From an uncultured Saprospiraceae bacterium (GTDB taxonomy: Bacteria; Bacteroidota; Bacteroidia; Chitinophagales; Saprospiraceae), in the NCBI GenBank assembly GCA_938015595.1, contig CALLPI010000008.1, positions 310,001-374,000 of the forward strand: 64,000 nucleotides of DNA. Direction: 5' to 3'. The notes beneath the pieces are model-generated. The model ran no database searches. It worked only from the letters and a program-made list of their open reading frames with translations, and was not told where the DNA came from. Positions within the stretch are counted from its first letter, which is position 1. The number at the start of each line of letters is the position of its first letter. Shown here piece after piece: positions 1 through 64,000 of this stretch. A program made the position numbers and the translations under genes.

Positions 1-541
1 GGACGAAAAACTCATCCTTCAGTTTCTGGACGCCGGCATCAGTGGCGTTATGATGCCTGGTATTCGCACTGCCGAGGACGTCAGACGCCTGGTGGCGGCA
101 GTCAAGTATCCGCCCCTGGGCCAACGCGGGCTGGGGCCTGTACGTGCTGGCGACTATCTCATGGGCAAACTCAACCAATTGCAGTATGTGCAATGGGCTA
201 ATACACAAACTGCAGTAATGCCGCAAATTGAAACCTTGGAATGCCTTCAAAATCTGGACGAAATCTTGCAAGTGGAGGGTGTAGATGGCTTCATCATTGG
301 CCCGCGCGATTTGGCCATGGCTATGGGGTACTACGATGGCCCTGCGCATGACGAAGTGAAGAAAACCATAGCCGACCTCACGGTCAAAGTACGCGCTGCT
401 GGCAAGTGGCTAGGCACTGTCGCTGCCACTGCCGAGCAAGCTAATGAGCTGGTAGCACAGGGCGCAAACATCATCCTCAATTCTACACAGGGGCTGATCC
501 AGAGCGCAGCCAAAACTTTTCTCAAGGCTGTGGGAAGATAA
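1..541 (+). CDS. HpcH/HpaI-type aldolase, 5' end missing
   Basis: Class II pyruvate aldolase of the HpcH/HpaI family, which cleaves 4-hydroxy-2-oxo acids into pyruvate (or oxaloacetate) and an aldehyde using a divalent metal. The frame is open from base 2, so the N-terminus lies outside the window; about 179 residues remain. Visible family marks are GVMMPGI near the start, RGLGPVRAGDY, the metal-binding Glu in PQIET, and the GFIIGPRDLAMAMG segment with its metal-binding Asp. The first in-window ATG (50) is internal to the fold and is not the start. It leads a same-strand run with HapK-like, SDR, DUF1838 and LeuD-like genes, consistent with a carbon catabolic pathway. The exact substrate cannot be told from sequence. 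Confidence 0.85.
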   Translation, partial: DEKLILQFLDAGISGVMMPGIRTAEDVRRLVAAVKYPPLGQRGLGPVRAGDYLMGKLNQLQYVQWANTQTAVMPQIETLECLQNLDEILQVEGVDGFIIGPRDLAMAMGYYDGPAHDEVKKTIADLTVKVRAAGKWLGTVAATAEQANELVAQGANIILNSTQGLIQSAAKTFLKAVGR

Positions 542-576
542 AAAACCTCGTTTCAAGCCAACAAAAACCACTGGAT

Positions 577-888
577 ATGCCAACGCTCATTGTTTTGTTT
601 AATCTAAAATCTGACGCTGACAAAGCCGCCTATGAACACTGGGCGCAAACCACCGATGTGCCTACGGTGAAAGGTCTTCGTTCGGTGAACGACTTCCGTG
701 TGTATCGCATGGGCAACCTGTTGGGCGCCACCGATCCTGCGCCTTACCAGTATTGCGAGCTTATTGAAATCAATGACATGGACGGTCTGTTTGCCGATAT
801 TGGCACAGAAACTATGCAGCGCGTAGCGGCCGAGTTTCAGGCTTTTGCCGATAGACCACTCTTTATTGTGGCAGAACAATTTGCATAA
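577..888 (+). CDS. REDY-like / HapK family small protein
   Basis: A 103-residue protein that resembles the REDY-like HapK family, small ferredoxin-like alpha/beta-barrel proteins named from a prodigiosin cluster. Seen in the sequence: a short first beta strand (PTLIVLFNLK), an acidic helix with YEHWAQ, the motif VKGLRSVNDFRVYR, and a C-terminal helix/strand ending FIVAEQFA. It starts 35 bases after the aldolase stop and ends 12 bases before the SDR gene, so it is probably co-transcribed. Its role in the pathway is unknown; dimeric alpha/beta-barrel proteins often act as isomerases or small monooxygenases, but that is only analogy. Confidence 0.6.
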   Translation: MPTLIVLFNLKSDADKAAYEHWAQTTDVPTVKGLRSVNDFRVYRMGNLLGATDPAPYQYCELIEINDMDGLFADIGTETMQRVAAEFQAFADRPLFIVAEQFA

Positions 889-900
889 AACGCTTGGGCT

Positions 901-1734
901 ATGTACAATTTGCAAGGAAAAACCGCCATCATTACCGGCTCCGGCCGCCGCAAAGGCATAGGCGAAGCCATTGCACTGCGCCTGGCTGCCGAGGGGTGCA
1001 ATGTGGTTATCTCTGACCTGGGCACGCCCAAAGGCCCAGAGTTTAGTATCGAGCACATTGGTGCCACGGACGAAATGGAAGCCATTGCTGCCGATGCACG
1101 CGCTCTGGGCGCCAAAGTCATTGCCGTGCCCTGCGACGTGCGCAGCGAAGCTGAGGTGCAACGCCTCATGGCTGCTGCTGTAGAGGCCTTTGGCAGCATT
1201 GACATACTGGTAAACAATGCCGGTGTGGGCTATATCATGGAGCCCTTTACCGAGTTTAAAGAAAGTAGTTGGGATGCCGTGCTGGCCGTCAATCTAAAAG
1301 GGGCATTTCTTTGCTCCAAGCATGCCGCCATTCAAATGATGGCCCAGGGCACCGCGGGCTGTATCATCAATATTGCCAGCCAGGCAGCCAAGTCGGGCTT
1401 CCCGTATGCGGCGGCTTACACGGCTTCCAAACATGGCCTTGTGGGGCTTACCCGTTCTAATGCCGTAGAGTTGGGGCCATATGGTATTCGCGTCAATGCA
1501 GTGTGCCCCAACCACATCACCACTGGTCTGGGGCACTGGCAAAACCAGTTCTTCAGTGCAAAATTTGGCCTCGACTACGATACCTACCTTCAGGGTATCC
1601 GCGACCGAAACCCCCTGCGCCGCACCGGTATGGTAGAAGATATTGCCAAAGCCGTAGCTTTCTTGGCATCCGATCAGGCGGCGTACATCACTGGCGAAGC
1701 CATGAATGTGAGCGGCGGAGAGGAGTATCATTAA
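901..1734 (+). CDS. Short-chain dehydrogenase/reductase (SDR)
   Basis: NAD(P)-dependent oxidoreductase of the classical SDR family, 277 residues. The Rossmann glycine motif reads TGSGRRKGIGEA near residue 13, the structural NNAG motif is present (VNNAGVG), the catalytic pair is in YTASK with the Ser in INIASQAAKSG upstream, and the C-terminus has the usual ITGEAMNVSGG. Start ATG follows the HapK-like gene by 12 bases. Within this cluster it most likely interconverts a hydroxy acid and keto acid, but substrate choice is not readable from the sequence. Confidence 0.9.
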   Translation: MYNLQGKTAIITGSGRRKGIGEAIALRLAAEGCNVVISDLGTPKGPEFSIEHIGATDEMEAIAADARALGAKVIAVPCDVRSEAEVQRLMAAAVEAFGSIDILVNNAGVGYIMEPFTEFKESSWDAVLAVNLKGAFLCSKHAAIQMMAQGTAGCIINIASQAAKSGFPYAAAYTASKHGLVGLTRSNAVELGPYGIRVNAVCPNHITTGLGHWQNQFFSAKFGLDYDTYLQGIRDRNPLRRTGMVEDIAKAVAFLASDQAAYITGEAMNVSGGEEYH

Positions 1735-1756
1735 AGCAAGGGAAAACAAGACAAGT

Positions 1757-2548
1757 ATGAAAACGGCAATTTACCTCTCTATCTATTGGGCATGCGCATG
1801 GCTTGGCGTGCCGCTCTGGGCACAAAACCTGGCTTTTGACCAAAAAACCTTCGACCTGTGGGTGGATATGCGCATCGGCAACGGCAAGCAGCCAGCTATT
1901 TGGTACTGCTATGGTGAAGTGTATAGCTACCCGGAGGGTAAGCTCATCAGTCGCATGGAAGGCGTGGATCTGGGGCAGTTTGAACGCCCGGCTAAAGATA
2001 GCGTGGTGCAATTCAACCGCAAGATATTCCTCTATACCGACGCCGCCTCCAACCAAGTACTGGAGACCTACGATGGCAAGCCGGTAGAGCACATCAAATA
2101 TCCTTACCAGGTCATTACTTATGTGCTTAAAGGCAATCGCCTGGCTTCTTACGTAGAGCAAGGCCGCGAACCGCGCATCACGCGCCTGGGACCAGGCTAC
2201 AATACACACGTGCGAAAAGCAGGCAACAACTGGGTGTTTTCTTCGCCGGTGTTTCTCAACCTGAATACGCCCAGCGGCGCCTATCAAGCCTACGAAAATT
2301 ACGACTTCTTCGTCAATACTCGCCAAAGGAAAATCTCCGACCGCTACCAGCTTACCTGGGTGCGCTACGGCGACTTGCCGCCCTGGGCAGGCCCGGGCAA
2401 ATCTGTCATTCAACTGGTGTGTTACCGCGTAAATACCTTTGAAGAATTGCCTGATGTGCTCAAAAACTACATTGTCCAGCATGCTCCACTCTGGCTACAA
2501 CCGCCCAAAGGTTGGCAAGAGGTGAGAGCGCTGCAAAAAGGTGGATAG
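1757..2548 (+). CDS. DUF1838-like exported protein
   Basis: A 263-residue protein with a clear Sec signal peptide (hydrophobic run to LWAQ, about residue 22). The mature part resembles DUF1838 proteins: an early WYCYGEVYSYPEGKL block, an EGVDLGQF segment, and a late WVRYGDLPPWAGPGKS block followed by ELPDVLKNYI. DUF1838 has no established biochemical role. The gene begins 22 bases after the SDR stop and so likely belongs to the same operon, which suggests a periplasmic step or binding function in the pathway. The family call rests on motif resemblance and could be wrong. Confidence 0.55.
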   Translation: MKTAIYLSIYWACAWLGVPLWAQNLAFDQKTFDLWVDMRIGNGKQPAIWYCYGEVYSYPEGKLISRMEGVDLGQFERPAKDSVVQFNRKIFLYTDAASNQVLETYDGKPVEHIKYPYQVITYVLKGNRLASYVEQGREPRITRLGPGYNTHVRKAGNNWVFSSPVFLNLNTPSGAYQAYENYDFFVNTRQRKISDRYQLTWVRYGDLPPWAGPGKSVIQLVCYRVNTFEELPDVLKNYIVQHAPLWLQPPKGWQEVRALQKGG

Positions 2549-2651
2549 GGAGGGTGCGCAAGGAATGGAAAATGGGGGCCATGAAATGTAAAGACAGAGG
2601 GCATGTCCTGTTGTATCCTGTACTAAAAAAAAACAGCTTTACCAAATAGCC

Positions 2652-3152
2652 ATGCAAATACAAGCTACTGTGCACGCCTACGGCGACAATATTGACACCG
2701 ACCGCATCATACCCGGCAAGTACACCAAAACACTGGATATGGAATCCCTTGCTGCCCACGTGATGGAGGATTTAGACCCGGAGTTTCGCAACCGCTTTCG
2801 TGCAGGCGATATTGTGGCAGCCGGCGACAACTTTGGCTGTGGCTCCTCGCGCGAGCAGGCACCAGTAGCACTCAAGATGGCTGGGGTATCGGTAGTCATT
2901 GCCAGGTACTTCGCCCGTATTTTTTTTCGCAATGCCATCAACATTGGCTTGCCCTTGCTGGAAGTACCTGATCACGACATCGAAACTGGCGACGTACTTT
3001 CGGTAAATCTCTCCGAAGGCAGTATTGTGAATCTGACTAAGCAGAAATCCTATCGCGCTGTACCCCTGCCCCAGGTCATGATTGATATCCTGCGCGAAGG
3101 CGGGCTTGTATCCTACTTGCGCAAGCATGGCACATATCACATGCAAAACTGA
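2652..3152 (+). CDS. leuD: LeuD-type hydro-lyase small subunit
   Basis: Swivel-domain small subunit of the aconitase superfamily (3-isopropylmalate dehydratase type), 166 residues. The start DNIDTDRIIPGKY and the loop GDNFGCGSSREQAP are diagnostic for the substrate-binding small subunit. The length matches the short archaeal-type/HacB/DmdB group and not the ~200-residue enterobacterial LeuD. No large subunit (LeuC, the iron-sulfur half) is in the window; it may lie upstream of base 1. Beside an aldolase and a CoA-transferase it may serve a catabolic hydratase such as a dimethylmaleate hydratase-like enzyme, not leucine synthesis; that is inference. Confidence 0.85.
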   Translation: MQIQATVHAYGDNIDTDRIIPGKYTKTLDMESLAAHVMEDLDPEFRNRFRAGDIVAAGDNFGCGSSREQAPVALKMAGVSVVIARYFARIFFRNAINIGLPLLEVPDHDIETGDVLSVNLSEGSIVNLTKQKSYRAVPLPQVMIDILREGGLVSYLRKHGTYHMQN

Positions 3153-3188
3153 TAACTTCCAGGCGTTCACTCAAAAAATATAAAATTC

Positions 3189-4040
3189 ATGAGAGCTACA
3201 ACGTTTTTAGTTCTATGCTGGAGTTTGAACCAGGCTGTTTTGGCTCAGACATCCTCTAATACCGAGCTGAACGGCGCCCGGATACATTACGAAGTAGCTG
3301 GTCAGGGGCAGCCGGTGGTATTCATTCACGGCTTTTCGCTGGATAGCCGCATGTGGGACGCCCAGTGGAATGCTTTGGCTAAGCGCTTCAAGGTCATCCG
3401 TTATGACATACGAGGCTTTGGCCAGTCGGCGCGCGTACAGGCGCCCCATGCGCCAGCAGATGACCTCAAGGCACTGCTCGACCACCTCAAGATAGACAAG
3501 GCGCACCTGGTGGGGCTCTCTATGGGGGCCAATATCGCGCTCAACTTTGCCGCAAGGCATCCTGAGCGGGTGCTCAGGGTAGTAGCCGCTGATCCGAATC
3601 TCGATGGGTTTATGGACTATACGCCAGAACTGTTTGCTGCCTTTGGGCAGGTGTTTGGCCTCAGCGCCCAGCACGGATGGGGTAAGGAAGCCCAGGAGGC
3701 TTGGCTGAATACTCCGCTGCTAAAACTCTACACTGCTGATACGTCAATGGTAGCCATACTGCAACGTATGATCAGCGAGTACAATGGTGACCAGTTTCTC
3801 AATCCTGGCCTTGCGCCTGACTATGGCAAGCCCTCCACAGTGGAGTTGCTGTCGGTTATCAAAGCCCCGGTGTTGGTGCTCGTAGGTGAAAAAGATGAAG
3901 AGAGCATTCAGCGAATAGCCAATCTGGTGGCACAAAAAGTGCCGCAAGCACAAAAACAAATGCTCAAAGGCGCCGGCCACCTCTCTAACATGGACCATCC
4001 CAAGGCTTTTAACAAAGCTATAATGCGTTTTCTAAAGTAA
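3189..4040 (+). CDS. Secreted alpha/beta hydrolase
   Basis: Alpha/beta-hydrolase fold protein of 283 residues. An N-terminal signal peptide (hydrophobic run ending VLAQ) predicts export. The oxyanion-hole HGFSLDSRMWD, nucleophile elbow GLSMGAN (catalytic Ser) and the late GAGHLSNMDHP (catalytic His) are all present, with a candidate acid in LVGEKDEE. Start ATG is 36 bases after leuD, and the stop is two bases before the CoA-transferase start, so the genes are probably in one transcript. Likely a carboxylesterase or lactonase acting in the periplasm; substrate unknown. Confidence 0.88.
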   Translation: MRATTFLVLCWSLNQAVLAQTSSNTELNGARIHYEVAGQGQPVVFIHGFSLDSRMWDAQWNALAKRFKVIRYDIRGFGQSARVQAPHAPADDLKALLDHLKIDKAHLVGLSMGANIALNFAARHPERVLRVVAADPNLDGFMDYTPELFAAFGQVFGLSAQHGWGKEAQEAWLNTPLLKLYTADTSMVAILQRMISEYNGDQFLNPGLAPDYGKPSTVELLSVIKAPVLVLVGEKDEESIQRIANLVAQKVPQAQKQMLKGAGHLSNMDHPKAFNKAIMRFLK

Positions 4041-4042
4041 CA

Positions 4043-5227
4043 ATGGCAGAGATTATGCTTCCACTCAATGGGTTGCGTGTACTGGAGTTTACCCATGCCG
4101 TTATGGGGCCTACTACGGGGCTGCTATTGGCTGACATGGGAGCCGAGGTCATTCACGTAGAACCACCAAAGGGCGACAGCACCCGCTGGCTCAAAGGTTT
4201 TGGCGCGGGATACTTCACCTTCTACAGCCGCAACAAGAAGAGCTTGGCTGTTGACCTCAAGTCGTCGCAGGGTATACAAATTATTCATACACTTGTGTCG
4301 CAAGCAGATATTGTAGTAGAAAACTTTGGCCCAGGCACTATGGATCGGCTTGGCCTCGGGTATGCGGCGCTGAGCCAACTTAACGAGAGCCTCATCTACT
4401 GCTCGCTCAAGGGCTTTTTGCCAGGGCCATATGAGCACCGCCACGCCATGGATGAGGTAGTGCAAATGATGGGCGGTCTGGCTTACATGACTGGCAGACC
4501 AGGCGACCCCCTGCGCGCTGGTACTTCGGTCATTGACATTACCGGCGGCATGTTTGGTTTCATTGGCATACTGTTGGCCTTGCACGAACGCCACCTCACC
4601 GGCAAAGGCAAGCTGGTGCGCAGTGCCCTGTTTGAAACCACCGCCTTTCTCATGGGGCAGCACATGGCCTACGGCGCTATTACCCAAACACCTGTGCCGC
4701 CCATGCCTGCTCGTGTGAGCGCCTGGAGCATTTATCGCATTTTTGACACCCGCGATGGTGGCCAGGTCTTCGTAGGGGTCATTTCTGAGAAGCACTGGGA
4801 GCGCTTTTGCAAGGCTTTTGGCAAACAGGAATGGCTCGAGAACCCTGAGTTGGCCGACAACAATCGTCGTATAGCTGCCGCTTCGTGGTTTTTACCACAA
4901 GTAGAGGCGCTATTGCGCACTTTTGACAAAGCCGATATCATGCAGCGCTGCGAGGAAGCCGGCATTCCTTTTGCACTCATAGCCCGGCCGGAAGACCTGT
5001 TCGACGACCCACAACTCAACCAAAATGACAGTCTGCTACCAGTGCAATTGCCTGATGGTCGCATCTGCAAGCTGCCCAACTTTCCGCTAGACTATGGCGG
5101 CCAACGTGCTACGCTCAGGGCTTCACCGCCGGCCATTGGCGCTCATACGCAGGAGGTATTGCTGGCGGCAGGTTTTACAGCAGAGCAAATTGACGCATGG
5201 AAGAGCGAGGGCATTATAGCCATGTAG
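4043..5227 (+). CDS. CaiB/BaiF class III CoA-transferase
   Basis: Family III CoA-transferase, 394 residues, which moves CoA between carboxylic acids through an aspartyl-CoA intermediate. The N-terminal LRVLEFTHAVMGPTTG and LLADMGAEVIHVE blocks and the DITGGMFGFIGILLAL segment are typical. The catalytic Asp is the one in HAMDEVVQ (about residue 137). A second ATG at 4055 is possible. The family activates dicarboxylic or hydroxy acids (for example succinate, itaconate, carnitine), which fits a cluster that also has a hydratase subunit and a pyruvate aldolase. It is the last plus-strand gene before the reverse CpeT-like gene. Confidence 0.92.
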   Translation: MAEIMLPLNGLRVLEFTHAVMGPTTGLLLADMGAEVIHVEPPKGDSTRWLKGFGAGYFTFYSRNKKSLAVDLKSSQGIQIIHTLVSQADIVVENFGPGTMDRLGLGYAALSQLNESLIYCSLKGFLPGPYEHRHAMDEVVQMMGGLAYMTGRPGDPLRAGTSVIDITGGMFGFIGILLALHERHLTGKGKLVRSALFETTAFLMGQHMAYGAITQTPVPPMPARVSAWSIYRIFDTRDGGQVFVGVISEKHWERFCKAFGKQEWLENPELADNNRRIAAASWFLPQVEALLRTFDKADIMQRCEEAGIPFALIARPEDLFDDPQLNQNDSLLPVQLPDGRICKLPNFPLDYGGQRATLRASPPAIGAHTQEVLLAAGFTAEQIDAWKSEGIIAM

Positions 5228-5235
5228 CCGCATGC

Positions 5236-6210
5236 TCACTCGCGCGTGAAGCCGGCCTCCATGTCGCGCCAGTTGAAGCCTATGCGGTTCGAACCAGGCA
5301 TCGCCCAGGTATATCCAACGGATTTACTTTGGCCGGCTTCATATATGGCTAATTTCAACACTTCCACAGTTGGGCTGTACGACACTACGGAAAGTTCTAT
5401 TTCATAAGGGAGTACTTGGCCATTTGCATCGTGGATGGCAGTGCGTTGGCCGCCGTCGTGCAGGCGTAGGCCGCGCACAAGGGTGTGTTTTTCGGCGCCA
5501 GGGAGCTTAATAGCTGCCCACCCTGTGTAGTAGTACACGCGCCGGAGCTTGTGGGGGATGTGCTCCTTGTGACCAAACACGTAGTTGCCTTGCTCGTCTT
5601 CGGCCTGGTCGTTTATCCAGATAGCGTCAGGGTAAAGCCGCAAGTTATCGCTGATGTAGATGCGCTTATTGCTGCGCTGTGAGAAGAAGTGGCAGGCGCG
5701 CTCTTTCATGTAGCCGTCGAAGTATTCGGGGGTATTTCGCTTCCAGAAGACCTCACAACCGGGCGTAGCCCGCAGTTCGTTCATAGTCAAGTTTTTAAGT
5801 GGTGTGGGGTCTTGGTCGGCCTGGGCGTATTTTTTCTCTAGCTCAGGGCTGGCAAAGGCGTAGATATCTAAGCGAATGGCTTTTTCCTGTTCATCATAAG
5901 AGAAAGCATACATGCGCTGGCGATAGACCTTGTTTTTGTCGCCGTCGAGGTATTGCTTCACAAAGAAAGCGTGTTGGCTCAGCGCCGGGGCTTCTACCTT
6001 TTTGAAAATGGAGTGGATGTGGTTGTGGCGCAGATCGACAGGCACAGAATCAAGCTTTTCGCGGTGCACCTGCTGGAAGTTGTCAAACTCTCCTTCAAAC
6101 CACTGCATCATCAGTTCCAGTTCAGCAGCAGCGTTAGTCGTTTGGGCTTGCAATGCGGACAGGCAAAACAAGCTGAGGGGAAGCCATGCAAGAGCCAAAA
6201 AAACTTTCAT
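5236..6210 (-). CDS. Exported CpcT/CpeT-like protein
   Basis: Resembles the CpcT/CpeT chromophore-lyase fold, named for attaching bilins to phycobiliproteins in cyanobacteria. ATG at 6210 gives 324 residues with a signal peptide ending ALQAQ; an upstream TTG at 6240 is in frame but adds only a charged prefix. Family-like features: MMQWFEGEFDNFQQ, VYRQRMYAFSYDEQ, and the Cys region ELRATPGCEVFWKR. No phycobiliproteins exist here, so the Bacteroidota version must have another role, perhaps binding a tetrapyrrole or other ligand. It is divergent from the MFS gene across an intergenic region carrying a large palindrome. Confidence 0.65.
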   Translation of the reverse strand: MKVFLALAWLPLSLFCLSALQAQTTNAAAELELMMQWFEGEFDNFQQVHREKLDSVPVDLRHNHIHSIFKKVEAPALSQHAFFVKQYLDGDKNKVYRQRMYAFSYDEQEKAIRLDIYAFASPELEKKYAQADQDPTPLKNLTMNELRATPGCEVFWKRNTPEYFDGYMKERACHFFSQRSNKRIYISDNLRLYPDAIWINDQAEDEQGNYVFGHKEHIPHKLRRVYYYTGWAAIKLPGAEKHTLVRGLRLHDGGQRTAIHDANGQVLPYEIELSVVSYSPTVEVLKLAIYEAGQSKSVGYTWAMPGSNRIGFNWRDMEAGFTRE

Positions 6211-6248
6211 AGGCAAATATTTTGATGCAAATTTCTGCAATTTCGGCT

Positions 6249-6275
6249 AAAAAAGTTAACCTCGTTAACTTTTTT
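6249..6275. promoter_or_regulatory. Perfect 12-3-12 palindrome, likely MarR operator
   Basis: AAAAAAGTTAAC, spacer CTC, then the exact reverse complement. The core is two GTTAAC half-sites three bases apart, the size and A/T-flanked shape expected of MarR dimer operators. It sits between the divergent CpeT-like and MFS genes, 46 bases before the MFS start; the same operon encodes a MarR protein. A bidirectional terminator is unlikely because both flanking genes read away from it. Confidence 0.7.
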
Positions 6276-6321
6276 CCTAACTTTCCGACCCTTTATTATC
6301 AAAACACCCAAATGAAGGGTT

Positions 6322-7551
6322 ATGAGCAAAAAGAATTTCTACGGATGGTTTGTACTGGCTGGCCTGTTTGTGATGTACGTCATTACTAATGGCGTCATTC
6401 TGAATACGCTGCCGATTTTTTACCCGGAGTTGGTCAAGGCCTTTGGCTGGGACCAAGCCGTGGTGACACAACCGGCACAGCTATTATTTCTGGCAGTGGC
6501 GTTATTTTCGCCGGTAGCAGGTATCTTTTTAGATCGCTACAGCGCCCGGCTGCTCATGCTAGTGGGTAGCGTGCTGTTATTGGCGGCCTTTGTGTGGTAC
6601 TCGCGCATGAACTCGCTACGGGAAATGCAGTTGATATACATTTTGTTTGCGCTGGGTATTACGCTGGCAGGCATTATTCCGTCCATGCATATTGTGACGC
6701 GTTGGTTTATTCGCAATCGAGGTCTGGCGGTCGGCATCCTGCTGATTGGCTCCAGCCTGGGTGGCGCTATCTTCAACCAGGTGGCAGGCAGTTCTATCGA
6801 GGCTTTTGGCTGGCGTACGGCGCTGCTTATCCTGGGTGCGATAGCCGTAGCGCTAGTTGTGCTGCCTCTTATCTTTGTAGTGCGCAACAAGCCTGAAGAC
6901 GTAGGGCTGGCACCGGATACCATGATGCCGGCTTCGGAAGTTGCCCAACCGGTTGTAGCCAATTCGCCTACATTAGCGCAGGCTGCCAGTACGCCGACCT
7001 TTTATTTGCTGCTGCTTATCACGGGTGCCATGTGGTTTTGCATCGTGGGTGTAATACAGCATCAGGCGCTGTATTTCAAAGACTTGCAAACCATGGTAGC
7101 AGCCAAAAACGTGCTGAGCTTGTTTTTCTTGAGCAGCATTGCAGGCAAGGTGTTTTTTGGCTGGCTGAGCGACCGATTCCCCAAAAAAAATATCATGCTA
7201 GCCGCCGTGCTCAATCTGGCGCTGGGCGCCCTGCTGCTGGCGCTTTCGGCCAGGCAACCCAATGTGCTGTTGTGGCTTTACGCGCTGGTGTTTGGCATTG
7301 GGTTTAGCGGCACATTTACTATGATTCAGTTGTTGGTGGCGGAGTTTTACGCAGGCAGTTCTTATGGCAAAATTCTTGGCATCGTCACCATGATAGACAC
7401 CCTGGCCGGGGTGCTGGGTATTATGGCGCTAGGTAAGATGCGCATCGCGAGCGGCTCGTATCAGCCGGCGTTCCAGCTGCTGGTAGTCATCTGCCTGATA
7501 TCGGCGCTTTGTGTACTTTTGTTGCACAAACCTCGAATGGCTCATGATTAA
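6322..7551 (+). CDS. MFS transporter (OFA/monocarboxylate-like)
   Basis: Major facilitator of 409 residues with about 12 membrane segments. The opening KKNFYGWFVLAG, GIFLDRYSAR loop after TM2, and RWFIRNRGLAVGI segment match the oxalate:formate-antiporter / monocarboxylate-carrier branch. It opens the operon controlled by the adjacent MarR protein and is followed by nitrilase-fold and aldehyde dehydrogenase genes, so it probably imports the small organic acid or nitrogenous substrate degraded here. Its stop overlaps the start of the MarR gene by eight bases. Confidence 0.88.
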   Translation: MSKKNFYGWFVLAGLFVMYVITNGVILNTLPIFYPELVKAFGWDQAVVTQPAQLLFLAVALFSPVAGIFLDRYSARLLMLVGSVLLLAAFVWYSRMNSLREMQLIYILFALGITLAGIIPSMHIVTRWFIRNRGLAVGILLIGSSLGGAIFNQVAGSSIEAFGWRTALLILGAIAVALVVLPLIFVVRNKPEDVGLAPDTMMPASEVAQPVVANSPTLAQAASTPTFYLLLLITGAMWFCIVGVIQHQALYFKDLQTMVAAKNVLSLFFLSSIAGKVFFGWLSDRFPKKNIMLAAVLNLALGALLLALSARQPNVLLWLYALVFGIGFSGTFTMIQLLVAEFYAGSSYGKILGIVTMIDTLAGVLGIMALGKMRIASGSYQPAFQLLVVICLISALCVLLLHKPRMAHD

Positions 7552-8038
7552 AAAACGCATCGAGGAATCGCTCATCCTGCGCCTGATCCTTCTGGGCGAA
7601 CTGCTGAAACGACGCCGCGATATCATCAGTAAAGATCTTGGTATCTCTACTCAGCAGTGGCTCATCTTGCTGCACTTGGCGCACGACCCCAACATACCCT
7701 ACTTTGAGAAAGAGCAGCACAAAAAGCCCATGTTGGCTTCAGAAATTGCCGAATCACTACACGTATCGCGCCCCAACATCACCAACATCCTCAACAGCCT
7801 AATTGAAAAAGGGCTGCTGGCTCAGGCCGATGACTCTGATGACAAACGCCGCCGCCGCCTCACCCTCTCCGATAAAGGCCGCGAACTCCTGGCCAGCCTC
7901 CAGCCCCACCGCGAGCGCGTCAATGCCGAACTCTTTGAGGATTTCTCCTTTGGGCAAAAGCAGCAACTGCTCAATATGATTGACCAATTGACCCACATAC
8001 TCGAACAACAACTAAATAAAGGCCATGACACGGTATAA
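7544..8038 (+). CDS. MarR family transcriptional regulator
   Basis: Winged-helix regulator of 164 residues from ATG 7544, which overlaps the end of the MFS gene; a GTG at 7511 is in frame but lies inside the MFS gene. The recognition helix LASEIAESLHVSRPNITNILNSLI and wing DDKRRRRLTLSDKG are classical MarR. Translational overlap with both neighbours (8 bases upstream, 14 downstream) shows tight operon structure. The palindrome at 6249-6275 is the obvious candidate binding site; the ligand is probably a pathway substrate or intermediate. Confidence 0.92.
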   Translation: MIKKRIEESLILRLILLGELLKRRRDIISKDLGISTQQWLILLHLAHDPNIPYFEKEQHKKPMLASEIAESLHVSRPNITNILNSLIEKGLLAQADDSDDKRRRRLTLSDKGRELLASLQPHRERVNAELFEDFSFGQKQQLLNMIDQLTHILEQQLNKGHDTV

Positions 8039-9038
8039 AGCCCTCGCCTTGCAGGTGGCCTGCCCCGCAGTGAATGCCCTGGCCGACCCTGCGCAGTGCC
8101 GAAACCTGATGCTGCAAACCATAGCTCGCCTGGGGCGCCAGATTCGCGCTTCGAAGGCCTTCATCGGTCCTGACCTGCGCCTGGTGGTGCTGCCCGAATA
8201 CTTCCTCAGCGGGTTTCCCCTGGGCGAAACCCTGCCCCAGTGGATGGAAAAAGCCTGCCTGAAACCTGATGGACCGGAATACCAGGCACTGGCACAGGTG
8301 GCTAAAGACAATCACATCTTTATGTCGGGTAATGCCTACGAACTGGACGATCATTTCCCCGAACTGTATTTCCAGACGTCTTTCATCCTCAATCCTGCCG
8401 GCGAAGTCATCCTGCGCTACCGCCGGCTCAACTCCATGTTTGCCCCCACGCCCCACGACGTGTGGGACGAGTACCTGCGCGTGTATGGTTATGAGGCTGT
8501 CTTTCCCGTAGCCGATACAGAGATTGGCAAACTAGCCTGCATTGCTTCCGAGGAAATCCTGTATCCAGAGGTAGCCCGCTGTCTGATGATGCGCGGCGCG
8601 GAAGTGTTTCTGCATTCCTCTTCTGAAGTGGGCAGCAACCTACTCACACAAAAAAACGTGGCCAAACTGGCGCGCGCCATTGAAAACATGGCTTACGTGG
8701 TGTCGGCCAATTCGGCGGGTATCACCGGCACGGATATTCCTGCTGCTTCTACCGACGGCGCTTCCAAGATCATCCACTATGAAGGCATGGTGTTGGCCGA
8801 AGCCGGCTACGGCGAAAGTATGGTAGCCAATGCCACCCTCGACTTAGAGGCATTGCGGTATCACCGCCGTAGGCCTGGTATGAGCCACTTCATCGCTCGG
8901 CAGCGCCCCGAACTCTACGCCCCATCCTATCAAAACGCTCGATTTTACACGGTCAATAACCTGTTGGGTAAAACACCCGACAGAAGACACTTCATGGAAA
9001 CTATTGCAGAAACGGTCAAACGCATTTTCCCTGAGTAA
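8025..9038 (+). CDS. Nitrilase-fold protein lacking catalytic Lys and Cys
   Basis: Member of the carbon-nitrogen hydrolase superfamily, 337 residues. The normal active site is Glu-Lys-Cys. The Glu is present (LPEYFLSG, residue 58), but the Lys position in the usual YRK motif is Arg (YRRLN, residue 134), and the Cys position in the usual ICWDxxFPE block is Ser (IASEEILYPE, residue 175). The alignment through GK..........PEVAR has no gaps, so the substitutions look real. It may be a pseudoenzyme, a scaffold, or a hydrolase of changed chemistry. It overlaps the MarR gene by 14 bases and precedes an aldehyde dehydrogenase. Confidence 0.85.
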   Translation: MTRYKALALQVACPAVNALADPAQCRNLMLQTIARLGRQIRASKAFIGPDLRLVVLPEYFLSGFPLGETLPQWMEKACLKPDGPEYQALAQVAKDNHIFMSGNAYELDDHFPELYFQTSFILNPAGEVILRYRRLNSMFAPTPHDVWDEYLRVYGYEAVFPVADTEIGKLACIASEEILYPEVARCLMMRGAEVFLHSSSEVGSNLLTQKNVAKLARAIENMAYVVSANSAGITGTDIPAASTDGASKIIHYEGMVLAEAGYGESMVANATLDLEALRYHRRRPGMSHFIARQRPELYAPSYQNARFYTVNNLLGKTPDRRHFMETIAETVKRIFPE

Positions 9039-9053
9039 CTCATCGTTTAAGCC

Positions 9054-10469
9054 ATGCCCGATACATATCCCGTCCGAAATCCTCGCACTGGCGCAGTGGA
9101 CTACCGATTCCTCATCCGTTCCGAAGCGGAAATTGCCGAGTTATGCCGACGTTTACGCGCTGGGCAACGGGCCTGGCAACAGGGTGGCATAGCTACGCGC
9201 GTCGCGGCCATACAACAGTGGAAGGAGGCCGTGCAGCACCGTCTGGATGACCTCGTTAGCGCCTTGTGTGCCGATACTGGTCGCCTGCACGAGAGCCGCC
9301 TGGAAGCCCAACTCTTGGGGAGCAGCATTGACCGCTGGTGCGCTATCGCAACGGATTTTTTTAAGCCGCTACTCGACAAGCCCTCTTCCGTGCCCTTCAT
9401 TCATATACAGCAGGAGTTGGCGCCGTATCCGCTGGTAGGCGTCATCAGCCCCTGGAACTTTCCCCTGCTATTGGCGCTTATTGACACCATACCTGCCTTG
9501 ATGGCTGGTTGTGCCGTGGTGGTAAAACCCTCCGAAGTGACGCCCCGCTTCATTGAGCCCCTCCAACAAACTATAGACGCTGTACCCGCCCTGCGCGAAG
9601 TGCTGCAGTTTATCCCTGGCGACGGTCGTACAGGCGCACAACTCATCCCCCTGGCTGATCTGATTTGCTTTACCGGCAGCGTGGCTACTGGTCGCCAGGT
9701 GTATGCCGCCTGCGCCGAGCACTTTAAGCCTTGCTTCCTGGAGTTAGGGGGCAAAGACCCTGCCCTGGTATTCGAAGGCGCCGATCTGGAGCTAGCTACT
9801 GATTCCATACTCTGGGGCAGTACGGTCAACTGCGGGCACTCCTGCCTGTCCATTGAGCGGGTGTACGTACAGGATACCATCTTTGAGCCTTTCGTAGAAA
9901 TGCTCACAGCCAAGGCTGCCCGGATCCGCCTGGCTCGCCCCCGCCCAGAAGACGGGCAAATTGGGCCGGTCATCTCTGAGCGCCAGGCAGCTATCATTGA
10001 CGAGCACCTGGCAGATGCCCTGGCACAAGGCGCCCAACTGCACACCGGTAGCAAGTGCTGCGAATATCACGACGGCGGCTACTGGTGCCGACCTACGGTA
10101 TTGACCCGTGTACATCATGGCATGAAGATCATGGCAGAAGAAACTTTTGGCCCCATCATGCCGGTCATGCCCTTTCGAGATGAAGCCGAAGCCATTACTC
10201 TGGCCAACAGTACTATATTCGGACTGAGCGGCGCGGTATTTGCCGCTACCTGGGAGGAAGCCCAGCGCATCGGCAGTCGTCTGGAGGCTGGTGCCATCAG
10301 CATCAACGACTGCGCCCTCACCGCTGTCATTCACGAAGGCGAGAAAAACGCTTTCAAATACTCAGGTATTGGCGGCACACGTATGGGCCCGGCAGCCATC
10401 AAGCGCTTCATGAAGCAGCGCGCTTTTCTCATCAAAAAAGAGCCGGTGCGATCGCCGTGGTGGTTTTAA
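9054..10469 (+). CDS. Aldehyde dehydrogenase, NAD(P)-dependent
   Basis: ALDH-superfamily enzyme of 471 residues that oxidises an aldehyde to the acid. The cofactor region VGVISPWNFPLLLA, the general base Glu in FLELGGKDPA (about residue 230) and the nucleophile Cys in NCGHSCLS (about residue 264) are intact, as is EETFGPIMPV. It starts 15 bases after the nitrilase-fold gene. A semialdehyde released by the aldolase of the upstream block is one plausible substrate. It closes the MarR-controlled operon; the next gene is convergent. Confidence 0.92.
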   Translation: MPDTYPVRNPRTGAVDYRFLIRSEAEIAELCRRLRAGQRAWQQGGIATRVAAIQQWKEAVQHRLDDLVSALCADTGRLHESRLEAQLLGSSIDRWCAIATDFFKPLLDKPSSVPFIHIQQELAPYPLVGVISPWNFPLLLALIDTIPALMAGCAVVVKPSEVTPRFIEPLQQTIDAVPALREVLQFIPGDGRTGAQLIPLADLICFTGSVATGRQVYAACAEHFKPCFLELGGKDPALVFEGADLELATDSILWGSTVNCGHSCLSIERVYVQDTIFEPFVEMLTAKAARIRLARPRPEDGQIGPVISERQAAIIDEHLADALAQGAQLHTGSKCCEYHDGGYWCRPTVLTRVHHGMKIMAEETFGPIMPVMPFRDEAEAITLANSTIFGLSGAVFAATWEEAQRIGSRLEAGAISINDCALTAVIHEGEKNAFKYSGIGGTRMGPAAIKRFMKQRAFLIKKEPVRSPWWF

Positions 10470-10540
10470 ATACAACTCGATGGCCTGTAGCGCTTTGCTG
10501 CGGCACTGCGATAGATTTGTCCAAGTTTCAAAAACGAGGT

Positions 10541-11566
10541 TTAGCGTCTGCTACTGCTTGCTTCGCTGCTGGATTCGCTTTGTTGTAAAATACCCAGATG
10601 TAGTATTCTTCCCCCGGTCTGATTAATAGGATATACGCTTCTACCCACTACAATGCCAGATTCAGGAGCGAAATATTCGCGCACCAGATCGCCGAACAGG
10701 TTGCGCAAGGTGGCGATAGGCTGGCCTTCGTATATATATTCGTTGAGGTCGGGTTTGATGTGTAGAATGCCGCCGGTGTCGGTATAAATCCAGTAAGAGC
10801 GCTGGCAAAGCACTGGCGGAGCTTGCGGTTCAATAATGGGGTCGTCGTTCATGCCCAGGTGGCTGAGTAGGTTGTGCACGCCGATGAGGCCAGAGCGGAT
10901 GATGCCGCGCTGAAAGGTAGCAGGGTTGCCCAGTTCCAGTGTAATGGCGTGAATACCGAGGGCAGCAGCGGCGCTGCGCAATGTACCATCGGAAGGATGA
11001 TTGTTGACAATAATTTGTGCGTTTTGCAACAGCGCCATGCGCCGAGTGACGGGGTTGGCCATGTCGGCGCGAATGTAGTAGGAATTGATGCGGCCTTCGC
11101 TGGCAGTGTGTAAGTCCACAAGGTAATGAAACTCGCGCACGACCCAGTTGACCACGCGCCAGGCATATACCTCGCTGACATTGCCGTCAGCTTTACCGGG
11201 CATGATGTCGTTGAGGTCAATGCCGTCCACAAACTCGCGTTGGTTGCGGTGCAGCGAGGGCACGTTCACAATGGGTACGCCCACCAGGGTGCCGCGTAGT
11301 TTATCAAGGTTAATTTCCTGGAAAATGCGCTGCACCACAGGTATGCCATTTAGCTCATTGCCGTGTACTGCGGCTGTAAGTCCCAATACTGGGCCGTCCT
11401 CCTGCCCTCGGGCTACTATCACCGGTACATAGATAGGCGCCCCTATGCCGTCGGTCACTAAGTGCACCAGGTAGCGTGTGATGGCGCCGCGACTGGCCTC
11501 TCCTACGTGCAGTTGCCGGATGACTTTGGAAGTTTCCCTGAACAGAAAGATCGGATTTGTTGTCAT
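10541..11566 (-). CDS. Succinylglutamate desuccinylase/aspartoacylase-like
   Basis: Zinc amidohydrolase of the M14-related AstE/aspartoacylase family, 341 residues from ATG 11566; a TTG at 11602 would add 12 residues. Zinc ligands are visible in AAVHGNELNG and in YLVDLHTASEG. NQREFVDGIDLND and the C-terminal beta domain (IYEGQPIATLRN) fit the subgroup that removes acyl groups from amino acids or ectoine-like compounds. Stands alone between the ALDH operon (convergent) and a TPR gene on the same strand. Confidence 0.85.
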   Translation of the reverse strand: MTTNPIFLFRETSKVIRQLHVGEASRGAITRYLVHLVTDGIGAPIYVPVIVARGQEDGPVLGLTAAVHGNELNGIPVVQRIFQEINLDKLRGTLVGVPIVNVPSLHRNQREFVDGIDLNDIMPGKADGNVSEVYAWRVVNWVVREFHYLVDLHTASEGRINSYYIRADMANPVTRRMALLQNAQIIVNNHPSDGTLRSAAAALGIHAITLELGNPATFQRGIIRSGLIGVHNLLSHLGMNDDPIIEPQAPPVLCQRSYWIYTDTGGILHIKPDLNEYIYEGQPIATLRNLFGDLVREYFAPESGIVVGRSVYPINQTGGRILHLGILQQSESSSEASSSRR

Positions 11567-11620
11567 GGTGCGCCAGGAGTTTTTGACTCGAGTAAGAGCC
11601 AAAAGTAGGGAATACTTTGG

Positions 11621-12355
11621 TCAAAATGCGCAAAAGTAGCCTGCTTTCTGCTCTCCGCGAGTGTAGCCCATGGAGGCGCTACGCTCAAAGTCGGCGCAGG
11701 CATCGGGGCGGTTGCCAGCCAGAATTTGGGCAATAGCTCGGTTGTAGTAGGCCTCAGCCCATTCGGGGTCTAAGCGCACAGCCTGGGTGTAATCTTCAAT
11801 GGCTTCAAAGTATTTTCCGATCAGTACGCGCAAGTTACCTCTGTATTTATACAGTAGGGGGTCGCGGCGGCCTTCGGGTGTGCGCAGGGCGTTGTCCACT
11901 TGCTGTAAGGTGATGAAGATATTGCCATCGTTATGCATGCGGTCTTTGAGGTCTTGGTCAAATACCATTACCCGGGTTTTGCGCATGGGGTCGCCATAGC
12001 CGTACAGATCAGTCACGTAGGGATTTAAGCGCAGCGCCTGTTGCTGATCCAAGGCAGCGCTTTGGGCATCGCCCAGGCGGAGTTTAGCCAGAGCGCGCTT
12101 CATATAGCTTTCGGCGAAGCCCGGGTTCTGCATAATGGCCACGTCATAGGCTATGAGTGCCTGCTCAAACTCACCGCGTGCCATGTGCCGGTCACCCCGC
12201 ACAATGTGCTCATTGATGAAGCTGCCATAGCGGCGGTTTTCTAGCGGAGCTGTATTGCGAAATACCTGGGCTTGCAGGGTCGCGCAAACACTAATTAACG
12301 CAAAGTATGCAGTAATTATGAAGCGCGACACTGGGAGGTGGATTCGATTTTTCAT
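11621..12355 (-). CDS. Exported TPR-repeat protein
   Basis: Protein of 244 residues from ATG 12355 (TTG at 12361 is also in frame). A signal peptide ends TLQAQ. Tetratricopeptide repeats are clear, for example GDRHMARGEFEQALIAYDVAI, SYMKRALAKLRLGDAQ and YNRAIAQILAGNRPDA, mostly with the W/Y, A and P positions of the consensus. It ends with a Cys-containing segment resembling Sel1-like protein ends (CADFERSASMGYTRG). Likely a periplasmic protein-interaction scaffold; partner unknown. Confidence 0.85.
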   Translation of the reverse strand: MKNRIHLPVSRFIITAYFALISVCATLQAQVFRNTAPLENRRYGSFINEHIVRGDRHMARGEFEQALIAYDVAIMQNPGFAESYMKRALAKLRLGDAQSAALDQQQALRLNPYVTDLYGYGDPMRKTRVMVFDQDLKDRMHNDGNIFITLQQVDNALRTPEGRRDPLLYKYRGNLRVLIGKYFEAIEDYTQAVRLDPEWAEAYYNRAIAQILAGNRPDACADFERSASMGYTRGEQKAGYFCAF

Positions 12356-12500
12356 AGCCAAATAATTTTGATAGTAAGACTATAATATAAAATTGTTAAA
12401 CTACTAATTTTGTTCGCCTGCAAACTGGAAATTAGCCTGATCATCTGTGCAGTTGCAGTTTAGGCTGCATGTTGCTACATTGCCCAAAATACAAAAGTCT

Positions 12501-14522
12501 ATGCACAGAATCATGCTTTGCGCATGCCTGGCGGGGATGGGCTTTTACAATTCGCCTGCCCAACAGCCTCGCGTATTTGCGCCTGAAGATTTGTGGAAGT
12601 TGGGCCGCGTAGCCCTGCAAGACGTATCGCCTGACGGTGCCCAGGCGCTCTACACCGTAACTTGGTACGACTTGACCGCTAACTCTGGCAATACAGACAT
12701 CTACAGTGTGGCTACTAATGGCAGTGCGCCGCCGCGCAAACTCACGGCTTTTCCGGGTATAGAAAATAACGCCCGCTTCCGCCCCGATGGCAAGCGCATT
12801 GGCTTTCTGGCCAATGGCATTTTGTGGGAGATGAACCCTGACGGCTCCGACCAATACCAACTGGGAACCCAACCCGTGATGGGGTTCAGTTATAGCCCCA
12901 AAGGTGACTACATTGCTTTTGTTCAGCCAGTGAAATACCGCCAGACTGTCCAAGACATTTACCCCGACTTGCCGTTGGCCAAGGGCCGCATCATAGACGA
13001 ACTGATGTATCGCCACTGGAACTACTGGGATGACTATCAAGACCCCAACGTGTTTATCCAACCCTACCAAAACGGCAAACTCGCCGGCGAGGCTGTCAAT
13101 ATTGTACAAAAAGCTATTGAAGCACCAGTAGAGCCGTTCGATGGCATCGAGGAAGTGGCCTGGCATCCCTCAGGGCGCAAACTTGCCTACAGCGCCAAGC
13201 CTCAAACTGGCACAGCCTATGCTACCGGTACGAATACTGAGATATATTTGTACGACCTCGACACCCGCCAAACCGCTCTACTGAGCAAAGGCATGCCCGG
13301 CTACGACAAGCACCCTGCCTTCTCGCCCGACGGCCGCTACTTGGCCTGGCTGAGCATGGCCACTCCTGGCTACGAAGCCGACAAAAACCGCCTCATCGTA
13401 CTGGATATGCAAACTGGCAGCCTTGAAGACCTCAGTGCAAATTATGACGAAAGCATGGATGCCTTCCAGTGGGCGCCCGACGCCAAGAGTCTTTACTTCC
13501 GCGCTGGTGTCAATGCCACTTGGCAAATCTTTCAGGTTGCCTTTGGCAATAAGCGCATTCGCCAGATCACTAATGGCCAGTGGGATATGGGCGCCTTCCT
13601 TGCTACGGGTAATCGCCTCATTGCCCTGCGCAATGACATGAATACCCCTGCTGAACTCTATGCCGTGGAGGCTGCTACCGGCGCCATGCAGCCCCTCACC
13701 TTTACCAACCGCGACTTGCTGGAGCAGTTTAGCAGCATCACAGTGCGCAAACGCCTGGTGAAAACTACGGATGGCAAGGATATGCACGTATGGGTAGCTT
13801 TGCCGCCCGATTTTGACCCCACCCAAAAGTACCCGGCGCTCCTGTTGTGCCAGGGTGGTCCGCAAAGCCTGGTCAGCCAGTTTTTCTCTTACCGATGGAA
13901 TGTGCGCCTCATGGCCTCGCAGGGGTATGTGGTGGTAGCGCCTTGTCGGCGAGGCATGCCCGGTTTTGGTACGGAATGGAACCGCCAGATCAGTGGCGAC
14001 TGGGGTGGCCAAGCCATGCAAGACCTCCTCTCCGCCATAGACGATGTAGCCCGCGAACCCTATGTGGACGCCCAACGCCTCGGCGCCGTAGGTGCCAGCT
14101 ACGGTGGCTTTTCTGTGTATTGGCTGGCGGGCAATCACCAGAAACGCTTCAAAACCTTCATCTCTCACTGCGGGACATTCAACCTCGAAAGTTGGTATGG
14201 TACCACAGAGGAATTATTCTTTGCCAACTTCGACCTCGGCGGCCCTTACTGGGACCAACCGCGCCACCCGGCTTACACGAAGTTTTCGCCTCACCTTTTT
14301 GTCAAAAACTGGGATGCGCCCATCTTGGTCATCCATAGCGAAAAGGACTTCCGCGTGCCCATCGGCGAAGGCATACAGGCATTTCAGGCAGCGCAGTTGC
14401 GGGGCATTCCCAGCCGGTTTCTCTATCTGCCTGAAGAAGGCCACTGGGTGCTATCACCTCAAACGAGCATCCTTTGGCAACGAGTGTTTTTTGACTGGCT
14501 GCAACGCTGGCTCAAGAAGTAA
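12501..14522 (+). CDS. S9 family prolyl oligopeptidase (DPP-type)
   Basis: Exported serine peptidase, 673 residues from ATG 12501; the longer frame begins at a GTG (12447) with no signal. An N-terminal hydrophobic segment ends at NSPAQQ. The middle is a beta-propeller with WD40-like/TolB-like blades (HPAFSPDGRYLAW). The C-terminal alpha/beta hydrolase domain has the nucleophile GASYGGF (Ser about 533), Asp in EKDFRVP (about 616) and His in EEGHWVL (about 648). Probably a periplasmic dipeptidyl or acylaminoacyl peptidase for peptide use. A TAATTTTG box (12405-12412) is a possible -7 element upstream. Confidence 0.93.
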   Translation: MHRIMLCACLAGMGFYNSPAQQPRVFAPEDLWKLGRVALQDVSPDGAQALYTVTWYDLTANSGNTDIYSVATNGSAPPRKLTAFPGIENNARFRPDGKRIGFLANGILWEMNPDGSDQYQLGTQPVMGFSYSPKGDYIAFVQPVKYRQTVQDIYPDLPLAKGRIIDELMYRHWNYWDDYQDPNVFIQPYQNGKLAGEAVNIVQKAIEAPVEPFDGIEEVAWHPSGRKLAYSAKPQTGTAYATGTNTEIYLYDLDTRQTALLSKGMPGYDKHPAFSPDGRYLAWLSMATPGYEADKNRLIVLDMQTGSLEDLSANYDESMDAFQWAPDAKSLYFRAGVNATWQIFQVAFGNKRIRQITNGQWDMGAFLATGNRLIALRNDMNTPAELYAVEAATGAMQPLTFTNRDLLEQFSSITVRKRLVKTTDGKDMHVWVALPPDFDPTQKYPALLLCQGGPQSLVSQFFSYRWNVRLMASQGYVVVAPCRRGMPGFGTEWNRQISGDWGGQAMQDLLSAIDDVAREPYVDAQRLGAVGASYGGFSVYWLAGNHQKRFKTFISHCGTFNLESWYGTTEELFFANFDLGGPYWDQPRHPAYTKFSPHLFVKNWDAPILVIHSEKDFRVPIGEGIQAFQAAQLRGIPSRFLYLPEEGHWVLSPQTSILWQRVFFDWLQRWLKK

Positions 14523-14570
14523 CCTTCGTGACTCGCAACTCGCTGTTCATCATGTATCAACACCACCAAT

Positions 14571-16085
14571 ATGTGGCGCACCGTTTTTCTTACCCTTATT
14601 TGGCTTTTGACAACGAACGCCTACCTCCATGCCCAGAACCTCCGCCCCTGCGGCAATACCGGCGGCGCAAGTCCTTGGCTGAAAAACTACCAACGCAACC
14701 CTAATGCCTGGCGCAAAGCCAATGATACGCTGCTCTTAGTGCCGCTCACGGTGCATCTAGTAGGTTCTGATGAGGGTTTTGGCTACTTCCCCCTGGTAGG
14801 GCTGCTGAATGCCTTGTGTCAGCTCAACGCCGATTTTTCTCAAGCCAACATACAGTTCTTTCTAGCTGGCCCCATTCGCTTTGTTCCCAATACTGCCTGG
14901 GATTCGCACAGCACCATACTGCAAGGTGCGGCGATGATGTTTGCCAATAACGTACCCAACACGCTCAATTGCTACATCGTGACGGATGCCGCCAGCAACT
15001 GCGGCTACAACCTGCCCTATGCCGGCATTGCCCTGACCAAGTCGTGCAGTGGCGCTGGTAGCCACACCTGGGCGCACGAAGCCGGGCACGCTCTGGGGTT
15101 GCCTCACCCTTTCTTAGGCTGGGAGGGTGGTGTGCGCCACGACAATAGTGTACCACCTGACTTTAGCAACCCCGCCCCGGAGTTTGTCACGTATGATTAT
15201 ACCCTGTTCAAGGATACCCTCCTGCTGGACACCCTCATCATTGATACCGCTTGGGTAGAGCGCGTGGACGGCAGCAACTGCCACTTTGCCGCCGATGGAT
15301 TCTGCGATACCAGCCCTGACTACCTGGCCACCCGCTGGAACTGCAACGCCAATCGCCAAAGCGCGCAGACCCAGTTGGATCCTGACGGCATCGCTTTTCG
15401 CTCCGACGGCACACTGATCATGAGCTATGCCAATGATGCCTGTCAAACGCGCTTTACTGACGAACAAACTGCTGCCATGCGTGCCTTTCTCTTAGATAGA
15501 AGGCCACAATGGGTCAGTGTACAGCCACCCCAGCCGCCCTTGCACAGTGCCGCCGCCCTGGCTTCTCCGGTAAACGGGCAGCCATCGCCGCATAATGCCA
15601 CCGTACTGCGCTGGATAGCCGTGCCCAGCGCTACTCAATATGTAATACACCTGAGCCGGCTGGTTAATTTTGGGGTGCGGGATGAGTTCCTCGTTGTCAA
15701 CGACACTACGCTGGCCTTGGGCGAGTTGTTGCCTAACCGTACGTACTACTGGCGGGTCAGGGCGTTCAATGCCTATCATTTTTGTTCGCCATGGTCGCAG
15801 GCGGCTACTTTCAACACATTCTTGTCCACGGCAGTAAGTGAGTTGGAGCAGCATTCACCGCTAGTTGTATTTCCCAACCCTGCAGGCAGCGGGCAGTTTA
15901 TTGCCTTTTCATACAAGGCGGCACCTGTGCGCACTGCAACGCTGATTTCACCCTGGGGGCAGTGCATGCTGCTGACGGAGCAAGGCGGGCAATGGAGGCT
16001 TCCTGCGGTGTCGCCGGGGGTATATACCATAAGGGCCGATACCGAGCAAGGCATATTGGTACAAAGACTGGTGGTATGGCCGTAG
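14571..16085 (+). CDS. T9SS-secreted metzincin metalloprotease
   Basis: 504 residues, signal peptide ending LHAQ. The zinc motif HEAGHALGLPH (residues 169-179) and a later Met-turn IMSY (about Met284) mark a pappalysin-like (M43) metzincin. A fibronectin-III-like domain follows (SATQYVIHLS ... YYWRVRAFNAYHFCSPWS). The last ~80 residues form a type A T9SS sorting domain: VVFPNPAGSG, then VSPGVYTIRAD and a final VQRLVVW. The protein should be exported across both membranes and act on extracellular protein. It starts about 50 bases after the S9 peptidase gene, on the same strand. Confidence 0.92.
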   Translation: MWRTVFLTLIWLLTTNAYLHAQNLRPCGNTGGASPWLKNYQRNPNAWRKANDTLLLVPLTVHLVGSDEGFGYFPLVGLLNALCQLNADFSQANIQFFLAGPIRFVPNTAWDSHSTILQGAAMMFANNVPNTLNCYIVTDAASNCGYNLPYAGIALTKSCSGAGSHTWAHEAGHALGLPHPFLGWEGGVRHDNSVPPDFSNPAPEFVTYDYTLFKDTLLLDTLIIDTAWVERVDGSNCHFAADGFCDTSPDYLATRWNCNANRQSAQTQLDPDGIAFRSDGTLIMSYANDACQTRFTDEQTAAMRAFLLDRRPQWVSVQPPQPPLHSAAALASPVNGQPSPHNATVLRWIAVPSATQYVIHLSRLVNFGVRDEFLVVNDTTLALGELLPNRTYYWRVRAFNAYHFCSPWSQAATFNTFLSTAVSELEQHSPLVVFPNPAGSGQFIAFSYKAAPVRTATLISPWGQCMLLTEQGGQWRLPAVSPGVYTIRADTEQGILVQRLVVWP

Positions 16086-16184
16086 ATAATTTGTCCAACA
16101 ACGGTCAAACCCAGGGTATGGCTCAACATAATATCCCTATTGTTCGTTATGTGCATATTCTCACAAAAACTGACAGATATGCTG

Positions 16185-16724
16185 ATGAAACTCACTTCTT
16201 CTCTGCTCGCGCTTTTCCTGGTTTTTGTATTCGTTGGCGCGGTATCCGCACAGCAGGACAAATCCCAGCGCCCTAGCCCGCCGGCTACAGCCAGCAACAA
16301 CCTGGGCGAGACCAAGATCGTAATCAATTATGGCAGCCCTGCCGTGAAAGGCCGTGATATCTGGGGCAAGCTCGTGCCTTACGGCAAGGTATGGCGTACT
16401 GGTGCCAATGAGGCTACTACTTTTGAAGTAAGCACAGATGTATTCATCAACGGCAAGCGTTTGCCTGCTGGTCGCTATGCTCTTTTCACTATCCCCGGCG
16501 AAGAAGAATGGACGGTTATTTTCAATAAAGAAGCCGACCAATGGGGTGCCTACAATTATAAAGAAAGCCAGGACGCTTTGCGCATCAACGTGACGCCGCA
16601 GAAAAATGCGGAGATGGTAGAGCGCCTTACCTTCCGCGTCATTGCCAACGGCGAAGAAGAAGCCTACGTACTCTTGTACTGGGAGCATGTAGTGGTAGGC
16701 TTTGACCTTAAGAACTCGCTCTGA
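16185..16724 (+). CDS. DUF2911 exported protein
   Basis: About 180 residues with a signal peptide (MKLTSSLLALFL to VSAQQ). ATGs at 16149, 16179 and 16185 are all in frame; 16185 gives the cleanest signal. The DUF2911 core is plain: INYGSPAVKGRDIWG, VPYGKVWRTGANEATTFE, LPAGRYALFTIPGEEEWTVIFNK. DUF2911 proteins are common periplasmic proteins of Bacteroidota with no assigned activity. Separated by about 100 bases from the metalloprotease gene. Confidence 0.9.
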   Translation: MKLTSSLLALFLVFVFVGAVSAQQDKSQRPSPPATASNNLGETKIVINYGSPAVKGRDIWGKLVPYGKVWRTGANEATTFEVSTDVFINGKRLPAGRYALFTIPGEEEWTVIFNKEADQWGAYNYKESQDALRINVTPQKNAEMVERLTFRVIANGEEEAYVLLYWEHVVVGFDLKNSL

Positions 16725-16773
16725 CGCCATTTTTACCTGTCATTGCACCGCCGTGAGAGATTCATCGCACAAA

Positions 16774-17241
16774 ATGCCGCTCAAACCATTGGAGGCACTC
16801 TCCAAGGCCATGCGCTTTTGCGCTCTGCAAGAGCGCTGCCATAGCGAGGTGCGCGAAAAACTGTATGGATGGGGTGTCTATGGTCTTGCAGCAGAGCAAA
16901 TACTAGCCGAACTCATCTCGCAGGGTTTTCTCAACGAAGAGCGTTTTGCCTGTGCGTTTGCCTCGGGCAAGTTTCGCATCAAAGGCTGGGGCAGAAAGCG
17001 CATTGAGCACGCCCTTCGCGCCCGCCAGGTATCTGACTACTGCATTCGTAGAGCCTTGCAAGAGCTGCCCGAAGACGAATATCAGACCACGCTGCACAAC
17101 CTGTTGTGCCACAAATATGAAGAACTTGTTGGGAAGACGTCCACCGGTGCTGAGCGTAGGGGGGCTCTGTTTCGTTTTGCGGCACAACGCGGCTATGAAA
17201 CCGACTTAATTTGGAACGCCATTCGGCAATTAGCCCTGTGA
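16774..17241 (+). CDS. recX: RecX-family RecA regulator
   Basis: 155 residues from ATG 16774; the frame is open back to 16702 inside the DUF2911 gene, but homology starts near MPLKPLEA. RecX proteins bind RecA filaments and modulate recombination. Three-helix repeats are visible: FCALQERCHSEVREKL, GFLNEERFACAFASGKFRIKGWGRKRI, then YCIRRALQEL and a final repeat. recA is not in the window, as is usual for Bacteroidota where recX stands apart. Confidence 0.85.
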   Translation: MPLKPLEALSKAMRFCALQERCHSEVREKLYGWGVYGLAAEQILAELISQGFLNEERFACAFASGKFRIKGWGRKRIEHALRARQVSDYCIRRALQELPEDEYQTTLHNLLCHKYEELVGKTSTGAERRGALFRFAAQRGYETDLIWNAIRQLAL

Positions 17242-17248
17242 TACTACC

Positions 17249-17692
17249 ATGAATACCCATGCTCAATACCCGGCCCAGCAGGTGGTGCAGGCCGAAACCG
17301 CCCCCAAGCCCGTAGGCTCTTACCCTCATGCGCGAAGGGCGGGCAATCTGCTTTTCCTTTCTGGGATAGGCCCCCGCGACCCGGATACCAATGCCGTGCC
17401 CGGCCTAGAACGCAATGCCAGCGGCCACTTCGTCTCTTTTGACTTCGAGGCGCAGTGCCATGCAGTATTCCGCAATGTGCGCACTGTTTTGGAAGCTGCT
17501 GGTGCACGGTGGGAAGACTTGGTGGACATCACCGTGTTCTTGGTACATATGGAGCGCGACTTTCCCACTTTCAATCGGGTGTATGCCCAGTATTTTCAGG
17601 AGCATCAGCCGTGCAGGACCACAGTAGCCGTGCAAGCGCTGCCCACGCCTATTGCCATTGAACTCAAGTGCATTGCCTGGTTGCCAGGGTAG
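17249..17692 (+). CDS. RidA family deaminase-like protein
   Basis: Rid/YjgF/UK114 family, 147 residues. RidA proteins hydrolyse reactive enamine/imine intermediates from PLP enzymes; relatives include 2-aminomuconate deaminase. The family arginine is present in PCRTTVAV, with GSYPHARRAGNLLFLSGIGPRD near the N-terminus and ALPTPIAIELKCIAWL at the end. It begins seven bases after recX. A slight length excess over the usual 125-130 residues comes from the insert NASGHFVSFDFE, typical of the aminomuconate-deaminase-like subgroup. Confidence 0.88.
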   Translation: MNTHAQYPAQQVVQAETAPKPVGSYPHARRAGNLLFLSGIGPRDPDTNAVPGLERNASGHFVSFDFEAQCHAVFRNVRTVLEAAGARWEDLVDITVFLVHMERDFPTFNRVYAQYFQEHQPCRTTVAVQALPTPIAIELKCIAWLPG

Positions 17693-17693
17693 G

Positions 17694-18074
17694 TTAGCCG
17701 CCGCACACCGCGCGCAGGCGAGCTATGAGCGCATCCCAGTAGCGTTGTTGGTCTTCTTCTTCGCCGGGGTCGCAGTAGTCGCTTATGTGTAGGATGGTTT
17801 CGTCTGTTACGTCTGAGGTAAAGATTTTGAACTCTAGGTGCTCGTCTTCTGATTCTGCACTCTCCCAATGCAGGCGCAGGAGCTCTTCCTGAAAATCATC
17901 CACTACGTAGGCTGTTTCTTCGGCTTCCCCCCAGCGAAAGGTGTAGAGATCGCCATGCACGTCCACTTCATCGCAGAACCACCGAATCAGGCAGGGTGGG
18001 TCGGTAAGGAACTGGTAGAGTATAGTAGGCGAGGCCTTGAAGAGATATTCCAATGTAAAACGGATGCGTTCCAT
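17694..18074 (-). CDS. START-like domain protein
   Basis: 126 residues from ATG 18074; the open frame reaches 18140 but the homologous start is MERIRFTLEYLF. It resembles the small START-like (SRPBCC/AHSA1-type) protein common in Bacteroidota: FKASPTILYQFLTDP, then WFCDEVDVHGDLYTFRWG and a strongly acidic middle. Such folds bind a hydrophobic ligand or a client protein. It is divergent from rpoD and convergent with the ridA-like gene, one base apart. Confidence 0.75.
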   Translation of the reverse strand: MERIRFTLEYLFKASPTILYQFLTDPPCLIRWFCDEVDVHGDLYTFRWGEAEETAYVVDDFQEELLRLHWESAESEDEHLEFKIFTSDVTDETILHISDYCDPGEEEDQQRYWDALIARLRAVCGG

Positions 18075-18459
18075 ATAGTTTTGGAGATACAGTATCTTTG
18101 AATCCGGGCGCAATAAATAAGAAAAAAATGATTTTTGCAACTTTAGCTCAATTTTCTGCTGTAAAGAAAGTTAAAAGCTGTAAACCAGTATCTTAGCGTC
18201 TTTTTTACACCATCTTAGCCAAACACCCTTGACTTGTGCCGTATTTTGCCGTATTTTTGCACTTCGAAAGTGGAAAAAGCCTGACGCACAAGCATCAGCA
18301 CAAACTAATCAAGAACAGGTGTTGTTTCCAAAAAGGTATTGAAGGCAGTACACACAGCATAGTTACTTGGGGCGCGCCGCTGCGTCGCAACACGCTGCAT
18401 GCTTTTTGTAAAACAAACTTGTAAAACCGCGTCGTAAACATAAAAAAGCTGTTTGTTGA
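18075..18459. other. Intergenic region upstream of rpoD
   Basis: No gene is apparent. It contains the rpoD promoter candidate (18229-18259) and about 200 bases of leader with no obvious riboswitch or strong hairpin. The direct repeat GCTGTAAA occurs twice near 18157-18183. Confidence 0.6.
18229..18259 (+). promoter_or_regulatory. Bacteroidota-type promoter for rpoD
   Basis: TTG (18229-18231), 20-base spacer, then TATTTTTG (18252-18259), a full match to the TAnnTTTG -7 consensus with the expected -33 distance. It predicts transcription from about 18266 and a leader near 195 nt ahead of rpoD. Confidence 0.55.
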
Positions 18460-19329
18460 ATGAGACAACTGAAGATTACCAAGTCAATTACCAACCGGGA
18501 GAGCCAGTCGCTAGAGAAGTATCTGCAGGAAATCGGCAAAGTGGACCTGCTCACCCCGGAAGAAGAAGTGGACTTGGCCAAGCGTATCAAACAAGGCGAT
18601 CAAGCCGCCTTGGAAAAACTCACTAAAGCTAACCTCCGTTTTGTAGTATCTGTAGCCAAGCAGTACCAAAATCAAGGGCTTTCACTGAGCGATCTCATCA
18701 ACGAGGGCAATCTGGGGTTGATCAAAGCTGCCCAGCGCTTTGACGAAACCCGTGGCTTCAAGTTCATTTCTTATGCTGTGTGGTGGATTCGCCAGTCTAT
18801 TTTGCAGGCACTGGCTGAGCAAAGCCGCATTGTGCGTCTGCCGCTCAACAAAGTAGGCTCGCTCAATAAAATCAACAAAGCTTTCTCCGAATTAGAGCAG
18901 GAGTACGAACGCGAACCCAGCGCCGAAGAACTGGCCGAGATGCTCGAAATTCCCACCGAAGAAGTAGAAACTACCCTTGGCGTAGCGGCTCGCCATGTGT
19001 CTATGGATGCCCCCTTTGTGGAGGGTGAAGACAACTCCCTCCTGGATGTGCTGGAAAACGCCGGCACTCCGGGTACTGACCAGGAACTAGAGTACAGCGA
19101 ATCTCTGCGCCGCGAAATTGAGCGCTCGCTCTCTACCCTGACCGACCGCCAGTGCGACGTCATTAAGCTCTACTTTGGTATCGGTGTGGAGCACCCCATG
19201 TCTTTAGAAGACATTGGCGATAAGTTTGGCCTTACCCGTGAGCGCGTGCGCCAGATCAAGGATAAAGCCATTAACAAGTTGCGCGCTACCAATCGTAGCA
19301 AACTGCTGAAGCACTACTTGGGTGCATAA
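18460..19329 (+). CDS. rpoD: Primary sigma factor RpoD/SigA
   Basis: Housekeeping sigma-70 of the short Bacteroidota form, 289 residues, lacking the long region 1.1 and non-conserved insert of proteobacterial RpoD. Region 1.2 ([16 protein letters not shown]), region 2 ([42 protein letters not shown]), region 3 ([16 protein letters not shown]) and region 4 helix-turn-helix ([22 protein letters not shown]) are all intact. This factor recognises TTTG/TAnnTTTG promoters such as those noted in this window. Starts at ATG 18460. Confidence 0.97.
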
Positions 19330-19381
19330 CTTGCGCCTATACTGTACAAGCAATTCTCTTGAGAAAACCAGGAAAAAACAC

Positions 19382-19415
19382 GAAGCCCTCTTGTGAGTAT
19401 TCACGAGAGGGCTTC
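19382..19415 (+). terminator. Hairpin terminator after rpoD
   Basis: A 15-base-pair stem (19382-19396 with 19401-19415, one G-U pair) and a GTAT loop, preceded by an A-rich stretch. No long T run follows, so it may act in either direction between rpoD and the convergent fecR gene. Confidence 0.7.
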
Positions 19416-19440
19416 TCATTGGTGCCAAGTGCAGGCGTTC

Positions 19441-20472
19441 TTATTTTCTACAGCTTCCGCCTCTCAATACTATCTTGTCGGATCTTACTACTCTTAAGCC
19501 GTAGGTGATCTGGAGTGTTTGCAGCACTTCGTCTAAGGTAGCTTTTTGGAAGACGCCGGTGTAGGTGCATTGGTTCAAGGACTCGGACTCGAGGCTCACA
19601 TCAACTCGATAATGACGGCTTACAGCTTCAACGACTTGTGGCAATGGCGCATTGCGGAAGCTGAGTTTGCTTGTCATCCAGGACAAGGCATTGAGCTCTG
19701 CATCGTTGGCCTGAATCATGCCGCCGGCTGCTGTACTAATACCTTGCTGGCCGGGCTGTAATACTATGGCGTCGTGGGGGTTATTTTGGGCGGCGAGTTT
19801 TACCTTGCCATTTTCTACGGTTACTTCCACGCTGCCCGCTGCCTCAGGCGCGCGCACATTGAAGGAAGTACCCAGCACCTCTATGTATGCATGAGCTGCC
19901 AGCACCCGGAAGGGTTTCTTGAGGTGATGGGCTACTTTGAAGTAAGCTTCGCCGCGGAGTTCGGCCCAGCGCACTTTGCTTTTGTCGAAAGGCTCAGGGT
20001 AAGACAACTCGCTGCCGTTTTGCAGCACAATGAGCGAACCATCAGGCAGGGCAACTTCGAGTGAACCGCCAGAAGCAGCTGCCACCATGCGGATTTGCTG
20101 GGGTTCATTATCTTTCAGCCACCAATAGTACAATGCCGACAGCATCAGCATGAGCGATGCAGCGATGGCCATCCACCACAAGCGGCGGCGCCCCGGTAGT
20201 GTACGGATGGGGGCAGAGGTTGTGTTGGTGGTAGCAGTAGTATCAGAAGGGTGCAGTCGGAACTGAAAATTTTGCCAGGCCGCCTGGCTGTTGGGGGTGT
20301 AGTGCGAGGGGTATGCGCTGGCGGCGTCCCAGACTCGCTGCAAGTATTGGGCTTGCTGGGCATGGGCGGGGAGCGCCAGCCATTGTTCAAGAGCTTGTCG
20401 TTGCTCTTGCTCAAGGGTTTCTCCGGCCCAGCGGCGGCTTAGCGCCAGCATAATGTGGTCAGGTATTGTCAT
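19441..20472 (-). CDS. FecR-family anti-sigma factor
   Basis: 343-residue inner-membrane anti-sigma factor. The N-terminal cytoplasmic part (RRWAGETLEQEQRQALEQWL) should hold the ECF sigma; one membrane span lies near residues 98-118 (RRLWWMAIAASLMLMLSALYYWW). The periplasmic FecR domain has VALPDGSLIVLQNGSELSYP and RGEAYFKVAH, followed by a C-terminal DUF4974/STN-like module (LSFRNAPLPQVVEAVSRHYRV). It lies 50 bases downstream of its sigma gene on the same strand. Unlike most such pairs, no TonB-dependent receptor gene is adjacent. Confidence 0.92.
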   Translation of the reverse strand: MTIPDHIMLALSRRWAGETLEQEQRQALEQWLALPAHAQQAQYLQRVWDAASAYPSHYTPNSQAAWQNFQFRLHPSDTTATTNTTSAPIRTLPGRRRLWWMAIAASLMLMLSALYYWWLKDNEPQQIRMVAAASGGSLEVALPDGSLIVLQNGSELSYPEPFDKSKVRWAELRGEAYFKVAHHLKKPFRVLAAHAYIEVLGTSFNVRAPEAAGSVEVTVENGKVKLAAQNNPHDAIVLQPGQQGISTAAGGMIQANDAELNALSWMTSKLSFRNAPLPQVVEAVSRHYRVDVSLESESLNQCTYTGVFQKATLDEVLQTLQITYGLRVVRSDKIVLRGGSCRK

Positions 20473-20522
20473 TTTTGGGTCATTCCATGGTTACAGACAC
20501 TTGAGTACAGGTTATCCCCTAC

Positions 20523-21098
20523 TCACAAGTGAGCGAAAATAAAAAATAGTGCACTTAGGTAAGGCGCAAGCGCCTGTCGGAGGAAGCGCAGAGCCTTAGT
20601 CATTTGGTTTTCTACGGTTTTGACAGATATTTGGAGTTGTTCGGCAATTTCAGCATGAGATAGTGACTCAAAACGACTCAGGATAAACACGAGGCGGCAT
20701 TTTTCGGGCAATTCCTCGATGTATTGATCCACCAGGCGCTGCAGTTCGACGGCTTCCAGTTGACTTTGCATGCCGGGTTGGGCATCAGGCAGCAATGGGA
20801 GCTCGGTATCGTCGGCTCGGGCAATTTTGTGATCGCGTAGGTAATTGAGCGCTTTGTTGACAGCGGCGCGGCGGAGATAGGCTACAGGTGAGGTGCTAAT
20901 TTGCAAAGACTCCCGACGACGCCAAAGCTCCAGGAATACCTCCTGCGCCAGGTCTTCGGCGGTTTCTGGCTCCGGCACGATGCGATATACGGTTTTGCAC
21001 ACCATGCTGTAGTGCCGGTGAAAAATAGCCTCCATAACTGACTCGCCCGCTTGGGCAAGCCGCTGGAATAACTCCGCATCAGATAGCTCGTGTGGCAA
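20523..21098 (-). CDS. ECF sigma factor (FecI/RpoE-like)
   Basis: 191-residue sigma-70 family factor. Region 2 includes VCKTVYRIVPEPETAEDLAQEVFLELWR, region 4 SLSHAEIAEQLQISVKTVENQMTKALRFLR. The only usable start is TTG at 21098: the frame is closed upstream by a TAA at 21111-21113 and the next ATG is inside region 2. A TATTTTTG box on the minus strand (21121-21128) puts the transcript start about 15 bases before this TTG, supporting it. Pairs with the FecR protein and is divergent from the NSS transporter. Confidence 0.9.
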   Translation of the reverse strand: MPHELSDAELFQRLAQAGESVMEAIFHRHYSMVCKTVYRIVPEPETAEDLAQEVFLELWRRRESLQISTSPVAYLRRAAVNKALNYLRDHKIARADDTELPLLPDAQPGMQSQLEAVELQRLVDQYIEELPEKCRLVFILSRFESLSHAEIAEQLQISVKTVENQMTKALRFLRQALAPYLSALFFIFAHL

Positions 21099-21120
21099 AG
21101 GACGATACTTTTAGCTCGCT

Positions 21121-21128
21121 CAAAAATA
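21121..21128 (-). promoter_or_regulatory. -7 box of the ECF sigma gene
   Basis: On the minus strand this reads TATTTTTG, matching TAnnTTTG, 23 bases before the TTG start. No clear -33 TTG is seen at 19-21 bases, so the promoter may need an activator or another sigma. Confidence 0.4.
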
Positions 21129-21253
21129 GGAATCGCTCGAGTTTGAATAGAAAAAAAATGCCGATAGGCATTCCTGAAAGCAAAAATAAAGTACCTTAAC
21201 GCCCTGAAAATAGAATTCATCCACAAACAAGCGAAAAACGAAATTATCCGCTC

Positions 21254-22852
21254 ATGAGCAAGCATAACGAATCCTGGGGCAGTCGTGTGGGCTTGGTGCT
21301 GGCTATGGCTGGCAATGCGGTAGGCCTAGGCAACTTTTTGCGATTTCCTGTACAGGCCGTGCAAAACGGCGGCGGTGCTTTCATCATCCCTTACCTGGTG
21401 TGTTTTCTGCTGATGGGCTTGCCTCTGCTGTTCGTAGAATGGAGCATGGGGCGCTTTGGCGGCTCCAAGGGGCATCACAGCACGCCATTTATATTGGATT
21501 CGATGGCACCTAGGCAGTTTATCTGGAAATACGTGGGCGTTTTCGGCATTTTCACTAATATAGCGGTGGCAGCCTACTATTGCTACCTGGAAAGCTGGAC
21601 GCTAGGCTACATCTGGCACTCTGTGAAAGGCACATTTTCTGGTATGAGCAGCACAGAGGTGGCGGGATTTTTCAATAGCTACACTGGCTTTGAAGATTAC
21701 CAGAATGTGGTATTTTGGATATTTTGCCTGGTGCTAAACACTTACATCCTGTCGCGGGGGCTGAGTGGCGGCGTAGAGAAGGTGGCCAAAATAGGCATGC
21801 CTTTGCTCATTGCCTTTGGCGTACTGCTGGCGGTACGCGGCGTCACGCTCAAAGCTGGTAGTGCTGGGGCTGAACACAACGGCACGCTAGGACTGGAATA
21901 TCTTTGGACACCTGACTTTTCCACAATATGGACACCTAAAGTATGGCTGGCTGCTGCCGGACAAATATTTTTCACCCTGTCAGTGGGTATGGGTAGCATA
22001 CAGTGCTATGCCTCGTATCTGCGCAAGCGCGATGATGTAGCCCTCAATGCCATGAGCGCTGGCTGGATGAACGAGTTTGTGGAAGTCGTACTTGGTGCAG
22101 CGGTAGTCATTCCTATTACAGTGGGGTACTTCGGCATTGAAGGCATGGGGAAACTGGTATCGGAGGCTGGCGGGCTTGGGCTGGGTTTCCGCACGCTGCC
22201 CTACCTGTTTCAGCAGTGGGGGCCGGTGCTAGCAGTAGCGGCCGGAGTGCTGTGGTTTGGGTTGTTGTTTTTTGCTGGCATCACCAGTTCATTAGCTATG
22301 GGTACGCCGGTCATGGGCTTCCTGCGCGACGAATTTGGCTGGAAGCGCCACTCGGCTGCATGGGGCTTTGGCGCCATTGTGTTTTTGCTGGGTTTGCCTA
22401 CGGTACTTTTTTTCCAGTACGGCGCATTTGACGAGTACGACTTCTGGGCCGGTACGGTGTCGCTGGTAGTGTTTGCCATGTTGGAGGTGATTTTGTTTGC
22501 CTGGATTTTTGGCATGCGAAAAGGCTGGGATGAGATCACGCGCGGTGCCGATATTAAAGTGCCAATTGTGTTCAAATACATCATACAGTTTATCACGCCG
22601 GCCATTCTCATTTTTGTATTTGTCAACAGCCTTCCCGGCATCTGGGATGCCATTACGAACAAAGCCTTGTACGCAGAAATAGCCAAGACTACCAACCCTG
22701 TGGCTGCAGCGGCGTTGAAGAAGAAGATTTTCTACGTCAACATCTCTCGCTCGCTACTGCTGGCTACGTGGGTATTCATTGCCTTGCTGGTGTATCTGGC
22801 TTACCGCAAGCGCAAGCGCGAAGGCCGATTCACCACCACGGATGTGATGTAA
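21254..22852 (+). CDS. Na+-dependent amino-acid symporter (NSS/SNF family)
   Basis: Neurotransmitter:sodium symporter family, 532 residues, about 12 membrane spans. The TM1 signature GNAVGLGNFLRFPVQAVQNGGGAF and the following GLPLLFVEWSMGRFGG are characteristic; TM1 residues GNAVGLGN coordinate sodium and substrate in LeuT. The genes after it encode an amine oxidase and tryptophanase. NSS members such as TnaT transport tryptophan and sit beside tnaA in other bacteria, so tryptophan or a related aromatic amino acid is the likely substrate. Divergent from the ECF sigma gene. Confidence 0.93.
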   Translation: MSKHNESWGSRVGLVLAMAGNAVGLGNFLRFPVQAVQNGGGAFIIPYLVCFLLMGLPLLFVEWSMGRFGGSKGHHSTPFILDSMAPRQFIWKYVGVFGIFTNIAVAAYYCYLESWTLGYIWHSVKGTFSGMSSTEVAGFFNSYTGFEDYQNVVFWIFCLVLNTYILSRGLSGGVEKVAKIGMPLLIAFGVLLAVRGVTLKAGSAGAEHNGTLGLEYLWTPDFSTIWTPKVWLAAAGQIFFTLSVGMGSIQCYASYLRKRDDVALNAMSAGWMNEFVEVVLGAAVVIPITVGYFGIEGMGKLVSEAGGLGLGFRTLPYLFQQWGPVLAVAAGVLWFGLLFFAGITSSLAMGTPVMGFLRDEFGWKRHSAAWGFGAIVFLLGLPTVLFFQYGAFDEYDFWAGTVSLVVFAMLEVILFAWIFGMRKGWDEITRGADIKVPIVFKYIIQFITPAILIFVFVNSLPGIWDAITNKALYAEIAKTTNPVAAAALKKKIFYVNISRSLLLATWVFIALLVYLAYRKRKREGRFTTTDVM

Positions 22853-22863
22853 TCTGATGTGAC

Positions 22864-24225
22864 ATGCAACGGCGGAAGTTTATACAACAACTACTGGCTT
22901 TGCTGCCAGCCTTGTACATGGGGCCCGGCATGCTTTCGTCGTGTGGCACCGGCGACGCTCGCCCCAATGGCAAATCAGTCCTCGTTATTGGCGCAGGCAT
23001 AGCCGGTCTAGCCGCTGCTGTGCAACTCAAGGCCAAAGGCTTCGCGGTCACAGTACTAGAAGCCCGAGACAAGGCTGGCGGCCGCATTTGCACCGACCGC
23101 AGCCAAGCACTGCCCTTTGACATGGGCGCCTCCTGGATACATGGGCCCAATCGCAACCCCATCACCGACCTGGCTACTAGGGCTGGTGCCAATACCTTCT
23201 GCACCGACGACGATAGCGTGCAAGTATATGACATCAATGGCACAGTGTACACCGACCAAACTCTGACACAAGCTGAGCGCGCCTATGAAGAAGCGCTGCA
23301 AGCCGTACGGCGCGCTGGCGGAACGGACAAAAGTTTTGCTCAGGTGTTTCAAACGCTGTATCCCGACCGCCTGTCCAACCGCCTGTGGAAGTACCTGCTG
23401 TCAGCTTATCTGGAATTTGACTCCAGCGCCGACATCTCGCAGTTAGGTTCCTTATACTTCAATGACGACGAGGAGTTCGGCGGTGCTGATGTCATCATCA
23501 CCAACGGCTACGACCGCATCATTGAGCACTTGGCTAGGGGGCTGAATATACGGCTGAATATGCCGGCAACAGCCGTACAATATGACGGCAGTGCTGGTGT
23601 ACAGGTGCGTACAGCCACCGAAACATTTAATGCCGACTATGTCGTAGTGGCTGTACCACTAAGTATGTTGCAACAAGAGCGCATAACGTTCAGCTCTGCC
23701 CTGCCAGTGGCCAGGCGCGCAGCGCTGAGCAACCTGCGCCTGGGCAACGTCAATAAGTTCATGCTGGAGTGGGATGCCCCCTTTTGGGCAACCAACTTGC
23801 AGTACATCGGCTTTACGCCAGAGGCCAAAGGAAAGTTCAACTACTTTCTGAACCTGAAAAAATTCAGTAGTGCCAACGCGCTCATGACCTTTGCCCTTGG
23901 GCAGTACGCTTACCATACCGAGCAAATGACCAACGCTCAGCTAAGCCAGGAGATTACTACACATCTGCGCAGCATCTATGGCAGCAGCGTACCCGAACCC
24001 ACTCGACTGCGCCGCACGCGCTGGAGCCAGGAGCCATATATTGAAGGCGCCTATACTTTTGTTCCCACTGGGGGGCGCAGCACTGAACTGGACATCGTGG
24101 CACAGCCTCTGGATAACCGCGTTTTCTTTGCTGGTGAGCACACTCATCGAGATTACCGCGGCACAGTGCATGGCGCCTACCTGAGCGGCGTACGCGAAGC
24201 CGAGCGCATTATTAATTTGCAGTAA
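22864..24225 (+). CDS. FAD-dependent amine oxidase, exported lipoprotein-like
   Basis: Flavin amine oxidase (MAO/polyamine/L-amino-acid oxidase family), 453 residues. The N-terminus MQRRKFIQQLL then a hydrophobic run and MLSSC (Cys27) looks like a twin-arginine signal with a lipobox, which would put the folded FAD enzyme outside the inner membrane. The dinucleotide motif GAGIAGLAAA (from residue 43) and EARDKAGGRI follow; the C-terminal FAD loop is VFFAGEHTHRDYRGTVHGAYLSG. It starts 11 bases after the NSS gene. With tryptophanase downstream, tryptophan or tryptamine is a reasonable substrate guess. Confidence 0.9.
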   Translation: MQRRKFIQQLLALLPALYMGPGMLSSCGTGDARPNGKSVLVIGAGIAGLAAAVQLKAKGFAVTVLEARDKAGGRICTDRSQALPFDMGASWIHGPNRNPITDLATRAGANTFCTDDDSVQVYDINGTVYTDQTLTQAERAYEEALQAVRRAGGTDKSFAQVFQTLYPDRLSNRLWKYLLSAYLEFDSSADISQLGSLYFNDDEEFGGADVIITNGYDRIIEHLARGLNIRLNMPATAVQYDGSAGVQVRTATETFNADYVVVAVPLSMLQQERITFSSALPVARRAALSNLRLGNVNKFMLEWDAPFWATNLQYIGFTPEAKGKFNYFLNLKKFSSANALMTFALGQYAYHTEQMTNAQLSQEITTHLRSIYGSSVPEPTRLRRTRWSQEPYIEGAYTFVPTGGRSTELDIVAQPLDNRVFFAGEHTHRDYRGTVHGAYLSGVREAERIINLQ

Positions 24226-24240
24226 AAAAATACATATGGC

Positions 24241-24399
24241 ATGAAGATCGTAGCACTCATTACCTGGTTGGTATCCATCAGCATAGTCACTGGCTTTACA
24301 GGCTATTTTTTCTACAAGGTACTGACCAACCCGCATGCGCCGGAGCTTCCGGAAGACCCAGAGGCACCGCATGGGCCTAAAACTTTTGACGCTACCTGA
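24241..24399 (+). CDS. 52-residue single-span membrane protein
   Basis: Small open frame from ATG 24241 to TGA 24399, 15 bases after the amine oxidase stop. It encodes one hydrophobic segment (KIVALITWLVSISIVTG to FFYK) and a proline/acid-rich tail (HAPELPEDPEAPHGP). The tail overlaps the predicted tryptophanase start by 29 bases in another frame. The regular hydrophobic-charged layout and operon position argue for a real small protein, maybe an accessory subunit of the oxidase or transporter. No family recognised. Confidence 0.55.
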   Translation: MKIVALITWLVSISIVTGFTGYFFYKVLTNPHAPELPEDPEAPHGPKTFDAT

Positions 24400-25801
24400 G
24401 AAAGGAAAAAGGCAAGTTGTGCATCACAAAACCACCATTGAGCCGTTTCGCATCAAGGTAGTAGAGCAGATACGGCTCAGCAGCGAAGACGAAAGGCGCC
24501 GCTACCTGGCCGAGGCGCAGTATAACCCCTTCTTGCTCAAGTCAGAGCAGGTTATCATTGATTTGCTCACCGACAGCGGCACTTCGGCTATGAGCGCTGA
24601 GCAATGGGCAGGCATCATGCGCGGCGACGAAAGCTACGCCGGTGCAGCCAGTTGGCAACGCCTGGAGCGCGCCATTAAAGATCTGACCGGCTACCCCTAC
24701 ATACTACCTACGCATCAGGGGCGGGCAGCAGAGCACCTGTTGTACAGTAGGATTGGCGGGCCAGGCAAGGTGTTTTTTTCCAACACGCACTTTGACACTA
24801 CCCGCGCCAACATCGAGTTTTCCGGCGCTACAGCCATTGATTTGCCCTTAGATATAGCTCGCTACCCAGAGGAGTATCACCCTTTTAAAGGCAACCTCAA
24901 TACCGACGCCCTGGAGGCCGCTATCGCGCAGTGGGGTGCTGACAATGTGGCTGCCGTCATTCTGACGGTAACCAACAACAGTGGCGGCGGCCAGCCTGTG
25001 AGTATGGCTAATGCCCTTAACGTACACGATATTTGCCGGCGATATGGTGTGCTGTTCATTCTTGACGCCTGCCGCATTGCCGAAAACGCCTATTTCATTC
25101 GCCACCGCGAAGAAGGGTATGCCCACAAGAGCTACCGCGAAATAGCACAGGAGATGTTTGCCCTAGCCGACGGCTGTATCATGAGCGCCAAAAAAGACGC
25201 CTTAGTGAACATGGGCGGCTTTCTGGCGCTGAAGGATCTGAACCTGGCCTTGCAATGCCGTACAGTGCTCATCATCACTGAGGGCTACAGTACCTACGGT
25301 GGCCTCTCAGGGCGCGATATGGAGGCTATAGCCATTGGCTTGGAAGAGGTGTTTGACCCCGACTACCTGCACTATCGCATCAGGAGTACGGCATACCTGG
25401 GCGAAAAACTGCGCGACATGGGCATACCTATTATCTGGCCGGTGGGCGGCCATGCAGTATATGTGGACGCCAAAACCTTCTATCCGCACATTCCAGTGGA
25501 GCAGTTTCCCGGGCAGGCGCTGGTGTGCGAGCTGTACCTCAAGGCGGGTATCCGTTCATGCGAAATCGGATCGGTCATGTTTGGCAAAACCGGTACCGAC
25601 GGCCAGTTCATACCCGCTGCTATGGAGTTGGTGCGCCTTGCCATTCCGCGGAGGGTCTATACCCAAAGCCACGTTGATTACGTGGTAGAAACCTTCCGGG
25701 AGTTGATGCAGGAGCGCGACCGTGCCGCGGGTTATCGCATTGTGTATGAGCCGCCCTTTTTGCGGCACTTCACTGCCCGATTTGAACCTGTGCAAGGCTA
25801 A
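24371..25801 (+). CDS. tnaA: Tryptophanase
   Basis: PLP beta-eliminating lyase that turns tryptophan into indole, pyruvate and ammonia; about 476 residues from ATG 24371 (the frame is open from 24335). Matches: EPFRIKVVEQ, NPFLLKSEQVIIDLLTDSGT, PTHQGRAAE, and the PLP lysine in SAKKDALV (about residue 275). Tryptophanase is told from tyrosine phenol-lyase by three positions, Asp in FDTT, Ile in EIGS and His in LRHFTA; all three are the tryptophanase residues here. It is the last gene of the NSS transporter cluster. The start is uncertain because it overlaps the small membrane-protein gene. Confidence 0.93.
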   Translation: MGLKLLTLPEKGKRQVVHHKTTIEPFRIKVVEQIRLSSEDERRRYLAEAQYNPFLLKSEQVIIDLLTDSGTSAMSAEQWAGIMRGDESYAGAASWQRLERAIKDLTGYPYILPTHQGRAAEHLLYSRIGGPGKVFFSNTHFDTTRANIEFSGATAIDLPLDIARYPEEYHPFKGNLNTDALEAAIAQWGADNVAAVILTVTNNSGGGQPVSMANALNVHDICRRYGVLFILDACRIAENAYFIRHREEGYAHKSYREIAQEMFALADGCIMSAKKDALVNMGGFLALKDLNLALQCRTVLIITEGYSTYGGLSGRDMEAIAIGLEEVFDPDYLHYRIRSTAYLGEKLRDMGIPIIWPVGGHAVYVDAKTFYPHIPVEQFPGQALVCELYLKAGIRSCEIGSVMFGKTGTDGQFIPAAMELVRLAIPRRVYTQSHVDYVVETFRELMQERDRAAGYRIVYEPPFLRHFTARFEPVQG

Positions 25802-25812
25802 ATCATGCGCCT

Positions 25813-27279
25813 TTGAAGCGAGAGTTTTTGCTCAACGTTCTCTTTCTGGTGAGTATCAATGCCCTCATCAAGCCACTGTACATCTTTGGCATTGACCGTG
25901 GGGTGCAGAATGCGCTACCGCCCGGCGAGTACGGGTACTACTTTGCGCTGTTCAACTTTGTGTGGCTTTTCCAGATTGTAAATGACTTTGGTGTGTCCAA
26001 TTTCAATAGTCGCAACCTGTCGCAAAATCCACACCTTAGCCACAAGTATTTCCCCAATTTGCTGGTGCTCAAGGGCTTGCTTAGCCTAGCTTTTGCTGGG
26101 GTAGTGGGGCTGATGGCAGTACTGTGGGGGCATCATCTGCTACACAATGCCCTGTTGTGGTATGTATTGGTCAACCAGGCGCTCAGTTCCCTCGTACTTT
26201 TTCTGCGCTCTACGGTAGCTGGTCTGGGGTTGTACCGGATAGACAGCGCCTTGTCCGTGATGGATCGCCTGTTGGTCATTATCATATGCGGCAGCCTATT
26301 GTGGGTGCCAACTTTGCGGACTCATTTCCGGCTGGAGTACTTTGTATGGGCACAGACGTTGGGCCTGACAGCTACGGCTGGTATGGCTTGGTTAGTGATA
26401 CGCTCCCGGCTCATGCCCATGCGCTTGTACTGGAATCCTGCTTTTGTACGCCTGTTTTTCCGTCGCAGCCTACCGTATGCGTTGGTAGTGTTCCTGATGA
26501 CAGCCTATACCCGCATAGATGCTGTAATGATAGAGCGGATGTTGCCCGATGGCCGCCAGCAAGCCGATGTGTATGCTGCTGCATACCGCCTGTTGGATGC
26601 AGCTAATATCCTAGGGTATTTATTTGCTGGGTTGCTGTTGCCCATGTTTGCGCAACTGCTTAGGGCCGGCGAGCGCTCCGACGGGCTGGCGCATCTGGCT
26701 TTCCGACTGCTGTGGATACTGGCGCTGCCTTTTGTACTGACCAGCGCAGTATATAGCCAGGACATCATGCAGTGGCTCTACACTCGGGCCGACGTATACT
26801 ATGGTCAAGTATTGAGTACACTGATATGGAGCTTTTTGCCTACTTGTGGTATGTACGTACACAGCACCTTGCTGACAGCCAACGAAAGCCTGGGGCGCAT
26901 GAATCGCATTTTTGCCATTGGCCTAGCGCTTAACATTGTTTTGAATGCCGTACTCATTCCCTCCCGGCAAGCTACGGGTGCTGCATTGGCTACGGTTATT
27001 ACTCAGTCGGCAGTATGGATAGGGCAAATGTGGCTGTTGAGGCAGGAACTTGGCGTGGCAGTACCCCTCAAAATATGGATGCGATTGCTGGCTTTGGCTG
27101 GTATATTATTTGCTTGGTTGGCCGGTATGCGTTGGGGGGGGCACTTGCCCTGGCTGCCCGCTATGCTTGGGGCAGGTGCAGCAAGCCTTTTGGCTGCCTG
27201 GGGGCTGCGCCTGGCGAGATTTTCGGAGTGGCGCGCAATGGAGGAGAAATCGCGCACGCGCTCCGAAGCCAGGCAATAA
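25813..27279 (+). CDS. Polysaccharide flippase (Wzx/MATE-like)
   Basis: Membrane protein of 488 residues with about 12-14 spans, of the oligosaccharide flippase/MOP superfamily: NALIKPLYIFGIDRGVQN near the start, FNFVWLFQIVNDFGVSNFNSR, and YTRIDAVMIERMLPDGRQQADVYAAAYRLLDA, the typical TM7 region. The only start is TTG at 25813, 11 bases after tnaA; the nearby ATG at 25805 is out of frame and stops at once. Likely flips an undecaprenyl-linked glycan. No glycosyltransferases are adjacent, so the substrate is unknown. Confidence 0.85.
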   Translation: MKREFLLNVLFLVSINALIKPLYIFGIDRGVQNALPPGEYGYYFALFNFVWLFQIVNDFGVSNFNSRNLSQNPHLSHKYFPNLLVLKGLLSLAFAGVVGLMAVLWGHHLLHNALLWYVLVNQALSSLVLFLRSTVAGLGLYRIDSALSVMDRLLVIIICGSLLWVPTLRTHFRLEYFVWAQTLGLTATAGMAWLVIRSRLMPMRLYWNPAFVRLFFRRSLPYALVVFLMTAYTRIDAVMIERMLPDGRQQADVYAAAYRLLDAANILGYLFAGLLLPMFAQLLRAGERSDGLAHLAFRLLWILALPFVLTSAVYSQDIMQWLYTRADVYYGQVLSTLIWSFLPTCGMYVHSTLLTANESLGRMNRIFAIGLALNIVLNAVLIPSRQATGAALATVITQSAVWIGQMWLLRQELGVAVPLKIWMRLLALAGILFAWLAGMRWGGHLPWLPAMLGAGAASLLAAWGLRLARFSEWRAMEEKSRTRSEARQ

Positions 27280-27537
27280 TCTGGCTAAGGGCATGGATCA
27301 CTAAGCAGAAGTATGCAGATGAGCCTGCCAGTAGAGCAGCGCAATAGCAAAAGGATGATCACTGGGCATTTCCAGGGCACTACCTGTTTGAGTAAGTTTT
27401 ACTTCAGCGCATTGAATAGATCATTTCAGGGCAAACTTTTTTTATTGATTGCACTGGGGGGCTGCAAAAATATGCGAAGCGCCATCGCAGATCGCTCGGC
27501 CCACTCCAGCATTTAGGAGTGATTGCTTATTCGTACC

Positions 27538-27564
27538 CTGATAAGTGCTGGTTATCAGCTTTTT
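27538..27564 (+). terminator. Intrinsic terminator, plus strand
   Basis: Perfect seven-base stem CTGATAA / TTATCAG with a 7-base loop, followed by CTTTTTATTT. It reads as a terminator for the flippase transcript, 260 bases beyond its stop, and overlaps the 3' end of the convergent sterol-desaturase gene. Confidence 0.5.
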
Positions 27565-28820
27565 ATTTCGGTGGTTGCTTGCTGTGGCAAGGCTGCTGCT
27601 TCTGTCGGGCAACGACGCAATGCTGATGCCCATAGTATGGAGATGCCGCAAAATAGGCAGACTGCCACTCCAGCCAAGCCATGCCACGCTGCCAAGCCAT
27701 GCGCGTGCAATACCCATAGCAGCACTACACCCATATATAGAAGGCGCGCTATTTCCAGCCACTTGCTCCAGGGCTTAGCTTGCAAAATGCCACCCCAAGC
27801 CACAACCATGGCAAAAATGCCGGCGCTCATGGCCACTCGTTCTGTCCAGGTGAAAGGAAACTGCTGGTTGATGGTGAAAAACATGAAAACCAAGCCTGCT
27901 ATTAATTGCCATAGCAGGTATTTTTGCGCACCCTCCAGCGGCGTACTTTGATACTTGACCTGCTCCTCTAGTGTGTAGCCTATACGGGGTAGGGGGCCGT
28001 TGCCTACACCGCGTGGTCGCCAGCCCAATGGCATAAACCAGATGCGAATTTTGTCCCACCAGTAAGGTGCGGCCACAGCATCATTCCATAGGTGTTTCCA
28101 GAACTGTAGATTGATACCGAGGGGGTCCCACGTGCGCGGCGGGTGAATGACGCCGTAGCACACCGGCTCCTTTTCTTCTTCAAAGGTGCCGAACCACTTG
28201 TCCCATACAATAAGAAACTCTGAGAAGTTCTTATCCAGGTATTGCGTGTTCACCCCGTGATGCACCCGGTGGTGCGAGGGCGTTACAAACCACTTTTCTA
28301 GGAAGCCCAGCCGGCCAATGAGCCGCGTGTGATGCCAGTACGCCAGCAATAAGTGCACAGCGGCTACGCTGTAAATCATCTCTGGCGAAAAACCGACCAA
28401 CACCAGTACCCAATCGAAGAATAGAAACTGGAACAGCCGCTGCGTGAAGCTGGCGCGGATGCCCACCGATAGGTTCATCTCTTCGCTGGAATGGTGCGGC
28501 ATGTGCGCTGCCCAGAAAATATTAATGCTATGCCCTGCCCGATGGAACCAGTAAAATACAAAGTCCTGCAACAACAGTAAGATGACGTAATTGTACCAGG
28601 CGGGCGATACCTTCCAGGGTACAAACTGGTACAGCCATCCATAGAAGGTATAGACAAATAGCGCCACCCCCAGGTTGATGCACTGATTGGCAATGCCAGT
28701 GGCCAGGTTGGCTATGGTGTCTTGAAAATTGTAGTAGCCATTCTTGCGCTTGAGGCAAATGAGCACTTCCGCAATGAGCAACACCAACACAATGGGCGTA
28801 ATGAAAGCATATACGTTCAT
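27555..28820 (-). CDS. Sterol desaturase-like fatty acid hydroxylase
   Basis: Integral-membrane di-iron enzyme, 421 residues from ATG 28820; the frame runs on to 28892 into a repeat element and those residues are not native. The three histidine clusters are present: FHRAGH, HMPHH and HHRVHHG. The N-terminal half carries the catalytic core and four spans, and the C-terminal third has extra spans, the layout of alkylglycerol monooxygenase-like members. Probable role: hydroxylation or desaturation of a membrane lipid. Monocistronic and convergent with the flippase. Confidence 0.9.
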   Translation of the reverse strand: MNVYAFITPIVLVLLIAEVLICLKRKNGYYNFQDTIANLATGIANQCINLGVALFVYTFYGWLYQFVPWKVSPAWYNYVILLLLQDFVFYWFHRAGHSINIFWAAHMPHHSSEEMNLSVGIRASFTQRLFQFLFFDWVLVLVGFSPEMIYSVAAVHLLLAYWHHTRLIGRLGFLEKWFVTPSHHRVHHGVNTQYLDKNFSEFLIVWDKWFGTFEEEKEPVCYGVIHPPRTWDPLGINLQFWKHLWNDAVAAPYWWDKIRIWFMPLGWRPRGVGNGPLPRIGYTLEEQVKYQSTPLEGAQKYLLWQLIAGLVFMFFTINQQFPFTWTERVAMSAGIFAMVVAWGGILQAKPWSKWLEIARLLYMGVVLLWVLHAHGLAAWHGLAGVAVCLFCGISILWASALRRCPTEAAALPQQATTEIKS

Positions 28821-28856
28821 GATGTGGTCTGGATATGCGGCGCTAAAGTACGCAAA

Positions 28857-28930
28857 AATATACTTTGGCTCGCCAAGTTTTATGCACAACATCTGCGGAT
28901 CATGTACAAAACTTGGTGTTGCTCAGTATA
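28857..28930 (+). repeat. Interspersed hairpin repeat, copy 1
   Basis: One of three ~73-base copies in the window. Shared blocks are CTCGCCAAGTTTT, GCACAACATC, ACAAAACTTG and TTGCTCAGTATA. The arms CGCCAAGTTTTATGCA and TGTACAAAACTTGGTG pair over 16 positions with G-U pairs and one mismatch. It lies directly upstream of the sterol-desaturase promoter. Confidence 0.8.
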
Positions 28931-29308
28931 ATATTTCAGAACAGCAAAAATTCAGCCAGGCTGAAGTAGTGGCCTGAAGGGAGCATCCAATGGCCATCTT
29001 AGCTTCGGGTCGGTTAATCTGAATCGCCCGTTTGTGCGTTCGTGTATTTGGTATGTAGGTTAGAGCCCGTCCGATAATTTACGAGGCTTCTGATGCTGAA
29101 AGATATTGCTTTCATTATGCCTAAGGCCTGTCAAGTGGGAAGGAGCAGTTTAGCAACAGCTTTAGTCATAAGAAAGCATCCATATAGCTGAATGACATTC
29201 GAGAAACCAGGGGGGGGATTCGTACATTCGCAACAACTTACTGCCTTGATAGTCATCTGTCAGGTAGTACATAACTGAGTTTTTACCAATTAAAGGCCAC
29301 ATCACTGT

Positions 29309-29593
29309 TTACTTTCCGGGGTTAATCCCTCTCACTCCCTGCTCCCTGTATCTCCCGGCGTACCCGTGGGCTACCAGTTCTGCTGGCTTGGAGCAAAGGT
29401 TGGCGATAGTGTCGTCATTAGCATCTGGCATGTTGAGGATGAGAGCAGCCTTGTGCTCCAGTAGAAGGCAAATTAAGGCGGAGGCGGGGTCTTCGCCGTG
29501 GGCATTGCATTCCAGTACGATATTGGCAAAATGCTCGGCGAGTTTTTCATCTACAAAGTTGGCGTCGGTCAGGCGCGCAGGCTGTCCAAGCAC
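29309..29593 (-). pseudogene. Possible degraded gene fragment
   Basis: A 94-residue frame on the minus strand (GTG start) with a reasonable composition: DANFVDEKLAEHFANIVLE and PASALICLLLEHKAALILNMPD look like amphipathic helices. The frame stays open upstream to about 29653 without an ATG, which suggests a truncated or decayed gene instead of an intact one. No family recognised; it may also be chance. Confidence 0.25.
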
Positions 29594-29752
29594 AGGGCAT
29601 CGAGTAGGGCTGATGGATGCTACGGGTGCTTGAATACGGCTTTGAAGAACTTATCGTGCGGGTGAGGAACAACGCTGTAGGAGTGTTACGCGTGTCAGTC
29701 AGGGGTTTGGACTTCGAGCCACCCAGGAGAAATACGCGCAGCCGAGTTTATC

Positions 29753-31900
29753 TCATTGTGCTTCCCCATCCTGCGTCTGCTCCATTAGTACTTGCAAAAT
29801 CTGCTGAGCGGCATGGGCTATTTTCGTGCCTGGCCCGAAGATGCCAGCTACGCCTTTTTCGTAAAGAAACTCATAGTCCTGAGGTGGAATGACACCGCCC
29901 ACCACTACCAGGATGTCATCTCTACCGAGCTTGCGTAGTTCTTCAATGACCTGTGGCACAAGTGTTTTGTGGCCAGCAGCTAGTGAAGAGACTCCTAAGA
30001 TGTGCACGTCATTTTCGGCAGCTTGCCGGGCGGCTTCGGCGGGCGTCTGAAAGAGCGGGCCAATGTCCACATCAAAGCCGAGGTCTGCAAAGCTGGTGGC
30101 AATGACTTTGGCGCCGCGGTCGTGCCCATCTTGGCCGAGTTTGGCTACCATGATGCGGGGTCGGCGCCCATCCAACTGCGCGAATTGGTCGGCCAAGCGA
30201 CGAGTGCGCTGAAAGGCTTCTTCCTGGCTGATTTCACTAGCATAAACTCCAGTAACGGCTCTGGTTTGGGCAGTAAAGCGACCAAAAGCTCGCTCCATAG
30301 CAAAGGAAATTTCGCCCAGGGTGGCGCGCTTACGGGCAGCTTCTACAGCGTATTCTAGTAAGTTGCCCTGACCAGAGCGGGCGCATTGATACAAGGATTC
30401 TAGCGCCTGTTGTGTAGCGGCTTCGTCGCGTTTAGCTTTGACTTCCTGGAGGCGCCGAAGTTGGGCTTCGCGTACGGCGGTATTATCCACTTCCAGGATG
30501 TCAATCTGCGTAGGCTCTTCTGTCTGGAAAATATTGACGCCCACAATGAGATCTTTGCCGCTGTCAATACGAGCTTGCTTACGAGCTGCTGCTTCTTCAA
30601 TGCGGAGCTTAGGCAGGCCGTTTTCAATGGCTTTGGCCATGCCTCCGAGTGCTTCCACTTCCTGGATGAGTTCCCAAGCGCGATGCGCCAGGCGGTCAGT
30701 GAGGTATTCCACAAAATAAGAGCCGCCCCAGGGGTCCACCACGCGGGTGATGTCGGTTTCACGCTGGAGGTAGAGCTGAGTGTCGCGGGCAATTTTAGCG
30801 CTGAAGTCGGTTGGTAGGGCGATGGCTTCATCTAGCGCATTAGTATGCAAAGACTGCGTGCCGCCCAGGGCAGCCGCCAGCGCCTCAATGCAGGTACGAG
30901 CCACGTTGTTGAAAGGGTCTTGCTCGGTCAGGCTCCAGCCGGAGGTCTGGCAGTGGGTGCGCAGCGCCATGGACTGCGGGTTTTGTGGATTGAACTGCTT
31001 GACAATTTTGGCCCAGAGCATTCGGCCGGCGCGCATCTTGGCAATTTCCATAAAATGATTCATGCCAATGGCCCAAAAAAAGGACAGGCGCGGGGCAAAT
31101 TCATCAATCTGCAGGCCGGCATTCAGCCCGGCGCGAATGTACTCCAGGCCATCGGCTAGGGTGTAGGCTAGTTCAATGTCGGCCGGGGCGCCGGCCTCAT
31201 GCATGTGATAGCCACTGATACTGATGGAGTTGAAACGGGGCATATGCCGAGCAGTATAGGCAAAAATATCGGCAATGATGCGCATGGACGGCGCCGGCGG
31301 ATAAATGTAGGTATTGCGCACCATGAACTCCTTGAGGATGTCGTTCTGGATAGTGCCGCTGAGTTGGTTAGGAGCTACGCCTTGCTCCTCGGCGGCCACG
31401 ATGTAGAAGGCCATTACAGGGATAACAGCGCCGTTCATGGTCATGGATACCGACATGTCGCCTAGGGGTATCTGGTCGAAGAGGATTTTCATATCCTCCA
31501 CCGTATCAATGGCTACGCCGGCCTTGCCTACATCGCCCAGTACGCGCTCGTGATCAGAGTCATAGCCCCGGTGCGTGGCTAGGTCAAAGGCTACCGATAG
31601 TCCTTTCTGCCCTTGAGCCAGGTTGCGCCGGTAGAAGGCATTGCTGGCTTCGGCAGTGGAAAACCCAGCGTATTGTCTTATCGTCCAAGGACGTACAGTG
31701 TACATGGAGGCATAGGGACCGCGCAAGTACGGCGGCAGGCCAGCCGCAAAATCCGTATGGCGAAGGTTTCTGCGGTCGGCAGGCGTATATTGGCTCTTGA
31801 TGGTTATTTGTTCGGCGGTAGGCCATTCTTCTTCCACTCTGGAAGATTGAGGCGCAAGGTGCCGTTGAAAGGGAATCTGGCTGAAATCAGGGCGCTTCAT
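29753..31900 (-). CDS. scpA: Methylmalonyl-CoA mutase, single-chain type
   Basis: Adenosylcobalamin enzyme interconverting methylmalonyl-CoA and succinyl-CoA, 715 residues. The N-terminal TIM barrel shows [22 protein letters not shown] and [18 protein letters not shown]; the C-terminal B12 domain has the axial-ligand motif DGHDRG (His about 593) followed by [13 protein letters not shown]. The length equals the homodimeric Sbm/archaeal type. The small subunit usual for Bacteroidota is not adjacent: the upstream neighbour on the same strand is a thioesterase. Works in propionate metabolism and branched-chain or odd-chain breakdown. Confidence 0.96.
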
Positions 31901-32037
31901 AAGTAGCAGTTGCGGGTCTTTTTGAACAGCGTAAAGGTAGGAAGAAAAAGCATAAAGAGAGCTGCGAACTGCGAGCTATGATTTGTGAAACGAGTTCTTT
32001 ACCTTGAGCAGTGATTGCTCAAATTTGAAGGCTTGCC

Positions 32038-32454
32038 TTACCACACCTGGCTGGTGCGATACACAACCCCTTTGAAAATGGCGGCTATCTCGCCTGCCTT
32101 GTTGTGTAAACGCACCCTGTAAATGGCGATTTTGTCGCCCAGGTGCTCTTCTTCAGCAGTGGCGATGAGCGTATCGCCAGCGCGTAGCGGTTGTGTATGC
32201 GAAATAGACGTCTCTACTGATACTGCCTTGCGGCCATGGCCGTTAGAAGCAAAAGCCAGGGCGCTGTCGGCCAGGGCATAGGCAATACCACCATGGGCGA
32301 TGTCAAAGCCGTTGAGCATTTCCTCGCGGATGCACATCTGCAACTGGCAAAAGCCCGGCCTTGCTTCCATTACTTCTATACCCATCCAACGGCTGAACGC
32401 ATCGCGTGCCATCATGCGGGCCACAATATCGCGGGCGTATTCTACTTTATCCAT
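32038..32454 (-). CDS. paaI: PaaI-like hotdog-fold thioesterase
   Basis: 138 residues from ATG 32454. Hotdog-fold acyl-CoA thioesterase of the phenylacetate PaaI type: the motif NGFDIAHGGIAYALADSALAFASN contains the catalytic-region HGG and Asp, and VSVETSISHTQPLRAGDTL follows. In this family the enzyme releases CoA from stalled aromatic-CoA intermediates. Only 19 bases separate its start from the divergent galK start, so they share a promoter region. No other paa genes are in the window. Confidence 0.85.
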   Translation of the reverse strand: MDKVEYARDIVARMMARDAFSRWMGIEVMEARPGFCQLQMCIREEMLNGFDIAHGGIAYALADSALAFASNGHGRKAVSVETSISHTQPLRAGDTLIATAEEEHLGDKIAIYRVRLHNKAGEIAAIFKGVVYRTSQVW

Positions 32455-32473
32455 GCAGCAAATAAACAAAAAA

Positions 32474-33643
32474 ATGCGCACTACACTTACCTCAATTTAC
32501 CAGGCTAAGTATGGCCACCCCACTGTGTACGTCTCCGCCCCTGGTCGTTTCAACCTCATTGGCGAGCACACCGACTACAACCTTGGCTGGGTAATGCCCG
32601 GCGCCATAGACAAGCGGCTACACTTCGTAATGGGCGAAAACCCCAACCCTGATGAGGTGCGCGTGTGGGCAGCCAACCTCCAGGAAGGAGTGGTAGTACC
32701 CCTGGAGGCCATTCAGCCCAGCCAGGTTGTCGCATGGGATAATTACCTCCGGGCTGTGATGCTAGAGTGGAAAGCGGCTGGCTATCCTTTGCGCGGGTTT
32801 TGTGCGGTATTTGGCGGAGATATCCCCATAGGCGCAGGCTTATCGTCTTCTGCTGCACTGTGTTGCGGGCTTATACTTGGCCTTGCCGCTCTGCACAGGC
32901 TGGATGTTCCCCGACTCCGGGTAGCTCTCATGGCGCAAGCCGTCGAGCATCGCATCGGGTTGCAATGCGGCCTCATGGATCAGTACGCCGTACTCTTTGG
33001 GCGCGCCGGCCACTTGCTGCAACTGGATTGCCGGACGCTCTCTTTTGGCTACGTGCCGCTGCGCATGGAAGAGCATGCCCTGCTGCTACTGGATTCTAAA
33101 GTCAAACACGCACTGGCCGCGGACTCTGGCTACAACGAGCGCCGCCAATCTTGCGAGCGCATTGCAGCTCAGGTGGCACAGCAATATCCCCAGGTGCAAA
33201 GCCTGCGCGATGTCACGCCTGTAATGTTGGAGTCTATGCGCACCTTGGTAGCTCCAGAAGACTATCGCCGTGCCAACTACATAATACAAGAGAACGAGCG
33301 CGTGCTGAAAACTGTCGAGTTGCTGCAGCGCGGCGATTGGTCTGCTCTGGGCTCCTTACTGTTAGAAGCTCATCTTGGCCTGCGCTACGCATATAAAGTA
33401 ACCTGCCCGGAAACCGACTTCATAGCCGATACTGCGATGCAACTGCCCGGCGTATTAGGCGTACGCCAGGTAGGCGGCGGATTTGGCGGCTGTGTGCTGG
33501 TGCTGTTGCTTCGCACTTGTATTCATGAAGTAGTGACCCAACTAACGGCATCTTATCGCAATCATACCGGCCTACATCTGGAGGTATATCCTATAAAAAC
33601 AGCGAATGGAGCAGAAGCTGTTGGCATAGCGCATGAGGTGTAG
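32474..33643 (+). CDS. galK: Galactokinase
   Basis: GHMP kinase phosphorylating galactose at C1 in the Leloir pathway, 389 residues. Signature GRFNLIGEHTDYNLGWVMPG, ATP loop PIGAGLSSSAALCCG, the active-site region CGLMDQYAVLFG with its Asp, and the C-terminal VGGGFGGCVLVL are all present. The open frame extends back to 32300 through the thioesterase gene, but ATG 32474 fits the family start. No galT or galE is adjacent. Confidence 0.95.
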   Translation: MRTTLTSIYQAKYGHPTVYVSAPGRFNLIGEHTDYNLGWVMPGAIDKRLHFVMGENPNPDEVRVWAANLQEGVVVPLEAIQPSQVVAWDNYLRAVMLEWKAAGYPLRGFCAVFGGDIPIGAGLSSSAALCCGLILGLAALHRLDVPRLRVALMAQAVEHRIGLQCGLMDQYAVLFGRAGHLLQLDCRTLSFGYVPLRMEEHALLLLDSKVKHALAADSGYNERRQSCERIAAQVAQQYPQVQSLRDVTPVMLESMRTLVAPEDYRRANYIIQENERVLKTVELLQRGDWSALGSLLLEAHLGLRYAYKVTCPETDFIADTAMQLPGVLGVRQVGGGFGGCVLVLLLRTCIHEVVTQLTASYRNHTGLHLEVYPIKTANGAEAVGIAHEV

Positions 33644-33788
33644 GGCCGGCAGCGTAGCTTTTGCAGCTCTTTTCGTCCTTTGCGCGAAACCAGTGCAAGA
33701 ACAGCAAGTCGCTAGTTGCATGGCAAGCAGATGCGAGCACCGCTCTCGCCTAATCTTTTCGAGCAATAGTGGGAGATGCAGGCAGAGC

Positions 33789-33825
33789 AAAAAAAAAAGG
33801 GGTTGACGCGTGATGCGTCAGCCCC
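33789..33825 (-). terminator. Intrinsic terminator of the hsp20 pair
   Basis: On the minus strand an 11-base-pair stem (GGGGCTGACGC with GCGTCAACCCC, one G-U) with a 5-base loop is followed by ten T residues: a textbook rho-independent terminator 80 bases beyond the second Hsp20 gene. Confidence 0.85.
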
Positions 33826-33906
33826 ATCAAAAACACCTAAAACCCTATTAACTTTTTCATGGCAATGGCTCCCTGACGGGATTTCGAGCCCCTAGAGCAC
33901 AGTTGC

Positions 33907-34347
33907 TTACTGGATTTCAATCACACGGGCGTCTTCTACGCGGGCTACCTCTTTCTTGGGCAGCGTCACCTTGAGGATGCCGTTTTCATATGCGGCTTGT
34001 ACTTCCTCAGGTTTTACGCCTTCCGGCAAGTTGAAGGAGCGCTGGAAGGAAGTGTAGTTGAATTCGCGGCGCGTGTAACGGCCTTCCTTCACTTCTTCTT
34101 TCTTTTCCTTGTGCGCCGAGATGTTAAGGCAGCCATTTTCTACGCTTACCTTGAAGTCGCCTTTTTCCAATCCGGGAGCTGCCACCTCGAGCATAAAACT
34201 GTCGGGTTTTTCCACCACGTTTACCGAAGGCACGCTGAAGGCATGGTCATAACCTATCAGCTCACCAATACCCCTGTTGAAGAACTCATCCACCAGATTG
34301 GTCAGAGAGCGAACGGGAGCGAACGGATCATACTTGATGAGTGACAT
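33907..34347 (-). CDS. Hsp20/alpha-crystallin chaperone (second of pair)
   Basis: Small heat-shock protein, 146 residues. The alpha-crystallin domain runs from about residue 40 (PSVNVVEKPDSFMLEVAAPGLEKGDFKVSVENGCLNI) to the conserved YENGILKVTLPKKE, followed by a short C-terminal tail. Such proteins hold unfolding clients in large oligomers. It follows a paralogue on the same strand 83 bases upstream and ends before a strong terminator. Its 5' leader shares the 14-mer TTTAACCTTAAAAA with that of the paralogue. Confidence 0.95.
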   Translation of the reverse strand: MSLIKYDPFAPVRSLTNLVDEFFNRGIGELIGYDHAFSVPSVNVVEKPDSFMLEVAAPGLEKGDFKVSVENGCLNISAHKEKKEEVKEGRYTRREFNYTSFQRSFNLPEGVKPEEVQAAYENGILKVTLPKKEVARVEDARVIEIQ

Positions 34348-34386
34348 AGTCTAGGTTTTTTTAAGGTTAAACAATTAATTTACACA

Positions 34387-34430
34387 TTTGACTTGATTGA
34401 AACAGTCAAAAGAATGTCATCTTTTTGACT
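34387..34430. promoter_or_regulatory. Inverted-repeat array between the hsp20 genes
   Basis: Three alternating sites TTTGACT (34387-34393), AGTCAAAA (34404-34411) and TTTTGACT (34423-34430) can pair in two alternative hairpins. They lie in the leader of the second Hsp20 gene, directly after the stop of the first. Could be an operator, an RNA switch or a weak terminator. Confidence 0.4.
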
Positions 34431-34895
34431 TTACGCGATTTCAATTTGAATCGGCGGTTTCACGCGAGCCTCTTCACGCTTGGGCAGCGTCACTTCCAGG
34501 ATGCCATTGTGGTACGTGGCGCTGATGGCGTTTACATCCACCGAGTTGGGCAGGCGGAAACTGCGTTGGAAGTTGGAGAATCCGAATTCACGACGCAGGA
34601 TTTTGCCGTCTTCTTCAGCAGGAGTTTCTTTTTCCACCGATACGGTGAGCAGATCTTTGTTTACTGCTATTTTGAAATCGCTCTTTTCCAGCCCGGGCGC
34701 GGCAAATGCCAAGCGGAAATCGTTATCGGTTTCCCAGATGTTGACCATCGGGCGGAAGGCGCCCTGTACGGTACTCATTTGAGTAAAGGGCCAATCTTGG
34801 TTGAAAAATTCGTCCAGCATTCTGTCTAACGAAGCAGGCATGAATGCCGGTTTGCGAACAACGGGCACGCGCGGGTTGAATACTATGGACGTCAT
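34431..34895 (-). CDS. Hsp20/alpha-crystallin chaperone (first of pair)
   Basis: Small heat-shock protein of 154 residues with the alpha-crystallin domain PMVNIWETDNDFRLAFAAPGLEKSDFKIAVNKDLLTVS and the conserved YHNGILEVTLPKREEA. It is clearly paralogous to its neighbour (same APGLEK.DFK block, same C-terminal GILEVTLPK motif) but diverged in the N-terminal arm, so the duplication is old. Upstream lies a 193-base region with TTTTGTCATT (34985) and its inverse AATGACAAAA (35041). Confidence 0.95.
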   Translation of the reverse strand: MTSIVFNPRVPVVRKPAFMPASLDRMLDEFFNQDWPFTQMSTVQGAFRPMVNIWETDNDFRLAFAAPGLEKSDFKIAVNKDLLTVSVEKETPAEEDGKILRREFGFSNFQRSFRLPNSVDVNAISATYHNGILEVTLPKREEARVKPPIQIEIA

Positions 34896-34984
34896 GGCTA
34901 TTTACTTTTTAAGGTTAAATCAAAGAAGATTGTTGATTCTACCTGTGCCCATGCAAACAGCATACCACTTTGTTAATCAGGACT

Positions 34985-35050
34985 TTTTGTCATTCATTGA
35001 GGGTTGTTTTAAGACGAAATGTCATGATTTGGGATTGTGAAATGACAAAA
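34985..35050. promoter_or_regulatory. Distant inverted GTCATT repeats upstream of hsp20
   Basis: TTTTGTCATT at 34985-34994 and the exact inverse AATGACAAAA at 35041-35050, with a further ATGTCAT between them. Possible regulator sites for the Hsp20 transcript; evidence is only the symmetry. Confidence 0.35.
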
Positions 35051-35088
35051 TAGCATGGCTGCGTGCTTTCCTTCGAACAACTGCCGTC

Positions 35089-35868
35089 TTATCGCCCGAA
35101 AGACTCTTTGGCCCTTGCCTTTTCCTCCAGCACCTCCATCGGATAGCGGTCTGCCAATTGGTACCATACCGGCGATTGCCCTGTGGGCGCTTTGCCGTAA
35201 GCTACCAGCCCCAGCCCTTTGGCATACACTTCGCGGCCATGGAGTATTTGCTCAAAAAAACCCCGCTGTGGATGGTCCAATTCCAGGGCTTCCACTGTGC
35301 GAAATACCACCGCAGGGCGGGTTTTGCCGCGGAATACGAAAATAGTATCGCCTGCGAAGCGCCGATTGCGCGTCAGGGTGATGGTTTGACCTTCTTCGTC
35401 TGTCCAGTGTACTTTATAGAGGAATACCCCCAAGGAGTCATGCACCTCAAAGGGGAATACATTGGCGTAATCCACATTCACCAGGATCTGGCGAGATATG
35501 CCGCTAGTGTCCGAGCTATACAGGCGCAGTTCCTCCAGCAGCATACCATTGCTAACCATGCGCTCGCGGGCGCTTTGCAGCGGCTCCAGTTCTTGCTCGT
35601 AGTAGGTAGCGGTCAGGTAGCGCTCGCCTGGCTTAAAAATAGAGCGGTAGTACCAATAAGCCGGCGTGAGGGTGTCGGCGGCACGGTACTCGTACACCAT
35701 GCCATGCACCAGTTGCCGCAGGGGGAGGTAGTAGTCGCGGATATCGCGCGGGGCGTCAGAGTGGCAGGCTGACAACAAAGCGCTGGAAATGAACACAATG
35801 AGCCATCGAAGGGCCGCTTTTGTCAGCCGTTTTGTCAGGTTTTGTCTTTGGTATAAAATGTGCAACAT
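35089..35868 (-). CDS. Hypothetical lipoprotein
   Basis: 259 residues from ATG 35868. The N-terminus ([25 protein letters not shown]) is a lipoprotein signal with lipobox LSAC, about Cys34. The mature part is mostly beta-strand-like: [21 protein letters not shown], then [20 protein letters not shown] and VFRGKTRP. No family recognised. It is divergent from secA, the two 5' regions touching, so its leader overlaps the secA promoter region. Confidence 0.75.
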
Positions 35869-35877
35869 AGCCTCTTG

Positions 35878-35912
35878 TTTGCTCTGTGCGCGCTGCAAAT
35901 GTATTATCTTTG
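35878..35912 (+). promoter_or_regulatory. Candidate secA promoter
   Basis: TTTG (35878-35881) and TATCTTTG (35905-35912), 23 bases apart, slightly longer than the usual 19-21. It predicts a ~35-base leader before the secA ATG at 35953 and argues against the upstream in-frame start at 35860. Confidence 0.45.
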
Positions 35913-35952
35913 CAGCCCTGATTCGATACCATCGCTCAAATTAAGATACTAC

Positions 35953-38900
35953 ATGTTCGGTTTTATTGGAAAATCCCTTAAGAAAGTCTTCGGCACCAAA
36001 CACGAGCGCGACGTAGCCGCCTACGTTCCTGTGCTGGAGCAAATTCACAAAGCTACCGAAGCGCTCTTGCCCCTCAGCCACGACGAACTGCGTCACAAAA
36101 CTATCGAGTTTCGCGCCCGTATTGCCGAGTATCTCTCCGAAATTAACGAAGAAATACGCACCATTCGTCAGCAAGCTATCGAAGTAGAAGACATCAATCA
36201 AAAGGAGGCTTTATTCGAGGAACTGGACAAACTGGAAAAAGAACATGACCAAGCATTGGAGGAAGTCCTAAAAGAAATCCTACCCGAGGCTTTTGCCGTA
36301 GTAAAAGAAACCGCCCGTCGCTTCACAGAAAATGAAACCCTTGAAGTTGCCGCTACCGAGCACGACATCCAACTGGCCGCAGCCAAGCCCTACGTCCGAA
36401 TCCAGGGCGATAAAGCCATCTGGAAAAACCAATGGACAGCCGCTGGTGGAGACATTACCTGGAATATGGTGCACTACGATGTACAACTCATCGGCGGTAT
36501 GGTGCTCCACGACGGTAAAATTGCCGAAATGGCCACTGGCGAAGGTAAAACTCTTGTAGCCACCCTGCCAGCCTATCTCAACGGCCTCAGCGGCAAAGGC
36601 GTACACGTGGTGACCGTCAACGACTACCTGGCTCGCCGCGACTCAGAGTGGGTCGGCCCCATTTTTGAGTTCCTCTTTCTCACCATTGACTGCATTGACA
36701 AGCACCGCCCCCACTCTGCCGAGCGCCGCCGCGCTTATGAATGCGACATTACCTACGGCACCAACAACGAGTTCGGCTTTGACTACCTGCGCGACAATAT
36801 GGTCTTCTCACCCGAAGAAATGGTGCAGCGCAAACACCACTTTGCCATGGTGGACGAAGTGGACTCCGTACTCATTGACGACGCCCGTACCCCACTTATC
36901 ATCTCCGGCCCCGTAGCTCAGGCTGCCGAAGATGAAGAATATGTCATGCTCAAACCCCACGTAGAACGTCTGCTAGAAGCCCAGCGCCGCCAGGCCACTC
37001 AGTACCTGGCTGAAGCTCGTCGCCTATTTGAAAAAGGCGAAACTGGCTACCAGGAAGGCGAAGCCGGCATGGCCGTACTGCGCGTGCACCGAGCCCTGCC
37101 CAAGTATCGCCCTCTCATAAAGTTTTTGAGCGAGGAAGGCGTTAAGGTCATGCTCCAGAAAGCGGAAAACTACTACATGCAAGAGCAGAACAAAAACATG
37201 CACCTGGTGGATGAACCCCTGTTCTTCGTCATTGATGAGAAGAACCGCAGCGTCGAACTCACCGAGCGCGGCACAGAGTTTCTTTCTAAAGGCCAGCAAG
37301 ACCCCACCTTCTTCATAATGCCCGACGTAGCCTCCCGCATTGCCGAAATCAACGCCGACGAAACCCTCGACAAAGCCCAGAAGGAAGACGCCAAGAATAA
37401 GCTCGCCCAGGATTTTGCCGTCAAGTCCAAGCGCTTGCACGCCATATATCAGTTGCTCAAAGCCTATACCCTCTTTGAGCGCGATGAAGAGTACGTGGTC
37501 ATGGATGGCCAGGTCAAAATCGTGGACGAACAGACCGGCCGCATGATGGAAGGACGCCGCTACTCTGACGGGCTCCACCAGGCACTCGAAGCTAAAGAAA
37601 ACGTGAAGGTGGGCGAAGTAACTCAAACCTATGCCACCATCACCCTACAGAACTACTTCCGCATGTACCACAAACTGGCTGGTATGACTGGCACCGCTGA
37701 AACCGAAGCGGGCGAACTATGGGATATATACAAGCTCGACGTCGTAGTCATCCCCACTCACCGCCCTGTCATTCGTGAAGACCGCCACGACCTCGTCTAT
37801 AAAACTGAGCGGGAAAAGTTCAACGCCGTCATTGAGGAAATTGCTCTACTTAGCAAAGCCGGGCGCCCCGTGTTGGTAGGCACTACTTCGGTAGAAACCT
37901 CTGAAAAACTCAGCCGCCTGCTTACTATGCGCAAAATAGAGCACAACGTGCTCAATGCCAAGCAGCACCAGCGCGAAGCCGAAATCGTGGCCAAAGCCGG
38001 GCGCCAGGATGCCAACGGCCACGGTATAGTAACTATTGCCACCAACATGGCTGGTCGGGGTACCGATATCAAGCTCGCGCCCGAGACGCTCTTCGACGTG
38101 CAGGCTGTCCCTGACCGTTCAGCTAAAGGTGGCTACCGCTACATCCTCACCCAGCATGGTACGGGTAAAGTCATAGAGATGGACCTCAACCACGAGCTTG
38201 CCCCGGCCTTTCAACTCAAACCTGATGCTACCTTGGTGGGCGGCCTGGCCATTGTGGGCACAGAACGCCACGAGTCCCGTCGCGTGGACCGCCAGCTACG
38301 CGGGCGTGCTGGCCGCCAGGGCGACCCCGGCACCTCCCAGTTTTATATCTCGCTGGAAGACAATCTTATGCGCCTGTTCCAGTCGGAGCGCATCGCCGGG
38401 CTCATGGACCGCCTCGGCATCAAGGAGGGCGAGGTCATCCAGCACAGCATGGTTACCCGCACCATCGAGAACGTGCAGCGCAAGGTAGAAGAAAACAACT
38501 TCGGCATCCGCAAGCGCCTGCTCGAATATGACGATGTGATGAACATCCAGCGCGAGGCCATCTACAAAAAGCGCAAAAATGCCCTGTACGGCGAGCGCCT
38601 CGCCGTGGACCTCAACAGTCTCTTCCTTTTCAACATCGAGAATGTGACCAGCCGCCACAAGAGCATGGGTACGTACGAGGAGTTCCTCCAGGATATGCTC
38701 AACGTGTTGGGCTTCGAGCCACAGGTAGATGCGCTGGAGTTCAAAGCAGCCTCGCTCGATGACTTGATTGAGAAGGTGGAAAGTCAGTTTCACGATTTTT
38801 ATGAGCGCAAATGCCATCAGATAGCCGAGATGCTCATGCCGGCTATCAAAGACATCTACCAAAACCAAAGCCACCAGTACAAAGGCATACAGTACCTGTA

Positions 38901-39441
38901 CTCCGATGGCAGTCTGCACCCCATCTACGTGCGCAGCGAAGTGGAAAAGGCTATACAGACCAAAGGCAAATCCATTAAAAGCGATATCGAACAGGCTGTA
39001 ACTTTGGCCATTATTGACGAAAAGTGGAAAGAACATCTGCGCGAAATGGATGATCTTAAGGAAGCCGTGCAAGCTGCTTCCTTCGAGCAAAAAGACCCGC
39101 TGGTAGTGTACAAAAAAGCTGCCTATGAGCAGTTTGAGCAGTTTGTTACTGAAGTCAACGAAGCCGTATCGGCCTACCTGACCAAAGGTACGCTCTTACT
39201 GCCTAACGCCCAGCCGCCTCAGCCTGCCCGCCGCCAGCGCTTCGACACTGGTCGGGTGAGCGCTGGCAGGGGAGGCAATGCCCGCGCCGCTGCCGCTGCC
39301 GCCGCCCGTGCTGCCGCAGAGGGTGTTTCGCAAACCCAGGCTAAGCCTGAGACCGTCAAGCGCGCTGAGAAAAAAATAGGCCGAAACGACCCCTGCTTCT
39401 GCGGCAGCGGTAAAAAATACAAGCACTGCCACGGCAAATAG
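35953..39441 (+). CDS. secA: Preprotein translocase ATPase SecA
   Basis: Motor of Sec secretion, 1162 residues from ATG 35953. Walker [10 protein letters not shown] (about 193), DEAD-type [17 protein letters not shown] (about 301), [24 protein letters not shown] and the helicase motif [14 protein letters not shown] are intact. It is much longer than enterobacterial SecA because of the acidic insert [24 protein letters not shown] and other insertions seen in Bacteroidota. A run of alanines (about 1110-1125) links to the C-terminal zinc-binding [14 protein letters not shown] for SecB/ribosome contact. Confidence 0.98.
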
Positions 39442-39466
39442 CTTCAGGCCGTACGACAAACCTTTT

Positions 39467-39511
39467 CCCGTCGGGTAAGAAAGCGAACAGCTTGCGCTTT
39501 TACCCGATGGG
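39467..39511 (+). terminator. Stem-loop after secA
   Basis: CCCGTCGGGTAA (39467-39478) pairs with TTACCCGATGGG, one G-U pair, and the inner AAGCG/CGCTT extends the stem. It starts 26 bases beyond the secA stop. It lacks a T run, so termination is likely but not certain. Confidence 0.55.
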
Positions 39512-39540
39512 CGTGCTAGCTACCTATTCGTAACAAAATA

Positions 39541-39571
39541 TTTGGGAAACGCGCTTGTATATTTATTTTTG
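39541..39571 (+). promoter_or_regulatory. Bacteroidota-type promoter for deoC
   Basis: TTTG (39541-39544), exactly 19 bases, TATTTTTG (39564-39571): a full consensus match. It predicts a leader of about 78 bases before the deoC ATG. Confidence 0.65.
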
Positions 39572-39655
39572 CCCTAACTTGCGCCCAATTTTTGAAAACA
39601 CTGCATCACCGTGAGCATATTTACCCGAGAGGGCAAGTAATAATATTGTATTCGC

Positions 39656-40291
39656 ATGAACATATCGCCTTACATTGACTTCACCCTGCTCAAAGCCGAC
39701 GCTACCCCTGATGACATTCGGAAACTGTGCGAACTGGCTGCTAAATACCAATTTGCAAGCGTATGCGTGCCGCCTTTTTATGTTAAGCAAGCTGCCGAGC
39801 AATTGGCCGATACCAAAGTCAAAATTGCTACCGTAGTAGGCTTTCCCATGGGGTATGCTGCCACCCCTGCCAAGGTAGAAGAAATTAAAAAAGCGCTGGA
39901 CGACGGCGCTGACGAAGTGGACGCCGTGATCAACCTTTGTGCCGTAAAAAGTGGCAACTGGAACTACGTGCGCAATGATATGGACAGCATGACCACCGCA
40001 GTGCATCTCAAGGGGAAGGTAATCAAAATCATCATTGAAACCGGTCTGTTGTCTGAAGCCGAAATCAAAAAACTCTGCGAACTGGCTCTGGACATCAACC
40101 CCAACTTCGTCAAAACCTCTACAGGCTTCAACGGTGAAGGCGCTACCGCGCAGGGCGTGCAACTGCTGTACAAACTCCTTGCTGGTAAAATTCGCATCAA
40201 AGCCTCCGGCGGCATACGCACCCCCGAAGACGCTGCCCGCCTCATTGAGGCCGGTGCCGCGCGTATCGGTACGTCTTCCCTATTGGTTTAA
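39656..40291 (+). CDS. deoC: Deoxyribose-phosphate aldolase
   Basis: Class I aldolase splitting 2-deoxyribose-5-phosphate into glyceraldehyde-3-phosphate and acetaldehyde, 211 residues. The TIM-barrel motifs include YIDFTLLKADAT, ASVCVPPFYVKQA, the Schiff-base lysine in FVKTSTGFN and the second lysine in IRIKASGGIRTPEDA. Slightly shorter than average because the C-terminus stops at GTSSLLV. Expressed alone from the promoter at 39541; convergent with the DUF4097-like operon. Confidence 0.95.
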   Translation: MNISPYIDFTLLKADATPDDIRKLCELAAKYQFASVCVPPFYVKQAAEQLADTKVKIATVVGFPMGYAATPAKVEEIKKALDDGADEVDAVINLCAVKSGNWNYVRNDMDSMTTAVHLKGKVIKIIIETGLLSEAEIKKLCELALDINPNFVKTSTGFNGEGATAQGVQLLYKLLAGKIRIKASGGIRTPEDAARLIEAGAARIGTSSLLV

Positions 40292-40331
40292 GTGTGCGCG
40301 CTCCTTGTGCACGGCCAAGCCGCTCATTGGC

Positions 40332-41474
40332 TCACTCTTGCCGCAATTTGAGATTACCATAGCTCAACTGCGCCTTGATCAACCCCTTGCTCGATGATGT
40401 GCCGATGTGCCCGCGCACCTCTTTGCTTTGGCTTTGCTCTTTTTCGTAAGAAACAGTCATGTTAGTAGGGTAGCCAATGCCAGCGTAGCTTCCGGTAGCT
40501 TCTACGCGGGCATCGGCTCCGGGTTCGAGGTTGAGTTTGAAGTCGGAGTATTTACCCACCAGGTTGACCTGACTGAAGGATCGAGCCACCTTCTGTATCA
40601 CTAGGCTGCTGTAGGCCATGGTCAGGTCAATGGCTTGGTGGAGGTGCTCGAGCTTGAGGTTGGAGTAGCGCGTATTCATATACACCGCCGAAGCAGAGCG
40701 GATGTCGAAGTTGTCGTAGTTGCCTGTATTGCGAAGTTCCTGCACGGCAGCCAGCTTATACTCGTCGTATTTGGAGGTAGTGCGCATGGTGCCAGCGCGT
40801 TCAATATTGATCTTGGAGTACTTGGTGGCGAGATCGGCGTCTTTGAGTTCTGTGCAAGAGAAGTTTCCGTAAGCTATGGCGCCTTGTAGGTAGCCAGCCT
40901 TGGTCAGGGTCCCGTTGCCGTAGGCTAGGTCTACAGTGGCGTGTTCGCCCACGCCATCGGCTTTGAAATTGCCGTATTTGATATTGATGAGCGCCCGGTT
41001 TTTCAGTTCGGCCACAAAGGCGTCACCGTAGCGATGATAGAGGTCTAGGTTGCAAGAAGGCGGCATGAATACCAGGTAGTTGATCTTGTAGTCGCTTGGA
41101 GTATTGCCCCAGCTCCACCACCAGGTGCGCTTGGTGGGCTCGATGATGGTCTCAACTTTGACCAGGCTGGTTGTATTAGCAAATTGAATGCTTATGCGGT
41201 CGAATATTTCCTGGGCCTGGGCCTCGGAATTGGCATTTACGATAATGGCAACTTCTACCTTTACACGGGGCTTGTCCCAGGTTTTGACTTCTACCTTGCC
41301 GTATTTGTTGCTGAGGTGTATATTGCCGTTGGCGGTGATGTCATACTCCTTTTTGATGGTTTTGGTAAACTCGCGCGCTTCGTTCATAAGGGGGGCGGCG
41401 CAAGCGCCAACGCATGGCGCTACCCTTAGCAAGGCTATGCCCAGTAGGGCTACTGCATTACATGCCAATTTCAT
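40332..41474 (-). CDS. DUF4097-like beta-repeat exported protein
   Basis: 380 residues with a signal peptide (LACNAVALLGIALLRVAP region). After EFTKTIKKEYDITANGNIHLSNKYGKVEVKTWD come many short beta-strand repeats built on KYG, AYGN, KYSK and RYSN motifs, the pattern of DUF4097/adhesin-like beta-helices. It overlaps the anti-sigma gene by 17 bases and is the third gene of a sigma / anti-sigma / effector operon. Probably envelope located; function unknown. Confidence 0.75.
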   Translation of the reverse strand: MKLACNAVALLGIALLRVAPCVGACAAPLMNEAREFTKTIKKEYDITANGNIHLSNKYGKVEVKTWDKPRVKVEVAIIVNANSEAQAQEIFDRISIQFANTTSLVKVETIIEPTKRTWWWSWGNTPSDYKINYLVFMPPSCNLDLYHRYGDAFVAELKNRALINIKYGNFKADGVGEHATVDLAYGNGTLTKAGYLQGAIAYGNFSCTELKDADLATKYSKINIERAGTMRTTSKYDEYKLAAVQELRNTGNYDNFDIRSASAVYMNTRYSNLKLEHLHQAIDLTMAYSSLVIQKVARSFSQVNLVGKYSDFKLNLEPGADARVEATGSYAGIGYPTNMTVSYEKEQSQSKEVRGHIGTSSSKGLIKAQLSYGNLKLRQE

Positions 41475-42030
41475 TTTGCTGTGTTTTTGCCTGGTTGAGA
41501 TGATGGGCTTGAATGCTGTTGAGCACCTTTTCGAGGATGGCTACTTTGTTGCGGTAGCTTCGAATGAGGTCGGCTACAATTTGCTCTTCGGCGCCAGTGG
41601 GGGCGGAGGCGAGTTCGCGGCGGAGCTCTGCCATAATGGCGTCCACTTGTGCTAAGTCTTCGATCACGGCTTGACTTTCGCTCTGCCAGGTGGCCAATTG
41701 GTGGAGTTTGTCTTGTATTTGAGTATTGTAGTATTGTTCGGCATCGCGAAAGTCAGGATTTACCCGCTCAATATAGGTCATAGCATTGGCGGGTTGGTCA
41801 GCCAAGGAAAGGCTAGCGATAAAGCCTATGATAAATAAGGCGGCTATGCCTGCCGCCAAGCGGAGCTTAGGTAAGAGCCGCAGGTGCACTGCTTGGCTGG
41901 GCACTGCTGCTGTGACGCTATCTTTTTCCAAATGGCGCTCAATGGCGGCCCACAGGTGCAGTGGGGGTTGGGCAGTGTCCAAATCTTCGCGGTGTTGGGT
42001 GATGAAGTTTTCCAGATGATCGCGTTCCAT
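41458..42030 (-). CDS. Putative anti-sigma factor
   Basis: 190 residues with a cytoplasmic N-terminal helix region (ERDHLENFITQHREDLDTAQPP.LWAAIERHLE), one membrane span (about residues 57-77, LRLAAGIAALFIIGFIASLSL) and a helical periplasmic domain. It lacks the ZAS zinc motif. Assignment rests on layout and position: it starts three bases after the ECF sigma stop. The C-terminal helices (YYNTQIQDKLHQLATWQSE) may form a coiled coil that senses envelope stress. Confidence 0.7.
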   Translation of the reverse strand: MERDHLENFITQHREDLDTAQPPLHLWAAIERHLEKDSVTAAVPSQAVHLRLLPKLRLAAGIAALFIIGFIASLSLADQPANAMTYIERVNPDFRDAEQYYNTQIQDKLHQLATWQSESQAVIEDLAQVDAIMAELRRELASAPTGAEEQIVADLIRSYRNKVAILEKVLNSIQAHHLNQAKTQQNEIGM

Positions 42031-42033
42031 GAG

Positions 42034-42591
42034 TTAGTTTATTTGCTGCTTGCACAATATTTCTCTGAGTTTGGCCTTAGCGCGGCTGTACTGCGATTTG
42101 GAGGTAGCCTCAGAAATTTGTAGGATTTCGGCAATCTCCTCGTGGTCGTAGCCCTCCAGCAAGTACAGCGAAAACACTACCCGGTAGCCATCGGGCAGCA
42201 TCATGATGGCTCGGTTGATGCTTTCTGCGCTGTAGCGCCCTTCGTAGGGTTCGGCGGCAGGATCATCCTGGATTTGAGCGGTGCTTCGTTCATCGAGGAC
42301 TTCCCAGTCTGGGCGCTTCTTTTTCAAAAAGTTGATGCAGTGGTTTACTACGATGCGCTTAATCCAGGCGCCGATGGTAGATTCGTATCGGAACCCATCC
42401 ATTTTGGTGAACACATCCAAGAAGGCGTTCTGCAACACGTCTTCAGCATCCAGGGAGTCGCGTACCATGCGAAGGGCTACATTGTACATCCCTTTGGCGT
42501 ACAAATTGTAGAGGTTGAACTGCGCCGACCGGCTGCCGGCTTTGCATTGCTCAATAAGGTCTCGATGGGCATGGGCATTTTCCAACTCCAT
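42034..42591 (-). CDS. ECF sigma factor
   Basis: 185 residues from ATG 42591 (an in-frame ATG also lies at 42621, and the frame extends to 42666). Region 2 shows MYNVALRMVRDSLDAEDVLQNAFLDVFTKM; region 4 MLPDGYRVVFSLYLLEGYDHEEIAEILQISEATSKSQYSRAKAKLRE. The LLEGYDHEEIAE sequence is typical of Bacteroidota RpoE-type factors. Forms an operon with the next two genes; no FecR/TonB receptor, so it is more likely an envelope-response factor than an iron-uptake one. Confidence 0.93.
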   Translation of the reverse strand: MELENAHAHRDLIEQCKAGSRSAQFNLYNLYAKGMYNVALRMVRDSLDAEDVLQNAFLDVFTKMDGFRYESTIGAWIKRIVVNHCINFLKKKRPDWEVLDERSTAQIQDDPAAEPYEGRYSAESINRAIMMLPDGYRVVFSLYLLEGYDHEEIAEILQISEATSKSQYSRAKAKLREILCKQQIN

Positions 42592-42805
42592 GACAGTTTT
42601 GGTGGTGGCTCCAGGATGCATGGTATTTGCCAGCCATGCACAGCGATGATGCTCCGGCGTGATCAACCATCATTTGCCCAGAAGGACAATAAAGGTGCAA
42701 AAGGGTTGCATCAATTGTTCAAAAAACTCAAGCGCCCGCCATCCGGTCTTCGCAGCAGAGGAAGCGGAGGGCAAAGAGAGCCTCAGAAAAAACCTACTGC
42801 CTGCG

Positions 42806-43534
42806 CTAAAAAATTTGCTCCATTAATTCCTGAAAGCTCTCGGCCTCAAGAAAGAGTTGGTCGCGATAGGTATTGGCCTGAAACTGGAGTTGCCAGGGCT
42901 GGTCATTGCGCAGGATGAGTTGGATGAGAATGTTGCCGAAGCGCTGGCGTATTTTGCCTGGCTCGCCAAACTCCGGCTTGGGTTTCAGGTAGTGCCGCTC
43001 TATGGTTTCTACCCATTGGTGGCGGGTATAGATGCGTCTGTCAGATACTTGCGTGCGGTAGCTGTGACTGAGCACGCGCTCTTTGAGCAGATCGAAGAAG
43101 CGAATGGCCTCCTGACGATTATAGTTGGTTTTGTGCCAGTGCACCACAAAGCCTTTGGAGGAGGGTGTATGCAGGAAGTCCAGGGCTTCGTCTACCTCAT
43201 GAGGGAGCGCCTCGTAGAGTGCGTATTGCTGACCCACCCACTGGCAAAGTTGGCGGCATACCACCGTATGCTGCCACTGCTGCAGGGCTTGTTTTTCGGT
43301 GCTGCTACGCTCAATCAGCTCGTGTATGTACGGCTGGGTGGGGCCGCTGCGTTCAGCCTGCCGAAAAAACGACTGTAAATGCTTCCAAAGGCTGGGCATA
43401 GGCAACGCAATGTGATGGTAAAACTCAGTACAATAGCTACCGGCAGTTGATTCACTTGATAATATCGAATAAACAAATTGCAAGAGCAGAGGTTCTCGCC
43501 TTTTGCAATCTGTGCCTTCATTCTGAGAGGCCAT
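42806..43534 (-). CDS. Hypothetical protein
   Basis: 242 residues from ATG 43534 (frame open to 43591). No signal or membrane span. It is rich in aromatic and charged residues: KGFVVHWHKTNYNRQEAIRFFDLL, RIYTRHQWVETIERHYLKPKPEFGEPGKIRQRFGNIL, LQFQANTYRDQLFLEAESFQEL. The regular helix pattern and normal codon use suggest a real cytoplasmic protein. No family recognised; probably lineage restricted. Confidence 0.6.
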   Translation of the reverse strand: MASQNEGTDCKRREPLLLQFVYSILSSESTAGSYCTEFYHHIALPMPSLWKHLQSFFRQAERSGPTQPYIHELIERSSTEKQALQQWQHTVVCRQLCQWVGQQYALYEALPHEVDEALDFLHTPSSKGFVVHWHKTNYNRQEAIRFFDLLKERVLSHSYRTQVSDRRIYTRHQWVETIERHYLKPKPEFGEPGKIRQRFGNILIQLILRNDQPWQLQFQANTYRDQLFLEAESFQELMEQIF

Positions 43535-43806
43535 GTATGCGCCGGTTTTGTGAGGCAAACATGTAGAGGCTATCTCAACGCCGGTTTGCACAAATCAAAT
43601 GGAGTGCGCGGAGGCTGCCAGCTAGCTGCCTTGAATGCCGAGGCTGTGCTTAACGCCCACTGAACAACTCCCTCCTTCAACTGTTTACGGTAATTGCTTT
43701 GTAAAATGCGTAAAAGTAAACTTCCCCAGCCAGGTGCCAAACCTTTTTGCACCTTGACTGTTGGGATGTTGTGCTTTAGGTAAGCGTACCGAAAGATATA
43801 CGAAAC

Positions 43807-44718
43807 GTGGCGGTTTATTCAATTAATGATCTGGAAAAGTTGTCGGGCATTAAGGCTCATACACTCCGTATATGGGAGCAGCGCTACGGCCTTATCGTAC
43901 CTAAGCGCACCCCTACTAACATTCGTTACTATGATGACGATGATCTCAAGTTTGTGTTAAATGTAGCGCTGTTGAACCGAAATGGCTATCGCATCTCCAA
44001 GATCGCCCAAATGAGCAAACCGGAAATCGCCGAAAAAGTAGCGGCAGTGTCTGACCTGAGTTTTGAGGGAGACGCCCAGTTAGATGCTCTGGCTCTGGCT
44101 ATGATCGAGATGGATGAGTACAAGTTCGAGCGCATTCTCTCTGCCAATATCCACCAGGTAGGCTTTGAGCGCACCATGCTGGAGGTAGTATATCCTTTTC
44201 TCGAAAAACTCAGCCTGCTGTGGCTCACTGGCTCCATCAACCCCGTACAGGAAAACTTCATCAGCAACCTCATCCGCCAAAAACTCATTGCTGCCATTGA
44301 CAAGCTACCCTTGCCCACTGGTTCGCAAGTTAAGAAGTTTGTCCTGTTTTTGCCCGAAGGCGAGCGTCAAGAACTATCCTTGTTGTTTATGCACTACCTG
44401 GTGAAGAACCGAAAGCACCACGTGGTTTATCTGGGGCAAGACATCTCGCCTGCTGACCTGCACGACGCTGAGCGCATCGCCAAACCAGACTATGTGTTCA
44501 CCATGATCACTGAAAGTTTTGGCCAGGAGCCGGCCCAGCGCTATGTGAATAAGTTGTGCAATATCTTCCCTAACGCCCGTGTACTGCTCACTGGCTACCA
44601 GGTAATGGCGCAGAGTGTGCATCCACCGGCCAATGCTATCATCCTTCAGAGTCTGGATCAAACTCTCTATTTCCTGGAAACTCTGCACCGCACAGAGCAA
44701 CTCAATCCTGCTCCGTGA
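43807..44718 (+). CDS. MerR regulator with degenerate B12-binding domain
   Basis: 303 residues, GTG start. The N-terminal MerR helix-turn-helix reads YSINDLEKLSGIKAHTLRIWEQRYGLIVPKRTPTNIRYYDDDDL. The C-terminal half resembles the CarH/LitR cobalamin-binding module (LPEGERQELSLLF, VVYLGQDISPADL). In B12 domains the axial-ligand motif is (D/E)xHxxG; here the His position is Gln188 and the Gly is Ser, so cobalamin coordination looks lost. Neighbours are a hypothetical gene (divergent) and OsmC, with no photolyase or carotenoid genes. Confidence 0.85.
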   Translation: MAVYSINDLEKLSGIKAHTLRIWEQRYGLIVPKRTPTNIRYYDDDDLKFVLNVALLNRNGYRISKIAQMSKPEIAEKVAAVSDLSFEGDAQLDALALAMIEMDEYKFERILSANIHQVGFERTMLEVVYPFLEKLSLLWLTGSINPVQENFISNLIRQKLIAAIDKLPLPTGSQVKKFVLFLPEGERQELSLLFMHYLVKNRKHHVVYLGQDISPADLHDAERIAKPDYVFTMITESFGQEPAQRYVNKLCNIFPNARVLLTGYQVMAQSVHPPANAIILQSLDQTLYFLETLHRTEQLNPAP

Positions 44719-44792
44719 TTTCCGAGCTGTTTTTTTCGTCATTTGCTTTCTGGCTGGCGCCAATCTAACCCCTGCATAGAGGCAAAATGACC

Positions 44793-44800
44793 TACCTTTG
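44793..44800 (+). promoter_or_regulatory. -7 box of the osmC-like gene
   Basis: TACCTTTG matches TAnnTTTG and lies 17 bases before ATG 44817. It would place the transcript start near 44807, which rules out the upstream in-frame start at 44787. No good -33 element is seen. Confidence 0.4.
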
Positions 44801-44816
44801 CTGTAAAACAACTGAC

Positions 44817-45239
44817 ATGACCACTCAAGTGCATTTGTGTCGTGTGGATGGCGACTATCACATCCAGGCTGCAAATGAAGACGGCAATATTGTAGAAACC
44901 GACGCTTCTGCCGATATCGGCGGCACGGGCAAAGGCATGCGCCCCATGCAGATGTTGCTTTCTGCTCTGGGCGCCTGCACGGCCATTGATGTAATATTGG
45001 TTTTAAAAAAGAAGCGCCAGAACCTGCGCGACATCCGCATCCGCGTGGCTGGTGAGCGGGAAGACAACGCCACTCCTGCCATTTTTCATAGTATTCACCT
45101 TCATTTTGATCTATACGGCGAGTTGGATCCTGACAAAGCCGAGTATGCCATTCGCCTGTCGCAGGAAAAATATTGCTCGGTTACACACATGATCAACAAG
45201 GTAGCCAACATCACTTGGAGCTTCGAAGTACATCCATAA
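44817..45239 (+). CDS. OsmC family peroxidase-like protein
   Basis: 140 residues. OsmC/Ohr fold, thiol-dependent reduction of organic hydroperoxides. Both redox cysteines are present, in SALGACTAIDV and EKYCSVTHM. The N-terminal strand region is VDGDYHIQAANEDGNIVETDAS and the helix GMRPMQMLLSALG is standard. It precedes kdsB by 24 bases on the same strand, possibly one transcript. Confidence 0.9.
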   Translation: MTTQVHLCRVDGDYHIQAANEDGNIVETDASADIGGTGKGMRPMQMLLSALGACTAIDVILVLKKKRQNLRDIRIRVAGEREDNATPAIFHSIHLHFDLYGELDPDKAEYAIRLSQEKYCSVTHMINKVANITWSFEVHP

Positions 45240-45263
45240 ACTACTACGCTAGCATTTTTCCCT

Positions 45264-46010
45264 ATGTCTGTCCTTGGTATTATACCAGCTCGCTATGCCT
45301 CTACTCGCTTTCCGGGCAAACCCCTAGCCGACATTGGCGGCGTATCGCTCATTGAGCGGGTATATCGCCAGGCCGTACAAGCACCGGTGTTGCGCGACGT
45401 GGTAGTAGCCACTGACGATACCCGCATCTTCGACCATGTACGCCAGTTTGGCGGACAGGTATTGATGACCCGCGCCGACCACACCTCTGGCACTGACCGC
45501 TGCGCCGAAGTAGCCTCCCACTTTCAGGAGTACGACTATGTAGTAAATATCCAGGGCGACGAACCTTTCATTGCGCCTGAGCAAATTCAGGCTGCCGTAC
45601 AACCCCTTCTTTTTCAATCGGATGCGAGCATCGCCACGCTAGCTAAAGCCATTGAGCATCAGGAAGACATATTCAATGCTAACGTGGTCAAAGTAGTGAT
45701 CAACAAGCATGGCCATGCCATGTACTTCAGCCGTAGCCCTATACCCTATCTACGCGGGCTGCCCCCTGAAGCATGGCCTGGCCAAGTGACGTTCTACAAG
45801 CACATTGGCCTGTATGCCTTTCATCGCGCTACGCTGCTGGAGATAACCCAACTACCGCCTGGCTACTACGAGCAGGCCGAAGCACTGGAGCAACTGCGCT
45901 GGCTGGCTGCCAGTTACGCCATAGCTGTGACCATTACTGCACAGGACTCCCTCGGCGTGGATACCCCAGAGGATTTGGTGAAAGCCTTACAGTTCCTGAA
46001 ACCCACATGA
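45264..46010 (+). CDS. kdsB: CMP-KDO synthetase
   Basis: 3-deoxy-manno-octulosonate cytidylyltransferase, 248 residues, activating KDO for lipopolysaccharide inner core. The nucleotide-binding start IIPARYASTRFPGKPLADIGG, TSGTDRCAEVA, YVVNIQGDEPFI and YFSRSPIPYLR, HIGLYAFHR are all typical. With lpxB later in the window it shows the organism builds lipid A-KDO. Confidence 0.97.
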   Translation: MSVLGIIPARYASTRFPGKPLADIGGVSLIERVYRQAVQAPVLRDVVVATDDTRIFDHVRQFGGQVLMTRADHTSGTDRCAEVASHFQEYDYVVNIQGDEPFIAPEQIQAAVQPLLFQSDASIATLAKAIEHQEDIFNANVVKVVINKHGHAMYFSRSPIPYLRGLPPEAWPGQVTFYKHIGLYAFHRATLLEITQLPPGYYEQAEALEQLRWLAASYAIAVTITAQDSLGVDTPEDLVKALQFLKPT

Positions 46011-46037
46011 GGTAAACCTTCTGCTTCGCTAAACAAA

Positions 46038-46072
46038 GCGCCCAACAGCAGTCTAAGCATGCTATCGGGCGC
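46038..46072. terminator. Stem-loop after kdsB
   Basis: GCGCCC (46038-46043) pairs with GGGCGC (46067-46072), with an inner AGCA/TGCT pair. It lies 28 bases beyond kdsB and just past the end of the convergent pseudogene, so it may terminate both. Confidence 0.5.
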
Positions 46073-46095
46073 CCTTCATTTCCTTTCGATAGTAG

Positions 46096-46615
46096 TTATG
46101 CTCCCAGACGAGCCTCCAGCACGGCTATGCGCTGCTGTAAACTCTTCAGCATACCCATAGTGACGACTGCTTTCCCGTTCACGAAAATGGTGCCTTTTCT
46201 TTTCCGTCCAATACAATCACCGTGTCTCCTTTGGAGTTTTTGATGAAAATTTCGCCATCGGATGCACCGCCCTCCAGGGTTAGGGAAGCAGCTTTACCAC
46301 TCATTGCAACTGTTACGGCATTAGCGCCATTGTGCAGGCGAATGTCGCCTTCATAGCCTTCCAGTTCGATGGTTTGAATACCGCTGGCATTGCTGATGAT
46401 GATGTCGTCGTCGTGGTTCTTGTCACTTAATAGAGAATATTGCCGTTGCCGCCATCAATATGGATGGTCAGATTGCCGTCATTATCGAGCATGCGGATGT
46501 CGCCGTTGTGCCCATGACCGCCAACATGGACGTTAGTACCATCGGTGTTGAGGATTATTGTCTCGTTGCCATTGGCATTTGCGAGGTGGACTGACCCTTG
46601 GAGTTTGTTTGACAT
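46096..46615 (-). pseudogene. Frameshifted Gly/Asn-rich repeat protein
   Basis: Starts at ATG 46615 with MSNKLQGSVHLANANGNETIIL and reads 62 residues to a TAA near 46427. The coding theme then resumes in another frame (DKNHDDDIIISNASGIQTIELEGYEGDIRLHNGANAV...), stops, and resumes again after an A-rich GGAAAAGAAAAGG tract to give GKAVVTMGMLKSLQQRIAVLEARLGA and a TAA at 46096. Together this is one protein of about 170 residues: beta-repeats of the GN-x-I/L type and a C-terminal coiled coil, broken by two shifts. Decay, recoding or sequencing error are all possible. Confidence 0.7.
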
Positions 46616-46688
46616 AGCAAAGCAGTTTTGACTTGAATAAAATTACCGTCGGCGAGCGCTACATCTGGGTTAAAGAGCTTTAAGTTTG

Positions 46689-46776
46689 AATTAAATTTAA
46701 TTTCATAATCATTTAATTAAATGTCTGCTTTGGCTGGGTGGCCGCGGATAGTCATTCAACTGGGTGACAATTGTCA
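46689..46776. promoter_or_regulatory. Three palindromes upstream of the copper ATPase
   Basis: AATTAAATTTAATT (46689-46702), ATTTAATTAAAT (46711-46722) and TGACAATTGTCA (46765-46776) are each perfect palindromes. The last is 52 bases before the ATPase start, inside a 22-base-spaced direct repeat of GTCATTCA, and has the TGA-N6-TCA symmetry of Crp/Fnr-type sites. Regulator identity is inference. Confidence 0.45.
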
Positions 46777-46828
46777 TTCATTTCAGGGCTGCCCAACTAA
46801 TACCTTTACCCCGTACAAAACGATAATA

Positions 46829-49297
46829 ATGCCCGATGTACTGACCAAACCGGCGAAGCTACCCTCTGCCAGGTCGGCGCAGCCCGATATTCTGACCTGC
46901 TATCATTGCGGCGAAGACTGTCCAGATGGCCACATCCACTTGGAAGACAAGTTTTTCTGCTGCGAGGGCTGCAAGATGGTGTACGAGATCCTCAATGATA
47001 ATGGTCTGTGCCGCTACTACGACCTCGACGAAAAAGCCGGCGTAAGCCTCAAGGGCAAAAAGTGCGCTGAGTACGCCTTTCTCGACGACCCCGATGTACA
47101 ACAACGCCTTATTGACTTCAGCGACGGCGACCTTACCCGCGTTACCTTCCACATCCCGGGCATGCACTGTGCTTCCTGTATATGGCTACTCGAAAACCTC
47201 TATCGCCTCCAGCCAGGCGTGCGCCACTCTTCTGTCAACTTCCCCAAAAAAGAGGTATACATTACCTTTTCTGCCAGCCAGACCAGCTTGCGCAAAATTG
47301 TAGAACTGCTCAGCGACATCGGCTACGAGCCAGCCATCACCCTCAGTGACCTTGACCAGGAAAAACGCCCGCTGGTGGAGCGCGGCTTTTACTACAAACT
47401 GGGCGTGGCGGGGTTTGCTTTTGGCAACATCATGCTGCTCAGCTTCCCGGAGTATCTCGGTCTGGAGCAAGCCACCGACGGCTTCTTCCACCGGCTATTT
47501 GGCTATCTCAACATACTGCTTAGCCTACCGGTCATTCTCTTCAGCGGGCGCGACTACCTCCACTCTGCCTGGACTGGCCTGCGCCAGCGTCAGCTCACCA
47601 TTGACGTGCCTCTAGCGCTAGGTATGCTGGTACTCTTTACCCGCAGCACTTTTGAAATCCTTACCCACACCGGCGCTGGCTATATGGACAGCCTGGCTGG
47701 CCTAGTATTCTTTTTACTGGTGGGGCGCTGGTTTCAGCAGAAAACCTACCACCATATCTCCTTTGAACGCGACTACAAATCATACTTCCCCATAGCCGCT
47801 TCCAAAAAAGTGGATGGCCAGGAAGTAACAGTACCGCTGGACAAGCTTAGCCCTGGCGATACCATCGTCATCCGCCACAAGGAGCTGATTCCCGCCGACG
47901 GCATACTACTGCGTGGCGAGGGGCTGATTGATTATAGCTTCGTGACTGGAGAGGCTGAGCCAGTCTTGCGCCAAAGCGGGGAAAAACTCTACGCCGGTGG
48001 CCGGCAGGTAGGCGGCGACACTATAGAAGTAAGCCTCACGCGCAAGGTGTCGCAAAGCTACTTGACTCAACTGTGGAACGACGAAGCCTTTACTAAGAAA
48101 ACTGAGTCGTACACCAGCCGCATTGCCAACCGCATAGGCAAGTACTTTACCGGTGCCATCCTGTTTATCGCCTTGGTTACGCTGCTGTACTGGCTGCCGC
48201 GCAATGTGTCCATCGCGTTCAATGCTTTTACCGCAGTGCTTATCATAGCTTGCCCCTGTGCTGTGGCGCTGGCCGTGCCCTTTATCTTTGGCAATGTGCT
48301 GCGCATTCTGGCGCGCCACCAATTTTATTTGAAAAATACTGCCGTCATCGAATCCCTCGAAGAGGCCGATACCGTAGTGTTTGACAAAACCGGTACCATT
48401 ACCCAGCGGCAAAATAGCGAGATCTGGTTCGTAGGTGAGCCCCTCAGCTTTACCGAAAAGCAAATGCTGTATGCCGCTGTGTCGTCTTCTACTCATCCGG
48501 TGAGCCGCTGCATTGCCACCTGGCTCCAGGAGCAAAACCCCGCTATTGCCACTGCCTGTCCTGCTCCCCTGCATTGGCGCGAGACCACCGGCAAAGGTGT
48601 AGAAGCTGTATGGAGCAAGCAAACCCTGCGCTTGGGCAACAAGGCCTTTTTCTCCGCCGAACATGCCCACCTGGACGAACACGGTGCCATCCTGCAGGTC
48701 AACGGCGCCATCCGCGGCGTATTTCACCTCAACCACTATCTGCGCCCCGGTACGGAGCAAGTACTGAACTTCTTTGCCAGTTATGCACCTATACATCTGC
48801 TCTCTGGCGATAATGATCGCGAAAAGCAGCGTCTGGCGCCTTTGTTTGGCCAGGAGCAGCGCCTGCACTTTCGCCAAAGTCCGCAAGACAAACTCCGCTT
48901 TGTGAAAAACCTGCAGCAGCAAGGCTACAAGGTACTCATGCTCGGCGACGGCCTCAATGACGCGGGTGCCCTTCAGCAAAGTGACATCGGCATTGTGCTG
49001 GCCGAAGATACCAACAACTTTACTCCCGCCTGCGATGCCATCCTTCACGCCGCGCGGTTTGAGCACCTGCCAGCTTTCATACGGATGGCTCAGCGCAGCA
49101 CCCGCCTGGTGTACTACGCTTATGGCTTGGCCTTTGTGTATAACGCCATCGGCCTGAGCTTTGCTGTGCAGGGCGCCTTGGCGCCCGTGGTAGCAGCCAT
49201 ACTTATGCCAGCTAGTAGCATCACCATCGTGTTGTTCGGCATATTGTCGAGCAACTGGATGGCGCATCGCCTAGGGCTGAGGGGGAGGCAGGTGTAA
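46829..49297 (+). CDS. ccoI: Cu+ P-type ATPase (CcoI/FixI type)
   Basis: 822 residues from ATG 46829. The N-terminal metal-binding region CYHCGEDCPDGHIHLEDKFFCCEGCKMVYEI is the CcoI/FixI hallmark; an HMA domain with GMHCASC (Cys114, Cys117) follows. Core motifs: TGEAEPV, the CPC pair (475-477), phosphorylated Asp in DKTGTIT (519) and GDGLNDAGAL. CcoI pumps copper for assembly of cbb3 oxidase. Neither ccoS nor ccoNOP follows, so here it is separated from its usual partners. The much longer antisense frame under its 3' half is a shadow. Confidence 0.92.
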   Translation: MPDVLTKPAKLPSARSAQPDILTCYHCGEDCPDGHIHLEDKFFCCEGCKMVYEILNDNGLCRYYDLDEKAGVSLKGKKCAEYAFLDDPDVQQRLIDFSDGDLTRVTFHIPGMHCASCIWLLENLYRLQPGVRHSSVNFPKKEVYITFSASQTSLRKIVELLSDIGYEPAITLSDLDQEKRPLVERGFYYKLGVAGFAFGNIMLLSFPEYLGLEQATDGFFHRLFGYLNILLSLPVILFSGRDYLHSAWTGLRQRQLTIDVPLALGMLVLFTRSTFEILTHTGAGYMDSLAGLVFFLLVGRWFQQKTYHHISFERDYKSYFPIAASKKVDGQEVTVPLDKLSPGDTIVIRHKELIPADGILLRGEGLIDYSFVTGEAEPVLRQSGEKLYAGGRQVGGDTIEVSLTRKVSQSYLTQLWNDEAFTKKTESYTSRIANRIGKYFTGAILFIALVTLLYWLPRNVSIAFNAFTAVLIIACPCAVALAVPFIFGNVLRILARHQFYLKNTAVIESLEEADTVVFDKTGTITQRQNSEIWFVGEPLSFTEKQMLYAAVSSSTHPVSRCIATWLQEQNPAIATACPAPLHWRETTGKGVEAVWSKQTLRLGNKAFFSAEHAHLDEHGAILQVNGAIRGVFHLNHYLRPGTEQVLNFFASYAPIHLLSGDNDREKQRLAPLFGQEQRLHFRQSPQDKLRFVKNLQQQGYKVLMLGDGLNDAGALQQSDIGIVLAEDTNNFTPACDAILHAARFEHLPAFIRMAQRSTRLVYYAYGLAFVYNAIGLSFAVQGALAPVVAAILMPASSITIVLFGILSSNWMAHRLGLRGRQV

Positions 49298-49674
49298 AGA
49301 CGCCCAGCCCAACTTTTCTATCCTGGCTGCCCAAGTTTCTTCTTTCTGATGCTCCTTGCTTGGCTGCGCAATGCCTCTCGCGTACTAAGCTTTTGTTAAT
49401 GCACTTATACACTCCAATAGCCTTAAAATCAAAGTTGTAAAACAAAAGAGGGCTTTTTGTTAGCCCTGCCATATGTTCTTTTTGCACTTTTTAACGATTC
49501 TTGCCCGCCGGCTTAACGCTTCTTTAGCTTACGCGCAGTGGCGTCCGCCTTTAATTTTGTAGTCGCAGATCAGAGGGGAGAAGGTAGGCACACTCCTCTG
49601 GTTTGCACCCAAAAAATCAAAAGGTGGCTGCCAAGCCGGTAGGTACCCCCAGGCATACTGGCGGCAGCGCCACG

Positions 49675-49751
49675 TATATTTTGACTCGCCAGGTTTTGAG
49701 CACAACATCCGCAAATTATGCACAAAACTTGACTTGGCGTTGCTCAGTATA
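49675..49751 (+). repeat. Interspersed hairpin repeat, copy 2
   Basis: Same element as at 28857 and 58855, in the same orientation. It differs by a five-base ACTTG duplication just after the right arm (ACTTGACTTGGCG), which weakens the stem. It ends with TTGCTCAGTATA as in copy 1. Confidence 0.8.
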
Positions 49752-49971
49752 AAAAAGCGTACAGCAAAACTGACATCTGTAAAAAATCTTTCCTCTTGGT
49801 CTGGCGCTGAGGCTTCTCCTGTGTCTAGCGACCCTCTTGTACTACTCCTGAAAAACTGCTTGAAACTAGAGACTACGACAGCCTGCCGGGCTGATCAATT
49901 GGCTAGCTGGCGGGCAAGCGAAACAAGAGGCCTTGCTGTGTACGGGCGCTTGCTTTTTTACAACAAAAAAC

Positions 49972-50001
49972 TTGCAGAAAATAAAATTTAACATATCTTT
50001 G
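49972..50001 (+). promoter_or_regulatory. Bacteroidota-type promoter
   Basis: TTG (49972-49974), 19 bases, TATCTTTG (49994-50001), a full match to the -33/-7 consensus. Drives the winged-helix gene at 50183 through a ~175-base leader. Confidence 0.55.
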
Positions 50002-50182
50002 CCCCCAGTAGGCTGTCCCGAGAGAAGCAAAGAGCAAAAAGACAGAAGTGAAAATTCAACTCAGTACACAGAAGGACAGGTGGTTATATCAAAATCCTCC
50101 TCTCTTGCATGTGTTCTTGAACTTGGCTTGGCTCAAACGCTAACCTCTTGAGGCAGGCTGCCATGAACATACCTTAAGCACT

Positions 50183-50494
50183 ATGAACACTATTGAAGTC
50201 AATACGCCCTCTCGCGTGGCACAGTCTCTTGCGCTATTGGAGTCGCTGTCTAGTGCAAGGGGCTTCGCGTTGCTACAATTCCTGCTTGAACGGGAAGCAC
50301 CCTCCTTTGTGGATCTCTCCATTCTCACTGGCTGGGACGCAGACGTGCTGAGCCATCAGCTAGAATTGTTTTGCCAAACACGCATAGTTCAGTGTCGGCA
50401 GCACAGCGACAGAGGGGAGTACTACGAAGTCAACCGACCTTATTGGCGCCAAGTAGCCCAAGTGGTGCGGGAATTGGCGGCCTTGTATCACTAG
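50183..50494 (+). CDS. Small winged-helix (ArsR-like) regulator
   Basis: 103 residues. The pattern ARGFALLQFLLEREAPSFVDLSILTGWDADVLSHQLELFCQTRIVQCRQHSDRGEYYEVN fits an ArsR-like helix-turn-helix plus wing: short first helices, a recognition helix (DADVLSHQLELF) and a beta wing ending YYEVN. No metal-binding Cys pair of the ArsR type is obvious. Long leader with its own promoter. The 3' end overlaps the convergent threonine aldolase gene by four bases. Confidence 0.6.
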   Translation: MNTIEVNTPSRVAQSLALLESLSSARGFALLQFLLEREAPSFVDLSILTGWDADVLSHQLELFCQTRIVQCRQHSDRGEYYEVNRPYWRQVAQVVRELAALYH

Positions 50495-51510
50495 TTGGCC
50501 AAGGCTGACAAAATATCCAGCGTTTGCGAGAGCATTTCGTCGGTGAAGTCGAGGTGGGTTACCAAGCGCACGGTTTGCGGCCCAAAAGGTGCTCCCTTGA
50601 CGCCCTTAGCTTCCAGTGCAGCCAGGAAGGAGGCAGCTGTATGGGGCGGTTTTACGTCAAAAATAAGTATGTTGGTATGCACAGGTCGGATGTGTTGCAC
50701 CATGGGTAGATGCTCCAAGGCTTGCGCTAAGATTTTTGCTCGACGGTGATCGTCTTTGAGTCGGGGTATGTTGTGGTTAAGTGCGTAGATGCCGGCAGCC
50801 GCCAGGTATCCAGCCTGCCGCATACCGCCACCCATGACCTTGCGCACGCGGCGTGCCTGGCGTATAAACTCGGCAGAGCCGATGAGCAGAGAGCCAACCG
50901 GCGCACCTAGCCCTTTGGACAAGCACACTGAAATGCTGTCGAACAACTGCCCTACCTCTATAGGCGATTCGCCAGTTTCCACCAAGGCATTAAAGATGCG
51001 CGCACCATCCAGGTGCAAAGCTAGCCCCCGCTCTTGGCAAAGGCGATAAATGGGGCTTATTTCCTCGCAAGTATAGTAGCTGCCGCCGCCGCGGTTGCAG
51101 GTGTTTTCCAATACCACCAGTCGGCTCTGAGGCAGCCAGTCGTACAGGGGTTTGATAGCAGCTTGTACTTGCTCGGCGGTGATTTTGCCATACTGCCCTT
51201 GTATGAGTTGGATACCTATGCCTGAGTGAAAGGCATAACCGCCGGTTTCGTACTGATATATGTGCGAGCCTTCCTCGCAGATGACCTCGTCCAGGGGGCG
51301 AGTATGCACTTTCACAGCTATCTGGTTGGTCATAGTGCCAGAAGGACAAAACACGGCGGCTTCCTTGCCGAACATGGCGGCAGCTTTTTCCTCCAAGGCA
51401 CGCACGGTGGGGTCTTCCCCAAATACGTCGTCGCCTACTTCGGCAGCCCCCATGGCGGCCAGCATAGCAGGAGTGGGCCTGGTGACGGTATCACTTATCA
51501 GGTTGATCAT
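50491..51510 (-). CDS. ltaE: Low-specificity L-threonine aldolase
   Basis: PLP fold-type I enzyme cleaving threonine/allo-threonine to glycine and acetaldehyde, 339 residues from ATG 51510 (the frame extends to 51567). Motifs: LISDTVTRPTPAML, GDDVFGEDPTVRALE, LENTCNRGGG, LHLDGARIFNA and the PLP lysine in SVCLSKGLGAPVGS. Monocistronic. Confidence 0.93.
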   Translation of the reverse strand: MINLISDTVTRPTPAMLAAMGAAEVGDDVFGEDPTVRALEEKAAAMFGKEAAVFCPSGTMTNQIAVKVHTRPLDEVICEEGSHIYQYETGGYAFHSGIGIQLIQGQYGKITAEQVQAAIKPLYDWLPQSRLVVLENTCNRGGGSYYTCEEISPIYRLCQERGLALHLDGARIFNALVETGESPIEVGQLFDSISVCLSKGLGAPVGSLLIGSAEFIRQARRVRKVMGGGMRQAGYLAAAGIYALNHNIPRLKDDHRRAKILAQALEHLPMVQHIRPVHTNILIFDVKPPHTAASFLAALEAKGVKGAPFGPQTVRLVTHLDFTDEMLSQTLDILSALAN

Positions 51511-51608
51511 GATTGAGGAACAGAGCTTATCAAAAAAAACTTGCCAGGCAGGTGGAAATTCACCCAATAGAAAGCAGAAATCTTGCGCCAGCGGGTAAAG
51601 ACGGGGAA

Positions 51609-51650
51609 GGGGTGGCTCGACCTCGTCGACTGCAAGGTCGTAGCCACCCC
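51609..51650 (-). terminator. Strong hairpin after the SusE/F-type gene
   Basis: A 15-base-pair stem with one bulged base (51609-51623 with 51635-51650) and an 11-base loop, 30 bases beyond the stop of the minus-strand gene. Its transcript-side arm GGGGTGGCTACGA resembles the arm after susD (GGGGTGGCTGCGA). Confidence 0.65.
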
Positions 51651-51680
51651 CTCACCAGGTGAAAAAAAACTGGCTTGCAC

Positions 51681-53507
51681 TTAATGCACTACCACTAGTT
51701 GCTTGCCAATCAAGTACTTGCCATCGCTTAGGCTCAGGGTGTAGGTGCCGGCAGGTAGTTGCGAGACGTTGAGTTGCAGATTGTTCAGGGAGTCAAAGCG
51801 CTGTTGCATGACCTGGCGGCCCTGGTGGTCAAACACCAGAACTTGCAGATTTTGCCCCATGCGATCGGAGTCAATTAAGATGGTCACTTGGCTAGTGGCC
51901 GGGTTGGGTACGAGTTTGATGGCAGAGGGGTCAAGCAGGTCTTCGCGGGTGGAGGATACTGGTGAGAAAACGTATTCGCCACTAAGAGAGTTGAAAACCA
52001 CGCTGTAAGTACCAGCTACGGGGCGTATGTTAGGTCCGTCCTGACGGCCTACGCCGCTGGGGAAGTCAATAGAGCCCCAGTTGACCGTCCAGGAGGTATC
52101 GGCGCGGAACTTGACGCCGCCATCGGTATCATCAGCGAAGTTGCGCAGGGTTACGCTGGCGAGTGTCCAGCGGTGAGGGTCTTCAGGGTCTTTGGCCATG
52201 AATAGGTCGCGTGCGCCGCCATCGCCGGGTTCGGGCCAGGAGTTGAAGGGGCCAGACTTGCCCACGAGGCTTACGGCACGGTATTCAAATACTTCCTCAA
52301 AGGAGTAAGCGCCAGTGGTGGAGTTGAAGGTAATGCGATATTCGCCACCTACCACCGGAATATTGGGGCCATCTTGAGTAGCTACACCGGTAGGGAAGGT
52401 ACCGCCGCCCCAGTTGATAGCCCAGTCATTGTTAGCACGAAACTTAGCCTCACCGGTGTTGAGTACAATGCGCAAGCGCCAAATGGAGCGGTCATTGGCA
52501 TCCTGGGTCATAGGGGTGTCAGTATCCCAGCCGCCGGGGGTGGCATCGCCAATAATACTAACGGTGTTGTAGTTGCCAATAACGAGGAAGCTGTAAGCCA
52601 AGTTGCTGGTATTGAAGGTGACCAGGTAGTCGCCAGAATCAGGAATCATAATGTTGGGGCCATTGAGTTCGCCTACGCCGGAGGGAAAAGCATTGCCGCC
52701 CCAGTTGATGGCCCAGCTATTATTGGCGCGAAACTTCACTTCGCCGACGCTGAGCGTCACATTACCACGCCACACGTTAGGATCGTTGGCATCGCGGTTC
52801 AGGGGAGTGTCTTCTCCCCAGCCGCCAGCAGTAGCGCTGCCGATGAGGCTGATGGAGGTAAAGTCCACTTGTTCTACGAAGTTGTAAGCACCAGTAGACT
52901 TGTTGAAGGTAATATTGTACTTGCCGGCAGCCGCTACCGGGATATTAGGGCCATTCTGCACACCAATGCCAGAGGGGAAGCTATCAGCGCCCCAGTTTAC
53001 ATCCCAACTGCCGTTAGCGCGGAATTTGCACTCGGCCTGAGTGAGGTTAAGGGTTAGATAGTAGCTATTGGTATCGGTTTGATCTTGGAACATAAATACT
53101 TCACGGCTCCAGCCGAAGGGTGTGGCACTGCCGATGATGCCAATATCAGAGGAGGTCAGGTCGAAGAAGTACTCCCCTGTAGCCGAGTTGAACGTGATGT
53201 TGTATGATCCCCCTATGATGGTAATGTTGGGGCCGTTTTGCACGCCTGTGCCAAAGGGGAATCCGGTAGCGCCCCAGTTGATGTCCCAATTGCCATTGGC
53301 GCGAAACTTAGCCTCACCATTGCTTAGCGTAATGCTAAGGGTCCATTTGTTAGGGTCTTGTGCGTCCTGTACCATAGGGGTGTCGCTGCTCCAGCCGCCA
53401 GCGGTAGCCGTGCCGATGATACCCACTGAGTTGATTTGGCCGAAGGCAGCCAAGGTACAACCCAAGAAAAGTAAAGTAGATAGAACTTTTAACATGATAT
53501 TCGTCAT
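51681..53507 (-). CDS. T9SS protein with five SusE/SusF-type modules
   Basis: 608 residues. A Sec signal (KVLSTLLFLGCTLAAFGQ) without a lipobox is followed by five ~90-residue modules, each of the form IGxATxxGW, then DxxxW, GExKFRANxxWxxNWG, FPxGxG, GPNI and YxxTFNxxTGxYxF. The last module is the most diverged (GPFNSWPEPGDGG). The final ~80 residues are a T9SS type A domain (LVPNPATSQVTILID ... LPAGTYTLSLSDGKYLIGKQLVV). SusE and SusF bind alpha-glucan as outer-membrane lipoproteins; this one should reach the surface through T9SS. ATG 53495 is an alternative start. Divergent from susC. Confidence 0.88.
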   Translation of the reverse strand: MTNIMLKVLSTLLFLGCTLAAFGQINSVGIIGTATAGGWSSDTPMVQDAQDPNKWTLSITLSNGEAKFRANGNWDINWGATGFPFGTGVQNGPNITIIGGSYNITFNSATGEYFFDLTSSDIGIIGSATPFGWSREVFMFQDQTDTNSYYLTLNLTQAECKFRANGSWDVNWGADSFPSGIGVQNGPNIPVAAAGKYNITFNKSTGAYNFVEQVDFTSISLIGSATAGGWGEDTPLNRDANDPNVWRGNVTLSVGEVKFRANNSWAINWGGNAFPSGVGELNGPNIMIPDSGDYLVTFNTSNLAYSFLVIGNYNTVSIIGDATPGGWDTDTPMTQDANDRSIWRLRIVLNTGEAKFRANNDWAINWGGGTFPTGVATQDGPNIPVVGGEYRITFNSTTGAYSFEEVFEYRAVSLVGKSGPFNSWPEPGDGGARDLFMAKDPEDPHRWTLASVTLRNFADDTDGGVKFRADTSWTVNWGSIDFPSGVGRQDGPNIRPVAGTYSVVFNSLSGEYVFSPVSSTREDLLDPSAIKLVPNPATSQVTILIDSDRMGQNLQVLVFDHQGRQVMQQRFDSLNNLQLNVSQLPAGTYTLSLSDGKYLIGKQLVVVH

Positions 53508-53540
53508 TTAGTGGAGTAATTAAATATTGTACATTTGACG

Positions 53541-53548
53541 CAAAGCTA
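53541..53548 (-). promoter_or_regulatory. -7 box for the SusE/F-type gene
   Basis: On the minus strand TAGCTTTG, matching TAnnTTTG, 34 bases before ATG 53507. No good -33 element; the palindrome 53551-53569 lies directly upstream, in the spacer position. Confidence 0.4.
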
Positions 53549-53550
53549 AG

Positions 53551-53569
53551 CAAATCTTATTTAGATTTG
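53551..53569. promoter_or_regulatory. Operator-like palindrome in the susE/F-susC divergent region
   Basis: CAAATCT, spacer TATTT, AGATTTG: a perfect 7-5-7 inverted repeat. Its right half is also the -7 box TAGATTTG (53562-53569) for susC, with a TTTG (53534-53537) 24 bases upstream. Placed to control both divergent transcripts together. Confidence 0.55.
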
Positions 53570-53611
53570 TGTACTTAAAGTGACAAAATCGAAATTTAAA
53601 ATTGTCTTTTT

Positions 53612-56572
53612 ATGAATGTCAATAACTTACATTCACGGTTAATATATTGGCCAGTTGTACTGATTTTGCTTTTGCCTTCGGGGCTATGGGCGCAGCGCAC
53701 CATTACTGGCTTAGTAAAGGACAAAGCCTCCGGCGAGCCGCTTATCGGGGCTTCGGTAGTGGACCGCGACAATACCTCGCGCGGCACAATTACTGAGTTT
53801 GACGGGACCTTTGAACTGAAAGTGCCCGAAACTACCGTAGCCTTGCGCATTAGCTACACTGGCTACACTTCGGTGGATGTCTCTATCGTGGGCACAGACA
53901 AGGTGGAAGTAGCCCTTGAGGCTGGCAAGGTGCTTACCGAAGTGGTGGTCATTGGGTATGGGACGGTGCGCCGTGAAGACGTGACTGGCTCGCTTCAAAC
54001 TGTTAGCACCCGCGACTTCAACCGAGGTGCCATCACCAGCCCACAGGAACTCCTGGCTGGCAAAGTACCCGGTGTGGCTATTACTACTGGCGGTGGCCCT
54101 GACGATGGCGCCCAAATTCGCATCCGAGGCGAATCTTCGCTGGGCGCTTCCAACGACCCGCTCATTGTTGTAGATGGCATCCCGCTGGATGGCGGTGGCG
54201 TGGCCGGCAATCGCAACCCTCTCAATGTCATCAACCCTAATGACGTAGAATCCATAACCGTGCTGAAAGATGCCTCGGCTACAGCCATATACGGCAGCCG
54301 GGCGGCGGGCGGCGTCATCATTATTACTACCAAAAAAGGCGCAGCAGGATCGGCGCTTAAGGTCAACTACAATGGCAACGTATCCTGGGGCAATACCTCC
54401 AATCGTGTGGACGTACTCAATGCCAATGAGTTTCGCGAAATCCTGGCGCAGAAATTTCCTGATCAGGTCGGCCTCATGGGTAATGCTAATACGGACTGGC
54501 AGTCAGAGATCTATCGCACCGCCTTTGCTACCGACCATAGCCTCAGCCTTTCGGGTGCGTACAAGGTGCTGCCGTATCGCGTCTCATTGGGTTACACCAC
54601 TAAAGACGGCTTGCTCAAAAACGACAATTTCAGCCGCTATACGGCGGGTATCAACCTTTCGCCAGGTTTTTTGAAAAATACTTTACAGGTAAACGTTGGC
54701 TTTAAAGGCATGCTTACCAAAAATATTTTTGCCGAGCGCGGTGCCATTGGAGCTGCACTAAGCTTTGACCCCACCCAGCCTGTGTTTGACCCCAATAGCC
54801 AGTACTCCGGCTACCGGGTGTGGACGCTGCCCAATGGCAACCCCAACGGCTTGGCGCCGGCTAATCCTGTTTCGCTGCTAGACCCTAACCTACGCGACGA
54901 CCGCTCTACCGTGCAACGCTACATTCTCAATGCTTCATTGGACTATCGCCTGCCTTTCTTGCCCAACTTGCGCACTCACCTCAACCTTGGCTATGACTAC
55001 TCGCTTGGCGAGGGCACGCTCAAGATCCCTGGGGGCAATGTAGTGGCTTTTTCCTTCGACCCTATCAATGGCGGTGGCCGCGATAACTCCTACAGCCAAA
55101 AGCGCACTAATGAGGTGCTGGAGTTTTACCTTAACTACAAGACCAATCTCGGCAGCAAGCACAGCCTCGACGTCATGGGCGGCTACTCCTGGCAGCACTT
55201 CTACAACGAAAACTCCTTCCGCAATGCCAACGCTGCCAATACGCCCTCCGAAGTGGTAGAGCGCAAGAACATTGCCAATGAGCTGTACCTCATCTCGTTG
55301 TTTTCCCGCGCCAACTACAGCTTCAACAACCGCTACCTGCTTACCCTCACCCTGCGCGGCGACGCCACCTCGCGCTTCGCGCCGGAGAACCGCTGGGGGC
55401 TGTTTCCTGCAGTGGCCGCTGCCATCAAAATCATTGACAACAACAACAACACCTTCAACAACTTAAAACTACGCGCCGGATGGGGCATTACCGGTCAGCA
55501 AGACATCGGCAGCCCCTACGTGTATCAAGCCCGCTATCAAGTTGGCCTGGACAACGCCCGCTATCAGTTTGGTGACAACTTTATCAATACCTTCCGCCCC
55601 AACGGCTACGACCGCAACATCAAGTGGGAAGAAACCGCTACCTCCAACATCGGCTTTGATTTTTCCATTGTCAAAAACAGGCTCTCCGGCTCGCTCGACC
55701 TCTACGAACGCCGCACCAAGGATTTGCTCAACTTCATCCCTGTGCCCGCTGGTACCAACTTGACTAATTTTATTGAAACCAACATCGGGAGTATGGTAAA
55801 CCGCGGGGTAGAACTGGCGCTGACTACTTCACCCATTGCCTCTTCCAAAGTGCGCTGGGATCTGAGTACTAATGTAGCCTACAACTACAACGAGATCACC
55901 AAGCTAACTGCCACTGCCGACTCCACCTACAAAGGCGTGCTCACCGGGGGCATAGCTGGTGGCGTGGGCAGCAATATCCAGATTCACAGCGTAGGCTATG
56001 CGCCCCGCTCGTTCTATGTCTTCATGCAATTGTACGACGAAAACGGCAAATTGCTGGAGCGCCAGTACGCTGACCTCAATGGCGATGGTGTAGTTAACGA
56101 CGACGACAAGTACCGCTACAAGAAGCCTGCACCGGACTACCTCGTCGGCATCACCAGCAACTTGAGCATTGGCAAGTTGGATTTCTCCTTTGCAGGGCGA
56201 GCCAATATCGGCAGCTATGTGTACAATAACGTTGCTACAGACATGGGCTACTACCAAAGGCTCTTCCACCCCACGCTTTATCTCCAGAACATACACCGCT
56301 CGGCTGTGATAAACAACATCAACAACCAGGCGGGAGCCACCTTCAGTGATCACTTCGTGACCGACGCCTCCTTCTTCCGCATTGACCACTTCACGCTCGG
56401 CTACAGCTTTGACAAGCTCGTGGGCGATTATCTGCGCGTGTATACCACTGTACAGAATCCGTTTGTCATTACCCGATACCAAGGGCTGGATCCCGAAATT
56501 AGCAATGGGATTGATAATAATATCTACCCACGCCCGCGAACCTTCCTCTTTGGCTTGAATGTTACTTTCTAA
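53612..56572 (+). CDS. susC: SusC/RagA TonB-linked outer membrane transporter
   Basis: 986 residues. Signal peptide to LWAQ (about 28), carboxypeptidase-regulatory-like N-terminal domain (TITGLVKDKASGEPLIGASV), TonB box region before YGTVRREDVTGS, plug domain (IRIRGESSLGASNDPLIVVDGIPLDGGG and VLKDASATAIYGSRAAGGVIIITTKKG) and a 22-stranded barrel ending in YPRPRTFLFGLNVTF with terminal Phe. It forms a lid-gated channel with the SusD-like protein encoded 22 bases downstream. Likely substrate is an oligosaccharide, since the partners carry SusE/F-type glucan-binding modules. Confidence 0.96.
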   Translation: MNVNNLHSRLIYWPVVLILLLPSGLWAQRTITGLVKDKASGEPLIGASVVDRDNTSRGTITEFDGTFELKVPETTVALRISYTGYTSVDVSIVGTDKVEVALEAGKVLTEVVVIGYGTVRREDVTGSLQTVSTRDFNRGAITSPQELLAGKVPGVAITTGGGPDDGAQIRIRGESSLGASNDPLIVVDGIPLDGGGVAGNRNPLNVINPNDVESITVLKDASATAIYGSRAAGGVIIITTKKGAAGSALKVNYNGNVSWGNTSNRVDVLNANEFREILAQKFPDQVGLMGNANTDWQSEIYRTAFATDHSLSLSGAYKVLPYRVSLGYTTKDGLLKNDNFSRYTAGINLSPGFLKNTLQVNVGFKGMLTKNIFAERGAIGAALSFDPTQPVFDPNSQYSGYRVWTLPNGNPNGLAPANPVSLLDPNLRDDRSTVQRYILNASLDYRLPFLPNLRTHLNLGYDYSLGEGTLKIPGGNVVAFSFDPINGGGRDNSYSQKRTNEVLEFYLNYKTNLGSKHSLDVMGGYSWQHFYNENSFRNANAANTPSEVVERKNIANELYLISLFSRANYSFNNRYLLTLTLRGDATSRFAPENRWGLFPAVAAAIKIIDNNNNTFNNLKLRAGWGITGQQDIGSPYVYQARYQVGLDNARYQFGDNFINTFRPNGYDRNIKWEETATSNIGFDFSIVKNRLSGSLDLYERRTKDLLNFIPVPAGTNLTNFIETNIGSMVNRGVELALTTSPIASSKVRWDLSTNVAYNYNEITKLTATADSTYKGVLTGGIAGGVGSNIQIHSVGYAPRSFYVFMQLYDENGKLLERQYADLNGDGVVNDDDKYRYKKPAPDYLVGITSNLSIGKLDFSFAGRANIGSYVYNNVATDMGYYQRLFHPTLYLQNIHRSAVINNINNQAGATFSDHFVTDASFFRIDHFTLGYSFDKLVGDYLRVYTTVQNPFVITRYQGLDPEISNGIDNNIYPRPRTFLFGLNVTF

Positions 56573-56594
56573 GTGTGCAAAAAGATTCCCTGCC

Positions 56595-58778
56595 ATGAAA
56601 AATATAAAATCACTTCCTCTCCTCATCCTACTGACGTTTGCGGCAGTGGGTTGCTTCAAAGACCTGGATACCGCACCCCTTGACCCACTGGAAGTTACCT
56701 CCGGTACGGTGTATAACGACCCTGCGGCCTACAAAAAAGTACTGGCCAAACTATACGCTGGCCTGGCAGTAACTGGCCAGGAAGGCCCCTCCGGCCAAGC
56801 CGACATCTCCGGTATTGACGAAGGCTTTGGCCAGTACCTACGAGGCTACTGGTACCACCAGGAGCTGACCACCGACGAAGCTATCATTGGCTGGAACGAC
56901 CAGACCATCCACGATTTTCACAACCAAAGCTGGACAGCTGGCGATGGATTCATCTTTGCTTTTTACAGTCGCATTTTTTATCAAATATCCCTGTGTAACG
57001 AATTTCTGCGCGAGACTACCGACGCCAAACTCAACAGCCGGGGGGTGAGCGGTACGCTGCGCAACGAAATTGCCAGCTATCGCGCAGAGGCGCGTTTCCT
57101 GCGAGCGCTTAGCTACTGGCACGCGCTTGACCTGTTTCGCAACGTACCTTTTGTAACTGAACAGGACGCTGTGGGTGCTTTCTTCCCCCGGCAGATCAAC
57201 GCCAATGACCTGTTCAAATACATTGAGGAAGAACTGCTGGCCATTGAGCCTCAGATTGCAGCACCCCGAACCAACGAGTACGCCCGTGCTGATCGCGCTG
57301 CCGTATGGATGCTACTGGCCAAGCTCTACCTCAACGCCCAGGTTTATACTGGTCAGGCGCGTTTTGCCGACTGCCTCAACTACGCCGAGCGCGTGATCAA
57401 TGCAGGCTACACGCTAGAGCCAGAGTACCAGCATCTATTCCTGGCCGATAACCACCGCTCGCGCGAGATCATCTTCCCCGTAGCTTTTGACGGCATCAAC
57501 ACCCGCACTTGGGGGGGCATGACTTTTATCATCAATGCAGCTATTGGGGGCAATATCAACCCCGCCGAACTGGGTATGGGCGGCGGCTGGGGGGGGACTC
57601 GCGCCGTGAGGGAGTTTGTCCTCAAATTCCCCGAGAGCGAGGGAGGCCTAGTAGCATCACCCAACCCCGGTCAGACGGCCACCTACCCCAAGTTGTATGT
57701 GCCTGGCTCGCATCAGGGCAACAACCCTACCGAGACAGCCAACTCGCTGTCATCACCTCTGCGCAACAACATCTTCGAGGGCTACAAATTCTTCCCCGAC
57801 CCCAACACCACCATCCGCTTCACCCGTATCCCCTCTTCTACAGCTCCTATCTATGGCGATAACGACGCCGACGGCCGTCTTGAACTCAATGGTGCTCCCG
57901 TGGTAGTGCCTACGGCTGGCCTGCACTACATCCGTGTGAACTGGAACCAACTCACCTACGAAATTGTGCGCCGCGACTGGTTCGTGACGGGGCCTGGCGT
58001 ATCCGGTGGCCAGCCCGTGCCTATGACCTGGGATGCCAATGCCCGAGCCATGCGCGCTAACTTAGATATGACCGCCGAGGGGTTTCGCTTTCAAAGCTCT
58101 GACCCCAATGTGAACCTCGGCGATAATGCTGGCGACGGCATCTTGACTCAGGATGGTGCCAACATCATGCGCATCCCAGCCAGCGGCACGTATCAGATCC
58201 TGCTCTTCCTCAACCAGCCTGATTATACCTACCAGATTAACTCTACTTCCTTCGACCGCCGTGGCATCTTCCACCGCTCCGGCCAAACACTGGATATTGA
58301 CGACATCACCCGCTTCACCCAAGGCATTGCCGTGAAGAAGTTCAAAAACATAACTTCTACTGGCCAGCGGGGATCCAACGCTACCTTCCCTGACACGGAC
58401 TTCCCAATGTTCCGCTTGGCTGATGCCTACCTCATGGCAGCTGAGGCCATCCTGCGCGGCGGCGGCAACCAAAATAAGGCACTAGAATATGTAAATGCCG
58501 TGCGCAACCGAGCCTTTAAAGGCACTGCAGGTCACATTACGCCTGCTCAACTCACGCTCGACTTCATCCTGGATGAGCGTGCACGTGAACTCTACTGGGA
58601 ATGCCACCGCCGTACAGACCTCATCCGTTTCAACAAGTTCAGCCAGTCTGATTACCTATGGCAGTGGAAAGGTGGTGTCAAAGAAGGCCGCTCGGTGGAT
58701 ACTTATCGCAACGTCTTTCCCATACCTAGCGCAGACCTCAACGCTAACCCGAATTTGAAACAAAATACTGGGTACTGA
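56595..58778 (+). CDS. susD: SusD/RagB lipoprotein with inserted SusE/F-type modules
   Basis: 727 residues from ATG 56595, lipoprotein signal with Cys near residue 20 (FAAVGCFKDLDTAPLDP). The SusD TPR scaffold is present N-terminally (YRAEARFLRALSYWHALDLFRNVPFVTE) and C-terminally (RLADAYLMAAEAILRGGGNQNKALEYVNAVRNRA, FILDERARELYWECHRRTDLIRF). About residues 364-547 do not belong to a standard SusD: LYVPGSHQGNNPTETA ... YEI and WFVTGPGVSGGQPVPMTWDANA ... YQI read as two SusE/SusF-type starch-binding modules. Without them the length is the usual ~545. Confidence 0.93.
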   Translation: MKNIKSLPLLILLTFAAVGCFKDLDTAPLDPLEVTSGTVYNDPAAYKKVLAKLYAGLAVTGQEGPSGQADISGIDEGFGQYLRGYWYHQELTTDEAIIGWNDQTIHDFHNQSWTAGDGFIFAFYSRIFYQISLCNEFLRETTDAKLNSRGVSGTLRNEIASYRAEARFLRALSYWHALDLFRNVPFVTEQDAVGAFFPRQINANDLFKYIEEELLAIEPQIAAPRTNEYARADRAAVWMLLAKLYLNAQVYTGQARFADCLNYAERVINAGYTLEPEYQHLFLADNHRSREIIFPVAFDGINTRTWGGMTFIINAAIGGNINPAELGMGGGWGGTRAVREFVLKFPESEGGLVASPNPGQTATYPKLYVPGSHQGNNPTETANSLSSPLRNNIFEGYKFFPDPNTTIRFTRIPSSTAPIYGDNDADGRLELNGAPVVVPTAGLHYIRVNWNQLTYEIVRRDWFVTGPGVSGGQPVPMTWDANARAMRANLDMTAEGFRFQSSDPNVNLGDNAGDGILTQDGANIMRIPASGTYQILLFLNQPDYTYQINSTSFDRRGIFHRSGQTLDIDDITRFTQGIAVKKFKNITSTGQRGSNATFPDTDFPMFRLADAYLMAAEAILRGGGNQNKALEYVNAVRNRAFKGTAGHITPAQLTLDFILDERARELYWECHRRTDLIRFNKFSQSDYLWQWKGGVKEGRSVDTYRNVFPIPSADLNANPNLKQNTGY

Positions 58779-58795
58779 ATAGAACTTTTGCCCTG

Positions 58796-58831
58796 CCAAG
58801 GGGTGGCTGCGATGCTGTGGCCACCTTTTGG
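58796..58831 (+). terminator. Hairpin terminator after susD
   Basis: CCAAGGGGTGGC (58796-58807) pairs with GCCACCTTTTGG (58820-58831) with two G-U pairs, loop of 12, 18 bases beyond the susD stop. The arm GGGGTGGCTGCGA resembles that of the hairpin ending the divergent gene of the same locus. Confidence 0.6.
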
Positions 58832-58854
58832 CTAAGATCCCCAGGGATAACTCA

Positions 58855-58927
58855 TTTATCTTCGACTCGCCAAGTTTTGTGCACAACATCTGTAAATCCT
58901 GCACAAAACTTGGCGTTGCCCAGTATA
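58855..58927 (+). repeat. Interspersed hairpin repeat, copy 3
   Basis: The cleanest copy: CGCCAAGTTTTGTGCA (58868-58883) and its exact reverse complement (58900-58915), a 16-base-pair stem with a 16-base loop, then TTGCCCAGTATA. It lies between the convergent susD and ABC permease genes. Confidence 0.85.
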
Positions 58928-58965
58928 TAAGTTTTGCCAACAAGCTGATGTGTCGCTTCCCTATG

Positions 58966-60303
58966 TCATCCTTCTGCCAGCGTGCGCGAAATATCAGTCA
59001 TTCCTGCTCGGATGGCAGGAATCAGCGCCGCTATTGTTCCAATAGCCAGTACTGCGGCGATCAAGCTCCATTCCTGAGGTAAGAAGGTCAGACCGGTGAA
59101 GGTATAGCGATAAGTGTCTTGCATGGCGACAGCCAGCCACTCCATGCCCAGGTGCCCCAGGATCAGCCCCAGCGTCAGGCCGGCCAGCGCCAGCATTAGC
59201 CCTTCGAGCAAAATGAGTGCCACCAGGCGCAACCGCGAAGCACCCATCACGCGCATGAGCGCCAGTTCGTAGCGTCGTTCGTCTAGCGAATTGAACAAAG
59301 AGATGAAAATACTCAGCCCGGATACGGCAATGATGACAAGCGCCAAAATGCGCAAGGCATCGGCGCCCAGCCCCATGAGGCTTTGCAGTCGGGTGATTTC
59401 AATGGCAGGCGTGGCGGCTTGCATGTTGGTGTTCTCATTGATGCTGCGCTGCATGTTCAGCGTCTGGGCGTTGCGGCCTTTGAACAGTATCAGGATAGAG
59501 GTGATGGCCTTATCGGTTTGCTCGTGCAAAGGCAGGGCCGACATTGGCACAGTGCCCTGCTTTTCTGCTTCGTGGTCGTGATGCGCGTGGTCATGTTCGG
59601 CGTCATGGTCGGCGTCATGGTCGGCGTCATGGTCAGCGTCATGGTCAGCATCATGGTCGGCGTCATGGTCGGCGTGGCTGTCGTGTATGGCCCATATACT
59701 TTCGGTAGGCGTCACGAGCAATTGATCAATAACAGTACCAGTAGGTTGGAGTATACCGACCACGCGAAAGGCTTGCGCATCTTCATGCACGAGATTGTCG
59801 TCCATAACAAAGCCGTGCGAACTTTGAAAAGTATCGTCAACTTTCAGGCCTAGTTTTTGTGCTACGATGGCACCGGCTACTACCTCGAAAGGTTTTTCCC
59901 AGGAGCGGCCTTGCTGGAGGGTAGCTTTATAGAGTTCAATAAACTGCGGCGTAGTGCCCACTATGCGATACCCGCGGTAGCTGTCGCCCAACGATAAGGG
60001 AATAGCCGTTTGAATATAGGGGTGTTTAGGGTTGAGAAAGGCTTTGGCTTCTGCAATAGAAATGTTGCCAGTGGGGGCATCCACGTGGTACATGCTGCTG
60101 AGGATGAGTTGTAGAGGGCTGCCCTTAGCACCGATGATGAGATCAATGCCGGCCAGGTTTTTCTCAAATTTTTGCTGGAGTTGGTGGTCAATGAGCAGCA
60201 GCAGTACAATCAGGCCGGAGCCCAAGGCTAAAAGCACTAAATTGAGCAGTAGTGTTAGCGGCTTGTAGCGCAGATTCTTCCAACTAAGCAGTAGCAGGTT
60301 CAT
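58966..60303 (-). CDS. FtsX/MacB-type ABC permease with His-Asp repeat tract
   Basis: 445 residues. One N-terminal span (about 14-37), a large periplasmic domain, and three C-terminal spans with the FtsX pattern (LALMRVMGASRLRLVALILLEGLMLALAG). In the periplasmic domain, about residues 205-245, is a tract of repeated DHDA units followed by EHDHAHHDHEAE, about 16 His and as many Asp/Glu. It is encoded by a 12-base tandem repeat. The tract should bind metal such as zinc. The gene overlaps its ATPase gene by four bases (ATGA). Similar His-rich permeases occur in putative zinc ABC systems; that role here is inference. Confidence 0.92.
   Translation of the reverse strand: MNLLLLSWKNLRYKPLTLLLNLVLLALGSGLIVLLLLIDHQLQQKFEKNLAGIDLIIGAKGSPLQLILSSMYHVDAPTGNISIAEAKAFLNPKHPYIQTAIPLSLGDSYRGYRIVGTTPQFIELYKATLQQGRSWEKPFEVVAGAIVAQKLGLKVDDTFQSSHGFVMDDNLVHEDAQAFRVVGILQPTGTVIDQLLVTPTESIWAIHDSHADHDADHDADHDADHDADHDADHDAEHDHAHHDHEAEKQGTVPMSALPLHEQTDKAITSILILFKGRNAQTLNMQRSINENTNMQAATPAIEITRLQSLMGLGADALRILALVIIAVSGLSIFISLFNSLDERRYELALMRVMGASRLRLVALILLEGLMLALAGLTLGLILGHLGMEWLAVAMQDTYRYTFTGLTFLPQEWSLIAAVLAIGTIAALIPAIRAGMTDISRTLAEG
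59590..59673. repeat. 12-base tandem repeat, seven units
   Basis: Seven consecutive units of GTCATGGTCGGC with single-base changes in four (G/T, G/A). On the minus strand each unit codes Ala-Asp-His-Asp in some phase. Perfect 12-mer periodicity means copy number can vary by slippage without frameshift. Confidence 0.9.
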
Positions 60304-60941
60304 GCTTGAGTAGATTGCAAAAAGATGCGATGGTGAAATCGGTCTTTGAGGCGCCCATCGTGCGTTACGATGAGCAAGGTAGCGCCCACCTGGCCAGCTT
60401 CGCGTTCCAGCAAGGCGAGGACTTCCTCGCAGTTGTGATCGTCTAAGGCAGAGGTAGGTTCATCGGCTAACACCAGCTTGGGGCGGTTGATGATGGCGCG
60501 TGCAATGGCCAGGCGTTGTTGTTCGCCCTGACTCAGGCGATTTGGGCGGACATTGCTTTTGTGACCGATGTGGAGGTGGGCTAGTAGTTCATGAGCACGG
60601 CGTCGCTCCGGTCGGAAGCCTGCCAGTTGATGGGCCAGCAGCAGGTTTTCCTCTACAGTGAGCGACTGCACGAAATGTGGCTGCTGAAAGATGATGCCAA
60701 TGTGTTGTCCGCGGAAGTGATCCAGCTCTGAAGCGGACAGGTTGTTCAGGCGGGTGCTGGCTACCTCTACAAATCCTCCGTGCGGCGACAACAGCCCCCC
60801 CAACAAGTGCAGTAGCGTGGTTTTGCCGCTGCCCGACTGCCCGAGCAAGAGCCAGTGCTCTCCTGCTGCGCAGTGCATGTCAGGAAACTGCAGTATATGC
60901 CTGGCATCGTAAGAGTAAGTTAAGTCCTGGGTGCGCACCAT
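60300..60941 (-). CDS. ABC transporter ATPase (LolD/MacB type)
   Basis: 213 residues. Walker A LLGQSGSGKTTLLHLLGG, Q-loop FQQPHFVQSLTVEENL, signature LSQGEQQRLAIARAI, Walker B LVLADEPTSALDD and H-loop LLIVTHDGRLKDRFH. Belongs to the LolD/MacB/FtsE branch that pairs with FtsX-type permeases. It is the first gene of the two-gene operon and overlaps the permease start by four bases. Confidence 0.95.
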   Translation of the reverse strand: MVRTQDLTYSYDARHILQFPDMHCAAGEHWLLLGQSGSGKTTLLHLLGGLLSPHGGFVEVASTRLNNLSASELDHFRGQHIGIIFQQPHFVQSLTVEENLLLAHQLAGFRPERRRAHELLAHLHIGHKSNVRPNRLSQGEQQRLAIARAIINRPKLVLADEPTSALDDHNCEEVLALLEREAGQVGATLLIVTHDGRLKDRFHHRIFLQSTQA

Positions 60942-61056
60942 AGCTACAAACTTCTATAAAAATCTCTACGTATGCAAAAACACAAGCGAAAAAGCCTTCG
61001 TTTTTTAGGAGCATAAGGTGCTTTGCCGTAAGTTTGTTCACAAATTGCCTCATCTA

Positions 61057-61854
61057 ATGAAAAAACCACTTATCCTGGTCACCAACGACGACGGCATTAC
61101 CGCTCCCGGCATACGCGCCTTAGTGGAAGCCGCTCAATTGATGGGTGATGTGCTCATTGTCGCCCCTGATAGCCCGCAGTCTGGTATGGGGCACGCTATC
61201 ACCATCAATGCGCCCATCCGGCTGCACCCCAGCCGCGCCTTTGAAGGGCTAAATGCCTATGAATGCTCTGGCACACCAGTGGACTGCGTCAAGCTGGCCG
61301 TCAAGGTGCTGCTTAAAGGTCGCCAACCCGACCTCTGTGTATCGGGTATCAACCACGGCTCCAACGCTTCCATAAACATCATCTACTCCGGTACGCTCTC
61401 GGCAGCCATGGAAGCCTCGCTAGAGGGCATTCCCTCCATTGGCTTTTCGTTGCTGGACTATGCTTATGATGCTGACTTCGAACCAGCTAAATATTTTGCG
61501 CTGCAAATCATGCAGTATGTCCTTAAGCAGAGCATGCCGTACGGCAATTTGCTCAACGTCAACATTCCCAGGCGGCCGCTCGAAGCTATTCAGGGTATTA
61601 AGTTATGCCGCCAGGCCGATGCGCGCTGGGTAGAAGAGTTTGTAGAAGCTGAAGACCCACGTGGACAAAAATACTACTGGCTCACTGGCCGATTTGAAAA
61701 CAACGACCTTGCCCCCGATACCGACCTTTGGGCACTGGAGCAGGGCTATGTGTCGGTAGTGCCTTCCATGCACGACCTGACCAACTACAAGGCACTGGAA
61801 ATGATGCGCGGGCTGGAGTACATGCAATCTTCACCTCAAATCGCTGCCGTATGA
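61057..61854 (+). CDS. surE: 5'/3'-nucleotidase SurE
   Basis: 265 residues from ATG 61057. SurE dephosphorylates nucleoside monophosphates in stationary phase and stress. Metal site LVTNDDGITAPGI and the later SGINHGSNASINIIYSGTLSAAMEASLEGIPSIGFSL are diagnostic. Its stop overlaps the next start (ATGA), showing translational coupling with the small membrane protein and then lpxB. Confidence 0.96.
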   Translation: MKKPLILVTNDDGITAPGIRALVEAAQLMGDVLIVAPDSPQSGMGHAITINAPIRLHPSRAFEGLNAYECSGTPVDCVKLAVKVLLKGRQPDLCVSGINHGSNASINIIYSGTLSAAMEASLEGIPSIGFSLLDYAYDADFEPAKYFALQIMQYVLKQSMPYGNLLNVNIPRRPLEAIQGIKLCRQADARWVEEFVEAEDPRGQKYYWLTGRFENNDLAPDTDLWALEQGYVSVVPSMHDLTNYKALEMMRGLEYMQSSPQIAAV

Positions 61855-62156
61855 TGCCGCAAAAGAACGCTCTTTGGGTAGGCTTGCTTTTGGGGCTGGC
61901 ATTGCCTGTGGTGGCTTACGCTGTGCTACTGATGTTGTTTGAGCAGTTGGATGCTGTTGGCATACTCAGCCGCCCCAGTGCTACGCCTCGCTTTCGGGAG
62001 CGCACTTTGTCTATTGTAGCCATTGCGCTCAATGTGTTCGTGCTCAACTACTACAGCAAACAGCGCCTCTTCCTTCAGACGGTGCGGGGCATCGTCATTG
62101 CCACTTTCATCGGTATAGCTGTGTGGGCAGTGGCATTCTGGAAATACATCTTTTGA
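61851..62156 (+). CDS. Small membrane protein between surE and lpxB
   Basis: 101 residues, ATG at 61851 (or 61854). Three predicted spans: ALWVGLLLGLALPVVAYAVLLMLF, LSIVAIALNVFVLNYY and GIVIATFIGIAVWAVAFWKYIF. Resembles the uncharacterised membrane protein found at this place in many Bacteroidota surE-lpxB operons; function unknown, perhaps linked to envelope lipid synthesis. Separated from lpxB by eight bases. Confidence 0.8.
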   Translation: MMPQKNALWVGLLLGLALPVVAYAVLLMLFEQLDAVGILSRPSATPRFRERTLSIVAIALNVFVLNYYSKQRLFLQTVRGIVIATFIGIAVWAVAFWKYIF

Positions 62157-62164
62157 GCTGAGAC

Positions 62165-63295
62165 ATGCGCTACTACATCATAGCCGGCGAAGCCTCAGGC
62201 GACTTGCACGGCGGCAGCCTCGTACATGCGCTCCTGCGGGAAGACCCCGCCGCTCAGGTACGTGCTTGGGGTGGCGATCTCATGGCGGCTGCCGGAGCGG
62301 AAGTGGTTAAGCACTACCGCGAACTAGCCTTTATGGGCTTTGGGGAGGTAGTCAAAAACTTGCCCGCCATCCTGGCCAACTTTCGCCTGGCCAAAGCTGA
62401 CATTCTCGCTTGGCAGCCCGATGCGCTCATCCTGATAGACTACCCGGGGTTCAACCTGCGTATGGCCAAATGGGCTAAAAGAAAGGGCCTGCGTGTATTT
62501 TACTACATCTCTCCCCAACTTTGGGCATGGCACAGCAGTCGTGTGTACGGCATCAAGGCCTGCGTGGAGCGCATGTACGTTATTTTGCCATTTGAGCCTG
62601 AGTTTTACCAGCGCTACGGTTACGAGGTAGAGTTTGTGGGGCATCCTTTGCTCGATGTGGTGGAGGGCTTTAAGCCACCAGCAACTTTTCGGCAAATGCA
62701 TGGCTTAGATGAAAGCCCTATCATAGCCTTGCTACCCGGTAGCCGCCGCCAGGAAATTGGCCGCATGTTGGAAGTAATGCTGCGAGTAGTACCCCGATTC
62801 CCCGCATACCAGTTTGTAATAGGTGCTGCACCAGCCATTCCAGAAGCGTTCTACCAGGATATCCTGCAGCATAGTGGACTGTCAGACATTTGCCTTGTGC
62901 AAGGACAAACCTACGCCCTGCTTAGTCAAGCGCAAGCCGCCCTGGTGACTTCCGGCACTGCAACACTAGAGACTGCCTTGTTCAACGTGCCTCAAGTAGT
63001 GTGCTATCGTGGTAGTGCGCTCTCATTCTGGATTGCCCGTCAGTTGGTTAACGTACCATATATTTCTTTGGTCAATCTCATTGCCAATCAACCGGTGGTT
63101 AAGGAATTGATACAACATGAACTTACGCCTGAACGGCTCGGCCACGAGTTGGCACTGCTACTAGACGATGCGCACGCGGCGCGCATCCAGCGGGGCTATA
63201 GCCTGTTGCGCGAACGCCTAGCACCTGCCGGTGCTGCTCAACGCGTGGCGAACCGAATGGTAGAGCGGTTGTTAGGAGCGGAGCATGAGCCATAG
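62165..63295 (+). CDS. lpxB: Lipid-A-disaccharide synthase
   Basis: Glycosyltransferase (GT19) joining UDP-2,3-diacylglucosamine and lipid X, 376 residues. The start YYIIAGEASGDLHGGSLV, the FMGFGEVVKNLPAIL block, LIDYPGFNLRMAKWAK, YYISPQLWAWHSSRV and LLPGSRRQEIGRML are all family hallmarks. Peripheral inner-membrane enzyme. Last gene of the surE operon; convergent with a gliding-type surface protein. Confidence 0.97.
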   Translation: MRYYIIAGEASGDLHGGSLVHALLREDPAAQVRAWGGDLMAAAGAEVVKHYRELAFMGFGEVVKNLPAILANFRLAKADILAWQPDALILIDYPGFNLRMAKWAKRKGLRVFYYISPQLWAWHSSRVYGIKACVERMYVILPFEPEFYQRYGYEVEFVGHPLLDVVEGFKPPATFRQMHGLDESPIIALLPGSRRQEIGRMLEVMLRVVPRFPAYQFVIGAAPAIPEAFYQDILQHSGLSDICLVQGQTYALLSQAQAALVTSGTATLETALFNVPQVVCYRGSALSFWIARQLVNVPYISLVNLIANQPVVKELIQHELTPERLGHELALLLDDAHAARIQRGYSLLRERLAPAGAAQRVANRMVERLLGAEHEP

Positions 63296-63377
63296 GCACT
63301 GCTAGCTGCCCAGATGCCAGATTCTCGCAAAAGTTGTACTGCGGCCGTATTGTTCACCATGCTCTATACCAACCCAA

Positions 63378-64000
63378 CTACCGTACCAGTGTCACATCTC
63401 CCTTTTGCTCCAGCAGCATGAGCCTGCCACAGTGCAGTACCGTAGCCCGCAGATGCCATACAAACACAGCAGGGTCCATAGCTCGTTCTCGAAATACGCC
63501 ATTCCAGCCCTCATTGGGGTTTTGTGTACGAAACATGAGATTGCCCCAGCGATCAAACACCATCAGTTCAAAAGCTGGTACAGCCACTTCTGTAGAAATA
63601 TAGGCCTTGAACAAGTCGTTGATGCCATCTTCGTTGGGACTGAATGCGTTAGGTATGAAAATGGGCGTCACGTCGGGGCGGCCTGCGTAACGTATCGCTA
63701 CGGTTTGTGTTAGAGTGTCGCAACTGTTAGATACTTGCACAGTGTAGTGGCCCGGCTCCCGTATGCTTCTCCAGGGCGTAGTAGCCCTATTGTCCCAGCG
63801 ATAGCGCACTTGGCCATCGTCACCGGAGAGCAATTGGATTTCTACTACTGCTGAGTCAGCGCCGCAGGGTAATTCTGCATTCAAAAAGGTAATTTGTAGT
63901 GGTGGCTGGGTGGGCAACACTATACTGTGCTGCGCTGTGCAGCCGTTGGCATCGGTAATGACCAGGGAATAGTTGCCTGCGGGCAGATTGAAAAATGTAC
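63378..64000 (-). CDS. Gliding-type surface protein, C-terminal part
   Basis: The window cuts the 5' part; about 207 C-terminal residues are visible, the frame being open to the end. It shows a SprB/PKD-like repeat (LPAGNYSLVITDANGCTAQ), a second repeat (REPGHYTVQVSNSCDTLTQ) and the CHU_C/gliding-motility C-terminal domain: PIFIPNAFSPNEDGINDLFKAY, FELMVFDRWGNLMFRTQNPNEGWNGVF, then the final WHLRAT. This is a type B T9SS signal. The complete protein is probably a large surface adhesin. Confidence 0.92.
   Translation of the reverse strand, partial: TFFNLPAGNYSLVITDANGCTAQHSIVLPTQPPLQITFLNAELPCGADSAVVEIQLLSGDDGQVRYRWDNRATTPWRSIREPGHYTVQVSNSCDTLTQTVAIRYAGRPDVTPIFIPNAFSPNEDGINDLFKAYISTEVAVPAFELMVFDRWGNLMFRTQNPNEGWNGVFRERAMDPAVFVWHLRATVLHCGRLMLLEQKGDVTLVR

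Follow-up and report, generated by a model that had tools for sequence, protein, structure and literature searches.

The systems closest to the locus treated here are the Sus proteins of Bacteroides thetaiotaomicron and the tandem X25 modules found on other starch-binding proteins. According to one account, SusE restores uptake independently of its own starch-binding sites (PMC9599597, citing Foley 2018), and an interaction of SusE with SusC/D is held there to be most probable. In the Sca5/Sas20 proteins a single maltooligosaccharide is reported to lie between the tandem X25 modules, and four tryptophans take part (PMC9112005). A module housed within another Sus protein is also on record, CBM58 being inserted within the SusG amylase (PMC11267923). 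SusE-type modules inside a SusD are undescribed in titles and abstract openings of the open-licence literature, among the matches listed. Here we describe a SusD of this kind, its relatives, and the locus states in which they occur.

Results

The SusD gene and its neighbours

The window (by which we mean the whole 64,000-nucleotide stretch of Saprospiraceae DNA that was analysed) holds a SusC-SusD pair and a divergent neighbour (Table 1). The SusD reading frame is uninterrupted from 56559 to 58778 on the forward strand, with a probable start at 56595, a length of 727 residues and a last codon ending at 58775; a 22-base gap separates this start from the end of SusC at 56572. Membership in the SusD/RagB family is evident from PF07980 (E 1.8e-35, 123.5 bits, cut-off 23.1) and from gene order, which places the lipoprotein beside SusC; lipidation is predicted, and C20 is invariant in 65 aligned relatives. 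The protein scores below the curated cut-off of the NCBI exception model NF033071 (444.6 bits vs 725). The model of the whole protein (pLDDT 88.7, pTM 0.79) has the SusD fold, superimposing on 3jys with Z 50.9 and rmsd 1.5 over 457 aligned residues, and on B. thetaiotaomicron SusD with maltoheptaose (3ck9) with Z 48.0 and rmsd 1.6 over 458.

The starch site of B. thetaiotaomicron SusD, which we take to consist of D73, R81, W96, W98, N101, Y296 and W320, corresponds by sequence alignment to D75, R83, I98, W100, D102, W306 and W332 of the window protein, four positions being identical (D75, R83, W100, W332), two similar and one replaced. Among relatives, D75, R83, W100, D102 and W332 are kept in 34/34 proteins from loci with SusE and in 43/43 from loci without it, while position 306 is W, Y or F and position 98 is I or V. 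The first residue of the insert lies 14 residues past W332.

The divergent neighbour, P0003, is matched by PF16411 in four stretches (E 1.2e-30) and by PF18962 (E 5.3e-12), and the insert profile matches it five times. Across the genome of the window, this five-module protein is the only one that PF16411 finds. A separate observation concerns window positions 58966-60303, which encode a predicted protein with a His-Ala/Asp repeat run (HADHDADHD...), possibly metal-binding.

Table 1. Features of the SusCD locus, in window positions.
Feature	Position	Strand	Remarks
P0003, secreted five-module SusE/F-type protein with type IX secretion C-terminal tail	51681..53507	-	divergent from SusC
SusC TonB-dependent transporter	53612..56572	+	TIGR04056, 722.9 bits vs cut-off 368.25
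SusD, predicted lid lipoprotein with insert	56595..58778	+	PF07980; 727 aa and stop
W332 codon	57588..57590	+	aligns with W320 of B. thetaiotaomicron SusD; W in 34/34 and 43/43 relatives
Insert linker, residues 346-364	57630..57686	+	whole insert corresponds to 6-23 residues in insert-free relatives
Insert module 1, residues 365-459	57687..57971	+	counterpart of penultimate SusE module; 2wan match
Insert module 2, residues 460-551	57972..58247	+	counterpart of last SusE module; 7rpy match

Extent and spread of the insert

Residues 39-345 and 552-727 of the window SusD align with 3jys, and because the latter has only about 12 residues between these halves, the extra block amounts to about 200 residues. 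The initial annotation had proposed one block of some 180 additional residues at 57684-58240, made up of two SusE/SusF-type modules. The extra residues do form a single block, slightly larger than proposed, and the proposed span falls close to module limits (57687-58247) that come from structural matches on the predicted insert model. Two of the motifs on which the proposal drew reflect real homology, LYVPGSHQGNNP corresponding to VPGSYQGWxP and DGANIMRIPASGTYQILLF to GANIxIxEAGNYTIxLxL of SusE.

Of 101 orthologues from whole-genome loci, 80 have 203-219 extra residues in the loop, 20 have 6-20 and one has 141; in 74 scored named loci (six of the 80 remained unscored, one SusD half being missing) the loop contains 203-218 residues in 48 and 7-23 in 26. 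These ratios are not frequencies, since loci were picked as best matches. The protein with 141 residues in the same loop (L048:10650-12653, 668 aa) shows no Pfam match to its insert. A scan of the family found a SusD match at E <=1e-60 in 145/298 genomes and a match spanning the insert in 80/298, three more being cut by contig ends. Saprospiraceae is the label on most named records bearing the insert; further labels are Lewinellaceae, Saprospirales, Chitinophagales, Bacteroidetes and Bacteroidota, together with one Aureispira (L198) and one Chlorobiota (L190).

Homology and predicted fold

The insert is a homologue of the C-terminal module pair of the SusE lipoprotein, minus the PF14292 domain. 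A profile of 80 inserts compared by hhalign with one of 20 SusE proteins gave probability 100 and E 1.1e-74 over 190 columns, insert columns 19-208 pairing with SusE columns 193-382, that is, with the last two modules. By BLAST among 1,581 frames the window insert finds SusE neighbours of its relatives, the best in L039 (37.7% identity, E 1.0e-29). PF16411 is matched by 50/80 inserts at E <=0.01 (best 1.5e-18) and PF22058 by 27/80; the window's own insert, searched alone, fails to match any SusE/F family of Pfam or NCBIfam, and against PDB sequences it returns nothing meaningful, its best matches there being to ribosomal S16 (E 0.27) and NusG (E 0.47). The 80-insert profile matches, among PDB sequences, only the SGBPdex protein BT3088 (two sequences), apart from a chance match to RelB. 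Five scanned SusE neighbours all have PF14292 and PF16411, and four of the five have an X25 match. The window SusD matches the SusE profile over profile positions 158-347 of 349 only, the N-terminal PF14292 domain being absent; the region has the tandem X25/SusF_SusE-type modules of SusE and sits within the SusD frame rather than in a separate surface lipoprotein.

The predicted structure of the insert (pLDDT 95.7, pTM 0.90) agrees with this assignment. SusF (Z 11.6, rmsd 9.1, 176 aligned) and SusE (4fem; Z 10.9, rmsd 5.2, 171 aligned) tie as its best structural matches, while module 1 fits the X25 module of pullulanase (2wan) with Z 9.9 and rmsd 2.0 over 82 residues and module 2 fits X25-2 of Sca5 (7rpy) with Z 8.5 and rmsd 2.8 over 88. 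As single modules fit at rmsd 2.0-2.8 and pairs at 5.2-9.1, the angle between the modules would appear to differ. Foldseek gave modest TM-scores for the insert (0.29-0.46 among the top four rows), with 7rpy first. In a single-module tree of 98 rows, a drawn subset that includes 18 of the 96 two-module inserts and leaves out L222, L209, L226 and L217 SusE, the first modules of insert and SusE fall together, as do the second ones, and the split between the two groups has 100% SH-aLRT. Read most simply, these sequence relationships mean that both modules were copied together, with their order preserved.

Two SusE/SusF-type beta-sandwich modules are thus inserted as one unit, as the hhalign comparison, the model and the structural matches agree, and the result that might have overturned the initial proposal, a prediction resembling an ordinary SusD loop that lacks both this fold and any likeness to SusE/F, did not occur: the SusF/SusE fold scored best (Z 11.6, 10.9). 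An ordinary loop extension would find some encouragement in the fact that B. thetaiotaomicron SusD is longer here than 3jys and that the same site can hold different material, 87-88 or 141 residues long. Against this, and against an assembly artefact, stand the homology to SusE (E 1.1e-74) and the presence of the insert in many separate genomes; the structural matches and hhalign refute both, and the chance that either is correct is negligible.

Two locus states

Loci with the two-module insert occur in two states. The first consists of SusC-SusD-SusE, sometimes accompanied by the five-module protein; the second, the window type, consists of SusC-SusD and the five-module protein without SusE, the five-module gene being mostly divergent from SusC and lying downstream of SusD in L134, L139 and L165. 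Among the 96 distinct inserts, 28 stand beside SusE, 44 beside the five-module protein alone and 6 beside both; a further 18, mostly close to contig ends, could not be assigned to a state and were excluded from the state comparison. One locus, L095, has a weak SusE match and was therefore added by hand to the group with SusE; the protein in question (L095:5734-7023), beside an insert-bearing SusD, scores 31 bits with the insert profile and matches the SusE profile partially, and is perhaps a decaying SusE.

Among genomes selected according to locus layout, a near-full-length match to the SusE profile is present in 30/31 of the first state, the remaining one having a partial match, and in 0/39 window-type genomes; up to 29 candidates were scored per genome at E 1e-25, a search that a strongly diverged SusE could escape, and completeness is below 90% for six of the 39. 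On the tree of insert-bearing SusDs, SusE is lost only once (99%; one independent pair). The five-module protein was matched (E 1e-40) in 6/6 window-type genomes tested, in 6/31 with SusE and in 0/8 without the insert, a distribution from which loci with both SusE and the five-module protein look transitional. In L035 and L090 the relatives of the five-module protein (908 aa) are matched by the insert profile eight times rather than five.

The same distribution might be read to mean that the insert docks a protein partner, such as a surface enzyme or the five-module protein, and that this partner brings cut glucan to the gate. The five-module protein adjoins SusCD in all 44 classified window-type loci and follows the window type in the genome counts just given; its presence, however, was itself used in forming the window-type group, and 25/31 genomes with insert and SusE have no five-module match, so that docking is unlikely as the original reason for the insert. 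We consider it improbable overall.

Support for an alpha-glucan substrate comes from homology to starch SusD and SusE, to which GH13 neighbours add only in loci of other states. In a scan of 20 neighbour proteins across 10 loci, GH13 amylase genes turned up in three, all in states other than the window type: L246, L255 and L036, the last with three such genes. The genome that holds the window contains 11 GH13 matches, every one of them outside the window. GH53-family genes adjoin two other SusCD loci (L037:55-1347, L133:5009-6394).

Signature residues and selection

The starch-binding signature of X25/SusE modules comprises W, K and W in module 1 and W, K, R, N and W in module 2, residues that would bind glucan here by analogy with work on X25 and SusE. 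Taken in that order, they are present 46, 43 and 46 times in module 1 and 41, 39, 43, 41 and 40 times in module 2 of SusE (n=46); 27, 27 and 26 times in module 1 and 26 times each in module 2 of inserts beside SusE alone (n=28); and 3, 3 and 0 times in module 1 and 15, 19, 24, 30 and 15 times in module 2 of inserts of the window's clade (n=44). The six transitional inserts have lost the second W of module 1 in 5/6, and in module 2 retain a W in 5/6 and the other four positions in 6/6. The window insert has 0/8 signature residues, with N, R and S in module 1 and a gap, R, Q, S and a gap in module 2, although the replacement of both K positions by R is a mild change, and by this signature it does not qualify as a starch-binding X25/SusE module. 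Across the window's clade, mean retention is 0.31 at the eight signature columns vs 0.70 at 59 other conserved columns (p 0.0007, kinship uncorrected). As SusE loss is a single change, its link to signature decay amounts to one observation in one clade, and an independent-contrast test of SusE loss vs signature loss, with one event, had no power.

These counts divide the functional part of the initial annotation, which had the modules alter how glycan is held at the gate. A glycan-holding role accords with the signature kept in inserts beside SusE, but the signature is mostly replaced in the window's clade; for the window's own copy, the holding of alpha-glucan by the insert finds no support, and it is SusD's own starch-site positions that are largely kept.

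Selection nevertheless bears on the insert. Two close pairs, both made up of a window-type locus and an unclassified one, give an insert dN of 0.036 with dS 0.43 and of 0.033 with dS 0.50, and dN/dS is low in insert and core wherever dS is unsaturated; the fold of the insert is under purifying selection. Insert dN is 0.99-4.5 times core dN in 34 pairs from both states, many with saturated dS, so that relaxed constraint could explain part of the signature decay. Within the window's clade 36 insert positions are kept at >=80%, 30 of them occupied by Gly, Pro, Ala, aliphatic or Phe/Tyr residues, and conservation is 0.98 vs 0.43 in loci with SusE for Y368 and 0.86 vs 0.39 for N423.

That the insert is a decaying relic whose role has gone in the window's clade would suit the loss of the signature and the faster change of insert than core in most pairs. 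The low dN/dS of the unsaturated close pairs speaks against decay, as does a tightly held length (203-219 in 80/81 whole-genome loci with >40 extra residues), and we judge this reading very improbable. The same low dN/dS counts in favour of another view, that the insert in the window's clade still binds glycan, through a rebuilt site or as a binder of some other glycan, and so still gives the lid a platform for binding. The fold is predicted with high confidence, R and N of module 2 persist in 24/44 and 30/44 inserts, and Y368 and N423 are better conserved than beside SusE; yet 30 of the 36 well-kept positions are of residue types expected of a fold, and the module 1 signature survives in 3, 3 and 0 of 44. 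Continued binding seems to us unlikely, though it deserves more weight than the readings above.

Inserts at the same loop in other lineages

A scan of the phylum, in which 93 of 395 genomes gave a match at E 1e-80 and two candidates were scored per genome, turned up SusDs of about 620-670 residues; the search for long SusD homologues that the initial annotation had advised returned proteins of about 620-770 residues with two modules or one, always at the same loop. Twenty loci from the phylum or family scan were taken for loop comparison. Eight, from one family outside the window's class, have a single module-1-type insert of 117-150 extra residues in this loop; three, from one family of the window's class, have a single module-2-type insert of 101-111 residues there, one of which (L254) has a weak module match of 22 bits and lacks a Pfam match. 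The same loop holds 87-88 extra residues without module similarity in two loci (L257:6253-8124, L258:5817-7688) and 6-14 residues in the other seven. PF16411 was found in 5/6 one-module SusDs scanned, one of these five matches falling slightly under the cut-off; the sixth is L254.

All eight module-1-type inserts belong to a single clade (98/96), which is nested in a larger one (98/94) that also contains SusE modules from the same family. For module 2 the bootstrap is unsettled, and the three module-2-type inserts do not form one clade. A single origin was rejected both for all module 1 inserts (p-AU 0.0083, the long row L121 omitted) and for all module 2 inserts (p-AU 0.0050, the long row L120 omitted), in AU tests run after the larger module tree had been inspected. 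Their joint rejection implies at least two captures; on these sequence trees three are probable.

Descent of the two-module inserts was followed in trees of 46 of the 96 distinct inserts, near-identical sequences having been merged; the core tree was repeated without L222 and L213 and the pair tree without L222. The two-module inserts as one clade are not rejected (p-AU 0.84, the held tree of 46 rows being 28.65 log units better), and in the free tree 5/46 fall outside the largest all-insert clade. For the SusD cores of the same proteins one clade is weakly rejected (p-AU 0.039), and the core tree has three changes of insert label, or five without the two long rows. Two SusDs with two-module inserts (L189:5980-8199 and L190:2669-4885) have cores whose partners in the tree are insert-free SusDs from other lineages, a placement that suggests transfer, recombination or loss.

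Discussion

The alternatives having been weighed against the evidence that bears on each, the reading that we prefer, and hold to be fairly probable, is that the insert was an additional starch-binding surface of the lid that turned into a built-in SusE with no need of that grip. In loci with SusE, the insert would add an alpha-glucan-binding surface to the mobile lid, the role in which it most likely arose. In the window's clade it would act as a built-in SusE for which classical starch binding is unneeded, its contribution perhaps being to shape the open lid, to hold it steady or to make contact with SusC, and glucan would be bound by SusD's own site and by the five-module protein. With the classical grip lost in the window's lineage, a lid-borne SusE acting without it is the best present reading. 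In its broadest form the proposal is a more tentative one: it is possible that the SusD loop past the last starch-site tryptophan is a recurrent slot where lineages of Bacteroidota insert copies of modules from their own SusE, and that fusion in the window's clade made SusE dispensable, leaving a SusE-like lid domain without starch grip.

If this is true, the gating role of SusE has been separated in nature from its binding role. As the modules are fixed in position and number by their place in the lid, the geometry of lid and modules could be solved in one two-protein complex, and the sequenced species offer a testable series, from insert-free SusDs through insert with SusE to insert without SusE.

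Viewed beside described systems, the window SusD has the same core fold as B. thetaiotaomicron SusD (3ck9) and 3jys; it differs from both in about 200 extra residues that make up two beta-sandwich modules in one loop, and from the former in the replacement of N101, Y296 and W96 by D102, W306 and I98. Tandem C-terminal modules are common to its insert and to SusE, both as solved (4fem, 4fch) and in its relatives' loci, but unlike SusE the insert has no PF14292 domain, is not a separate lipoprotein, and has lost the signature. Sca5/Sas20 of Ruminococcus bromii (7rpy) likewise has two X25-type modules in tandem; its hosts are scaffoldin or dockerin-bearing proteins rather than a transporter lid, and the window insert is without the signature tryptophans. 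The nearest likeness in arrangement is CBM58 of SusG, which, like the insert, is a module inside another Sus protein, although there the host is an enzyme and here it is the SusD lid.
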